Assembly: GCA_016867265.1 (NCBI GenBank)
Contig: VGJW01000022.1
Span: 1 to 41,100, forward strand
DNA length: 41,100 nt
Direction of reading: 5' to 3'
Source: Candidatus Tanganyikabacteria bacterium
GTDB taxonomy: Bacteria > Cyanobacteriota > Sericytochromatia > S15B-MN24 > VGJW01
Positions within the stretch are counted from its first letter, which is position 1. Every line of letters begins with the position of its first letter. The position numbers and the translations under genes are program-made. This document shows positions 1 through 41,100 of the stretch, in pieces. Under the pieces are notes generated by a model, which did not search any database, had not been told where the DNA came from, and saw only the letters and a list, made by a program, of their open reading frames with translations.

Positions 1-119
1 GTTTCTGGTGGCAAGGCGACGTGGTCCCACCCGTTCCCATCCCGAACACGGCCGTGAAACGCGTCAGCAGCGACGATAGTTGGAGGGTGACTTCCCGCGA
101 AAATAGCCCGCTGCCAGGA
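1..119 (+). rRNA. rrf: 5S ribosomal RNA
   Basis: The universal 5S core CCCGTTCCCATCCCGAACACG is nearly intact around 30-50. The 5' strand TCTGGTGGC (4-12) can pair with the 3' strand GCTGCCAGGA (110-119), closing helix I. Its position at the left edge suggests the last gene of a 16S-23S-5S operon lying to the left. The exact 5' and 3' ends are uncertain by a few bases. A strong terminator follows immediately. Confidence 0.93.
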
Positions 120-126
120 TTAATCG

Positions 127-163
127 AAGGCACCGTTCCCGCAATGACGGGGACGGTGCCTTT
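127..163 (+). terminator. Rho-independent terminator of the rRNA operon
   Basis: The arms AAGGCACCGTTCCCG and CGGGGACGGTGCCTTT pair almost perfectly (one G-T) around a 6-nt loop, followed by TTTATGTTTG. It lies just after the 5S gene and ends 22 nt before the next start codon. Confidence 0.9.
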
Positions 164-185
164 ATGTTTGGGAAAGGAATGTTCT

Positions 186-1040
186 ATGACTGCTCCTATC
201 TTGGTCACGGGTGCGTCGACCGGTATCGGCCTCGCGATCGTGAACGAGTTGTTGGCCGCGGGCTTCGAGGTGCTCGCTGCCGTGCGCCGCGAGGAGGATC
301 GCCTTCGCCTCGAGGCCCTCGATCCGCGTTGCACCGGCCTGTTGCTTGACGTGGCCGTGCCTGAGGACCGTGAGCGGGTTGCATGTGCGCTGGCATACGA
401 GTTTGTGGGACGCGGACTCGGTGGCGTTGTCCATAACGCGGGCATCGCGATATTCCAGCCTGTGGAGGCGTTGGACGATGACCTGCTTCAACAGCAGTTT
501 GCCGTCAATGTCTTCGGGGCTGTCGCGCTGACCCGCCTTCTCCTGCCTCTGCTGCGCGAAGGACGGGGCCGAGTCGTGCACATCAGCTCGTTGGCTGGCA
601 ATTTGTCCCAGCCTTACTTCGGTGCCTATGCCGCCTCCAAGTGGGCCCTCGAGGCCTTCAGTGATGCCTTGCGGCTCGAGTTGGCTCCGCAGGGCGTCCG
701 TGTGGTCTGTGTCCAGCCCGGAGCCATTGCGACGCCCATCTGGGAGAAGTCGCTCGAGCAGTCGCGGTCGCGCCATGTGGCCATGCCCGGGGCGCTCCGG
801 GATTTGTATGGCGCAGATCTCGATCGCCTGGCCCAAGGTGCCGAATTGCTCGGTGCCCGAGGCATACCGGCCGCTCGCGTCGCACGCGTGGTGCGGCAGG
901 TCTTCAAGGCTCGGCATCCGGCGACTCGGTATCGCGTGGGGCCGGATGCTCGGCTCGGGCCTTGGCTACGTGTGCTGCCCGACTCCTGGCGCGATGCGCT
1001 ATTGCGGCGGGTGCTCGGCCTTGGCGGCTTCCGGTCCTGA
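186..1040 (+). CDS. SDR-family NAD(P)-dependent oxidoreductase
   Basis: A 284-residue classical short-chain dehydrogenase/reductase. Visible motifs are the cofactor-binding TGASTGIG at residues 8-15, HNAG at 83-86, the catalytic Ser near 134-135, and YAASK with Tyr148 and Lys152. PGAIATPIW after strand 6 is also typical. Members reduce or oxidise small carbonyl or alcohol substrates with NAD(P)H in the cytoplasm; the substrate cannot be read here. The start at 186 is chosen because it follows GGGAAAGGAATG and because upstream in-frame codons lie in the 5S gene and terminator. The 3' end overlaps the convergent crcB gene by 42 bp. Confidence 0.9.
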   Translation: MTAPILVTGASTGIGLAIVNELLAAGFEVLAAVRREEDRLRLEALDPRCTGLLLDVAVPEDRERVACALAYEFVGRGLGGVVHNAGIAIFQPVEALDDDLLQQQFAVNVFGAVALTRLLLPLLREGRGRVVHISSLAGNLSQPYFGAYAASKWALEAFSDALRLELAPQGVRVVCVQPGAIATPIWEKSLEQSRSRHVAMPGALRDLYGADLDRLAQGAELLGARGIPAARVARVVRQVFKARHPATRYRVGPDARLGPWLRVLPDSWRDALLRRVLGLGGFRS

Positions 1041-1442
1041 GGCCGACACGCCCGGTGGATGAAGTCCCCCGGGCAGGCGGCGTGCCAATTCCTGGCCCAG
1101 AGGTACAGCCCCGATGCCCAGTATCAGGCTCAAGGCGATATAGGTCGCCGCTTCGCCTGATGTGTGCCGCTGGATGAGTCTGGCCGTCTCGAGCCCGAAG
1201 GCCGAGAAGGTCGTGAAGCCGCCCAGCAGCCCGATGCCGACGAGGGGCCTTGCCCAGGCGGCCGAGCCCGGCCTTGCGGCGACGATGCCATCGAGCATAC
1301 CCATGGCGAGGCAGCCGAGGATGTTGATGGCGAGGGTCGGCCACGGAAAGGTGGGTCCTGCCCAGCGGTCGACCCATTGTCCCAGCGCGGCGCGTGCCGT
1401 AGCGCCGGCAGCCCCGCCCATGGCAATCCAGAGCCACTCCAT
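999..1442 (-). CDS. crcB: CrcB/Fluc-type fluoride ion channel
   Basis: A 147-residue membrane protein with four hydrophobic segments, the usual size for a dual-topology Fluc channel that exports fluoride. Diagnostic motifs are a Gly-rich N-terminus with Arg17, the Asn40 pore region (NILG), and GGFTTFSAFGLE at 74-85, which carries the Phe/Thr/Ser residues lining the pore. The C-terminal ~25 residues overlap the end of the SDR gene on the opposite strand and look like a dispensable tail. I looked for the conserved fluoride (crcB) riboswitch upstream and did not see it. The transcript is probably leaderless, since a TAGGAT box lies 6 nt before the ATG. Confidence 0.93.
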   Translation of the reverse strand: MEWLWIAMGGAAGATARAALGQWVDRWAGPTFPWPTLAINILGCLAMGMLDGIVAARPGSAAWARPLVGIGLLGGFTTFSAFGLETARLIQRHTSGEAATYIALSLILGIGAVPLGQELARRLPGGLHPPGVSASGPEAAKAEHPPQ

Positions 1443-1448
1443 GGCCTC

Positions 1449-1457
1449 ATCCTAGCA
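1449..1457 (-). promoter_or_regulatory. Extended -10 promoter of crcB
   Basis: Read on minus, TGC-TAGGAT is followed by exactly 6 nt and then the crcB ATG, placing the likely transcription start on or beside the start codon. No convincing -35 was found, as is common for extended -10 promoters. Confidence 0.5.
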
Positions 1458-1542
1458 GGTTCCCCGTGACGTCCTGATGGAAGACCCGCTGTTCCCGTCG
1501 CACGATCGAGGGCACGTCCGGAGTGGGCGGAAGGAGGGTCGT

Positions 1543-2133
1543 ATGCGTTGTTGGCTGGGGCTTGGGCGGGTTCTGGTCGGGATGCTGGTCGCGGGGGCGT
1601 GCGGCTGCGCCGAGGCACCGGCTGTTTCATCCGGCGGGGGGCAGGTGGCGCCTTCCGTCCGGACTTCTGCCTTTCAAGGCGTCATGGTGCTGCTGCCGAC
1701 CGTAGCGGCGGGAGGGCTGGCGCTTCAGGCATTGGTGACGCCGTGGTCGCGACAGGACATTCATCACCTTGTCCTGCGCCTTTCCATTCTCGCCGGACCC
1801 GACGAGCAGCCTGTCCGTCAGGATGGTGAAGCGGTCCGTCGCGTCATCACGGCGGCCCAGTTGTCCGACCCCGTGGCCTTTCGTGGCTTGCGTCCCCGAA
1901 CGACCTATCGGGTTCGTGCCTATGCCTACCGAACGGAACGCGAGGGCGCGGAAGACCTGATTTCGGTCGATGATCCGCGATCCTGGGCGGATGTCGTCAT
2001 CGATCGGGAGGACCGTCCCATCGTGACGCTCCTGCCTGTCAAGCTGCGGGATACGGTGTTCAGCGGGGAGGCGACGGCAGGGATCCGGATCGAGGAGGGA
2101 GTCTACACGACGGTTCAGGAGACCTTGTCGTGA
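1543..2133 (+). CDS. Secreted or lipoprotein-like protein of unknown function
   Basis: A 196-residue protein. The N-terminus MRCWLGLGRVLVGMLVAGAC is a signal sequence with two nearby cysteines (VAGAC and CGC), so it may be lipidated, although neither site is a textbook lipobox. The remainder is rich in beta-type sequence (LVLRLSILAG, YRVRAYAYR) and resembles a fibronectin-III-like sandwich; no family is recognised. The start is set by AAGGAGGG about 6 nt before ATG 1543; an upstream in-frame start has no ribosome-binding site. Its stop overlaps the GTG start of the next gene (GTGA), so the two are translationally coupled and probably act together at the cell surface. Confidence 0.75.
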   Translation: MRCWLGLGRVLVGMLVAGACGCAEAPAVSSGGGQVAPSVRTSAFQGVMVLLPTVAAGGLALQALVTPWSRQDIHHLVLRLSILAGPDEQPVRQDGEAVRRVITAAQLSDPVAFRGLRPRTTYRVRAYAYRTEREGAEDLISVDDPRSWADVVIDREDRPIVTLLPVKLRDTVFSGEATAGIRIEEGVYTTVQETLS

Positions 2134-2891
2134 AGGTGCGGGCCTTTCACGGAGGCTTGTCGGGCATCCTGGCCAGTGGGCTCGTCGCGATGCCTGCCGG
2201 AACCGACTGGGTCTCGGGGTCGATGGGTGCCGACCTGGTGCAGTTGGCCTCGCCGACGCCCTGCGGGACCCGGGCGCATGCCAGCCCCGTCGCTGTCCAG
2301 ACGCCCGTGCTTGGTCTTGTCCCGTCAGGGACAGGGGTCGAGATCTCGTGGCAATGGCTCGAGGGGCCGGCGCGCGTTCCTGTCGAAGTCGCCAGTTGGG
2401 ATTTTCCCTTGGCGGGTGCCGTAACCACGCTGGTCCTCCCCCTGGTGGGGCTGGTGCCGGATCGTTTCTACCAGATGCGTCTTCGCCGCAGGGTTCAAGG
2501 GGTACCTGGCGCATGGCTCGAAGTCGGGGATTCCGGCAGGGGGTGGCTGTCCCGCCCCGAGCGCGCCGTCGTGCTGCCGGCGGCGGCGGCCACGCCTGGA
2601 CTGCCCGACGTGTCGTGGCCGGTCAACATCCAGCCCGCCGCCGAGGGGGTGCTGCTCGAGGGTCGTCTGGAAAGGCTGGATGATGCAGGTGTGACCTTCA
2701 CGTCCGTGGCAACGGCCAGTTGGCGCCTAAGGGGGCCCGCACAGCCCGTCACGGCCCGTGGCCTGCGCAGCTGGACCCGTTACCGCCTGTTGCTCCGGGA
2801 GGGGGCGCGCGTCGCGACGCTCGATATCCGGACTCGTGGCCAAGGGGAGCCTGCCCTGTCCACGCCCACGGCTTTGGTCTGGCCTCCTTGA
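2130..2891 (+). CDS. Secreted protein of unknown function, coupled to the preceding gene
   Basis: A 253-residue protein starting at GTG 2130, which overlaps the upstream stop by 4 bp. The first ~24 residues are hydrophobic and end in MPAGTD, like a signal peptide. The body has two stretches resembling fibronectin-III-type strands: ISWQWLEGPARVPVEVASWD followed by LVGLVPDRFYQMRLRRR, and later TSVATASWRLRGP followed by LRSWTRYRLLLREGARVATL. Each contains the L-x-x-x-Tyr-x-x-x-Leu spacing common in such folds. The previous gene product (FRGLRPRTTYRVRAYAYR) has the same pattern, so the two may be related. No enzyme motif is visible and the function is unknown. Confidence 0.72.
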   Translation: MKVRAFHGGLSGILASGLVAMPAGTDWVSGSMGADLVQLASPTPCGTRAHASPVAVQTPVLGLVPSGTGVEISWQWLEGPARVPVEVASWDFPLAGAVTTLVLPLVGLVPDRFYQMRLRRRVQGVPGAWLEVGDSGRGWLSRPERAVVLPAAAATPGLPDVSWPVNIQPAAEGVLLEGRLERLDDAGVTFTSVATASWRLRGPAQPVTARGLRSWTRYRLLLREGARVATLDIRTRGQGEPALSTPTALVWPP

Positions 2892-2915
2892 TGGACGGCC
2901 ATGCCGGGCTATCAT
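2888..2915 (+). promoter_or_regulatory. Promoter of clpS
   Basis: A TTGATG -35 (2888-2893), a 16-nt spacer and a TATCAT -10 (2910-2915). Transcription would begin near 2922, giving a leader of about 25 nt that carries the CGAGGT ribosome-binding site before ATG 2947. An ATG at 2914 falls inside the -10 box and is unlikely to be the start. Confidence 0.55.
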
Positions 2916-2946
2916 GGACGTGTCCTTGGTCCACGAGGTATCCGCC

Positions 2947-3228
2947 ATGCCTGCCGCACCCGAAGTTCAGCCTCGCCCGGCCATCGCCCACTATCCGCGT
3001 ACCCGCGTTCTGTTGCATGACGATGACGTGCACGAGATGAACGAAGTCGTGCGTTACTTGCTCGAGGCGGTGCCGCATCTTGGCAGGAACCGCTGTGTGG
3101 CCGTGATGCTCGAGGCGCATCGTGCGGGTCGAGCTGTCGTCGTCGAGGCGCCTTTCGAGCATGCCGAAGGTTACGCCGAGCGTCTTCAACTGCGTGGGCT
3201 GACCGCGACGCTCGAGCCTGCCACCTGA
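2947..3228 (+). CDS. clpS: ATP-dependent Clp protease adaptor ClpS
   Basis: A 93-residue protein matching the ClpS core. VLLHDDDVHEMNEVVRYLL corresponds to the family's LLNDD-x-T-x-M-x-F-V-x-x-x-L region. It is followed by the Met/His helix (VMLEAHRAGRAVV) and a C-terminal E-x-A-E-x-Y helix. ClpS delivers N-degron substrates to a ClpA or ClpC unfoldase. Neither is in the window; only clpP and clpX are, 14 kb away. The usual Asn-Asp pair is His-Asp here (HDDD). The acidic residues that bind the N-degron amino group are kept, but specificity could be altered. The gene is probably monocistronic, with a hairpin downstream. Confidence 0.88.
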   Translation: MPAAPEVQPRPAIAHYPRTRVLLHDDDVHEMNEVVRYLLEAVPHLGRNRCVAVMLEAHRAGRAVVVEAPFEHAEGYAERLQLRGLTATLEPAT

Positions 3229-3283
3229 CGCGAGTACGGGGACCCTGGTGCCCCGGGGCGAGTCTCTGAAGCCCGGAGACGTA

Positions 3284-3311
3284 ACAGGGGGAACCAGTCG
3301 GTTCCCCCTGT
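3284..3311 (+). terminator. Hairpin between clpS and tRNA-Ser (likely bidirectional terminator)
   Basis: A perfect 12-bp stem (ACAGGGGGAACC and GGTTCCCCCTGT) around the loop AGTC. It sits 55 nt after the clpS stop and 5 nt beyond the 3' end of the oppositely oriented tRNA. There is no U-tract on either strand, so termination is inferred from position and stem strength. A smaller GTCTC/GAGAC hairpin lies just to its left (3262-3280). Confidence 0.6.
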
Positions 3312-3315
3312 CGAG

Positions 3316-3406
<91 letters not shown>

Positions 3407-3462
3407 AGCGGCTAAGGCAGTCTAGCAGATGGGTGCCGACTGCCTCAAGCCATCCGGGTTTC

Positions 3463-4209
3463 CTAGCCTGCCCAGCCCGTCTGGTAACGCATGAATGCGG
3501 GCAGCATGCGACGCCAGGTGGGCCAGTCATGGGGCATGTCGTGTCCCCACATCTCCAGATTGTGCCAGATGCCCTTCGACCAGAGGATATCGGAGATTTC
3601 CTTGCTCTGGTGGGGAGCTTCGTAGGAGCCTTGGCCCGTCAGGATGTGGATGCCCTTGCCGCGGTAGCGGAGCATCTCCAGATAACCGTGGTCATTCAAG
3701 TTGGGCATGTAGTGGCGAGGCGAGTTCATGTAGATGAGTTCATCCATGTAGCCGCCGGTCCAAGGAGACAGGTCGTAGGCGCCGCTCATGGCCACGGTGC
3801 CGCCGAAGACCTGCGGATGGCGAAGCAGGAAGTTGAGGGCATGGTATGCCCCCATGCTTGCGCCCGTCGTGAAGATGCCGTCGCGGTTCCCCTGGTTCAG
3901 CCAGATGAAGGGCACGACCTCCTGCATGACGTACTGGTCATAAGCCTCGTGGCGACGCGCCCGCTCGCTGGAGTGGATCCGACTGTTCATCCAGGTCCAG
4001 CTGTTGACGCTGTCGATCGAGTAGCACTTAACGAGCCCCTTCTCGATCCATGGCCGAATCATCTCGACCAGGTAGAACCGCTCGTACTCCTCGAAGTCCG
4101 CTGCGGCGGTCGGGAACATCAGCAGGGGAAAGCCGTAGTGGCCGTAGACCTTGACCGGCATGTCGCGGCCGATGCGGTGGCTGTACCAGCTGGTCTTGAA
4201 CACATTCAT
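3463..4209 (-). CDS. Alpha/beta-hydrolase, putative esterase
   Basis: A 248-residue protein of the putative esterase (esterase-D/antigen 85-like) family. The nucleophile elbow is GASMG with Ser118, and a C-terminal HDMPHDW (His223 or His227) supplies the catalytic His. The segments SWYSHRIGRDMPVKVYGHYG and MFPTAAADFEEYE form the usual core strand and oxyanion region. No signal peptide is visible, so it is probably cytoplasmic. The natural substrate is unknown; relatives cleave acyl or carbohydrate esters. It is the last gene of a four-gene operon, and its ATG overlaps the ribD stop (ATGA). Confidence 0.85.
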   Translation of the reverse strand: MNVFKTSWYSHRIGRDMPVKVYGHYGFPLLMFPTAAADFEEYERFYLVEMIRPWIEKGLVKCYSIDSVNSWTWMNSRIHSSERARRHEAYDQYVMQEVVPFIWLNQGNRDGIFTTGASMGAYHALNFLLRHPQVFGGTVAMSGAYDLSPWTGGYMDELIYMNSPRHYMPNLNDHGYLEMLRYRGKGIHILTGQGSYEAPHQSKEISDILWSKGIWHNLEMWGHDMPHDWPTWRRMLPAFMRYQTGWAG

Positions 4210-5354
4210 GGACAGGAAAGACCTCCGGGGGGCAGAACGGCGCCATCATACCGCAGGGAAGCGGCCGGGGACCATACGGGACGGCCGATGACGAGCAGGT
4301 CTTCGCCTACGGTGCGGTATCGGACCTCGGCCAAGCCCAAGCCCTGATCCAGACGGTCTGGATCGGGGCCGCCGAACCAGCTCGGGCTCGCGTGCCCCCC
4401 CAGAAGCCGTGGGGCCAGAAACAGCCGCAGTTCGTCAACAAGGCCTTGGCGGAGCATCTGTGCCGCAAGTTCGCCACCTCCCTCGACCATCAGCGAGACG
4501 CAGGATGCCTGACCCAGCTGGCGAAGTCCATCGGCAAGATCCAGACCACCGTTACCGCAGGGGGGCAGGATGCGATGGTGGACGTGCTCGGGCAGGTCCC
4601 GAGGGGGCGTCGATCCTCGCCAGAGCTCCACTTGGCCTTCGGCGCGCCACGCCCGGCACGATGCGGGCAGATTGCCCGACTGGCTGACCACGACCCGAAG
4701 AGGTTGATGCGCACCTTCCAGACGCGCGTCGAGGCTCGGATCGTCGACGCGGAGCGTGCCCCCCCCGACCATCACGGCCGCGACCGTCGCGCGCCACGCA
4801 TGGACTTCCGCGCGCGCTTCAGCGCCGGTGATCCAGCGGCTCTCGCCCAGATGTGTCGCGATGCGCCCGTCCATCGTGGCGGCCATCTTGAGGATGACGC
4901 GGGGCAAGCCCGTCCGCACCCAGTGGAAGAAGTCGGCATTGAGGGTGGATGCCTCACGGTCGAGCAAGCCTTCCTCGTAGCGGATGCCGGCTGATTCCAG
5001 GACGGCCCGGGCCTGTCCGTTCGTGCGCGGGTTGGGGTCCCCGACCGCGGCGACGACACGTCGGACGCGCGCCCGGATCAGGGCGTCGGTACACGGCGGG
5101 GTCCGGCCGTGGTGGTTGCAAGGCTCCAGCGTGACGTAGGCGGTGGCACCTTCTGCGGCGTCGCCCGCTTCTTCAAGGGCGCGAACTTCGGCGTGGGGGC
5201 CCCCGGGACGTGCGTGGTAGCCCACCCCGACGACTTCCGTTCCCCGGACGATGACGGCGCCTACCATGGGATTGGGATGCGTCCAGCCACGACCCTTTTC
5301 GGCCTCATCAAGCGCCAGCCGCATGTACGCCTCGTCGTGCACGTGGGGGTTCAC
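4206..5354 (-). CDS. ribD: Riboflavin biosynthesis bifunctional deaminase/reductase RibD
   Basis: A 382-residue fusion enzyme for the second and third steps of riboflavin synthesis. The N-terminal domain is a zinc deaminase with HAE (54-56) and PCNHHGRTPPC (78-88), which together supply the zinc ligands and proton shuttle. The C-terminal domain from about residue 150 (VILKMAATMDGRIATHLGES) is the NADPH-dependent reductase; ITGAEAR and VMVGGGTLRVDDPSLDARL are typical. No other rib genes are in the window. It overlaps its neighbours by 4 bp on both sides. A FMN riboswitch would be expected only upstream of the operon, and I see none near the fur promoter. Confidence 0.96.
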   Translation of the reverse strand: MNPHVHDEAYMRLALDEAEKGRGWTHPNPMVGAVIVRGTEVVGVGYHARPGGPHAEVRALEEAGDAAEGATAYVTLEPCNHHGRTPPCTDALIRARVRRVVAAVGDPNPRTNGQARAVLESAGIRYEEGLLDREASTLNADFFHWVRTGLPRVILKMAATMDGRIATHLGESRWITGAEARAEVHAWRATVAAVMVGGGTLRVDDPSLDARLEGAHQPLRVVVSQSGNLPASCRAWRAEGQVELWRGSTPPRDLPEHVHHRILPPCGNGGLDLADGLRQLGQASCVSLMVEGGGELAAQMLRQGLVDELRLFLAPRLLGGHASPSWFGGPDPDRLDQGLGLAEVRYRTVGEDLLVIGRPVWSPAASLRYDGAVLPPGGLSCP

Positions 5355-6073
5355 GTCCGTGCCGGGGGCTGCCAGCCTGCCGATGTCGCCAGCTTGCCAC
5401 GCGCCGCCGCCAAGGCCAGCGGGCGACCCAACTCGCGCCCTACCTGCTCCATGTAGCCTTGCCAGACCTCGTCCTCGAGCGTCCGGTTCTGCTCGACGAG
5501 CGCCAGGAGCAGGCAGAAGGGATGCGTGCCCGAGGCCAGATCCTCCATGTCCCGGATGATGCCGGGGTCATCGGGTGCTGCGGTGGCTTCTTCGAGGGCG
5601 GAGAAGCCCTCGAGCAGGTGCCGGGCACCACGCCTGCACGCCTCGAGATGGCTCGAGGCCGCGAGGTCCTCCGTCGCGAGGCTCTCGACACGCCGTACCA
5701 CGTGTTGCGCGAGTCCGAGCTTGATCCGGATGCGGTGGACGAACTTGCGGGCTTCCCGGACTCTGTCAAGCAGAGCGGCGACCTCATCGATCGACGTCAC
5801 ATGGTCGCGGTACGGCAGTGGATCCAAGCCCTCGCGCGTCGCCTCGGCGTGAACCCAGTCCCTCAACTGGTCGAACTTGCCCCGAACGTGTTCGAGATCG
5901 CGCAGGATTTCGCGTGTAGGCGGTCGACCCGGTTGAAGCAGGTCTCGCCGGGTTTCCTCGAGATATTCCGCAAGGCGTCCGAAGCGGCCGCGAAGCTGGG
6001 CCAGCTCCTCGATCGCCTTGTCGATCCTGCTGCCTTCGTCATCGCCGATCGGAAGATCGCGAGCGTCCGTCAT
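5351..6073 (-). CDS. Helical protein of unknown function in the fur-ribD operon
   Basis: A 240-residue, strongly charged, predicted all-helical protein. Residues ~15-45 (RIDKAIEELAQLRGRFGRLA) have heptad-like spacing consistent with a coiled coil. It has no signal peptide, membrane segment or catalytic motif that I recognise. The start at 6073 is chosen because its ATG overlaps the fur stop (ATGA), mirroring the junctions with ribD and the esterase. The longer frame reaching 6229 lies inside fur. Its conserved position between a metal regulator and ribD may reflect only operon packing. Confidence 0.75.
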   Translation of the reverse strand: MTDARDLPIGDDEGSRIDKAIEELAQLRGRFGRLAEYLEETRRDLLQPGRPPTREILRDLEHVRGKFDQLRDWVHAEATREGLDPLPYRDHVTSIDEVAALLDRVREARKFVHRIRIKLGLAQHVVRRVESLATEDLAASSHLEACRRGARHLLEGFSALEEATAAPDDPGIIRDMEDLASGTHPFCLLLALVEQNRTLEDEVWQGYMEQVGRELGRPLALAAARGKLATSAGWQPPART

Positions 6074-6519
6074 GCTGCGCATCTCTTGCATAGTCCGCCC
6101 AGCTCCAGGCGGTGACTTTCCAGCGCGAACCCCAGGGTCGCCGCTGCCCGTGCCAACAGGCTGCCGATGTCCGGACAGTGCATCTCTTCGATTCGGCCAC
6201 ACGTGCGGCAGATGAGGCTGTGGTGACAATGGTCGGGCTGAGGCAGGCCGCAGGGTTCATGGGCCTCGATGACACAGCGGTGGACCTTGCCCGTGCTCAG
6301 GATGCGATGCACGAGCCCTGTCTGTTCGAGGCACCCGATGATGCGGTAGACGCTGACGATGTCGATGCGCTCCCCCCGAGCCTCCAGCTGGTCGCGCATC
6401 TCGTAGGCGGAGACAGGCCCGACCGCTTCGGCGAGCAGGTCGATGACCCGGCGACGCGGCGTGGTGATGCGGAAGCCGGCCTCCTTGAGGCGGGCTTCCG
6501 CGTGGGCACGATAGGCCAT
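6070..6519 (-). CDS. zur: Fur-family metalloregulator, probably Zur-like
   Basis: A 149-residue Fur-fold repressor. The N-terminal winged helix contains RITTPRRRVIDLL and the recognition region IVSVYRIIGCLEQTGLVHRI. The C-terminal metal and dimerisation domain has HCHHSLICRTCGRIEE (97-112; C104, C107) and a second pair GLCKRC (C144, C147), which form the structural zinc site. The HCHHSLIC style and the divergent ZIP transporter 62 bp away point to zinc, so Zur is the best guess; Fur or another specificity is possible. Transcription is probably leaderless, with TACAAT 5 nt before the ATG. It heads a four-gene operon linked by ATGA overlaps. Confidence 0.85.
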   Translation of the reverse strand: MAYRAHAEARLKEAGFRITTPRRRVIDLLAEAVGPVSAYEMRDQLEARGERIDIVSVYRIIGCLEQTGLVHRILSTGKVHRCVIEAHEPCGLPQPDHCHHSLICRTCGRIEEMHCPDIGSLLARAAATLGFALESHRLELGGLCKRCAA

Positions 6520-6524
6520 GATTC

Positions 6525-6530
6525 ATTGTA
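6525..6530 (-). promoter_or_regulatory. -10 box of the fur/zur operon
   Basis: TACAAT on minus, 5 nt before the ATG (6517-6519), implying a leaderless or nearly leaderless transcript. It lies back to back with the promoter region of the ZIP gene. Confidence 0.5.
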
Positions 6531-6558
6531 GCCCGTGTCCGGTATGCTGTTGAAAGTC

Positions 6559-6568
6559 TATTGCAATA
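6559..6568. promoter_or_regulatory. Candidate metal-regulator operator upstream of the ZIP gene
   Basis: A perfect 10-bp AT-rich palindrome, TATTGCAATA, in an otherwise GC-rich region. It lies 13 nt before the ZIP start codon and just after a possible TATGCT -10 (6543-6548). Operators of Fur-family proteins are typically AT-rich inverted repeats over the promoter, so this is a reasonable autoregulatory or Zur target. That role is inference; 10 bp is shorter than a full Zur box. Confidence 0.4.
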
Positions 6569-6581
6569 AAGAGGTGTGCCG

Positions 6582-7433
6582 ATGCTTGCGATGCCAGCCC
6601 ACTGGTGGGCCGTGCCCACGCTCGGTGCCCTGATGGCGGCCGGTGGCTGGGGTGTTGTCTCGGGCCATGGCAAGTGGCTGACCCGGTCTCGCCTAGGGAC
6701 CCTGCTGGCCTCAGGCGGCGGCTATCTGGTGCCCCTCGCGCTCCTCGACCTGCTGCCGGAGTCCCTCGAGAGCTCCGGAGCCGACTTGCACCGGGTCTTT
6801 TTGGCCGTAGCCATGGGAGTCCTTGCCGTATTCGTCCTCGATCGCCTGCTCGGGCCCACGCTGCAGGCCTGGGCCAATCGCCTCGTGGCGGAGGCGGGTC
6901 CTGCTCCTGCCACCTTGGCGGCCGGACACGACCATGATCACGCAGAGGATCACGCCTACGGCCATGCCCACGCGCATCACCTGGCGCACGGCCACGATCA
7001 CGATCATCACGCACCGGGTGTAGCTGCGGCGTGTTCCGCGATCGGTTGCCTCTGGCTTTGCGCGTTCTTCGACGGCCAGGTGCTGGCGGCTTCCCTCGAG
7101 GCGGGTGCCAACATCGGCGGACGCGTGGGTTTCGGCCTGGTCTTTCATATGTTGCCTGAGGGGGTGATGGCGGCCCTGCTCTCGCTTGCGGCCGGACACC
7201 CGGCGCTTGTCGCGCGGCGTATCGCTGTCCTGACGGGCGGAGCGCTGGTATCCGGAGCCCTCCTGCAGTGGGGCCTTGCGGCGGGCTCGCCCCTGATGCT
7301 GCCTTTCTCGGCGGGAGTCCTGCTGTACTTCTCGTTGACGGAGCTGCTGCCGTCGGCGGCAGCCGGGTGGCGGGGAGTCGTCGAGGTCCTCGCCGGGGCC
7401 CTGCTTTTCGCGGGTGTCCACCTGGTCCTCTGA
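6582..7433 (+). CDS. ZIP-family divalent metal transporter
   Basis: A 283-residue membrane protein with about eight hydrophobic segments. A His-rich cytoplasmic loop lies between segments 3 and 4 (residues 116-143, runs such as HDHDHAEDHAYGHAHAHH), the hallmark of ZIP zinc/iron importers. The pore-helix motifs are FFDGQ at 162-166 (family: HN-x-x-DG) and HMLPEG at 189-194 (family: HNxPEG). Both lack the usual Asn, so metal selectivity may differ. ATG 6582 is chosen over GTG 6576 because GAGGT lies 6 nt upstream. Divergent from the Fur/Zur gene, it is likely zinc-repressed. Confidence 0.88.
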   Translation: MLAMPAHWWAVPTLGALMAAGGWGVVSGHGKWLTRSRLGTLLASGGGYLVPLALLDLLPESLESSGADLHRVFLAVAMGVLAVFVLDRLLGPTLQAWANRLVAEAGPAPATLAAGHDHDHAEDHAYGHAHAHHLAHGHDHDHHAPGVAAACSAIGCLWLCAFFDGQVLAASLEAGANIGGRVGFGLVFHMLPEGVMAALLSLAAGHPALVARRIAVLTGGALVSGALLQWGLAAGSPLMLPFSAGVLLYFSLTELLPSAAAGWRGVVEVLAGALLFAGVHLVL

Positions 7434-7566
7434 AGACCTGCCGAGGCCTGTTTCCTGACCCCTCCCGAGGGTATAGGATCCGGGTAGCCTCTTGTGGGGC
7501 TGCTGGTTTGACGGTGCAGTTTCCATTATGTCCCTTGCCGTCAGTCCAACGTGGAGGATTCTGCGG

Positions 7567-8970
7567 ATGCGCGTCCGTTTCTGGGGAACCCGAGGTTCCA
7601 TCGCGAAACCTGGCCCCCGGACGGTGAGGTATGGCGGCAACACTTCCTGCGTCGAGGTCCGCGGGGAGGACGGTACGCTGCTGGTCCTCGACTGCGGCAC
7701 GGGGGCCCACGAATTGGGCTTTCACCTGATGGCGAACGAGCCCCAGCCCATCCGTGGCCATCTGCTGATCGGTCACACCCACTGGGACCACATTCAGGGC
7801 TTGCCCTTCTTCACGCCATTCTTCGTCCCGGGCAACGAATGGGATGTCTATGCCCCCCATGGCCTCGTCCAGGAACTGCGTGACACCCTTGCCGCCCAGA
7901 TGGACTACACGTTCTTTCCTGTCGCCCTCAATCAGTTGGGGGCGACCCTGCGCTATCACGACCTGCTCGAAGGGGAGTTTTCTGTCGGCAGTGTGCGGGT
8001 CTTGGCGCAGTACCTGAACCATCCTGCCCTGACGCTCGGGTACAGGCTCGAGGCCGATGGCTGCTCGGTCGTCTACTCGACCGACCATGAGCCGCATTCC
8101 CGCCAACTGGCCCTCGGAGAGGAATGCCTCCACGGCGAAGCCGACCGCCTCGTCAATCCCGAGGAGCGCCGTCATCTCGAGTTCATTGCCGGGGCCGACC
8201 TGCTGATCCACGATACGCAATACACGGCTGCCGAGTACCCGGCGCGTCTTGGCTGGGGGCACAGCACGCTCGAGTACGTCGTCGAGATGGCCTGTGCGGC
8301 GCGGGTTCGTCGGCTGGCGCTCTTCCACCATGACCCGATGCGGGATGACGCTGCCGTCGATGATCTGGTCCAGCGTGCCCGGGACCACGCAGCCCGAGTC
8401 GGCTCCGACCTCGAGATCTTCGCCGCCGCCGAGGGCCAGATACTCGAGTTGGGCGGGGGGGCCGGTGGGGCTACTCGTGATACCGGTCCGCTTCGCGAGG
8501 CGTGTCGCAAGTTGCCTGCCGTGCCCCGGGGCTCCGCGCTTGCGCCCTGCGTCGTCGTGGGCCTCGAGCCGGGACCTGTGCGTACGCTGCTGGTGACAGC
8601 GCTTGAGGACGAGGGCTTGCGAGTCGTCGTGGCCGGCGGAGATGCCGGGCTGCACGAGGCCGTCCATCGGGATGCTCCGTCACTCATCATCCTCAGGCAA
8701 GGAGACGCCGACACGGACCCACTTGCCTTCAGTCGTCGCCTGCGCGAGTCTGCCCTGGCCACCAGCGTGACCCCCATCTTCGTGGTGACCGATGCCGAGG
8801 ACCCCGCCCTTATTGCCGCCGGGGCCGAGGCAGGCGTGAGCGAGTGGCTGCTCCTCCCCTTCTCCGGTCCCTATGCCCGCACCAAGGTCCGGGCTTGGTT
8901 GTTGCGCGGTCGCGACGGCTGGGACAATGCGGCGAAGCCTGCCGAAGGGGCAGGCCTCACGGGCGCCTGA
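7567..8970 (+). CDS. Metallo-beta-lactamase-fold hydrolase fused to a degenerate receiver domain
   Basis: A 467-residue two-domain protein. Residues 1-295 are an MBL-fold hydrolase: FWGTRGS at the start, the metal motif HTHWDH (70-75), His152, the STDHE segment (171-175), His216 and a late His (HHDP, 254-257). The start resembles PhnP/RNase Z-like phosphodiesterases. Residues ~327-450 align with a response-regulator receiver. The phospho-acceptor Asp position reads IILRQGD, the conserved Lys is replaced (WLLLPFS), and the N-terminal acidic pair is lost, so it is probably a non-phosphorylatable ligand- or protein-binding module. Start by GGAGG 9 nt before ATG 7567. A possible promoter is TAGGAT at 7474-7479. 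Confidence 0.83.
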   Translation: MRVRFWGTRGSIAKPGPRTVRYGGNTSCVEVRGEDGTLLVLDCGTGAHELGFHLMANEPQPIRGHLLIGHTHWDHIQGLPFFTPFFVPGNEWDVYAPHGLVQELRDTLAAQMDYTFFPVALNQLGATLRYHDLLEGEFSVGSVRVLAQYLNHPALTLGYRLEADGCSVVYSTDHEPHSRQLALGEECLHGEADRLVNPEERRHLEFIAGADLLIHDTQYTAAEYPARLGWGHSTLEYVVEMACAARVRRLALFHHDPMRDDAAVDDLVQRARDHAARVGSDLEIFAAAEGQILELGGGAGGATRDTGPLREACRKLPAVPRGSALAPCVVVGLEPGPVRTLLVTALEDEGLRVVVAGGDAGLHEAVHRDAPSLIILRQGDADTDPLAFSRRLRESALATSVTPIFVVTDAEDPALIAAGAEAGVSEWLLLPFSGPYARTKVRAWLLRGRDGWDNAAKPAEGAGLTGA

Positions 8971-8977
8971 ACCGCAG

Positions 8978-10438
8978 TCAGTCCGCTGTCGGCGTTTCCA
9001 GCCAGCGGTCCACGAGAGGGCCGACGGTGGCGGGGTCTCCCTTGCCCTTTAGGGCACGCAAGACCTGACCCACCAGGAAACCCCGCACCTGGTGCTTGCC
9101 CGAGCGCCACTGGGCCACCTGGTCTGGCAGGCTCCGCAAGACTTCGTCCACGATGCGCGCGGAGGAGCCATCGTCCGGCTCGAGCCACAGGCCACGTTCA
9201 TGAGCCAGCGCTTCGGGTTCCGCCCCATGGACCAGGACATCACGGACCAGCTTGCGGAACGAGGGGGTGGCAAGCCGCTTCGCGCGGACCAGTTCAATCA
9301 GTCTGGCAAATCCCCCGGCCCTGTCGAGAACGGCTTCGGCATCGAGGCCGGCATCCGCGAGGCAGCCAAGCCCTTCGCCCAGCAGCCACCGGGCCGCGTC
9401 GCGCAACGGCGTCCCGTGTCCGACCACCGTCTCGAGCAGGTGCCAGAGCGCGGGATCCCCGGCCAACTGGTGGGCTTCGGACCGTGAGAGGCCTGCGGCC
9501 ACGCCACGCTCGCGCCGCGCTGCAGGCAACTCGGGCAGGCCTTTGCTGACTGCTGCGCGCCACGCATCGTCGAGAACCACATCCGGCAGGTCGGGGTCGG
9601 GGAAGTAGCGGTAGTCTGCCGCATCTTCCTTTGAGCGCATGGAGACGGTCGTCCCCTTGTCCTCTTGCCACAGGCGGGTTTCTTGGACAATCGGCTCCCC
9701 GGCTTCGATCCGACGAATCTGACGCTGGATCTCGCTCTCGATCGCCTTTTGAAGGAATTTGAACGAGTTGAGGTTCTTGATCTCGACGCGTGTGCCCAGA
9801 GCCAGCGTTCCGGCGGGCCGGACGGAAACGTTGGCGTCACAGCGCAATGAGCCCTCTTCGAGTCGGCCGTCGTTGACGCCCAGCGTCAGCAGGACCAGTC
9901 GCAGTTCCTGAAGGTAGAGCCGCGCCTCCTCGGCGTTGGCGAGGTCCGGAGCGCTGACAATCTCGATCAGTGGCACACCGGCCCGGTTCAGGTCGACCAG
10001 GCTGTGGGTGGCCCCAGCCAGGCCCGAAGACCCACGATGGACCAGCTTGCCCGCATCCTCCTCGAGGTGGATGCGGATGAGACGGATCCGCTTGGGGCCC
10101 TCCTCCAGCGGCAGGTCGAGATGGCCTCCGCTGACGATGGGCATGGCCAGCTGAGAAATCTGATAGCCCTTGGGCAAGTCGGGATAGAAGTAGTTCTTGC
10201 GGTCGAAGCGACTTCGGTCCGCCACGATCCCTCCCAGCGCCATGCCTGCCAGGGCCGCCATACGGACGGCCTCGGCATTGAGGACCGGAAGCGCACCGGG
10301 CATGCCGGCGCAGACCGGGCAGACCTGGCTATTGGGGGGCTGGCCGAAGGTCGTGGGGCAGCCGCAGAAAATCTTGGTCCGGGTGGCCAACTCGGCGTGG
10401 ACCTCGAGACCGATGACGGCTTCCCATGGGGTGCTCAA
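8978..10438 (-). CDS. gatB: Asp-tRNA(Asn)/Glu-tRNA(Gln) amidotransferase subunit B
   Basis: A 486-residue GatB. It carries the signature WEAVIGLEVHAELATRTKIF, paired cysteines FCGC (25, 27) and CPVC (40, 43) that bind zinc in the family, and the kinase cradle (FDRKNYFYPDLPKGYQISQ, LRCDANVS, EIKNLNSF). The C-terminal tail/YqeY domain closes with VRGFLVGQVLRALKGKGDP. It phosphorylates mischarged Glu-tRNA(Gln) or Asp-tRNA(Asn) before transamidation. The start is TTG 10438, overlapping the gatA stop (TTGA); no nearer ATG fits the conserved N-terminus. gatC is not in the window. Confidence 0.95.
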   Translation of the reverse strand: MSTPWEAVIGLEVHAELATRTKIFCGCPTTFGQPPNSQVCPVCAGMPGALPVLNAEAVRMAALAGMALGGIVADRSRFDRKNYFYPDLPKGYQISQLAMPIVSGGHLDLPLEEGPKRIRLIRIHLEEDAGKLVHRGSSGLAGATHSLVDLNRAGVPLIEIVSAPDLANAEEARLYLQELRLVLLTLGVNDGRLEEGSLRCDANVSVRPAGTLALGTRVEIKNLNSFKFLQKAIESEIQRQIRRIEAGEPIVQETRLWQEDKGTTVSMRSKEDAADYRYFPDPDLPDVVLDDAWRAAVSKGLPELPAARRERGVAAGLSRSEAHQLAGDPALWHLLETVVGHGTPLRDAARWLLGEGLGCLADAGLDAEAVLDRAGGFARLIELVRAKRLATPSFRKLVRDVLVHGAEPEALAHERGLWLEPDDGSSARIVDEVLRSLPDQVAQWRSGKHQVRGFLVGQVLRALKGKGDPATVGPLVDRWLETPTAD

Positions 10439-11919
10439 GCGCGGGTCCCCCCCGCGAGCGGCTGAAGATCCCAGGCGACGGGCGGTCGCGCCGTCCACCA
10501 CGGATGGGCGCGCTCGTAGGCATGGCCTGCATCGAGGATGATGGCCTCGCCGCCTCGTGGTCCCTGCAACTGCATGCCGATGGGCAATCCCTTGCGGTCG
10601 AAGCCGCAGGGGACGGACAGGGCAGGAAGTCCGGCCAGGTTGGCCCCGACCGTCGCGACATCCGAGAGGACCATGGCCAGCGGGTCGTCCAAGCGGCTGC
10701 CGAGCGGGAACGCGGTCGTCGGACTGGTGCACGACAGCAGCACGTCCACATCGCGGAACACGCGGTCATGGGCCTCGGTCAGCAGTTGCCGGACCTTGCG
10801 GGCACGGCCATGGTAGGCCTCTTGGTGGCCTGCCGAGAGGGCGAAGGTGCCCAGCAGTATCCGCCGTTTCACTTCGGCGCCGAAGCCTTCGGAGCGGGTA
10901 CGTTCCAGCGTGCCCCCAAGGTCGTCGGCTTCCCGCCGCAGGCCGAAGCGCATGCCCTCGAAGCGGGACAGGTTGCTCGAGACCTCGGCCGTGGCCAGAA
11001 GGTAATACGTCGGGATGGCCCACGCCAACTCGGGCATGGCGACGGGGACCAACGTGCATCCGGCCGCTTCGTACCAGGCCATGGCCTTCGCCAGCGCTTC
11101 GGCAACCTCCGGCTGGAGGCCCGGCCCCTCGACCAGACGGGTCAGCACCCCGATGCGCATGCCGGCGATGGGTCGGGGGGCCCAAGTCCACGGACCCTCG
11201 TCCATGCACGTGGCATCACGGCTGTCCGGGCCAGCCACGACCTCGAGCACGCGCGCGGCGTCGGCCACCGTGCGGGCCAGAGGCCCCATCTGGTCCAGGC
11301 TGCTGCCGTAGGCCACGAGTCCGTAACGGGAGACCCTGCCATAGGTGGGTTTCAGGCCGACGACGCCGCACAGCGCCGCCGGTTGCCGAATGGAACCGCC
11401 CGTATCGCTGCCGATGGCCACTTGCACCATGCCGGTGGCCACGGCTGCTGCAGCTCCCCCGGAGGATCCTCCGGGCACGCAACCCAGTTGCCAGGGGTTG
11501 CGCGTCGGTCCGAAGGCGCTGGTCTCGGTGGACGAGCCCATGCCGAACTCGTCCATGTTGGTCTTGCCGACGAGCACGGCTCCGGCTGCTTCGAGGCGCC
11601 GGACCACCGTGGCGTCATAGGGAGGGGCCCAGCCCGTCAACATGCGGCTGGCACACGTCGTGGGCTCGCCCGCGCGGCAGATGTTGTCCTTGAGCGCGAT
11701 GGCCACCCCGTGCAGGGGGCCGGCCGGCGGGGCCTCGTCGAGCTGGCGCGCCCGCGCGAGAGCGCGTTCCGCCGAGACATGCACCATGGCCCCGAGGCTG
11801 GCGTCCATGCGGATGACGCGATCGAGCGCCTCGCGCGTGGCCCCGCGGGCCGTCAGGTCTCCGGCCGCCACGACCCCGACGAGGCTTGCGGCAGTCTCGA
11901 GGGTGGCATCCCCGTCCAT
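10435..11919 (-). CDS. gatA: Asp-tRNA(Asn)/Glu-tRNA(Gln) amidotransferase subunit A
   Basis: A 494-residue amidase-signature enzyme that frees ammonia from glutamine for GatB. The Ser-cisSer-Lys triad is Lys77 (ALKDN), Ser152 in GGSSGG and Ser176 in DTGGSIRQP, matching the family spacing. The end of the substrate site (LPALSVPCGFD, GLPIGMQLQGP) is intact. The start may be ATG 11919 or GTG 11925, since TAGAAT lies 5 nt before the GTG; both give nearly the same protein. The pair gatA-gatB without gatC is normal in many genomes, with gatC located elsewhere. Confidence 0.95.
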   Translation of the reverse strand: MDGDATLETAASLVGVVAAGDLTARGATREALDRVIRMDASLGAMVHVSAERALARARQLDEAPPAGPLHGVAIALKDNICRAGEPTTCASRMLTGWAPPYDATVVRRLEAAGAVLVGKTNMDEFGMGSSTETSAFGPTRNPWQLGCVPGGSSGGAAAAVATGMVQVAIGSDTGGSIRQPAALCGVVGLKPTYGRVSRYGLVAYGSSLDQMGPLARTVADAARVLEVVAGPDSRDATCMDEGPWTWAPRPIAGMRIGVLTRLVEGPGLQPEVAEALAKAMAWYEAAGCTLVPVAMPELAWAIPTYYLLATAEVSSNLSRFEGMRFGLRREADDLGGTLERTRSEGFGAEVKRRILLGTFALSAGHQEAYHGRARKVRQLLTEAHDRVFRDVDVLLSCTSPTTAFPLGSRLDDPLAMVLSDVATVGANLAGLPALSVPCGFDRKGLPIGMQLQGPRGGEAIILDAGHAYERAHPWWTARPPVAWDLQPLAGGTRA

Positions 11920-11930
11920 GTTCACGCCCC

Positions 11931-11936
11931 ATTCTA
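11931..11936 (-). promoter_or_regulatory. -10 box of gatA-gatB
   Basis: TAGAAT on minus, 5 nt before a GTG (11925) and 11 nt before the ATG (11919) of gatA. It fits the close -10/start spacing seen at many genes here. Confidence 0.45.
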
Positions 11937-11945
11937 GGGCAAGAC

Positions 11946-11971
11946 GGCCGCCTCGACGTGCCAAGGCGGCC
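11946..11971 (-). terminator. Hairpin after the KGG-protein gene
   Basis: The arms GGCCGCCT and AGGCGGCC form an 8-bp stem with a 10-nt loop, starting 11 nt beyond the KGG-protein stop on minus and followed by GTCTT. It is a weak U-tract, so a terminator or attenuator is inferred. Confidence 0.5.
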
Positions 11972-11982
11972 GGCCCGGATCC

Positions 11983-12216
11983 TCAGCACTTCGGTGGCGC
12001 CTTCTTCCGGCCCTGACGGGTCGATGAGCCGCCCTTGCGCCCAATCGCCGAGAAGAACTCCGGCCCGTATTTGGCCTTGGTGGCCTGCCCACTCTTCTGG
12101 CCAATCTCCTGGAAGAAGGCCTCGCCTCGTTCTTCCTTGACGGTCTCCCCGCCCTTGCGTCCGGCTTCGACCATCCTCGGGTCTCCCTTGGCCGGTCCCG
12201 GCTTGTTGCCGATCAT
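11983..12216 (-). CDS. Small KGG-repeat (GsiB-like) stress protein
   Basis: A 77-residue, highly hydrophilic Gly/Lys-rich protein made of three imperfect repeats. Each resembles E-x-G-x-KGG-E-T-V-K ... G-x-x-F-F-x-x-I-G: AGRKGGETVKEERGEAFFQEI, IGQKSGQATKAKYGPEFFSA and IGRKGGSSTRQGRKKAP. This is the KGG/con-10 motif of general-stress and desiccation proteins such as GsiB. ATG 12216 follows AAAGGGGA with suitable spacing; the open frame further upstream has biased, unlikely composition. Expression is probably stress-linked in the family, but no promoter is obvious here. Confidence 0.85.
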   Translation of the reverse strand: MIGNKPGPAKGDPRMVEAGRKGGETVKEERGEAFFQEIGQKSGQATKAKYGPEFFSAIGRKGGSSTRQGRKKAPPKC

Positions 12217-12416
12217 CTCTGTTCCCCTTTCCGCGGGCGCGGCCCGGGCCTTCGGGGGATTTGGCGTGCTGGACCGGGCCCGAGGGTCCGGAAGGTTGTG
12301 TGTGCTGGCGCATCGGGCCTGCCTGGCCCTCCTGTCCCGCCGACTGCATCCTGTCAGGGCGCTGCCCGGTGGGCCCTGTCCACGATGGACGGGGGTGGCT
12401 GGGCATGTCGGGACGG

Positions 12417-12422
12417 TACACT
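12417..12422 (+). promoter_or_regulatory. -10 box of the lipid kinase gene
   Basis: TACACT followed by 7 nt and then ATG 12430, again consistent with a leaderless transcript. It is a weaker match to TATAAT than the other sites listed. Confidence 0.35.
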
Positions 12423-12429
12423 GGACGGC

Positions 12430-13389
12430 ATGGAAGCGATGGAGCCCCGAATCTACTGGACGACGCGGCCGTCCGGTGCCGAACCGGGCCGGCGCGCCTG
12501 CCTCATTCACAACCCCAAGGCAGGGCCGCTGACCGGCAAGTCGGATTGGGATCGCTTCGTCGCACCGTTGCGTGCCCGGGGCTGGGAGCTGGCGGTGGTG
12601 CCTACGCGCCAGGCAGGCGATGGCGAGGTCATCGCCCGCCAGGCCCTCGCGGACGGGGCCGAGGCCATCCTCGTCGCCGGGGGAGACGGCAGCATGAACG
12701 AGGTCCTTCCGGTGCTGGTGGGGACCGATGTTCCGCTGGGGATTTTGCCCGTGGGGACGGCCAATGTCCTCGCGCGGGAACTGGGCATTACCACCGATCT
12801 CAACCGCGCCTTGGCGGCCATCGTGGAGGGCGGGACCCGGCGCATCGACGTGGGGCGCCTGATGCGCCCGGGCGAGCCTGACCGCTTCTTCTGCGCGATG
12901 ACGGGCGTCGGATTCGATGCCGTGAGCATGATGGGTGAGGACCTGAGGTTGCTCAAGGAGCGCCTCGGGCGGGGTGCCTTCGCGCTGACGGCGATGCGGA
13001 CCAGCCTGCATCACCGTCCCTCGCGACTGACGCTCGAGGTCGACGGGAAGCGCCAGCGCAAGCTGGTCTACATGATGATCGTGGCCAATACCGCCTTCTA
13101 TGGCGTGGACTTCCTCAAGGTCACGCCCGAGGCCAGCGTTTCCGACGGTGTCCTGGACGTCGCCATCCTGCGATCACGGTCATTCCTCGAGGCTTGGCGC
13201 GACTTCTTCGGTATCGCCTTGGGCAGGGTCCGGAATCTGCCGACCTACGAGACGCTGCGGTGCAGGAGGCTGACCATCCGGTCGGGCAAGCCCGTGCCTT
13301 TCCAGGTCGATGGTGACTTGGTCGGGACCACCCCCGTGACGCTCGAGGTGGTGCCCTCGGGGCTGCGGGTCTTCGCCCCGGGGTGCTGA
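12430..13389 (+). CDS. Diacylglycerol kinase-family lipid kinase (YegS/DgkB-like)
   Basis: A 319-residue soluble lipid kinase. Motifs are NPKAG (28-32), the nucleotide-binding GGDGSMNE (84-91), PVGTANVLARELG (107-119) and the C-terminal beta-rich lipid-binding half ending VDGDLVG and VVPSGLRVFAP. It phosphorylates diacylglycerol or a related lipid in membrane turnover; the exact substrate is not evident. The start at 12430 (MEAMEP) is preferred because of the TACACT box and because upstream in-frame codons give Gly/Trp-rich unlikely sequence. Its 3' end comes 26 bp before the deoxynucleoside kinase gene. Confidence 0.9.
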   Translation: MEAMEPRIYWTTRPSGAEPGRRACLIHNPKAGPLTGKSDWDRFVAPLRARGWELAVVPTRQAGDGEVIARQALADGAEAILVAGGDGSMNEVLPVLVGTDVPLGILPVGTANVLARELGITTDLNRALAAIVEGGTRRIDVGRLMRPGEPDRFFCAMTGVGFDAVSMMGEDLRLLKERLGRGAFALTAMRTSLHHRPSRLTLEVDGKRQRKLVYMMIVANTAFYGVDFLKVTPEASVSDGVLDVAILRSRSFLEAWRDFFGIALGRVRNLPTYETLRCRRLTIRSGKPVPFQVDGDLVGTTPVTLEVVPSGLRVFAPGC

Positions 13390-13399
13390 CGGGTCCGGA

Positions 13400-13408
13400 T
13401 GCTACGAT
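13400..13408 (+). promoter_or_regulatory. Extended -10 promoter of the deoxynucleoside kinase gene
   Basis: TGC-TACGAT, then 7 nt (GGAGCCC), then ATG 13416. This spacing favours 13416 as a leaderless start over ATG 13407, whose ATG overlaps the -10 box. Confidence 0.5.
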
Positions 13409-13415
13409 GGAGCCC

Positions 13416-14075
13416 ATGGCCGGACGCAAGACCTTCATCGCCATTGCCGGGAACATCGGCTCCGGCAAGAGCAGCCTGACGCGGTGGCTGGCCGATCGCC
13501 TCGGCTATGAGGCCTGTTTCGAGGTCGTCGACGACAACCCGTACCTCGATGATTTTTACCGGGACATGAAGACCTGGAGCTTTCACACGCAGGTCTACTT
13601 TCTCTCCCGGCGTTTCGAGAACCATCGCCGTATCACCGAGGGAGATCGTTCCGTGGTGCAGGACCGCAGCATCTACGAGGACTCCGTCATCTTCGCCCGC
13701 AATCTGCACGACCAGGGGATGATGAGCGACCGTGACTATGACAACTATCAAGACCTTTACAGGACGATGGCCAACTTTTTCCAGCCACCCGACCTGTTGC
13801 TCTACCTGAAGTGCTCGGTACCGACCTTGATGCGCCGAATCGCCAAGCGGGGCCGTAGCTACGAGCAGGAGATCCCCCGCGACTATATCGCCCAGCTCAA
13901 TGACCTCTACGACGAGTGGGTCGAAGGTTTCGACGGCGCTCCCAAGCTCGTCCTGCCCGGGGATGACCTCGACTTCGTTTCGTCCTGGATGGACTTCAGC
14001 TTCATTCTGGACATGATCGACGCCATGAGGGTCGACCCGGATCGTCTTCAGGCCTCCCTGTTCGCGCAGCGTTGA
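13416..14075 (+). CDS. Deoxynucleoside kinase
   Basis: A 219-residue dNK/dGK-family kinase that phosphorylates deoxynucleosides in salvage. Motifs are the P-loop GNIGSGKS (12-19), an E-x-x-DDNPYLDDFY segment, Arg-rich substrate and lid residues with DRSIYED (83-89), and IAKRGRSYEQEIPRDYI in the LID region. The protein resembles bacterial dAK/dGK types more than thymidine kinase; substrate preference is not certain. A longer start (ATG 13407) is possible. It sits between a lipid kinase and surE, a nucleotidase, giving a loose nucleotide-metabolism theme. Confidence 0.9.
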   Translation: MAGRKTFIAIAGNIGSGKSSLTRWLADRLGYEACFEVVDDNPYLDDFYRDMKTWSFHTQVYFLSRRFENHRRITEGDRSVVQDRSIYEDSVIFARNLHDQGMMSDRDYDNYQDLYRTMANFFQPPDLLLYLKCSVPTLMRRIAKRGRSYEQEIPRDYIAQLNDLYDEWVEGFDGAPKLVLPGDDLDFVSSWMDFSFILDMIDAMRVDPDRLQASLFAQR

Positions 14076-14087
14076 GTTCCGATGGCG

Positions 14088-14096
14088 TGGTAGGAT
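14088..14096 (+). promoter_or_regulatory. Extended -10 promoter of surE
   Basis: TGG-TAGGAT, then exactly 6 nt, then the GTG start of surE (14103). This is one of the clearest leaderless arrangements in the window. Confidence 0.55.
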
Positions 14097-14102
14097 GCCA
14101 CC

Positions 14103-14921
14103 GTGCGCATCCTGGTCTCGAACGACGACGGCATCCACGCCCCGGGCATCCAGATCCTGGCGTCGACGCTGGCCTTGGAACACGAAGTCCATGTGGTTGC
14201 GCCCGATCGCGAGCGCAGCGCCACGGGCCACGCCCTGACGCTGCACAAGCCCTTGCGTCTTGAGGAAGTGCCCATCGAGGGGACGGCGTCGAGCCGGTGC
14301 GTGAACGGCACCCCTGCCGACTGCGTCAAGCTGGCGCTGGGCGCCCTGATGGTCGACCACATGCCCGATCTCGTCGTCAGTGGCATCAACCGCGGACCCA
14401 ACTTGGGCGTCGACGTCATCTACTCGGGCACGGTTTCGGCTGCCGTTGAGGGCACCATCCTGCTCGGTCGGCCTTGCGTGGCCATCTCGCTCGCCAGTTT
14501 CAGCGACCTCGGTTACGAAAAAGGGGCGCTCTTCGCCCTCGATCTCGTGCGCGAACTCGCGGGCAGGACCCTGCCCCGGGCCGTCCTGCTCAACGTCAAC
14601 GTCCCGGCTGTCGAGATCGGCGACATTGCCGGCGTGCGCGTCACCCGTCTGGGGCAGCGTCGCTACAACGACGCCTTCGAGCGCCGCGTCGATCCTCGGG
14701 GCAAGGTCTACTACTGGCTCGCGGGCGAGGCCGAGGACCTTCACGAGGCGCCGGATACCGATGTCACGGCCATTCGTGACAACTGCATCTCGGTGACGCC
14801 CATTCACTATGACCTGACGCATGCGGGCAGCCTCCCCGACATGGCGGACTGGCGCCTGCCGGTGCCCCGTCCCGTGGGCGTGCCCGTGGAGGGCGGTCGG
14901 ACCGACACGCGGGGGCACTAA
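14103..14921 (+). CDS. surE: 5'/3'-nucleotidase SurE
   Basis: A 272-residue SurE phosphatase that hydrolyses nucleoside 5'- and 3'-monophosphates with a divalent metal. NDDG at 7-10 carries the metal-binding Asp pair; GIHAPGIQ, DRERSATGHALTLH, NGTPADCVKL and SGINRGPNLGVDVIYSGTV are all family signatures. The start is GTG, giving the canonical MRILVSNDDG N-terminus. The stop (TAA 14919-14921) directly abuts the GTG of the next gene, so the two are co-translated. Confidence 0.95.
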   Translation: MRILVSNDDGIHAPGIQILASTLALEHEVHVVAPDRERSATGHALTLHKPLRLEEVPIEGTASSRCVNGTPADCVKLALGALMVDHMPDLVVSGINRGPNLGVDVIYSGTVSAAVEGTILLGRPCVAISLASFSDLGYEKGALFALDLVRELAGRTLPRAVLLNVNVPAVEIGDIAGVRVTRLGQRRYNDAFERRVDPRGKVYYWLAGEAEDLHEAPDTDVTAIRDNCISVTPIHYDLTHAGSLPDMADWRLPVPRPVGVPVEGGRTDTRGH

Positions 14922-15692
14922 GTGACGCCACGGATCGGGGTCACGTGGGGGACGGCCGTCACCGAGGAGCAGTGGCCCAAGCTCGAGCGCTACGCCACAA
15001 GCTTGCTGGCTGCCGGTGCCCGGCCCGTCGCGGTCTTGCCGCCGGCGTGGGGCGGGCTGGCGCGTGCGGCCCTGGCGCATCGCGGTTCCGGCTACGTCGA
15101 GGTCCTCGAAGGTGCCGATGCCGATGCCTGTGACGGCTGGGTGCTCGCGGGCGGTCCGGATGTCGCGCCTCGTCACTATGGCGAGGACGTTTCCACGGAG
15201 ACCGTCAAGGTGGATGGCCCTCGGGACGACCTGGAACTGCCGTTGGCGCGCGCCATCCTGCGCGAGGGCCGGCCCGTGCTCGGGGTGTGCCGGGGCTTTC
15301 AGTTGCTCAATGTCATTTGCGGGGGTGGCCTGATTCAGGATCTCCCCAGCCAGTTGCCGGGCGTCATCGAGCATCGCGAGGGCGCCGTCCACGTGCTCGA
15401 GGTCGCGTCGGGTTCGCGGCTCGCAGCGTGGACCGCGGGACGGGAGCTTGCCGTCAATTCCTGGCACCATCAGGGCACGACGGATGCGCGTCGTCTGGCG
15501 CCGGGTCTGCGCGCCGTCGCGTGGACTCGGGACGGTCTGGTCGAGGCGTTCGAGGATGCGGGTGCCGTCTCGGACGCCTTCGTGTATGGCGTCCAGTGGC
15601 ACCCCGAGCGCCCTGACGATGCGGACAGCGACGTGGCGCGTGCCGTGTCGGCGGCGTTGTTCGGGGCACTCGTGGCGGCCTGCCGTCCCTGA
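14922..15692 (+). CDS. Class I glutamine amidotransferase-like gamma-glutamyl hydrolase (peptidase C26)
   Basis: A 256-residue protein of the PuuD/gamma-glutamyl-GABA hydrolase type. The nucleophile is Cys123 in LGVCRGFQLLN, with His227 and Glu229 in QWHPE completing the triad. AGGPDVAPRHYGE (76-88) and NSWHHQG are typical of the C26 family. It cleaves gamma-glutamyl bonds; the physiological substrate (gamma-glutamyl-GABA or another) cannot be determined. The GTG start follows the surE stop with no gap, and no ribosome-binding site of its own is evident, consistent with coupled translation. Confidence 0.87.
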   Translation: MTPRIGVTWGTAVTEEQWPKLERYATSLLAAGARPVAVLPPAWGGLARAALAHRGSGYVEVLEGADADACDGWVLAGGPDVAPRHYGEDVSTETVKVDGPRDDLELPLARAILREGRPVLGVCRGFQLLNVICGGGLIQDLPSQLPGVIEHREGAVHVLEVASGSRLAAWTAGRELAVNSWHHQGTTDARRLAPGLRAVAWTRDGLVEAFEDAGAVSDAFVYGVQWHPERPDDADSDVARAVSAALFGALVAACRP

Positions 15693-15720
15693 CGTCACGG
15701 CGCCGCGGCGCCTTGGGCTC

Positions 15721-15729
15721 TGCTACAAT
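15721..15729 (+). promoter_or_regulatory. Extended -10 promoter of tig-clpP-clpX
   Basis: TGC-TACAAT. Transcription would begin near 15736, giving a leader of about 28 nt that contains GGGAG (15751-15755) before the TTG start at 15764. An ATG at 15728 overlaps this -10 box and is unlikely to be used. Confidence 0.5.
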
Positions 15730-15763
15730 GAGCGGGTCATCCGGTTTTTTGGGAGCAGGCACC

Positions 15764-17155
15764 TTGAAGGTCACCCTCGAGAAGCAAGAGCAGAACCATG
15801 TCCACCTCCATGTCGAGGTCGACGCCGCTCAGGTCCAGAAGGCGTGGGATCACGCCTACCGCAACCTTCGGTCGCGGGTGAATATCCCGGGCTTCCGGCG
15901 AGGCAAGGCGCCCCTGCCTCTCGTCGAGAAGCACGTGGGGGCCCAGGCCTTGGCCCAAGAGGCCCTCGAACATCTGGTTCCCGAGGCCTACACGCAGGCA
16001 GTTGCCGAGGCGGCCATCGAGCCGGTCGACCAACCGCGCGTCGAAGTCAAGGTCTTCGGCAAGGGCCAGCCTGCCGAGTTGCGCTACACCGTCGAAGTGC
16101 GCCCCGAAGTCACGGTGGGCAGCTACCTTGAGGTCGAGGTTGCCGTCGCCAAGGACGTCGTGAGCCAGGATCAGGTCGACCAGGTCGTGGACAATCTGCG
16201 CAATCGCAAGGCGCACCTGCAACAGGTCGAGCGAGAGGCCCGCAAGGGCGACGTGGTTGTCGCGGACTTCCTTGGCAAACTGGACGGCGTGCCTTTCAAG
16301 GGTGGTGAAGCGTCGAAGATGGCCATCGAGATTGCCGACGGTCGCTTCATCCCCGGATTCGTCGAGGCGTTGGTCGGCCTTAAGGCCGGTGATGCCAAGG
16401 TTGCCGATGTAACCTTCCCGGCCGACTACGGCAACGCCGAACTCGCCGGCAAGGCCGCGACCTTCGATCTGACGGTCCACGAGGTCAAGGAGCGCTACCT
16501 GCCCGAGGTGGACGAAGAGTTCGCCAAGGCTCATGGCATGGAGTCGGTCGATCAGTTGCTGGAGCGGATCCGCACGGACCTGGATCGCGAGGCGACCGAG
16601 GCGCACGAGGTGGCCCAGCGCAAGGCCATGCTCGAGGCCATCGTGGTCCAGAGCCAGATGGAACTGTCGGACACGATGGTGCGCCGCGAGATCTACTTCC
16701 TGCTGGAACAGCACTTTACCAACCTGCAGCGGCAGGGTGCAGACATTGGTCAACTCTTCAGCGAGGAGACCCGGTCCGAGTGGGAGGACCGATTCCGCGC
16801 GGAGGCCGTGCAGCGCATCCGGACGAGCCTGACGCTGGGGGCCATCGCCCGCAAGGAGGGCCTCGAGGTCACGCAGCAGGAAGTGGCTGCGGCGGTCATC
16901 GAGTATGCCCAGATGCTTGGCAAGGCGCCGGAGCAGTTCCAGCAGGAGTTGGTCAAGAACGGCCGTTACTCGGCCCTTGTCGACGAGGTGCTCTCCAACA
17001 AGATCATCGAGTGGCTCTTCGAGCAAGCGAAGCTGGTGGCGGCTCCCGAGGCCGGACTGCCCGATGCTGAAGCACCTGCCAAGACCCCCAAGCCCAAGGC
17101 CGCCAAACCAAAGGCCCCCAAGGCCGAGGCCGCCGCGTCCGAGACTGCCGAGTAG
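15764..17155 (+). CDS. tig: Trigger factor (ribosome-associated chaperone and peptidyl-prolyl isomerase)
   Basis: A 463-residue trigger factor that binds at the ribosome exit tunnel and folds nascent chains. The order is an N-terminal ribosome-binding domain with the signature IPGFRRGKAPLPLVEK, an FKBP-type domain (GDVVVADFLGKLDGVPFKGG to ATFDLTVHEVKERYLPEV), and a helical C-terminal chaperone domain. A low-complexity Ala/Pro/Lys tail rich in PKPKA-type repeats ends the protein. The TTG start at 15764 is preferred: it reproduces the family N-terminus MKVTLEKQEQN and follows GGGAG by 8 nt. It heads the common tig-clpP-clpX operon. Confidence 0.95.
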   Translation: MKVTLEKQEQNHVHLHVEVDAAQVQKAWDHAYRNLRSRVNIPGFRRGKAPLPLVEKHVGAQALAQEALEHLVPEAYTQAVAEAAIEPVDQPRVEVKVFGKGQPAELRYTVEVRPEVTVGSYLEVEVAVAKDVVSQDQVDQVVDNLRNRKAHLQQVEREARKGDVVVADFLGKLDGVPFKGGEASKMAIEIADGRFIPGFVEALVGLKAGDAKVADVTFPADYGNAELAGKAATFDLTVHEVKERYLPEVDEEFAKAHGMESVDQLLERIRTDLDREATEAHEVAQRKAMLEAIVVQSQMELSDTMVRREIYFLLEQHFTNLQRQGADIGQLFSEETRSEWEDRFRAEAVQRIRTSLTLGAIARKEGLEVTQQEVAAAVIEYAQMLGKAPEQFQQELVKNGRYSALVDEVLSNKIIEWLFEQAKLVAAPEAGLPDAEAPAKTPKPKAAKPKAPKAEAAASETAE

Positions 17156-17188
17156 CCCGCTTCGTTCCCCCACCACGAGGTATTACCG

Positions 17189-17830
17189 ATGTTCCTGCCC
17201 CACTCGCAGCCCGCCGTGGCCGGTCTCGTTCCGATGGTCGTCGAGCAGACGAGCCGCGGCGAGCGCGCTTTCGACATCTACAGCCGCCTCCTCAAGGAGC
17301 GCATCATCTTCCTCGGCACGCCCATCGACGACATGGTCGCCAGCTTGATTATCGCGCAGTTGCTGTTCCTCGAGGCCGAGGACCCCGCCAAGGACATCTA
17401 CCTCTACATCAACAGCCCCGGTGGCGTCGTGACGGCCGGTCTGGCCATCTACGACACGATGCAGTACATCAAGCCCGAGGTCAGCACCATCTGCATCGGC
17501 CAAGCGGCATCGATGGGTGCTTTCCTGCTCAACGCCGGCGCCAAGGGCAAGCGCATCTCCCTGCCCAATGCCCGGATCATGATTCACCAGCCCCTCGGCG
17601 GTGCCCAGGGTCAGGCGACGGACATCGAGATCCAGGCCAAGGAAATCCTGCGCCTCAAGGGCAAGCTCAACGAGCTGATGGCCTTCCATTCCGGCCAGCC
17701 CATCGAGCGTGTCGAAAAGGATACCGACCGTGACTTCTTCATGTCCGGTCAAGAGGCCAAGGAGTGGGGTCTCATCGACGAGGTGCTCGAGCCGCGTCGT
17801 GGCGACAAGGCGGACAAGGCCGGCGCCTAG
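17189..17830 (+). CDS. clpP: ATP-dependent Clp protease proteolytic subunit
   Basis: A 213-residue ClpP serine protease that forms the tetradecameric degradation chamber. The catalytic Ser lies in [14 protein letters not shown], the His in [10 protein letters not shown] and the Asp in [14 protein letters not shown], all intact. The N-terminal axial loop region ([21 protein letters not shown]) is standard, and processing after a short propeptide is likely. ATG 17189 follows CGAGGT. It is 33 bp after tig and 36 bp before clpX, so it pairs with ClpX; ClpS elsewhere in the window implies that a ClpA/ClpC partner also exists in the genome. Confidence 0.97.
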
Positions 17831-17866
17831 CGCCGGCTGGATTCCCGGACGAGATCAGGAGGCTAC

Positions 17867-19156
17867 GTGGCGAAGGACGACGGCGCGAAGGGCCACCCCA
17901 AGTGTTCCTTCTGCGGCAAGACACAGGACCAGGTCCGCAAGCTGATTGCGGCCCCCGGGGTCTACATCTGCGATGAGTGCGTGGATCTCTGCAATGAGAT
18001 TCTCGACGAGGAACTGTACGAGAACCAGCAGAAGCCCGAAGCTGCTCCTGTCGAGTTGACGGAGATTCCCAAGCCCAAGGGCATCAAGGGGATTCTCGAT
18101 CAATACGTCGTGGGTCAGCAGCAGGCCAAGAAGACCTTGTCCGTTGCCGTCTACAACCACTACAAGCGCCTGTCCGCCAAGGAGCGCGCAACCGGAGCCG
18201 AGGACGAGGTCGAGGTGGCCAAGTCCAACGTTCTTCTGATCGGGCCTACCGGGTCGGGCAAGACGCTGCTGGCACAGACGTTGGCGCGTATCCTGAACGT
18301 GCCGTTCGCCATTGCCGATGCCACGACGCTTACCGAGGCCGGCTATGTGGGCGAGGACGTCGAGAACATCCTGCTTCGACTCCTGCAGGCCTCCGACTAC
18401 GACATCAAGCGAGCTGAGCGCGGCATCATCTATATCGACGAGATCGACAAGATCTCCCGCAAGAGCGAGAACCCCAGCATCACGCGGGATGTCTCGGGCG
18501 AGGGCGTCCAGCAGGCCCTGCTCAAGATGCTCGAGGGAACCGTCGCGAACGTGCCGCCGCAGGGTGGACGCAAGCATCCTTACCAGGAGTTCATCCAACT
18601 CGACACGACGAACATCCTGTTCATCGTGGGCGGGGCCTTCGTTGGTCTCGACAAGATCATCGAGACGCGCGTGGGCCGCAAGGGCATCGGCTTCGGGGCC
18701 GACGTCAAGACGGCTGACGAGAAGAATCTGGGCGAGTTGTACGGAGATCTGTCGCCGGAAGACCTGCTCAAGTATGGGTTGATTCCTGAGTTCATCGGCC
18801 GAATCCCGGTCATCGCAACCTTGGATCAACTGGATGAGGATGCCTTGGTCAGTATCCTGACCGAGCCCAAGAGCGCCATTGTCAAGCAGTACAAGCGGTT
18901 GCTCGGGATGGACCAAGTGGACCTCGACTTCACCCCCGACGCCTTGGTCGCGATGGCCAAGGAGGCGCTCAAGCGCAAGACTGGCGCGCGCGCACTCAGG
19001 GGCATCGTCGAGGAGATCATGCTTGATGTCATGTACGAGGCTCCCTCGCGCACGGACATCAAGAAGGTCGTCGTGACCAAGGATCTGGTGGAACGTCGTT
19101 CCACCACGGCCTTGCAGGTTCTGGCGGATTCGAAGCGGCCCAAGGTCTCGGCCTGA
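17867..19156 (+). CDS. clpX: ATP-dependent Clp protease ATP-binding subunit ClpX
   Basis: A 429-residue AAA+ unfoldase that feeds substrates to ClpP. The N-terminal zinc-binding domain has CSFCGK and CDEC. Walker A is GPTGSGKT, Walker [10 protein letters not shown], the pore-loop region [11 protein letters not shown], and sensor/arginine motifs such as [11 protein letters not shown] and [10 protein letters not shown] are present. GTG 17867 follows AGGAGGC. A hairpin after the stop (19178-19212) probably ends the operon. Confidence 0.97.
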
Positions 19157-19177
19157 CGGTCGGCGTCATCTGGACGC

Positions 19178-19212
19178 GGGGCGTGTGCCTGTTGCAAGCG
19201 GGGACACGCCTC
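19178..19212 (+). terminator. Terminator hairpin after clpX
   Basis: The arms GGGGCGTGT and ACACGCCTC form a 9-bp stem (one G-T pair), followed by GTTTG. It lies 22 nt after the clpX stop, in the short gap before a convergent gene. Confidence 0.6.
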
Positions 19213-19232
19213 GTTTGCCGTGAGGCGGGTCC

Positions 19233-19946
19233 TCAGTCCTGTGGGTCCGAGACGGGAAACAGCGCCAGCTGGCGATGGGCGCCGCGGGCCATGGGCATCG
19301 GGGGTACCCATGCCGCCGGGCCGCTTGGCCGAATGTCTTCGAGGGTAAGGGGTGCCGGCGGAGGAAACGGAACCACCCGTTCCTCTTCTGGTCGGAAGGG
19401 TGGCGCAGACAGAGGACGGCTTGTCTCCTCGCCCGCCATGGCTCGCTCGAAGTGCCCCTGTGCCACGCGTCGCCAATGGCGCCAATCGGGTACGTGACGC
19501 GCCACCAGATCCCAGAAGGCGGTCGAATGGTCAGGAACGCGCAGGTGCGCCAGTTCGTGGACGATGAGGTAGGTCAGGGCCTCGTCGCAGAGCCCGTCCA
19601 GAGCGTGGCGAGAGAAGGTCAGGATGCCCGTCCGCACGTTGGCTTGCGCCAGGCGTGTCCGCCTGGCCTTGCCAAGGCGGACACCCTTGAGCGGCACTTG
19701 CAAGGTCTGGTCGTTGATGCCGCGGACCAGCTTCGTCAGGCTGGCCTCGTTGAACGGGGGACGCATGACCGGAGCGGGCAGATCCGACCAGGCTTCGGTT
19801 CGCTTGCGGGCCCACTGCAGGAATCGCTCGATGACACGTCCCTGCTCGCTTGCAGGCCAATGCTGGGGCATCTTCACACGGAGGACGCCCTGCCGCATAT
19901 GGGCCCGCGCCGTCCGGGCGGACACGTAGCTGACGTCGATTTCCAT
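19233..19946 (-). CDS. YgjP/SprT-like zinc metalloprotein (M48-type HExxH)
   Basis: A 237-residue protein with the YgjP-family motif VHELAHLRVPDHSTAFW: zinc ligands His130, His134 and His140 with catalytic Glu131. This family is widespread, sometimes associated with restriction systems, and presumed to be a metal-dependent hydrolase; activity is poorly defined. The N-terminal half (VLRVKMPQHWPASEQGRVIERFLQW) is the usual DUF45 start. The last ~75 residues are Pro-rich and probably unstructured. ATG 19946 is preferred, with GGAG about 10 nt upstream; the longer frame from 20063 crosses the short intergenic region. Confidence 0.82.
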   Translation of the reverse strand: MEIDVSYVSARTARAHMRQGVLRVKMPQHWPASEQGRVIERFLQWARKRTEAWSDLPAPVMRPPFNEASLTKLVRGINDQTLQVPLKGVRLGKARRTRLAQANVRTGILTFSRHALDGLCDEALTYLIVHELAHLRVPDHSTAFWDLVARHVPDWRHWRRVAQGHFERAMAGEETSRPLSAPPFRPEEERVVPFPPPAPLTLEDIRPSGPAAWVPPMPMARGAHRQLALFPVSDPQD

Positions 19947-20051
19947 CGCGGCAATTACTCCATGTTGATAAGTCAATCGTACACGAATTGCTCCACGCTG
20001 TCTGTGGTTTGCGCCACGCTCGTACAGGTCCGTGAGGTATCCCCAAGACAA

Positions 20052-20083
20052 CGGGGCCGGCACCGCGCACGGTGCCGGCCCCG
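20052..20083 (-). terminator. Terminator of trxA
   Basis: A perfect 13-bp stem (CGGGGCCGGCACC and GGTGCCGGCCCCG) with a 6-nt loop, 11 nt beyond the thioredoxin stop on minus and followed by TTGTCTT. It is a good intrinsic terminator. Confidence 0.85.
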
Positions 20084-20093
20084 CTCATCCGAT

Positions 20094-20420
20094 TCAGGCC
20101 AGTTTGGCCTCGATCAAACCCAGCAACTGGTCCTTGGGCTTGAAGCCCGTGACGCGGAGAACTTCCTGGCCACCCTTGAACATGATCAGTGTCGGGATGC
20201 TCATGACGCCGAACTGCTGCGCCGTGGCACCGTTGTCATCGACATCGAGTTTGACGATGCGAAGCGTCCCATCCTTCTCGGTCGCGACCTGATCCAGGAT
20301 GGGGGCGATCATCTTGCACGGTCCGCACCAAGGGGCCCAGAAGTCCACAAGCACGGGCACGGAGGCGTCGAGGACCTCACTCTTGAAGGTTGCGTCCGTG
20401 ATGGTTGTTAGCGTCGACAT
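20094..20420 (-). CDS. trxA: Thioredoxin
   Basis: A 108-residue cytoplasmic thioredoxin with the redox motif WAPWCGPCK, buried Asp in LVDFWA, and cis-Pro in SIPTLIMFKGG. These features place it with TrxA, the general protein disulfide reductase. It starts at ATG 20420 after AGGAGATCGCGCAC. A possible TAGAAT -10 lies on minus at 20475-20480, giving a 5' leader of roughly 50 nt. Confidence 0.96.
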   Translation of the reverse strand: MSTLTTITDATFKSEVLDASVPVLVDFWAPWCGPCKMIAPILDQVATEKDGTLRIVKLDVDDNGATAQQFGVMSIPTLIMFKGGQEVLRVTGFKPKDQLLGLIEAKLA

Positions 20421-20474
20421 GTGCGCGATCTCCTGTCATCGGGCGAACACCGGGACCCGAGTCCGCCTATTTCT

Positions 20475-20480
20475 ATTCTA
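20475..20480 (-). promoter_or_regulatory. Possible -10 box of trxA
   Basis: TAGAAT on minus (five of six consensus bases), about 55 nt before the trxA start. No matching -35 was found. The rest of the 191-bp gap 20421-20611 holds nothing else that I can assign. Confidence 0.35.
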
Positions 20481-20611
20481 CCTGATGACCCAGACACGGG
20501 GTGGGCCCTCTGTGCCTCCCCCCATGTCTGCTTGGGTTAACTCGTGCTTAAGCCTTATCCAATTTCAGCCTCTCGAGAGCGTGCCGTCGAGAACCGGCTC
20601 GATAGAACGTC

Positions 20612-21355
20612 ATGCCCGATGTTTCCTCCGGTCGCATGCTGCCGCCACGCCCTGCAGGCCCAGACTGGCTGCAGACCAGGCTTGCCTCCGTCCGAAGTCA
20701 GCGGATCACCCGCCAGGACGGCACCAGTCAGGATGTGCGCGAGACCGTCATGCGGGTCGGAGTCGGGCGCGTCGATGCCCGCATCAAGGTTCGTGTGCCG
20801 ATTGAGGCGGCGTCGCCTAACGTGGATGACGGCCCCATGGCGCACCTCGAGGGCAGGCGCGCGCACGTGCGGCCCGAGGTCCGCGTCAGCAACCTGCGCA
20901 TCGATGGTGATTCAGCCGGGGCGTGGCTGTTGCGTGAGTCGAAGGCGTGGGCCGAGGAGAATCCTGCCGTCGCCCTCCCGGTCCTGGCTGTCTCCGGTGC
21001 GGCGGCCATCGCCGGAGCGATCGCCTACGGCAAGGGGCATGGCGGCATCCGGCTCAGTACGGGCAGCGCCGAAATCGTGTCGTTCGACGATGTTACCTTG
21101 CATGCGTCGGCGGGCATCCGGGTTGCCGGCGCACGGGCGGTCGACTGGGACCATGCGGCGGTTCGGGCTCACGCCCGGCTTTTCGGAGGGGGGTCGCATG
21201 CGTCGCTGGGCGCATTGTTGCCCCGAGAGGGACGACCGAGGCTCGAGGCTTCATGGGACAAGGCACTGGGCCGCGACGGTGTCATGGGCATGTTCGGTTC
21301 GGTCGATACCCGTGGCGATCTGGCCGTTGGCGTCCAACTCAACGTGACATTCTGA
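20612..21355 (+). CDS. Unknown protein with one hydrophobic segment
   Basis: A 247-residue protein I do not recognise. The N-terminal ~110 residues are charged; a Gly/Ala-rich hydrophobic stretch at about 118-140 (PAVALPVLAVSGAAAIAGAI) may be a membrane helix. The C-terminal ~100 residues look beta-rich with Gly turns (GIRLSTGSAEIVSFDDVTL, LAVGVQLNVTF), a pattern seen in outer-membrane strands or simple beta repeats. The start at 20612 is not certain: there is no clear ribosome-binding site, and ATG 20636 is an alternative. The next gene on the same strand also encodes an unknown membrane-associated protein. Confidence 0.6.
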   Translation: MPDVSSGRMLPPRPAGPDWLQTRLASVRSQRITRQDGTSQDVRETVMRVGVGRVDARIKVRVPIEAASPNVDDGPMAHLEGRRAHVRPEVRVSNLRIDGDSAGAWLLRESKAWAEENPAVALPVLAVSGAAAIAGAIAYGKGHGGIRLSTGSAEIVSFDDVTLHASAGIRVAGARAVDWDHAAVRAHARLFGGGSHASLGALLPREGRPRLEASWDKALGRDGVMGMFGSVDTRGDLAVGVQLNVTF

Positions 21356-21475
21356 AGCCCCGAGGGTCAGGTTGTTCTTGGTGCCCGACCCCGGATGAAA
21401 CCTGCGTCAAGGCTCTGTTTGGCGGGGTCAGGCTCCCCTGGTCGCCCGCGACGGAAGGACCAGGAGGAACCCCCC

Positions 21476-22309
21476 ATGTCCTTTGCCGCAGCTTCCAGCA
21501 GCGTTCTGACGGGTGCGATGCGCCAGGCACGAACGGCCGACTTTGCCGGACAACCCGACGTCGGGACGGCCAAGGCGGAGCAACTCATCGAGCGTGTCGC
21601 GGACCACTTGGGCCATGGCGGTGACAACGCGGGCCTTGGACCCGCGCTCGAGGCTCGGGAGCGCCTCACCGTCTGGCTGGGCGGCGGAGTCCCCGATGCC
21701 GGAGCTTCCTTGAAGGACAAGGTTGACGCATTCCTTGCGCGTACGGGATCGCTTCAAGGGCTCTGTGACCTGCACCAAGCGGGCGACAGGACTCTGCGAG
21801 CGGCGCTCATCGATCGCGTCGTCATGGAGGCTTTCACCGAAGGCACGGCAGAGACCTACTTCAACGTGATTCTCTGGGCCACGGATGCGCACGCCAGCCA
21901 TGGCGATCCTGCCCGGGCCAAGTCCATGGCCCGTCTGGCCGTCGATGTGGCTGACTGGATGGTCGAACAGCAGATGGATCCCCTCGCTTCCATGGCTCCT
22001 GACGCGCGGGAGACGTTCGCTGCAGCGTGTCGGATGGTGCAACGCCATCCTCGGCCGGACGTGCGCGTCCTCGCGACGCCCGTCTCGGGCAGCCAGGCGA
22101 TGAGCCAGCCCGTCTTCGCCAGCCATCTGCAGTTCTGGCTGGCATGGCTGTTGATGGCGTTCCTCGGTGGGGGCACGGCCTGTGGCCTGGTCAGCTGGCT
22201 GCTTCCCGAGCGGCAGATTCGCGTGGTCGCCGTGCAGCCCACGAACAAGGCCGCCAGCGCGAGGGCGTGGCTGGATCGCCTTGCGACGGCCACGTTCCCC
22301 AAGGCTTGA
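21476..22309 (+). CDS. Unknown protein with a C-terminal membrane anchor
   Basis: A 277-residue protein, mostly helical and soluble, with a single strong hydrophobic helix at about 222-245 (FWLAWLLMAFLGGGTACG) followed by a short basic tail. This suggests a tail-anchored cytoplasmic protein. AGGAGGA precedes ATG 21476 by 8 nt, a strong start. No family or catalytic motif is recognised. It follows the previous unknown gene by 120 bp on the same strand; mazG converges on it, 22 bp away. Confidence 0.72.
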   Translation: MSFAAASSSVLTGAMRQARTADFAGQPDVGTAKAEQLIERVADHLGHGGDNAGLGPALEARERLTVWLGGGVPDAGASLKDKVDAFLARTGSLQGLCDLHQAGDRTLRAALIDRVVMEAFTEGTAETYFNVILWATDAHASHGDPARAKSMARLAVDVADWMVEQQMDPLASMAPDARETFAAACRMVQRHPRPDVRVLATPVSGSQAMSQPVFASHLQFWLAWLLMAFLGGGTACGLVSWLLPERQIRVVAVQPTNKAASARAWLDRLATATFPKA

Positions 22310-22331
22310 TGCGGCGGGCCTGCGCTGGGGG

Positions 22332-23753
22332 TCAAGTCTCGGCGTCGGCTCCGTCCTTGACCCGATTCCACGTCTCGAGCAATACCTTCAGGTCCGTTCC
22401 GGTGATATCGCCTCCGAGGGCGGCCTCGGTGGCGGCGAAACGGCGTTCGAAGCGCTTGTTTGCGGCGCGCAGCGCGAGCTCGGGATCCACCCCGGACATG
22501 CGCGCCAGGTTGGCGACGGCCAAAAGCACGTCGCCCAGTTCATGGGCCAGATCGCCCTGACCCGCGAGGGCCTCGTCCAACTCACCGAGTTCTTCCGTGA
22601 GTTTGGCCCGTGCTCCGGTGCGGTCCGGCCACGTGAAACCCACCCGGGCTGCCTTTTGTTGCAGCTTCTCTGAACGCGTCAGGGCCGGCAGGGCCTCGGC
22701 CACGCCCTCGAGGGCGCCTGAGGCCTCGGGACGCTGGCTGGCCTTCAGGTCTTCCCAGTTGGACAGAACCTCTTCAGCCGTGTTGGCCACGACGCTCCCG
22801 AAGATATGCGGGTGGCGCTCCTCGAGCTTGTCGCTAAGTCGATCGGCGATGGTGCCGAGGTCGAAGCGGCCTTCTTCCTCGGCGATGCGCGCGTGAAAGA
22901 GCACCTGTAACAGCAGGTCGCCCAGTTCCTCCTCGAGTGCCTCGTCATCGTCGCGGTCGATCGCGTCGACGACTTCATAAGCCTCCTCGAGGCAATAGCG
23001 CCGCAGGGTCGCATGCGTCTGCTCGCGGTCCCAAGGGCAACCGTCCTCCGCCCTGAGCTTTGCCATCAGGGCCCTGGCGCGGGGTACGCCGCGTCGCGGA
23101 CCGGCAGGCACCCAGACAGACGTCAGATGATCCAGCCACGGCAGCCTGTCGAGTTCATGCAGCGGTATCCGGGCCGTTCGCTCCTCGCCCGGAATGCCGG
23201 CGCCACGCACGACCAGGACCTCATGGCTGTCCTCGAAGACTTCCATGAGCGTCAGCTTGAGCTCCGACGCCACGCGGACCGACCAGACCTGCAGCGCAAG
23301 GATGGCCCGATCCGGCTGCAGCGAGTCTGCATCGATGTCCATCGCATCCACGATGGTCACGCCATCACCCGGATCGACACCCAGCGTCGCGTAAACTGCC
23401 TCGAGCCCCGAGAGACCCGCTACGATTCGGACCGGCACAGCCTCCTGGGCAAGGAGCATGCGCACCGTGCGTTCCCCCACGAGCGGATGTCCCGGAACGG
23501 CATACACCAGATCTCCGTCGGCGCCGGCCGCCAGCAATTCGGCTACGATTCCGGCATAGACGGCATCAAAGTCCTCTGCAGTGCGGTATCGTTCGTCGTG
23601 GCTGGAGAAGACCAGGCCCCACGCTTCCAATGCCCGAACCGTCGGATGGACGCGCGTGCGCAGTTGTACCGGGGCGCCCGACCGCAGGGCTGCTTCCGCT
23701 GCGCGGGTCAGGGCCTCCGGATCTCCCGGGCCCAGGCCCACGACGCTGATCAC
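22332..23753 (-). CDS. mazG: Nucleoside triphosphate pyrophosphohydrolase MazG fused to a methylase-like domain (YabN type)
   Basis: A 473-residue fusion. Residues 1 to ~220 match the tetrapyrrole (corrin/porphyrin) methylase fold (ISVVGLGPGDPEALT, YAVPGHPLVGERTV, GLSGLEAVYATLG). The remainder has two MazG modules. The first has CPWDREQTHATLRRYCLEEAYEV and E-x-x-x-D acidic residues (LEEELGDLLLQVLFHARI); the second is KLTEELGELDEAL with HELGDVLLAVANLARM. MazG cleaves noncanonical or excess NTPs; the methylase part is of unknown role. GTG 23753 overlaps the ppiC stop (GTGA). Confidence 0.93.
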   Translation of the reverse strand: MISVVGLGPGDPEALTRAAEAALRSGAPVQLRTRVHPTVRALEAWGLVFSSHDERYRTAEDFDAVYAGIVAELLAAGADGDLVYAVPGHPLVGERTVRMLLAQEAVPVRIVAGLSGLEAVYATLGVDPGDGVTIVDAMDIDADSLQPDRAILALQVWSVRVASELKLTLMEVFEDSHEVLVVRGAGIPGEERTARIPLHELDRLPWLDHLTSVWVPAGPRRGVPRARALMAKLRAEDGCPWDREQTHATLRRYCLEEAYEVVDAIDRDDDEALEEELGDLLLQVLFHARIAEEEGRFDLGTIADRLSDKLEERHPHIFGSVVANTAEEVLSNWEDLKASQRPEASGALEGVAEALPALTRSEKLQQKAARVGFTWPDRTGARAKLTEELGELDEALAGQGDLAHELGDVLLAVANLARMSGVDPELALRAANKRFERRFAATEAALGGDITGTDLKVLLETWNRVKDGADAET

Positions 23754-24865
23754 GGGTGGCTCTTGACCGGGGCCAGGTCCCCGGATGCTGCGGCACTGCC
23801 CGAGGCCGCGGCACTGCCGGAGGCTGGCGCCGGTGTCTCCTTGGACCAACCGGGCTCGATGCTGACCGTCGCGACCTTGCGCTGACCCTCCAACCACTTG
23901 CCGAAGGCCTCATCCCGCTTCTGTCCCAGCATCTGCTCCGCAATGCGCGTCTTGACCTCGACGAAGGCCTCCTTGCGGGCTTCCTTGCGTCCCGTGGCCT
24001 CGATCAGGTGGTAGCCGAAGGTCGTCTTGACCAAGCCCGAGCGCTGACCCGGCTTGAGCGAGAAGGCTGCCTTCTCGAACTCGGGCACCATCTGGCCACG
24101 ACGGAAGTACCCGAGGCTGCCCCCCTGGGGCTTGCTTCCCGGGTCCGCCGAGCGCTCCTTGGCCAGTGCGCCGAAGTCCTTCCCCTTGGCCAGTTCCTTC
24201 TGGACGGCCTTGGCCTCGGCTTCGGTCTTGAGGAGGATGTGCCGTGCCTCGACCTGCTCGGGTTGCTGAAATTGCAGCGGGTTGCCGTCGAAAAACGCCT
24301 TGACCTCGGCTGCGGAAACCGTGGCTTCCTTCGTCACGGACTTGCGGACCTCCTCCATACGCAGGCTCTCGGCGATTTCTGCCTCGAGGGCCGTGTCGGA
24401 AAGACCGTTCTCGGCCAGCACCCGGCGGAAGGTCTCGGCATCGGGGAAGCCCTTACGAATCTGCTGGATACGTTCATCTATTCGGGTCGGCGTCACCTCG
24501 ACCTTGAGACGCTCGGCTTCCTGCTGGATGAGCGTGCGCTGGACCAGCTTTTCGACAGCGTCCTGCTTGAGGTTGGCCAGCATCTGGCTGCCCTCGGGCG
24601 TCGAGAAATCCAGCCCAAAGCGCTGGCTGTACTGCTTCTTGGAGGCCTCGAGGAACTTCTCGGCGTCGGTTCGGCGCAGGCGCTCTCCGTTGACTGCGCC
24701 CACCTTGTCGTTGAACTCCTGGGTGCCCCACAGGCCGCCGGCGATGAGCAGGGCCCCGCCCAGCGCCGCACCGAAGATCCACCAGGCCCGTCGCGCAGCT
24801 GCGACGCCCTCTTGGGCCATCAGCGCCTGGGCGTCTGGGGCGTTCTCGGACAAGGCGTCGGACAA
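23750..24865 (-). CDS. Membrane-anchored peptidyl-prolyl isomerase (PpiC/SurA/PrsA-like)
   Basis: About 371 residues. A transmembrane helix lies near residues 28-47 (WWIFGAALGGALLIAGGL), followed by a SurA-N-like helical chaperone region. A parvulin/PpiC domain (EARHILLKTEAEAKAVQKEL to GLVKTTFGYHLIEATG) comes next, then a Ser/Ala/Gly-rich tail. It helps fold exported proteins outside the membrane. Two in-frame TTG codons, 24871 and 24865, compete; the second has GGAG at a better 7-nt spacing. It is 33 bp downstream of mfd and overlaps mazG by 4 bp, an arrangement found in some Gram-positive-related lineages. Confidence 0.88.
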   Translation of the reverse strand: MSDALSENAPDAQALMAQEGVAAARRAWWIFGAALGGALLIAGGLWGTQEFNDKVGAVNGERLRRTDAEKFLEASKKQYSQRFGLDFSTPEGSQMLANLKQDAVEKLVQRTLIQQEAERLKVEVTPTRIDERIQQIRKGFPDAETFRRVLAENGLSDTALEAEIAESLRMEEVRKSVTKEATVSAAEVKAFFDGNPLQFQQPEQVEARHILLKTEAEAKAVQKELAKGKDFGALAKERSADPGSKPQGGSLGYFRRGQMVPEFEKAAFSLKPGQRSGLVKTTFGYHLIEATGRKEARKEAFVEVKTRIAEQMLGQKRDEAFGKWLEGQRKVATVSIEPGWSKETPAPASGSAAASGSAAASGDLAPVKSHP

Positions 24866-24898
24866 GGTCAATCTCCGTCTCGAGGGCAGTCGGGTGGG

Positions 24899-27800
24899 TC
24901 AGTCTAGCACGGGCACGGGACGGGCCACGGCCTCGAGCAGGCGCTCGCAGGCCAGCAGATGCTCGTCCGGAACCGAGCCCTTCCTGTCCAGGACCAGCTC
25001 GTCGGCCTGCCATTGCCAGTGGGCAAGCGCGGGGACCTGCATCTGGATGTCCGACCAGAGCGGGCGAGGCATGGCCAGGGCGACGCGGACCTTGCCTTTC
25101 TCGGCCTTGATGGACGGGATGCGCAGCTCTGTGGCGCGCAGCTTCAGGCCCACCAATTTGAGAAGGTTGCGGACAGGGGCCGTGGGCACGCCGAAGCGGT
25201 CGCGCCACTCTTCCGTCAGGAGTTCCAGTTCCCGCACGGACCCGACCTGAGCAAGTCGCCGGTACTGCATCATCTTGTCGTCCGGGTCCTCGAACCAGTC
25301 GTCGGGCAGCATGGCCGATACCTGCAAGTCCACGACGGTTTCGACCTGCGCGGCGATCGGATCGCCCAGGCCTTCGGCGATGGCCTCCTCGAGCAGTTGC
25401 ATGTACGTGTCGTAGCCGACTGTCATCATCTGGCCGTGCTGTTCCGCGCCCAGGATGTTGCCGACACCCCGGATCTCCATGTCCCTGAGCGCGATCTGGT
25501 AACCCGAACCCAGTGCCGTATGCTGGACCATCGCGACGAGGCGATCCCTGCCCTCCTCAGTCAGGTCCTGGCGATCGCCGTGATACAGGTAGCAGTATGC
25601 CTTCTGGTCACTGCGCCCCACGCGGCCACGCAGTTGGTAGAGCTGCGCCAGCCCCAGACGATCGGCATCCATGATGACGATCGTGTTCGCCCGGGGAATG
25701 TCGAGGCCCGACTCGATGATGGTCGTGGCGATGAGGATGTCGAACTCATGCGCGACGAACGACAGCATGCTTTCCTCGAGATCGTTCTCCGGCATCTGGC
25801 CGTGCGCCGTCCGCACCCGGGCAGTGGGAACCAGTTCGACGATGCGGGCGGCCAGGGACTCGAGTTGGTCGATGCGGTTCTGGAGGACGAACACCTGGCC
25901 GCCACGCTCCAGTTCGCGCAGGATGGCCTGCCTCGCCTGTTCGGGCTCCCACGGTCCCGCCATGGTCTTGACCGGCAGGCGGTTGGCCGGGGGTGTGGTG
26001 ATGAGGCTCATGTCCCGTGCGCCCGACAAGGCGAGGTAGAGCGTTCGCGGTATGGGCGTGGCGGACATCGAAAGCACGTCCACCTGAGTCTTGATGGCTT
26101 TCAGGCGTTCCTTGTGGCTGACGCCGAAGCGGTGCTCCTCGTCGACGACGAGAAGTCCCAGGTCCTTGAACTGCACGTCCTTCGACAACAGGCGATGCGT
26201 GCCCACGATGATGTCGACCTCGCCCAAGGCCAGTTGCCGGAGTGTCTCCTTCTGCTGGGCCGCCGATCGGAAGCGGGACAAGGGTGCGACCCTGACCGGG
26301 TAGGGGGCGAAGCGCTCCCGGAAGACCTGGTAGTGCTGGTGGGCCAGCAATGTCGTGGGGGCGAGGATCGCCACCTGCTTCCCGCCGACGGCCGCCTTGA
26401 AGGCCGCGCGGATGGCGACTTCGGTCTTGCCGAAGCCCACGTCCCCGCAAATCAGGCGATCCATCGGCCGGGCGACTTCCATGTCGGCCTTGGTCTCCTC
26501 GATGGCTCTCAGTTGGTCGACGGTCTCGGTGTAGGCAAAGGCATCCTCGAGTTCCCTCTGCCACGCCGAGTCGGCGCCGAAGGCGTGACCGGGCAGGGCA
26601 GCCCGTCGCGCGTGAATCTGGAGCAGGTCCTCGGCAACGGCCTTTACCGCTTTCCGAACGCGATTGCGGACATTTTCCCACTCGGCCCCTCCCATCTTCG
26701 AGAGGCGGGGCGAACCGTCGCCGGCGCCCCTGTAGCGGTGGATAAGGCCCGTCTGGTCGACGGGGATGTAGAGGCGGTCGTCCCCTTGATAGAGGACCAG
26801 CAGGAACTCCTTGGCCTGGCCGTCCATGACGATGCGGTGCAGCCCCTGATAGCGGCCGATGCCATGCTTGGCGTGGACCACGAGGTCGCCGGGCCGTAGT
26901 TGTTCGAGGCTGGTGATGGGGGTACCGGCCTGCTTGGGCCGAGCCTTGGCCTTGCCTGCGCTCGTCTTGCGCCAGCCGAAGATCTCGTGGTCGGAATAGA
27001 CGGCCAGCTTCAGCTCGGGCCACTCGAAGCCGGATCCGAGACCCTCGCGGAAGATCCAGACGCCCCCGTAGGCTGCACCCCCCGGCCCCGGCAGGCGGGC
27101 GCCGTAGGTGCTGTGGCAGCCGTGTTCCTCGAGCAACGCGAAGACGCGCTGGGGCTGGTTCGAGGCGATGACCACCCGCTCCCCGGCTCGCGACCGGGCA
27201 ATGAGCCTGCGGGCCAGCTCGTCATAGTGATTGGGAAAGCCTTGGACTTGCGGCGCCCACCAGAACAAGTCGTCCTCGGGCTCCTCAGGCTGCATGTCGA
27301 TCCGGCGGAATCGCGCGACCTCTGCCTCGATATCGCGCAGGGAGGCCAAGGGCTCGGTGGGTGGCGTGACCAGGAGGCCGGCCTTGCGCTTGCGATCCCG
27401 TTCGGCTTCCTCTTGGGCGAGGTAAGTGGCCAGGCGGTCTTCACCTTCCACGGGCAGCCACCTCAAGAGCGTGGCGTCCTCGGGCAGGTGATCGAGCAGG
27501 GTGCCCGTCTCGTGGCAGAAGGACGCGTAGACCTCGTCACCGTCGCCGGGTTGGAAGGCTCCGAGGCGTTCGAGGTGTTCTCGGACCAGCGCCTTCAGGC
27601 GGTCGGCCTCGGCCCGGTGGCCCCAGCCGCGAAGCTGCGCGGCTTGCTGGTCGGCAGCTTGCTGGATGGCCGTCGCCGTCTCGGCCCAGGTATCCACGGG
27701 CAGCAACAATTCGCGAACCGGCCAGACCGCCAGGGTGTCCAGTTGGCCTTCCGATCTCTGCGAAAGCGGGTCGAACCCCCGGATCGACTCGATGTTCTCG

Positions 27801-28369
27801 CCGAACCACTCGATGCGGACAGGTTGGTCTGTGCCCGGGGGCCAAACGTCCAGCAACCCGCCACGGCGGGCAAAGGTGCCCTTGGTCGTGACGGCGGCCT
27901 CCGGCCGGAAGCCGAGGCGAACCAGGTGGCTTGCAAGTTCTGCAGGTACGTGGACGTCGCCGACACGAAGCGTCAGCCGGCTCTCGCGAAGCACACCGGG
28001 CGCGGGCATCCGGTGAGCCAGCGCAGCCATCGTGGTCACGAGCCCGTCGACTTCGCCCGCGGCCAGCGCGGCCAATGCGGTGAAGCGCCGAAGCGAGCTC
28101 TCCTGTTCGGGTGAGACGCCGTGATGGACGGACAGCTCGCCACCGGGAAAGGGCAAGGCCCGGCAGCCGTACGCCGGCAGATCGAGCAAGGCCTGACGCA
28201 GGGTGTCCGGGTCCGGCACGACCAGCACCCACGGCCGCCGGATCGTGGACGCCAGGAACACGCCTGCCCCGAGGGACATGCCCTGAAGGACGTGGTGGCC
28301 CAGGCCCTCGAGCGCTGCGTGGCCCGGGCTTCCCGAGAGGTACGGCCTGAGCGGATCGAGGGCACCCAT
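24899..28369 (-). CDS. mfd: Transcription-repair coupling factor Mfd
   Basis: A 1156-residue superfamily 2 translocase that releases stalled RNA polymerase and recruits UvrA. The N-terminus carries a UvrB-like module; the RNA-polymerase interaction region LRPGDLVVHAKHGIGRYQG precedes the helicase motifs GDVGFGKTEVA (Walker A), DEEHRFGVSHKE (motif II), SATPIPRTL (III), TTIIESGLDIPRANT, and QLRGRVGRSDQKAY (VI). The C-terminus ends in the TRCF domain. Length is normal for Mfd. It is divergent from the rsbV-like gene. Confidence 0.97.
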   Translation of the reverse strand: MGALDPLRPYLSGSPGHAALEGLGHHVLQGMSLGAGVFLASTIRRPWVLVVPDPDTLRQALLDLPAYGCRALPFPGGELSVHHGVSPEQESSLRRFTALAALAAGEVDGLVTTMAALAHRMPAPGVLRESRLTLRVGDVHVPAELASHLVRLGFRPEAAVTTKGTFARRGGLLDVWPPGTDQPVRIEWFGENIESIRGFDPLSQRSEGQLDTLAVWPVRELLLPVDTWAETATAIQQAADQQAAQLRGWGHRAEADRLKALVREHLERLGAFQPGDGDEVYASFCHETGTLLDHLPEDATLLRWLPVEGEDRLATYLAQEEAERDRKRKAGLLVTPPTEPLASLRDIEAEVARFRRIDMQPEEPEDDLFWWAPQVQGFPNHYDELARRLIARSRAGERVVIASNQPQRVFALLEEHGCHSTYGARLPGPGGAAYGGVWIFREGLGSGFEWPELKLAVYSDHEIFGWRKTSAGKAKARPKQAGTPITSLEQLRPGDLVVHAKHGIGRYQGLHRIVMDGQAKEFLLVLYQGDDRLYIPVDQTGLIHRYRGAGDGSPRLSKMGGAEWENVRNRVRKAVKAVAEDLLQIHARRAALPGHAFGADSAWQRELEDAFAYTETVDQLRAIEETKADMEVARPMDRLICGDVGFGKTEVAIRAAFKAAVGGKQVAILAPTTLLAHQHYQVFRERFAPYPVRVAPLSRFRSAAQQKETLRQLALGEVDIIVGTHRLLSKDVQFKDLGLLVVDEEHRFGVSHKERLKAIKTQVDVLSMSATPIPRTLYLALSGARDMSLITTPPANRLPVKTMAGPWEPEQARQAILRELERGGQVFVLQNRIDQLESLAARIVELVPTARVRTAHGQMPENDLEESMLSFVAHEFDILIATTIIESGLDIPRANTIVIMDADRLGLAQLYQLRGRVGRSDQKAYCYLYHGDRQDLTEEGRDRLVAMVQHTALGSGYQIALRDMEIRGVGNILGAEQHGQMMTVGYDTYMQLLEEAIAEGLGDPIAAQVETVVDLQVSAMLPDDWFEDPDDKMMQYRRLAQVGSVRELELLTEEWRDRFGVPTAPVRNLLKLVGLKLRATELRIPSIKAEKGKVRVALAMPRPLWSDIQMQVPALAHWQWQADELVLDRKGSVPDEHLLACERLLEAVARPVPVLD

Positions 28370-28378
28370 AGGCCTGCG

Positions 28379-28387
28379 ATCCTAGCA
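28379..28387 (-). promoter_or_regulatory. Extended -10 promoter of mfd-ppiC-mazG
   Basis: On minus, TGC-TAGGAT followed by 9 nt and the mfd ATG (28367-28369); the leader is at most a few nt. It is the same nine-base sequence as found before crcB. Confidence 0.5.
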
Positions 28388-28436
28388 CGCCCGCGGGTCC
28401 GGATTACGTGCCTGCGCGCCGGGTATGGTGGCCGGG

Positions 28437-28442
28437 TACCAT
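28437..28442 (+). promoter_or_regulatory. -10 box of the rsbV/rsbW pair
   Basis: TACCAT, with the transcription start expected near 28449, followed by GAGGT (28449-28453) and ATG 28461. No good -35 was seen. Confidence 0.35.
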
Positions 28443-28460
28443 GTATCCGAGGTCTCGGCC

Positions 28461-28820
28461 ATGTCCCTGCAACTGGAGGCGCGCCGCGAAGGCGACGTGC
28501 GCGTGTTCGTTCTCGAAGGCGAGCTCGATGCGCAGACGGTCGGGCCCTTCGACAAAGAGATGGAAGCTTGCCTCGCGCGCGGCGAGGTTCGTATCGTGCT
28601 CGATTGCCGGGGACTGGCCTTCATCGCCTCTGCCGGGCTGGGTGTCCTGATGGGCGTGCTGGGGCCGGTCCAGCAGGCAGGCGGGATCATCGTCCTCGCG
28701 GGCGTTCAGGCGGAGGTCCGCCGGACCTTCGACCTGCTCGACTTCTCTTCGCTGTTTCCCTTTGCCGACAGTCTCGGTGATGCGCTGCGGCTCGCGGCGC
28801 CCGCCGGTGGACAGGGCTAG
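28461..28820 (+). CDS. Anti-sigma factor antagonist, STAS domain (RsbV/SpoIIAA-like)
   Basis: A 119-residue STAS protein. VFVLEGELDAQTVGPFDKEM at 13-32 is the usual first strand and helix; FIASAGLGVLMG (55-66) carries the Ser phosphorylated by a partner kinase in this family (SAG). When dephosphorylated such proteins bind the kinase and free the sigma factor or other target. The start at 28461 has GAGGT upstream; an upstream in-frame GTG (28425) is less likely. The partner kinase gene starts 4 bp after its stop. The controlled sigma factor is not in the window. Confidence 0.88.
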   Translation: MSLQLEARREGDVRVFVLEGELDAQTVGPFDKEMEACLARGEVRIVLDCRGLAFIASAGLGVLMGVLGPVQQAGGIIVLAGVQAEVRRTFDLLDFSSLFPFADSLGDALRLAAPAGGQG

Positions 28821-28824
28821 GCCG

Positions 28825-29265
28825 ATGCCCGGGGTGCGTGCGGTCCGATTCTCGTTGCCGGCTGACCTGGCCTACCTCGAGGTCGCCCGGCGTTTCCTTG
28901 CCGTTCTGGGTGACAAGTCGGGCCTGAGCATCAGCGAGGTCCACGACATCCAGCTGGTCGTGACCGAGGCCATGACCAACGTTATCGAGCACGGCTACGG
29001 TCCGCGCGCGGATGATGGTGCAGCCGTCGATCTGCAGTTCGAGGTCACGGATGATCATCTCGTGCTGCTCTTGTGTGACACGGCCCCTGAAGCCTTCGAC
29101 GGTGCAGGGCCCGAGGTGGATCTCGAGCGCTACCGGGCCGAGCGCAAGGTGGGCGGGCTGGGCCTGCATCTGATGCGGCGGCTGTTCGACGAGGTCGGCT
29201 TCATGCGCGATGAGGCCGGCGTCAACACCGTGCGGCTGGTCCGTCAGGTGCGCCGTCAGTCCTGA
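28825..29265 (+). CDS. Serine-protein kinase/anti-sigma factor, GHKL ATPase (RsbW/SpoIIAB-like)
   Basis: A 146-residue HATPase_c protein. The N-box is VTEAMTNVIEHGYG, the G1 box LLLCDTAPEAFD and the G2 box KVGGLGLHLMRRLFDEV, as in RsbW-type anti-sigma kinases that phosphorylate an RsbV-like partner. ATG 28825 follows the rsbV-like stop by 4 nt, giving translational coupling. This two-gene switch lacks any visible PP2C phosphatase or sigma gene nearby, so those partners must lie elsewhere. Confidence 0.9.
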   Translation: MPGVRAVRFSLPADLAYLEVARRFLAVLGDKSGLSISEVHDIQLVVTEAMTNVIEHGYGPRADDGAAVDLQFEVTDDHLVLLLCDTAPEAFDGAGPEVDLERYRAERKVGGLGLHLMRRLFDEVGFMRDEAGVNTVRLVRQVRRQS

Positions 29266-29278
29266 GGCGCGTTCGGGT

Positions 29279-29284
29279 TACAAT
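29279..29284 (+). promoter_or_regulatory. -10 box of the aldehyde dehydrogenase gene
   Basis: TACAAT followed by 6 nt and GTG 29291, the first codon of a 9-codon frame that ends in the ATGA overlap with the dehydrogenase start. Confidence 0.45.
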
Positions 29285-29290
29285 GGCGGC

Positions 29291-29320
29291 GTGACGCCCT
29301 GTACCCGGAGGCCCCGATGA
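29291..29320 (+). CDS. Possible 9-codon leader peptide upstream of the aldehyde dehydrogenase
   Basis: The frame GTG-ACG-CCC-TGT-ACC-CGG with further codons to TGA (29318-29320) begins exactly 6 nt after TACAAT, the spacing used by other leaderless genes here. Its stop overlaps the ATG of the dehydrogenase (ATGA). The dehydrogenase also has its own GGAGG (29308-29312), so the little frame may be incidental. It is listed because of its geometry; translation is unproven. Confidence 0.25.
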   Translation: MTPCTRRPR

Positions 29321-31053
29321 CCGTGACCGCCCCAACGTCGCCCGCCCGAGCCGTCGCATGGGAGCCCGAGGGCATCCGGCGTGAGCTGTCTGCCTGGCAT
29401 GGCCTGGGGCGGGACCCCCTTGCCGGGCTTTACGCCGCGCGCAGGGCCGCGTGGGACCTGTTCACGCCGCAGTTGTCCGATGCCGAGATCGAGGGCCTGC
29501 GGCAGTACCTCTTTCCCGAACTGCCCGAGCGCCCGGGGGACGCGCCGGTGGTCGTGCAGAACCTGATTGATGGCGTCTGGTGCGACCCGGGCAAGCGGGC
29601 CCTGATGCCCGCCCTGTTCGATCGTCGCGTGACGCTGGCCGACGTGCCCGACTCGCAGGCCGCCGACGTCGAGGCCGTGCTGTCGGCTGCGGATGGATTC
29701 TGGGCGAGCCTGGCTTGGGCCGACGAGGTCCTGACCTATCGCAAGTGGGTCGTGGCCAACGTGTCGCGAATCCTCGACCACTTCAGCGAGGAGGTCATGG
29801 CCCAGATTCGCCACGTTATCCCCAAGACGCGCCTCGAATCGCAGAAGGACTTCTGGGAGGCGAAGCGGGCTGCGGATCACATCGGGGGCAATGCGGACCG
29901 TGCCATGACAGGTGACTGGCTGCCCGGGCAGGTCCCGGGCCACCACTATTGGCGTAACCCCTGCCTGCCGGCAGGTATCGCGGTCCTCATCACGCCCATG
30001 AACTTCATCTACGGTATCCCGATGATCCAGCTCGTCGGGGCTTACCTCTCGGGCTCCCCGATCGTATTCAAGGGGCATCCCTACGGGGCGATCTGCAATC
30101 GCACGATGGCGCGGATGTTCCTCGCGGCCGGCGCCGATCCTCGCGGGTTCCATACCCTCGAGGGTTTCGGCAAGGGCGTGGGTAACCTGTCCTCGGACCC
30201 GCGCGTGGCCGTGGTGTCCTTGACGGGCGGTGAGGCGACGGCCCGGGCCATCTCGGCCCAGCGTGGCCTGCGCACCCTTCGGTTCGAGGGCGGTGGTTGC
30301 AACTGGTCGTGGATCGACGCGGGCTACTCCGACGCCGAACTCGAGGTCATCGGCACCCGACTGGCCTACAGCAAGCTGGGCTTCTCGTCCCACAAGTGCA
30401 CGACCCTGCATGGCATCGCCGCAGACCCTGCGACGCTGGCCAAGGTCATCGGCTACGTCAATGCCGAGATGGATCGCTGGGAAGTGCGCGACCCTCGCCA
30501 GACGCAGGAAATCCGGGTCGTGGGCCCGAACATGGTCCACAAGGCTGTCACGGTCGATCGCATCCAGGCCGCGGCCGAGGCTGCTGGTCTCAAGGTGCTG
30601 CGCCGGGGCGGCAAGGTCTCGGGCGACGACTACGCCGACCACGCCGAGGTCCTGCGGCCCGTCATTCTCGAGACCCGGCCCGACAGCATGCTGACGTGCG
30701 ACTGGGATGACAAGGGAGACGTGACCTTCAACCTGGCCACGACCGAGTTCTTCATGCCCATCCTCTGCGCGATGGAGATGGGCGAATTCGAGGACTTCGT
30801 TCGGTTCAGCCTGTTGACCAACCCCCACGACCTGGCTTGCAGCATCTGGACGCGTGACGATCGCAAATTGCAGCGTGCCCGGCGGATTCTGGGCGGCATG
30901 CTCAAGGAGAATGATGGCACCGACTCGGCCCTCGAATGGGAAGAGTTCGGCGCCTCGGGCATCGGCGCCTCGGGCAACATGGGCGTTGGCGAGGCGCAGG
31001 CAACCCTCGCCAACTTCAGCCGGCGCCAGAAGGGTCGTCACGTCACGTTCTGA
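29317..31053 (+). CDS. Aldehyde dehydrogenase-superfamily protein
   Basis: A 578-residue ALDH-fold enzyme. The NAD-binding region includes GIAVLITPMNFIYGIP and VFKGHPYGAIC, and VSLTGGEATARAI is the family's FTGS-like element. The general base is Glu324 (LRFEGGGCNW) and the nucleophile Cys361 (FSSHKCTTLHG), although both motifs differ from the classical ELGG and GQ-x-C. ALDHs oxidise aldehydes to acids, usually with NAD(P)+. It is closest by feel to the pyrroline-5-carboxylate dehydrogenase branch, but the substrate is unassigned. The N-terminal ~100 residues extend beyond the usual start. Its 3' end overlaps the convergent zinc-ribbon gene by 11 bp. Confidence 0.8.
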   Translation: MTVTAPTSPARAVAWEPEGIRRELSAWHGLGRDPLAGLYAARRAAWDLFTPQLSDAEIEGLRQYLFPELPERPGDAPVVVQNLIDGVWCDPGKRALMPALFDRRVTLADVPDSQAADVEAVLSAADGFWASLAWADEVLTYRKWVVANVSRILDHFSEEVMAQIRHVIPKTRLESQKDFWEAKRAADHIGGNADRAMTGDWLPGQVPGHHYWRNPCLPAGIAVLITPMNFIYGIPMIQLVGAYLSGSPIVFKGHPYGAICNRTMARMFLAAGADPRGFHTLEGFGKGVGNLSSDPRVAVVSLTGGEATARAISAQRGLRTLRFEGGGCNWSWIDAGYSDAELEVIGTRLAYSKLGFSSHKCTTLHGIAADPATLAKVIGYVNAEMDRWEVRDPRQTQEIRVVGPNMVHKAVTVDRIQAAAEAAGLKVLRRGGKVSGDDYADHAEVLRPVILETRPDSMLTCDWDDKGDVTFNLATTEFFMPILCAMEMGEFEDFVRFSLLTNPHDLACSIWTRDDRKLQRARRILGGMLKENDGTDSALEWEEFGASGIGASGNMGVGEAQATLANFSRRQKGRHVTF

Positions 31054-31060
31054 CGTGACG
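31041..31060 (+). terminator. Hairpin over the ends of the convergent aldehyde dehydrogenase and zinc-ribbon genes
   Basis: CGTCACGT and ACGTGACG form an 8-bp stem with a TCTG loop that contains part of the dehydrogenase stop region. There is no U-tract, so a terminator role is tentative. A stronger hairpin follows at 31068-31094. Confidence 0.3.
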
Positions 31061-31678
31061 AAGGCGTGCCCTGCCGTTGCATTGGCGGCAGGGCCCCTGG
31101 CCGGCGCGTGACGGGGCCTGCCAGTGCAGCCGTGCGAAGTCCGCCCCCGGTGACCAGCGAACGTCCAGGTTCCCCCCGAAGCGTCGCCGGATGGCCTTGC
31201 CCAGCGTCTCGGCCAGCCAGGGCGAGGTCGTCTCGAGGATGATCTCGTCTTCTTCGGCACAACTGCCGAGGATGCGATGCACGGGATCGTCGAGCCAAGC
31301 CTCGACGGCAATATTGCGCACCATGCGGCTGAGTTCGTCCCTGTAGGCCTCCGCCAGTCCCGACAAGGTCAGCACGCCGTCGATGCGCCCCCGGCGAACC
31401 CGATCGCAACCTGCGCACAACGTCCACTCGAGCAGGTGTGCGTCGGGTGCCCGATGCCGGCCGGTCATCCGGCCGACTCGCGTCCATCGCTTGCGTCGTG
31501 CCTGGGCACCGCAGACGGGACATTGTCGCCAATTACCGTGCTCGCGTTTGTGGACTTCGTGGTGACGATCTGCATCGTTTTTGCCATAGACAGCGTGCTG
31601 AAGACGCTCCATCCGATCCAGCCGCCGCCCGCCGCCCTGCGGCAGATGACTGGCGCCGATGCGTGTCGCGAGGCCCAT
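31043..31678 (-). CDS. Zinc-ribbon protein of the BCAM0308/NMD3-like family
   Basis: A 211-residue protein. The two CxxC pairs C53/C56 (CPVCGAQ) and C88/C91 (LCAGCDR) form a predicted zinc ribbon, followed by the family-like helices AYRDELSRMVRNIAVEAWLDDP and VHRIL. The final part IILETTSPWLAETLGKAIRRRFGG and VRWSPGADFARLHWQ is typical of this family, whose function is not established. A third CxxC (CRQC, 197-200) near the end is unusual and is encoded within a strong hairpin. ATG 31678 follows AAGGGGG. A 39-codon ORF ends 3 nt upstream. Confidence 0.7.
   Translation of the reverse strand: MGLATRIGASHLPQGGGRRLDRMERLQHAVYGKNDADRHHEVHKREHGNWRQCPVCGAQARRKRWTRVGRMTGRHRAPDAHLLEWTLCAGCDRVRRGRIDGVLTLSGLAEAYRDELSRMVRNIAVEAWLDDPVHRILGSCAEEDEIILETTSPWLAETLGKAIRRRFGGNLDVRWSPGADFARLHWQAPSRAGQGPCRQCNGRARLRHVRT
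31068..31094 (+). terminator. Strong hairpin downstream of the aldehyde dehydrogenase
   Basis: A 9-bp perfect stem (GCCCTGCCG and CGGCAGGGC) with a 9-nt loop, 14 nt after the dehydrogenase stop. It lies inside the C-terminal codons (about residues 195-204) of the opposite-strand zinc-ribbon gene, so it is simultaneously coding on minus. Termination of the plus-strand gene is inferred. Confidence 0.5.
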
Positions 31679-31681
31679 CGT

Positions 31682-31801
31682 CTAACCCCCTTGCGGCATA
31701 CCGCCACCTGAACCTGGCACCAGCCACTGGTGCGGGTAACGGCCGCCCGGATTTGCCTTGTTGACGAACAGGGCATTCTTGGTTACGGTGCGCTTGCTCA
31801 C
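31682..31801 (-). CDS. 39-residue small protein of unknown function upstream of the zinc-ribbon gene
   Basis: A GTG-initiated frame encoding a compact basic peptide beginning MSKRTVTKNALFV and ending in GSGGGMPQGG, with the segment NKANPGGRYPHQW between. It has a TAG stop 3 nt before the ATG of the zinc-ribbon gene, whose ribosome-binding site AAGGGGG lies in its last codons. The peptide looks real (balanced composition, a Gly-rich tail) but I know no homologue. Its own ribosome-binding site is weak (CCGGATGTC before GTG). Coupling to the next gene is likely if it is translated. Confidence 0.5.
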   Translation of the reverse strand: MSKRTVTKNALFVNKANPGGRYPHQWLVPGSGGGMPQGG

Positions 31802-31823
31802 GACATCCGGTAGGGACCGGGTG

Positions 31824-31829
31824 TATGGT
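31824..31829 (+). promoter_or_regulatory. Possible -10 box of the beta-barrel-like gene
   Basis: TATGGT preceded by TGG-like bases in GGGTGTATGGT, giving a leader of roughly 75 nt to ATG 31910. No -35 was identified. Confidence 0.3.
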
Positions 31830-31909
31830 CCGCTTGCCGGCGAAGTCCGAATGTGCCGCCGGAACACCTGTACCGACAATGGCGTCGGTTCACTCGATGA
31901 GGAGGATTC

Positions 31910-32593
31910 ATGTCGTCCAAGCTCTCGCTGTTGCTCGCTGCGCTCGCCGTTGTCGCTACGTCTGCCCCGGCCCTTGCAGCAGCTGATCCCACCCGTTACC
32001 TTGATGTCGACCAAGCGCGCGTGTTGGGCACCGGCGTGATGGCCACCACGATGGGCACGTCCTCGAAGATGGACTTCCGTTACGGCCTGATGAAGGACGT
32101 GGAATTGGCGGTCGGCTATGACTGGTCTTCCGGACAGAAGCTCGATGAGGTGGCAAAGGGCAGCTATGGTCTGGGCGTCAAGTACGCCGTAGGCACCTTC
32201 GCTGGCTTGAACATCGCCGGCAAGCTGGGCGTGAAGGCGGATGACCTGTCCAATCCCGGCACCGGTCTGGGCTACGACGCGTCGCTGCCCATCGGGGTCG
32301 GCCTGGGTGGCCTGAACCTTGATGTCCAACCGTACCTGTCGGGCTCGACGACTACCGGCGCCACCACGAAGATGGGCACCCGCGTTGGTATTCGCCAGAA
32401 CGTCTCCACGAACACCGACCTGCTGGTTCGGGCGGGTTACGAGATGCTGGGTTCGGCGGGCAGCGCGACTGTCGAGACCGGTCTTCGTTACAACCTCGGC
32501 GGCGGCGGCTGGCTGGACCTCGGTCTCATCGACTGGAACTCGGGGGACACCATTTGGGGCAAGGTCAGCCTGACGTTCGTCGGCAATCGCTGA
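31910..32593 (+). CDS. Probable outer-membrane beta-barrel protein
   Basis: A 227-residue protein with a clear Sec signal peptide (MSSKLSLLLAALAVVATSAP then ALAAA before ADP). The remainder shows alternating hydrophobic/polar strands with Gly/Asn-rich turns (MDFRYGLMKDVELAVGYDW, GTRVGIRQNVSTNTDLLVRA, GLRYNLGGGGWLDLGLIDW) and ends in SLTFVGNR, typical of a small beta-barrel. An outer membrane is therefore likely. AGGAGGATTC immediately precedes the ATG. It is followed by a strong hairpin. No assignment to a named porin family is possible. Confidence 0.75.
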   Translation: MSSKLSLLLAALAVVATSAPALAAADPTRYLDVDQARVLGTGVMATTMGTSSKMDFRYGLMKDVELAVGYDWSSGQKLDEVAKGSYGLGVKYAVGTFAGLNIAGKLGVKADDLSNPGTGLGYDASLPIGVGLGGLNLDVQPYLSGSTTTGATTKMGTRVGIRQNVSTNTDLLVRAGYEMLGSAGSATVETGLRYNLGGGGWLDLGLIDWNSGDTIWGKVSLTFVGNR

Positions 32594-32610
32594 TACGTCG
32601 GAACGGTTTC

Positions 32611-32640
32611 GTCCCGTCCGGGCCCGTGCCCGGACGGGAC
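32611..32640 (+). terminator. Hairpin after the beta-barrel-like gene
   Basis: A perfect 13-bp stem (GTCCCGTCCGGGC and GCCCGGACGGGAC) around a CCGT loop, 18 nt after the stop. It is followed by GTCGCCC rather than a U-run, so it may be a factor-aided terminator or an mRNA-stabilising end. Confidence 0.65.
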
Positions 32641-32655
32641 GTCGCCCTTAAGGAG

Positions 32656-32661
32656 TAGGAT
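32656..32661 (+). promoter_or_regulatory. -10 box of the 32668 lipoprotein
   Basis: TAGGAT followed by exactly 6 nt and ATG 32668. An AAGGAG at 32650-32655 is too far (12 nt) to act well as a ribosome-binding site, which supports leaderless initiation. Confidence 0.45.
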
Positions 32662-32667
32662 ATCCGT

Positions 32668-33324
32668 ATGATGCGCGGCATCCGGACCTTCCCCGGTTTC
32701 GTGGCCTCGGGCCTCGTCCTGTTGGCCTCTTGTACAACCTTGGCGCCGGCTGCCCCGAATGAGGCTGCGGGGCCGTCGGCAGCCGAACGGGCGGCCACGG
32801 CTTCCGTCGCCCCGCCCGCGATCGGTTCGCCTGTTGCGGCATTACCAACGCCATCCTCGGTGCCGACGCCTGCGCCGACGCCCGCTGCCCGCACCGGACT
32901 GCATGATGCCATCGGGCTCACAGGGCACCAAGCCCCCTTCCCGCCTGCCTTCATCCAGGCGCTGTGGTTGGTCGATGAGCGCGGGCTTGTCCAGCATCTT
33001 CCTTCCGGAACGGGGGCCACGCCTTATCTCATCGGTGTCTGTCGTGGAACCGAGCTGCGGCTGTCACCGCCCCTGCATCGGGTGACGCCTGCGCCGCCGG
33101 TTGATGCGTCGTCGTCGGCGACGGCCAGCGAGGATCCGCACGGCTGGCACATGACGACGGGTGACAGCCTGCAGCGAGAGGTCTGGGATCTGGCCTGGGT
33201 GACGCTGTCGGGCGAGGGTTGGTGGGAAGGGACCCGCAGCCTTTCCTTCCGCGCCCCTGATGATCCGGGCCGCGAGGTCGCGACGGCCTCGAGCACGGTC
33301 CGCATTTTGGTGCGCCCGATCTAG
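32668..33324 (+). CDS. Lipoprotein of unknown function
   Basis: A 218-residue lipoprotein. The signal sequence ends in the lipobox LLASC, giving Cys at about residue 22. It is followed by an Ala/Pro/Ser/Thr-rich linker to about residue 74. The C-terminal ~140 residues form a possible beta-rich domain (FIQALWLVDERGLVQHLPSG, VWDLAWVTLSGEGWWEGTRS) with no recognised family. The mature protein is probably anchored in a membrane with the domain held off by the linker. Its 3' end overlaps the convergent nuclease gene by 4 bp. Confidence 0.75.
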   Translation: MMRGIRTFPGFVASGLVLLASCTTLAPAAPNEAAGPSAAERAATASVAPPAIGSPVAALPTPSSVPTPAPTPAARTGLHDAIGLTGHQAPFPPAFIQALWLVDERGLVQHLPSGTGATPYLIGVCRGTELRLSPPLHRVTPAPPVDASSSATASEDPHGWHMTTGDSLQREVWDLAWVTLSGEGWWEGTRSLSFRAPDDPGREVATASSTVRILVRPI

Positions 33325-34397
33325 CCGGGCTTGCCTTCGGTGGGGACGAGGCGCGTCATCGCCTCGAGCACGCGTCGCCCCATCTCATTTTCCTCGAGAC
33401 GTCCCCGAAGCACCACAACGTCCTTGCCCGGCCTGCCCAAGTATCGGGCGACAAGGCCCATTTCGCGGATGGCGGCGCTCGTCTGCGCGGCGCCGGGCGG
33501 CGGCGTTGCGGCCATACGCCCGATGAAGGCGTGCGCCTCCACCCAGCCTTCCGTCGACGCCGGCACGGTCTCGCCGCCAGCCAGCCGGCCCATCCTCACG
33601 ATGACGACGCGGATGCCCGCCGCGTGGGGGGAGAGCACGACCGCATCGACCGGAGCCAGGCGGGCCCAGCCCGAAAGGCGCGACAGGGCCGAGAGTCCGT
33701 CCCGAAGCCTTGCGGCGGTCTCGAATTGCAGGCGGTCGGCCGCACCGTGCATCTGTTCCTCAAGGGCCGTCACCACCGTTGCGGCATCCCCCTCGAGGAC
33801 GCGGACCAAGGTCGCGATGGCCTCAGGATAGGCCGGTTGTCCTGCGCTGATGCACGGCGCCATGCAGCGCCCCAATTCATGGTGGAGGCAGGGTGCCGGG
33901 CCGAGGGGGTCGCAAAGGCGCCACCGCAGCAGGCGCTGCAGGGCTGCGAGGGCGTCATGCAGGGCGGCCTCAGACAGGTAAGGTCCGAAGTAGCGGCTAC
34001 CGTCCGGAACCAGGCGACGCACCACCTGGACCATCGGCCATGGGTCGGACGTGATGCGGACGTAGGCAAAGTGCCGATCCGTCTTGCCCATGATGTTGAA
34101 TCGGGGCAGCGCGGCGGAGATGGTCCGGGCTTCGAGGACCAGGGCCTCGAGCTCGCTACCGGTCTCCGTGTGGGTGACGTGGTGGGCGATGCGGCGAAGC
34201 TTCCGCGTGGGACGCGAATGGCCGCCGTCCTTGCCCATGTAGCTGCGTACCCTTTGGCGCAGGTCCTTGGCCTTGCCGACGTAAAGCAGGCGCCCGTCGG
34301 CGTCGCGGAACGAATAGATTCCGGGGCCGGACGGCAGGGCCGCGATCTGGTCCTCGAGTTGCGCCGGGGGGCGCTTGCGCTTGCCGCGTGGAGACAC
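33321..34397 (-). CDS. Short UvrC/Cho-like GIY-YIG nuclease
   Basis: A 358-residue protein like the N-terminal part of UvrC. GPGIYSFRDADGRLLYVGKA (from residue ~23) is the GIY-YIG nuclease, with Arg and downstream residues (DLRQRVRSYM). A Cys-rich linker (CDPLGPAPCLHHELGRCMAPC) and a UVR-like UvrB-binding helix (FETAARLRDGLSALSRL) follow. It ends before the RNase-H-fold endonuclease and helix-hairpin-helix modules of full UvrC, so only the 3'-side incision activity would be expected, as with Cho. GTG 34397 is chosen because TATGCT lies 6 nt before it. The longer frame to 34760 crosses the neighbouring gene. Confidence 0.8.
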   Translation of the reverse strand: MSPRGKRKRPPAQLEDQIAALPSGPGIYSFRDADGRLLYVGKAKDLRQRVRSYMGKDGGHSRPTRKLRRIAHHVTHTETGSELEALVLEARTISAALPRFNIMGKTDRHFAYVRITSDPWPMVQVVRRLVPDGSRYFGPYLSEAALHDALAALQRLLRWRLCDPLGPAPCLHHELGRCMAPCISAGQPAYPEAIATLVRVLEGDAATVVTALEEQMHGAADRLQFETAARLRDGLSALSRLSGWARLAPVDAVVLSPHAAGIRVVIVRMGRLAGGETVPASTEGWVEAHAFIGRMAATPPPGAAQTSAAIREMGLVARYLGRPGKDVVVLRGRLEENEMGRRVLEAMTRLVPTEGKPG

Positions 34398-34403
34398 GCT
34401 GTC

Positions 34404-34409
34404 AGCATA
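34404..34409 (-). promoter_or_regulatory. -10 box of the UvrC/Cho-like gene
   Basis: On minus, TATGCT followed by exactly 6 nt and GTG 34397. This argues for a leaderless transcript and for this start codon. Confidence 0.5.
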
Positions 34410-34496
34410 GCCTCTTGTGGCCGCGGGTGGGGCACCCTTGGTGCTGTTGGCGAGGTGGGTGAGTTGGTCCAGATGGCGACCGAGAAACTTCCGAAA

Positions 34497-34525
34497 TTGA
34501 CCGCATTTGAATTGTGCCCTAGGCT
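34497..34525 (+). promoter_or_regulatory. Promoter of the DGR target operon
   Basis: A TTGACC -35 (34497-34502), a 17-nt spacer and a TAGGCT -10 (34520-34525). The ATG at 34535 lies 9 nt after the -10, so the leader is at most a few nt. It is the best complete -35/-10 pair in this part of the window. Confidence 0.65.
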
Positions 34526-34534
34526 GCCTTCCAA

Positions 34535-35134
34535 ATGATCGACTCTGCTCGTCGCGCCTTGGTGCTCGGTTTGGGCCTTGCATCCGTTCTGGGTACGGGC
34601 TGTGCGGCCTTGGTGGCTGCAATGAGTCTGCCTTCACCCGCTCCTGTGCCGACGGCGACGCAGCCGCCCCCTGTGCCAGGACCAACGACTGGCAGCACCC
34701 CGTTGAGCCCTTCGCCGATGCCAGCGTTGTTCCCGACGTCCACACCGGGGCCGACGGCAACAGCCGGGCCGGGGATCAAGCCGTCGCCGTCGCAGGGGCC
34801 CGGGGGCACGCCCACGTCCTCGCCCCTCGCCACGGCGCAGCCAGCGGCAACCCCCTCGGTAATCCCCTCCCCTGACCCAACGCCGGTACCATCTGCTGAG
34901 CCTGTTGCCTCGCCCGTCCCCGATACCCAGGATCTGCGCGGAGTCGTGCGGGTGGGTGGGCTGCCCCGCGCAGGGGCGCTTCTGCAATTGTCGGGCGAGG
35001 GCTTCGTCACGCGGCAGGCGGTGAGCGGCAGCGATGGCAGCTACCGATTCACGGACGTTCCGCCCGGCAGCTATGTTCTGGTCGTCAAGGTGGATGGTGC
35101 GGTGACCGAGACGCTTGTCGTGAACGTGAAGTAG
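34535..35134 (+). CDS. Lipoprotein with Pro/Ser/Thr-rich stalk and a carboxypeptidase-regulatory-like domain
   Basis: A 199-residue lipoprotein. The lipobox LGTGC gives a lipidated Cys at about residue 23. Residues ~30-130 are almost entirely Pro, Ser, Thr, Ala and Gly, an extended stalk. The C-terminal ~70 residues (LRGVVRVGGLPRAGALLQLS with SGSDGSYRFTDVPPGSYVLV) match a CarboxypepD_reg-type beta sandwich, a fold repeated in the next gene's product. It starts the operon that ends with the DGR target and is separated from it by 13 nt. It may be an accessory surface protein or stalk partner for the target; that is inference. Confidence 0.8.
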   Translation: MIDSARRALVLGLGLASVLGTGCAALVAAMSLPSPAPVPTATQPPPVPGPTTGSTPLSPSPMPALFPTSTPGPTATAGPGIKPSPSQGPGGTPTSSPLATAQPAATPSVIPSPDPTPVPSAEPVASPVPDTQDLRGVVRVGGLPRAGALLQLSGEGFVTRQAVSGSDGSYRFTDVPPGSYVLVVKVDGAVTETLVVNVK

Positions 35135-35147
35135 GAAGGACATTCCC

Positions 35148-37658
35148 TTGAATTATTCGATCCGTGTGTTGTGGGCGGTGGGTGCCGCGTCGGGCCTGCT
35201 GGCATGCAGCGTACCGGTGGCGGGTCCTGGGGCAGGCCCTGCGGTGTCCGTGTCGCAAGGGGGCGACATCCGGCAGGCGGAGGCGACCAAGGGGCGCTTG
35301 ACAGGCAACGTCAGCATGCGTGGCGTGGGCGCGGCTGCCGGCCTCGAGGTCAAGGTCTACGCCGCCGAGTCCGGACCGCAGATGCCGCACTGGACGACGG
35401 TGACGGACGGGGCAGGACGCTTTGAGGTCAGTGTCCCGGCGGGAAGCTACAACGTGCTCGTGCGCAAGCCCGGCAGCAACCTGGCTGCGGCGCGCTTCGG
35501 GGTGCAGGCGGACACGGTGGTCGATATTGACCTGGTGCCGACTGGGACGGTGACGGGCAAGGTTCGCCTCATGCCCGCTGGCCAGGCCATAGGAACGGAT
35601 GTCTTCGTACCCGGTACGGGGCTGTCGGCGAAGGCAGGTTTCGACGGGACGTTCACGCTTGCGGACGTGCCCGTCGGGACGTATCGCCTGGTGGCGGTTC
35701 GACCAGGGTTTGGCCTCGTCGAATCGGCGGCCGTCGAGGTCGGGCCCTCGGGGAGTCGGCAGGTCCCCGAACTGGTGCTGGCCTCCACCCGTGACCTGCG
35801 GACCCTGACGGGCCAGGTGGCCTTGACGGGTGCGGTCCGGAAGACGGCGGCTCAGGAATTGCCGGGATGTTGGCAGGTGCCGACGACAGAGACCGCGCGG
35901 TCTCCTGAGGGTGTCCTTGTGACGGTCTTCAATGCCGATGGAGAGACGGCTACGGCCTCCACGGCGGTGGATGGCAGCTACCGTATCGAGAATTTCCCGG
36001 CGGGCCTCTTGACCTACCACTTCGAGAAGCCAGGCTACTACGACCAGTGGTGGGCCACGAGCGTGGCTCCCTTCAATCCATACCCATACGGTCCGGGCCA
36101 GCAAGTCTTCAGTCCAAATAATCCCTTGGCCTTACGTGACCTTCTCATCGACCCCGTGGCCTATCCCTTGGGCCTCGGCCAGACCTACAGCTTGACGACG
36201 GGTTATGCCAACCCCCAGATGGGTGCGCAGCGCGATCCAAGTCTGTTCACTTGGACCACTTCCGCTCCCGGCGTCGTGACGGTCGACAAGGGATTGTTGT
36301 CAGCGGTGGGTACGGGAACTGCCGAGGTGTCGGTGGTCGACCCCGAGGATACCAGCCGGAAGGCTACGGTTAGCGTGACGGTGCAACCCTTCCGTGAGGA
36401 TAGCGTGACCGGGCAGTTGGACCTGACGGGAATCAGTAACCCCGGTGACCTGCGCCTCGGGTGGGAGGGCTTGACCTCAGGTAACGGCCTCGTCCCATCC
36501 GCCTCGGGCCTGGTGCAGAAGGAAGGCCTGTGCGCAGGGGATTACCGCCTGACTTGGCAACGCCCCTCGGGGGGCGCCTCGACCCTCCTACAATCGTATC
36601 GCTCGGCGTTGCTCAAGGTGCCGCATGGTCCAGGTGCGGATCCCCAAGCCACCATGAACCTGACCTGGGACTGGCTGCCGGCCGGGGTAGCCACCGACGC
36701 CATCGAGGTGGTGTCCGGAGCTGCGTTCAGCGTGAGCTTCAAGCCGTATCCCGGAGCGACCCGCTATATGCTGGACCTGCTGGATGTGAACGGGCAGCTG
36801 CTGTCGAGCGTGGTGGGGACGGCGTCGCCGTTGGTGGCGACCGCACCGGCTTTCGGGAACTTCAAGTACAGGTTGAAGATGGCGCAGGGAACCTCAGAAG
36901 GATTCTCGGGGGAGACGGCTGGCAGCCCACTGCTTGTTTTGCGGGCTCCCCAGTTCGCTTCGATCGAACCCGGAACTTTCGTGATGGGCGAAGCAGGTCG
37001 GACGAATGCCACCCAATCCGTGACGCTGACCCGTGGCTTCTTCATGCAGAAGACCCACGTGACGCAGGCGCTGTGGCAGGCGCTGATGGGCAATAACCCG
37101 TCCGGTTTCCGAGGGTGTGCCGAGTGTCCCGTCGAGCAAGTGAGTTGGTTTGATGCCATCGGCTTTGCCAATGCCATGTCGCGCCTGAAGGGCCTGCCCG
37201 AGGTCTACAACGCCGACGGTTCCCTCAAGTCGGGCAGCGATATCTACGCGACCACGGGTTATCGCCTGCCGACGGAAGCTGAGTGGGAGTATGCCTACCG
37301 GGCTGGTACGACGACGGCTTGGTACAACGGCGACGATGAAAGCAAGGTCGAGGACATCGCCTGGTTCGGTGGCAACAGCGACTACCTCACCCAGCCCGTG
37401 GGACAGAAGCAGCCCAATGCCTTTGGCCTGTTTGATATGTCAGGCAACGTGTGGCAGTGGACGAACGACTGGTATGACAACTACCCGGGCGGTGCGTTGA
37501 CGGATCCTGCAGGTCCACAGTCGGGCTCGAGCCGGGTGCGCCGCGGTGGGTCGTGTTACAACGACGCGTCCGCTACGCGTGCGGCGATCCGCGGCAACGA
37601 CTCCCCCGGCGACCGCGTCAGCGCCATCGGCTTCCGCCTTGCCAGGTCGAGGCCGTAG
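35148..37658 (+). CDS. DGR target protein: surface lipoprotein ending in an FGE-sulfatase/C-type-lectin-fold domain
   Basis: An 836-residue lipoprotein (lipobox LLAC, Cys20). In order: CarboxypepD_reg-like beta sandwiches (about 50-120, 132-205, 215-310; note DGAGRFEVSVPAGSYNVLV), a bacterial Ig-like Big_2 domain (about 345-422, FTWTTSAPGVVTVDKG) and a fibronectin-III-like region (about 520-600). From about 603 comes an FGE-sulfatase domain (IEPGTFVMGEAG, VEQVSWFDAIGFANAMS, YRLPTEAEWEYAYRAGT, GLFDMSGNVWQWTNDWYD). The last ~42 residues, from RGGSC to GFRLA, are the variable region, matching the downstream template at the amino-acid and base level. Such domains display a ligand-binding surface and usually lack FGE enzyme activity. 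TTG start, GGAAGGA 7 nt upstream. Confidence 0.92.
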   Translation: MNYSIRVLWAVGAASGLLACSVPVAGPGAGPAVSVSQGGDIRQAEATKGRLTGNVSMRGVGAAAGLEVKVYAAESGPQMPHWTTVTDGAGRFEVSVPAGSYNVLVRKPGSNLAAARFGVQADTVVDIDLVPTGTVTGKVRLMPAGQAIGTDVFVPGTGLSAKAGFDGTFTLADVPVGTYRLVAVRPGFGLVESAAVEVGPSGSRQVPELVLASTRDLRTLTGQVALTGAVRKTAAQELPGCWQVPTTETARSPEGVLVTVFNADGETATASTAVDGSYRIENFPAGLLTYHFEKPGYYDQWWATSVAPFNPYPYGPGQQVFSPNNPLALRDLLIDPVAYPLGLGQTYSLTTGYANPQMGAQRDPSLFTWTTSAPGVVTVDKGLLSAVGTGTAEVSVVDPEDTSRKATVSVTVQPFREDSVTGQLDLTGISNPGDLRLGWEGLTSGNGLVPSASGLVQKEGLCAGDYRLTWQRPSGGASTLLQSYRSALLKVPHGPGADPQATMNLTWDWLPAGVATDAIEVVSGAAFSVSFKPYPGATRYMLDLLDVNGQLLSSVVGTASPLVATAPAFGNFKYRLKMAQGTSEGFSGETAGSPLLVLRAPQFASIEPGTFVMGEAGRTNATQSVTLTRGFFMQKTHVTQALWQALMGNNPSGFRGCAECPVEQVSWFDAIGFANAMSRLKGLPEVYNADGSLKSGSDIYATTGYRLPTEAEWEYAYRAGTTTAWYNGDDESKVEDIAWFGGNSDYLTQPVGQKQPNAFGLFDMSGNVWQWTNDWYDNYPGGALTDPAGPQSGSSRVRRGGSCYNDASATRAAIRGNDSPGDRVSAIGFRLARSRP
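37523..37645 (+). repeat. DGR variable region (VR)
   Basis: The last coding stretch of the target gene, aligning without gaps to the template repeat at +2266. Of the 29 template adenines in the aligned core (template 39797-39892) 18 differ here (10 to G, 4 to C, 4 to T); of 67 other bases only 10 differ. The 3' end, CATCGGCTTCCGCCT (37625-37639), is identical to the template and is the likely initiation-of-mutagenic-homing site; the next base differs (T for G). Confidence 0.92.
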
Positions 37659-37704
37659 GCCGAGGGCTGTCCCTTGACGCTTGAACCCTTGTTCTCTTGG
37701 CGAA

Positions 37705-37761
37705 GCGCGCGTGGCCCGGTCCCGGAGCCGTGCTTGCCGGCCCGGGCCGGGGCACGCGCGC
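37705..37761 (+). terminator. Long hairpin between the VR and the HRDC gene
   Basis: The outer arms GCGCGCGTG (37705-37713) and CACGCGCGC (37753-37761) pair perfectly, and an inner GCCCGG pairs with CCGGGC, leaving a 4-nt bulge. It starts 46 nt after the target stop codon. It could terminate the target operon or act as a DNA/RNA structure near the homing site, as stem-loops downstream of the VR do in some DGRs. There is no U-tract. Confidence 0.5.
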
Positions 37762-37804
37762 GGAATTGCAGAGCGGTCGTGGTCGTGGTGCTGCAGGTCA
37801 TGCC

Positions 37805-38338
37805 GTGAAGGTCCGGGTGTTCACCTTGCCGTGGCAGCACGACGGGTCGGGCTTTCAGGATGAGGCGGTGGTGGCTTTTCTCGCCGACCACGATGCGGTC
37901 GACGTTGCCCAGCATTTCTTCATGCACGAGAAGACCCCGGTGCTGGTGTTGGTCGTGAGCTATCGGGAGGCCATTTCGGCGGTACCTCGATTCGGGCGGA
38001 CGCACGGAAGGCCTACTGCCGAGGACGTGGCGGTCGACCTTGATCCGGACGAACGGCGGCGCTTCGAGGCGCTGCGGACGTGGCGCAACCAGTTTGCCCG
38101 ACGGACGGGCAAGCCACCCTATGTGGTCTTTACCAACCGACAGGCGTCGGCCTTGGCCCGGCGTAATCCAGATTCGCTGTCGGGCTTGGGCGAGATCGAA
38201 GGCATGGGGCCCTCGCGCATCGAGGACTTTGGTCAGGAATTGCTCGAGGTCCTGTGCGCCCTGACTCGGCCTGCGGGTGATGGGGGTGGCGGACCTGCCG
38301 GGACGGCGGCGCCTGTCGTTGTCGGGGCGGAAGCTTGA
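37805..38338 (+). CDS. DGR accessory protein with C-terminal HRDC domain
   Basis: A 177-residue protein. The N-terminal ~60 residues (MKVRVFTLPWQHDGSGF with FFMHEKTPVLVLVVSY) resemble the conserved start of DGR-associated HRDC proteins. Residues ~80-152 (DERRRFEALRTWRNQFARR, PPYVVFTNRQASALARR, GLGEIEGMGPSRIEDFG) are a typical nucleic-acid-binding HRDC helical domain. A Gly/Ala-rich tail follows. HRDC genes are known DGR accessory genes; the precise role is unknown, possibly binding template RNA or target DNA. GTG 37805 is chosen from the conserved N-terminus with CAGGT upstream. Its stop overlaps the avd TTG start (TTGA). Confidence 0.85.
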   Translation: MKVRVFTLPWQHDGSGFQDEAVVAFLADHDAVDVAQHFFMHEKTPVLVLVVSYREAISAVPRFGRTHGRPTAEDVAVDLDPDERRRFEALRTWRNQFARRTGKPPYVVFTNRQASALARRNPDSLSGLGEIEGMGPSRIEDFGQELLEVLCALTRPAGDGGGGPAGTAAPVVVGAEA

Positions 38339-38724
38339 CCAGCTTGGACGAACCCGTCCTCGTGGCTCGGTGGCAGCAGATGGTCGGCGATCTGCTCGAT
38401 CGGACGGCCCGGTTCCCCAAGGTCGTGCGATTCACCTTTGCCGCCCGCATCGACAATCTGGCGCTGGATGTTCTCGAGGAGTTGGTCGAGGCCCGATATG
38501 CCTCGGGCGCAGGCAAGCAGGCGGCCTTACGCCGGGCCGACGGCCGTCTGGCCAGGCTGCGCGTGCTGTTGCGGCTGGCACATGACCGGCGTTATCTCGA
38601 CCACCGGGGCTACGAGCATGTGTCTCGCGGCCTTGACGAGGCGGGTCGGATGCTGGGCGGGTGGCGCAAGGACCGGCTGGATACGGTGATGTCTGCCGGG
38701 TTTGCCGACGATGCGGCCCGCTGA
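38335..38724 (+). CDS. avd: DGR accessory variability determinant Avd
   Basis: A 129-residue, basic, all-helical protein of the Avd four-helix-bundle family, which forms a pentamer that binds the reverse transcriptase and template RNA. Diagnostic segments are RFPKVVRFTFAARIDNLALD, LRRADGRLARLRVLLRLAHD and the near-invariant GRMLGGWRKDRLD. Start TTG 38335 overlaps the HRDC stop by 4 bp. Its 3' end overlaps the RT gene by 14 bp, so translation of all three is coupled. Avd is essential for mutagenic retrohoming in studied DGRs. Confidence 0.94.
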   Translation: MTSLDEPVLVARWQQMVGDLLDRTARFPKVVRFTFAARIDNLALDVLEELVEARYASGAGKQAALRRADGRLARLRVLLRLAHDRRYLDHRGYEHVSRGLDEAGRMLGGWRKDRLDTVMSAGFADDAAR

Positions 38725-39754
38725 AGCCACCTTTGCACAGGTGGCTTCGTTTCCTGCACTGGTGACTGCAGCCCGCAGGGCTGCGCGCACGCACATGCGC
38801 TCGCCCGAGGTCGCCGGCTTCATGCTGGAGCTGGAACCCGAGGTGCTTCGACTCGAGCGCGAACTGCTTGGCGGGACTTACCTTCCCCAACCCTATCGCA
38901 CATTCTTCATTCGCGAGCCCAAGCCTCGCACCATCTCGGCCGCGGCGTTCCGGGACCGCGTCGTGCATCACTCACTTTGTGCCGCCATCGAGCCGGTCCT
39001 CGAGGTCGTGGCCGTGTCCAGCAGCTTCGCGTGCCGCAGGGGCGGTGGCGTGCTGGCTGCCCTTGGGTACGTGCGGCAGATGGTACGGCGGCATCCCTAC
39101 GTACTCAAGCTGGATATTCATCACTTCGTCGAGTCACTGGATCATGGTGTTTTGAAGCACCTCCTGGCTCGGCGCATCGGCGACCCCGGCCTGCGTGAGC
39201 TGTTGGCATTGTTCATTGACCTCGGTGCTCCTGGCTCTCCACCGGGTCGAGGCCTGCCCATCGGCAACCTGACCAGCCAGCATTTTGCCAATTTCTACCT
39301 GGGACCTCTGGACAGGTTGTTCATCAAGGGACTCGGGATTCCGGGCCACGCGCGTTATATGGATGACATCCTGGTCTTCGGGGACAGCCACGAGGTGCTC
39401 TGGAACGCCTGCCACGAGGCCGATCGCTTCGTGCAGGATCGCCTCGGCCTTGTCCTGAAGCCTGAGGTGACCCGGGTCCTGCCAGTCACCACAGGTGTGC
39501 CTTTCCTTGGGTTCGTCGTGTTTCCGGGCCTGGTGCGCATGGACCCTGCCCGCGTCAGGCGATGGCGGCGCAAGATGGGATCGTTGAACCGGGGCGTGGC
39601 GCTCGGCCATCTCTTCGAGGACCAGGCCCAGCTAAGCGCCGACAGCCTGTTGGGTTGGGCGGCCCACGGCGACACGTATGCGATGCGCCGCTCGTGGGCG
39701 CGTCGACGGGGTGGGCCGGGCCGTCAGTTGAGTGGCGTTGACCATCCCGGCTGA
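38711..39754 (+). CDS. DGR reverse transcriptase
   Basis: A 347-residue RT. Fingers/palm blocks are [19 protein letters not shown] (71-89), [25 protein letters not shown] (133-145, first catalytic Asp135), [17 protein letters not shown] (181-197, the DGR-type block 4 with SQ in place of the usual QG/SP) and YMDD (216-219, catalytic Asp pair), then [11 protein letters not shown] in block 7. The Ile-Gly-Asn-Leu-Thr-Ser-Gln run is diagnostic of DGR RTs, which are error-prone at adenines. ATG 38711 is likely; an in-frame TTG lies 9 nt upstream. It overlaps avd and is followed 34 nt later by the template repeat. Confidence 0.96.
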
Positions 39755-39788
39755 TCTGCCGGATGATGCTGGCGGCGAGGGGACCAAG

Positions 39789-39911
39789 GGGCTCGAACCG
39801 GGTCATCCGGGGTGGGTCGTGGAACAGCGACGCGTCGAACACGCGGGCGGCGAACCGCAACAACAACAACCCGGATAACCGCAACAACAACATCGGCTTC
39901 CGCCTGGCCAG
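39789..39911 (+). repeat. DGR template region (TR), non-coding
   Basis: An adenine-rich template read in the frame of the VR as [20 protein letters not shown], then runs of AAC (Asn) codons, ending NIGFRLAS. The concentration of AAC codons is typical because substitution at the first two positions reaches many amino acids. The repeat is followed by a small hairpin, CGGACC-CACG-GGTCCG (39922-39937). It is not preceded by a ribosome-binding site, and any frame through it is not considered a gene. In the 391-bp gap 39755-40145 nothing else is recognised beyond the TR and this hairpin. Confidence 0.94.
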
Positions 39912-40145
39912 CCCAGGGAACCCGGACCCACGGGTCCGCGGGGTCAGACTTTCCAGGGGTACGCCCCTCGAGACCGCACCGTGTCCCTGACCATCGTCCC
40001 CGAGCCTGTGTCCGGCCATGTCCGGACCGAAGACCCAAGGTCTCTTCCCGGCGATGCGGGCCACGGCCATGCTCCGGGAAGGGCAGGGGCCTGCTTGCCA
40101 AGCGCCACCCTTGCGCACCATCCCCTGCTCCGCCACGATGGGGTC

Positions 40146-41100
40146 ATGGCGTCCCGCAAGCAACTGCCTATCGGCATTCAGACCTTCCGCGAGATTCGCG
40201 AGGAAGGGCACTACTACGTCGACAAGACGGGGTTTGCCGTTGATCTCGTGCGAACGGGCAAGACTTTTTTCCTGTCCCGCCCGCGTCGCTTCGGGAAGAG
40301 CCTGTTCCTCGACACGCTCAAGGAGCTCTTCGAGGGCAGCCGGGACCTGTTCACGGGCCTTGCGGCCGAGGACCGCTGGGACTGGTCGGTGAAGCATCCG
40401 GTGATCCGCCTGGACCTGGGTCTGGCGGCATCAGATTCGCTGGACCAACTTGAACGCAGCGTGCTTCGACAGATTCGGGCTTCGGCAGGTTTCCTGGGAG
40501 TTCCAGCTTCCCAGGAGTACGTGGCCGAAGCCTTGGCCGAGGTCATCGAAAACCTTCATCGCCACACGGGCCAGCGCGTGGTGGTGTTGGTCGACGAGTA
40601 CGACAAGCCTATCCTCGACAACTTGGCCCAGCCTGATCTGGCACGTCAGATGCGTGATGCCTTGCGCAGTCTGTACGGTGTCCTGAAAGCCTTGGACGCC
40701 CACCTGAAGTTCGTCTTCCTGACGGGCGTCAGCAAGTTCAGCAAGGTAAGCCTCTTCTCCGGCCTGAACCAACTCGAGGATCTGACGCTCGAGCCACGCT
40801 GGTCGGCCCTGTGCGGCTACACCCAGAATGACCTCGAGGCGGTATTTGCCCCCGAACTGGACGGGGTGGATCTCGAGACAGTGCGACGCTGGTACAACGG
40901 CTACAACTGGGGCGGGGAAGCCGTCTACAACCCCTTTGACGTGATGCTTTACCTCAAGCATCGGCAGTTCCGGCCCTACTGGTTCGAGACGGGCACCCCG
41001 ACTTTTCTTGTCGAACTGTTGGCCCGGCGGGGGTTCTTCACGCCCCGCCTCGAACGCCTGCGAACCGACCAGGACTTCCTCTCGGCCTTTGATGTCGACC
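40146..41100 (+). CDS. AAA-ATPase-like protein of the PD-(D/E)xK-associated type (partial, runs off the window)
   Basis: An open frame of at least 318 residues with no stop before the end. It begins MASRKQLPIGIQTFREIREE then YYVDKTG. The Walker A-like motif is SRPRRFGKSLFLDTL, the Walker B region is VVVLVDEYDKPILD, and the body continues FLTGVSKFSKVSLFSGLNQLEDLT. This is the AAA-ATPase_like family (DUF1703-linked), in which the ATPase is followed by a PD-(D/E)xK nuclease domain, missing here because of the truncation. The role is uncertain; such genes are often in accessory or mobile regions. It follows the DGR by 234 bp on the same strand, but a functional link is not shown. Confidence 0.85.
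   Translation, partial: MASRKQLPIGIQTFREIREEGHYYVDKTGFAVDLVRTGKTFFLSRPRRFGKSLFLDTLKELFEGSRDLFTGLAAEDRWDWSVKHPVIRLDLGLAASDSLDQLERSVLRQIRASAGFLGVPASQEYVAEALAEVIENLHRHTGQRVVVLVDEYDKPILDNLAQPDLARQMRDALRSLYGVLKALDAHLKFVFLTGVSKFSKVSLFSGLNQLEDLTLEPRWSALCGYTQNDLEAVFAPELDGVDLETVRRWYNGYNWGGEAVYNPFDVMLYLKHRQFRPYWFETGTPTFLVELLARRGFFTPRLERLRTDQDFLSAFDVD

Follow-up and report, generated by a model that had tools for sequence, protein, structure and literature searches.

The locus described here carries all parts of a diversity-generating retroelement (DGR) in a row, which raises the question of whether its template repeat (TR) is also the one that wrote the variable region (VR) of the target gene beside it. 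The window, i.e., the whole stretch of DNA analyzed, is the entire contig C22 (41,100 bp) of a 2.85 Mb assembly in 41 contigs, 98.2% complete. The cassette, hereafter cassette A, spans positions 35148–39911 on the forward strand in the order target–HRDC–Avd–RT–TR.

Organization of cassette A

Every part reported in the preliminary description, namely a reverse transcriptase (RT), an Avd, an HRDC protein, an adenine-rich TR, a VR and a target gene, was recovered on one strand, at the same positions and in the same order. The target gene (35148–37658) encodes an 836-aa lipoprotein with the N-terminus MNYSIRVLWAVGAASGLLAC, a lipobox-like LLAC motif, carboxypeptidase-regulatory-like repeats and a C-terminal FGE/C-type-lectin domain, in agreement with the earlier assignment. 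Pfam matches were obtained to FGE-sulfatase PF03781 (E 5e-45) and PF13620 (1e-19), and the best solved structure was the Treponema variable protein TvpA (PDB 2y3c, E 4e-38), to whose C-terminus the VR (37523–37645) aligns. The product is accordingly a predicted C-type-lectin-fold variable protein with its VR at the 3' end of the gene. Paralogues of both window lipoproteins (a proline-rich carboxypeptidase-regulatory protein and the N-terminal part of the target) occur on contig C40 (4,011 bp), where they adjoin a lipoprotein gene in its own right, whose 607-aa product has an FGE-like tail; this arrangement suggests that two modules were fused to form the window target.

Downstream lie the HRDC-domain accessory protein (37697–38338; PF00570, 3e-18) and Avd (38335–38724), the latter matching bAvd PF22296 (9e-17) and DivGenRetAVD NF033474 (2e-27, 95 bits against a cut-off of 80). 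The RT gene (38702–39754) encodes a protein with a YMDD motif and with SQ in motif 4 (IGNLTSQ), where group II-type RTs have QG; it matches RVT_1 PF00078 (1e-12) and phrog_1423 (1e-87). Its best solved structure is a DGR RT (8ub7, E 8e-43), the runner-up being a group II RT (6e-15). In the RT tree, it fell inside the DGR clade together with BPP-1 Brt and further DGR RTs (support 100/100), apart from the QG-type group II intron RTs. The DGR-type assignment of the RT thus stands, and the locus is confirmed as a genuine DGR.

A UvrC/GIY-YIG-type nuclease gene is encoded on the reverse strand just upstream of the DGR (33321–34760), with Mfd farther away (24899–28369). The proximity of these DNA-repair genes is probably a coincidence.

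Template and variable region within the window

TR_A (39789–39911) aligns with the window VR over 123 bp without a gap. The VR is changed at 18 of 31 adenines and at 11 of the 91–92 other positions (Fisher p 1e-6), and this concentration of mismatches at adenines is not due to chance. The reading frames of cassette A are open, and TR_A obeys the codon-position rule, its adenines occupying codon positions 1 and 2 only (0 at position 3), such that no stop codon can arise. TR_A itself looks intact.

The same script was run on ten other DGR loci from phages, plasmids, relatives of the same class and phylum, and one Planctomycetia MAG. Neighbouring TR/VR pairs showed 0–3 non-adenine mismatches in these loci and 4 in BPP-1, as against 11 of 91 in cassette A; here, the neighbouring TR does not fit the neighbouring VR at non-adenine sites. 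Judged by these alignments, 11 such mismatches are too many for a functioning TR/VR pair.

A second cassette and four variable regions

A second cassette, B, is encoded on contig C37 and comprises HRDC, Avd, RT and TR_B in the same order as in cassette A, with protein identities of 63% for RT, 72% for Avd and 51% for HRDC. It begins with a homologous leader at the point where C37 ends, inside the HRDC leader, so its upstream neighbour is absent from the assembly; a search for this upstream end with the last 143 bp of C37 found nothing else in the assembly that matched well. Contig C40 was considered as a source of the missing target and rejected, as it holds the upstream-lipoprotein paralogues but yielded no TR-like VR. 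On the 3' side of TR_B, an ORF judged from its translation to be an IS3-like transposase (2667–3749) represents a possible vehicle for cassette spread. C37 and the window have the same G+C content (0.66), and they lie 0.145 apart in tetranucleotide composition, just above the distances of equal-size window pieces (0.091–0.136), an excess that the transposase may explain. Short as C37 is, the presence of TR_B in this genome is demanded independently by C14, C20 and C22.

Besides the window VR, three further VRs were found in the genome, one each on C12, C20 and C14. Compared with TR_B, the window VR is changed at 18 of 32 adenines and only 2 of 90 other positions (p 5e-11), and the log-likelihood (ln) prefers TR_B over TR_A by 44. 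The C12 VR behaves in the opposite way, with changes at 16 of 31 adenines and 3 of 91 other positions relative to TR_A (p 5e-9) and 11 of 90 non-adenine changes relative to TR_B. Both the window VR with TR_B and the C12 VR with TR_A therefore form near-repeats whose mismatches lie at TR adenines. The VRs of C20 and C14 each differ from TR_A at 10 of 91 and from TR_B at 1 of 90 non-adenine positions. A further 24-bp candidate, C38:198–221, was discarded as chance-level (E 0.008; 0.16 in another search).

The two templates differ, with a non-adenine base in both, at seven positions (15, 21, 48, 57, 84, 87 and 117). At all seven, the base is that of TR_B in the VRs of the window, C20 and C14, and that of TR_A in the C12 VR. 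At positions 48, 57 and 84, TR_A agrees with the TR of a relative from the same family (G001) and TR_B differs; the window VR therefore has the derived bases specific to TR_B and does not preserve a former state of TR_A. The VR had earlier been attributed to the TR at 39789–39911; its non-adenine bases are instead those of the template on the other contig, and TR_B is therefore the expected template for read mapping of the window VR.

Likeness in adenine-site changes among the three TR_B-type VRs was no greater than in permuted data (p 0.2–0.96), so each of these VRs goes back to a mutagenic event of its own, and none was copied from another. The host genes on C12, C14 and C20 are siblings, the downstream flank of C12 being, from 24 bp past the VR, 84–94% like those of C14 and C20. 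The window gene is an outlier, only 64–68% identical upstream to the sibling targets, yet has TR_B in common with two of them. With siblings matching different templates and an outlier matching TR_B, template use is decoupled from both gene lineage and neighbourhood.

TR_A fits only one VR, on C12 (6801–7950). The FGE gene that contains it is interrupted by several in-frame stops and changes of frame, and this decayed gene still carries its DGR-written tail. With its only matching VR in a broken gene, the activity of TR_A may be past. TR_A may still be writing a dead gene, its last target may have decayed, or a living target may be unassembled. Another frameshifted FGE gene, a probable fossil target, is found on C30 (2500–3520) and ends in a degenerate VR-like tail, RVVRGGSWNNDAIFARLPYRNDPLEPDMRDRFVGFRLA.

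Flanking elements and a candidate spacer RNA

All four VRs are followed, directly past the homology, by the block GTCGAGGCC(G/A)TAGGCCGAGGGC; in the window it occupies positions 37646–37667 (GTCGAGGCCGTAGGCCGAGGGC). The block is 92–100% identical across the four loci, and beyond it the window gene falls to 45–68%. The VRs of G001 likewise continue with AGGTCGAG, whereas all three templates (TR_A, TR_B and the G001 TR) continue with AGCCC(A/G)GGG in its place. The distinction between IMH and IMH* is known from BPP-1 (PMC3240598), and the post-VR block has the distribution that a recognition element confined to recipients would show, making it a putative IMH-like element. The region after the VR, viewed for hairpin or cruciform potential from the sequence alone, contains this conserved 22-bp block and short inverted repeats. 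Together with the VR end, the block forms a 43-bp stretch that is identical or nearly so in three loci. The HRDC leader is homologous among cassettes A, B and that of G001; in the window, it includes a long inverted repeat (37705–37761) with 21-nt arms, 86% complementary.

The segment immediately 3' of TR_A (39914–40029) is conserved with the flanks downstream of TR_B and of the G001 TR. In a shared fold, 94% of cells are paired and 18 of 39 pairs show two-sided changes, a value reached in none of 500 shuffles and far lower in slid controls; the test comprises only three sequences, from which the fold was itself derived. In BPP-1, a structured spacer RNA downstream of the TR recruits the RT–Avd complex (PMC12875486), and by analogy we regard 39914–40029 as a probable DGR spacer RNA. 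An Rfam search of 34000–41100 gave no match. Directly 3' of the template RNA, a predicted AAA-ATPase-like gene (PF09820; 39981–41099) is cut by the contig end.

Proposed crossing of templates and alternative explanations

The two cassettes, the four VRs, their template fingerprints and the independence of their adenine-site changes are all present in the assembled sequence. Taken together, they argue, with a probability of about 80% in our estimate, for crossed wiring between two paralogous DGRs, in which TR_B wrote the window VR and TR_A wrote the C12 VR. The GC-rich genome, which probably belongs to a small class of Cyanobacteriota, has two paralogous target–HRDC–Avd–RT–TR cassettes, one of them in the window. 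In the proposed scheme, the two template RNAs would feed a common family of FGE/C-type-lectin lipoprotein genes with the same short post-VR block. Adenine-randomized cDNA of TR_B, from C37, would have last overwritten the VRs of the window target, C20 and C14 by mutagenic retrohoming, and TR_A, which adjoins the window target, would have last written the VR of the now broken C12 paralogue. We infer retrohoming in trans as the mode of transfer, together with the RT responsible, surface display and present activity. The preliminary picture of a complete DGR acting on its target consequently holds for the parts but not for a self-contained unit, the window being one locus of a set with two cassettes and four VRs.

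A self-contained DGR, in which TR_A writes the adjoining VR and the extra mismatches reflect drift since the last homing, would fit the position of TR_A next to the VR and the significant adenine bias between them. That bias is also significant because TR_A and TR_B are 92% identical, and the mismatch count is out of line with the control pairs. Moreover, drift would not reproduce the TR_B base at all seven discriminating positions, three of which are specific to TR_B relative to the TR of G001. Drift of TR_A was ruled out as the source of the 11 mismatches by this exact agreement and the outgroup template, and we consider a self-contained unit very improbable. It is unlikely, though less remote, that recombination or gene conversion placed a TR_B-written target or VR tract beside cassette A without any retrohoming in trans. 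The shared VR ends and the homologous pre-HRDC leaders of cassettes A, B and G001 would offer a foothold for such an exchange, and a swap of whole targets between cassettes is a possible variant. Against it, the window VR has no excess of adenine-site changes in common with the other TR_B-type VRs, and the body of the window gene is of a distinct lineage, 64–68% identical to the others.

An assembly join error would mean that the window target belongs before cassette B and that the target of cassette A is unassembled. C37 does break off immediately upstream of HRDC B, at the place where the tail of a target would be expected, and the VR loci have 43 bp in common; this length is nevertheless below the final k-mers usually employed in assembly, and the sequence past it (TGTCCCTTGACG...) is unlike the tails of the other targets. 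We hold a misjoin to be quite unlikely. Even if it were true, TR_A would still be no source of the window VR, and the mixture of templates among C12, C14 and C20 would stand.

Beyond crossed wiring as such, the pattern would accommodate a broader model, which we advance tentatively and at slightly less than even odds. Two complete DGRs in one cell may share a target pool marked by the post-VR block, in which a VR can be rewritten by either template, with no preference for the neighbouring one, and the two supply different fixed frames to the same family, decayed copies included. The genome provides a natural two-template system for separating template choice, RT–template specificity and the target-recognition block. 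A VR is naturally paired with its nearest template (Roux et al.); here, the nearest pair appears to be the wrong one despite an adenine bias of p 1e-6, and the lesson is to check non-adenine fingerprints across the whole genome.

Comparison with relatives and known systems

The relative G001 has a single cassette, and its remote VR fits the TR at 91 of 92 non-adenine positions. A VR-like tail on contig C185 of the same genome (2340–2462) differs from this only TR at 15 of 92 non-adenine positions and is either decayed or written by a template outside the assembly. No close relatives were found among viral contigs, and the search of genome contigs returned only one distant locus, from a Planctomycetia MAG.

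The plasmid pPAES01 of Prosthecochloris aestuarii has the same order of FGE target–HRDC–Avd–RT, with an RT 43% identical to ours; unlike here, its local TR and VR show 0 non-adenine differences, and the local template writes the local target. The DGR of Treponema denticola, with TvpA, resembles cassette A in its lipoprotein target, C-type-lectin/FGE fold and HRDC accessory gene (PMC4891356; PDB 2y3c). Its gene order differs, HRDC lying between TR and RT, and the accessible text of that report describes no second cassette. BPP-1 shares the RT family, the presumed mechanism and adenine mutagenesis between TR and VR, and its structured spacer RNA downstream of the TR (PMC12875486) has a probable counterpart here, but it is a phage with one cassette, a local target and the TR before the RT gene.

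Nostoc PCC 7120 and Trichodesmium are similar in having two DGRs per genome and scattered C-type-lectin targets whose VRs lie close to the 3' end (PMC7517822, PMC8867640). In contrast to this likeness, our RT tree puts phylum relatives and Anabaena pANA02 on a branch separate from RT A. These cyanobacterial studies assign remote targets to the DGR or DGRs of the genome by TR identity above 50%, and the available portions of both papers do not describe a neighbouring VR written by another cassette.

DGRs themselves, HRDC accessories (PMC4891356), remote targets (PMC7517822) and non-adenine-based trans-templating (PMC10907252) are already on record, going by the accessible parts of these publications. 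Within the accessible literature on multi-target and remote-target DGRs, we found no VR that adjoins a complete cassette and is yet written by another, with the local template matched elsewhere. The closest parallel is Thiohalocapsa sp. PB-PSB1, likewise a multi-DGR genome, in which the non-adenine bases of a VR fit the template of another locus, a match read as diversification in trans (PMC10907252). The loci considered to be served in trans there are described, in the text available, as incomplete DGRs or remote targets, whereas here the VR apparently written in trans adjoins a complete cassette. The RT and TR of this cassette look intact, and the TR finds its match elsewhere in the genome.
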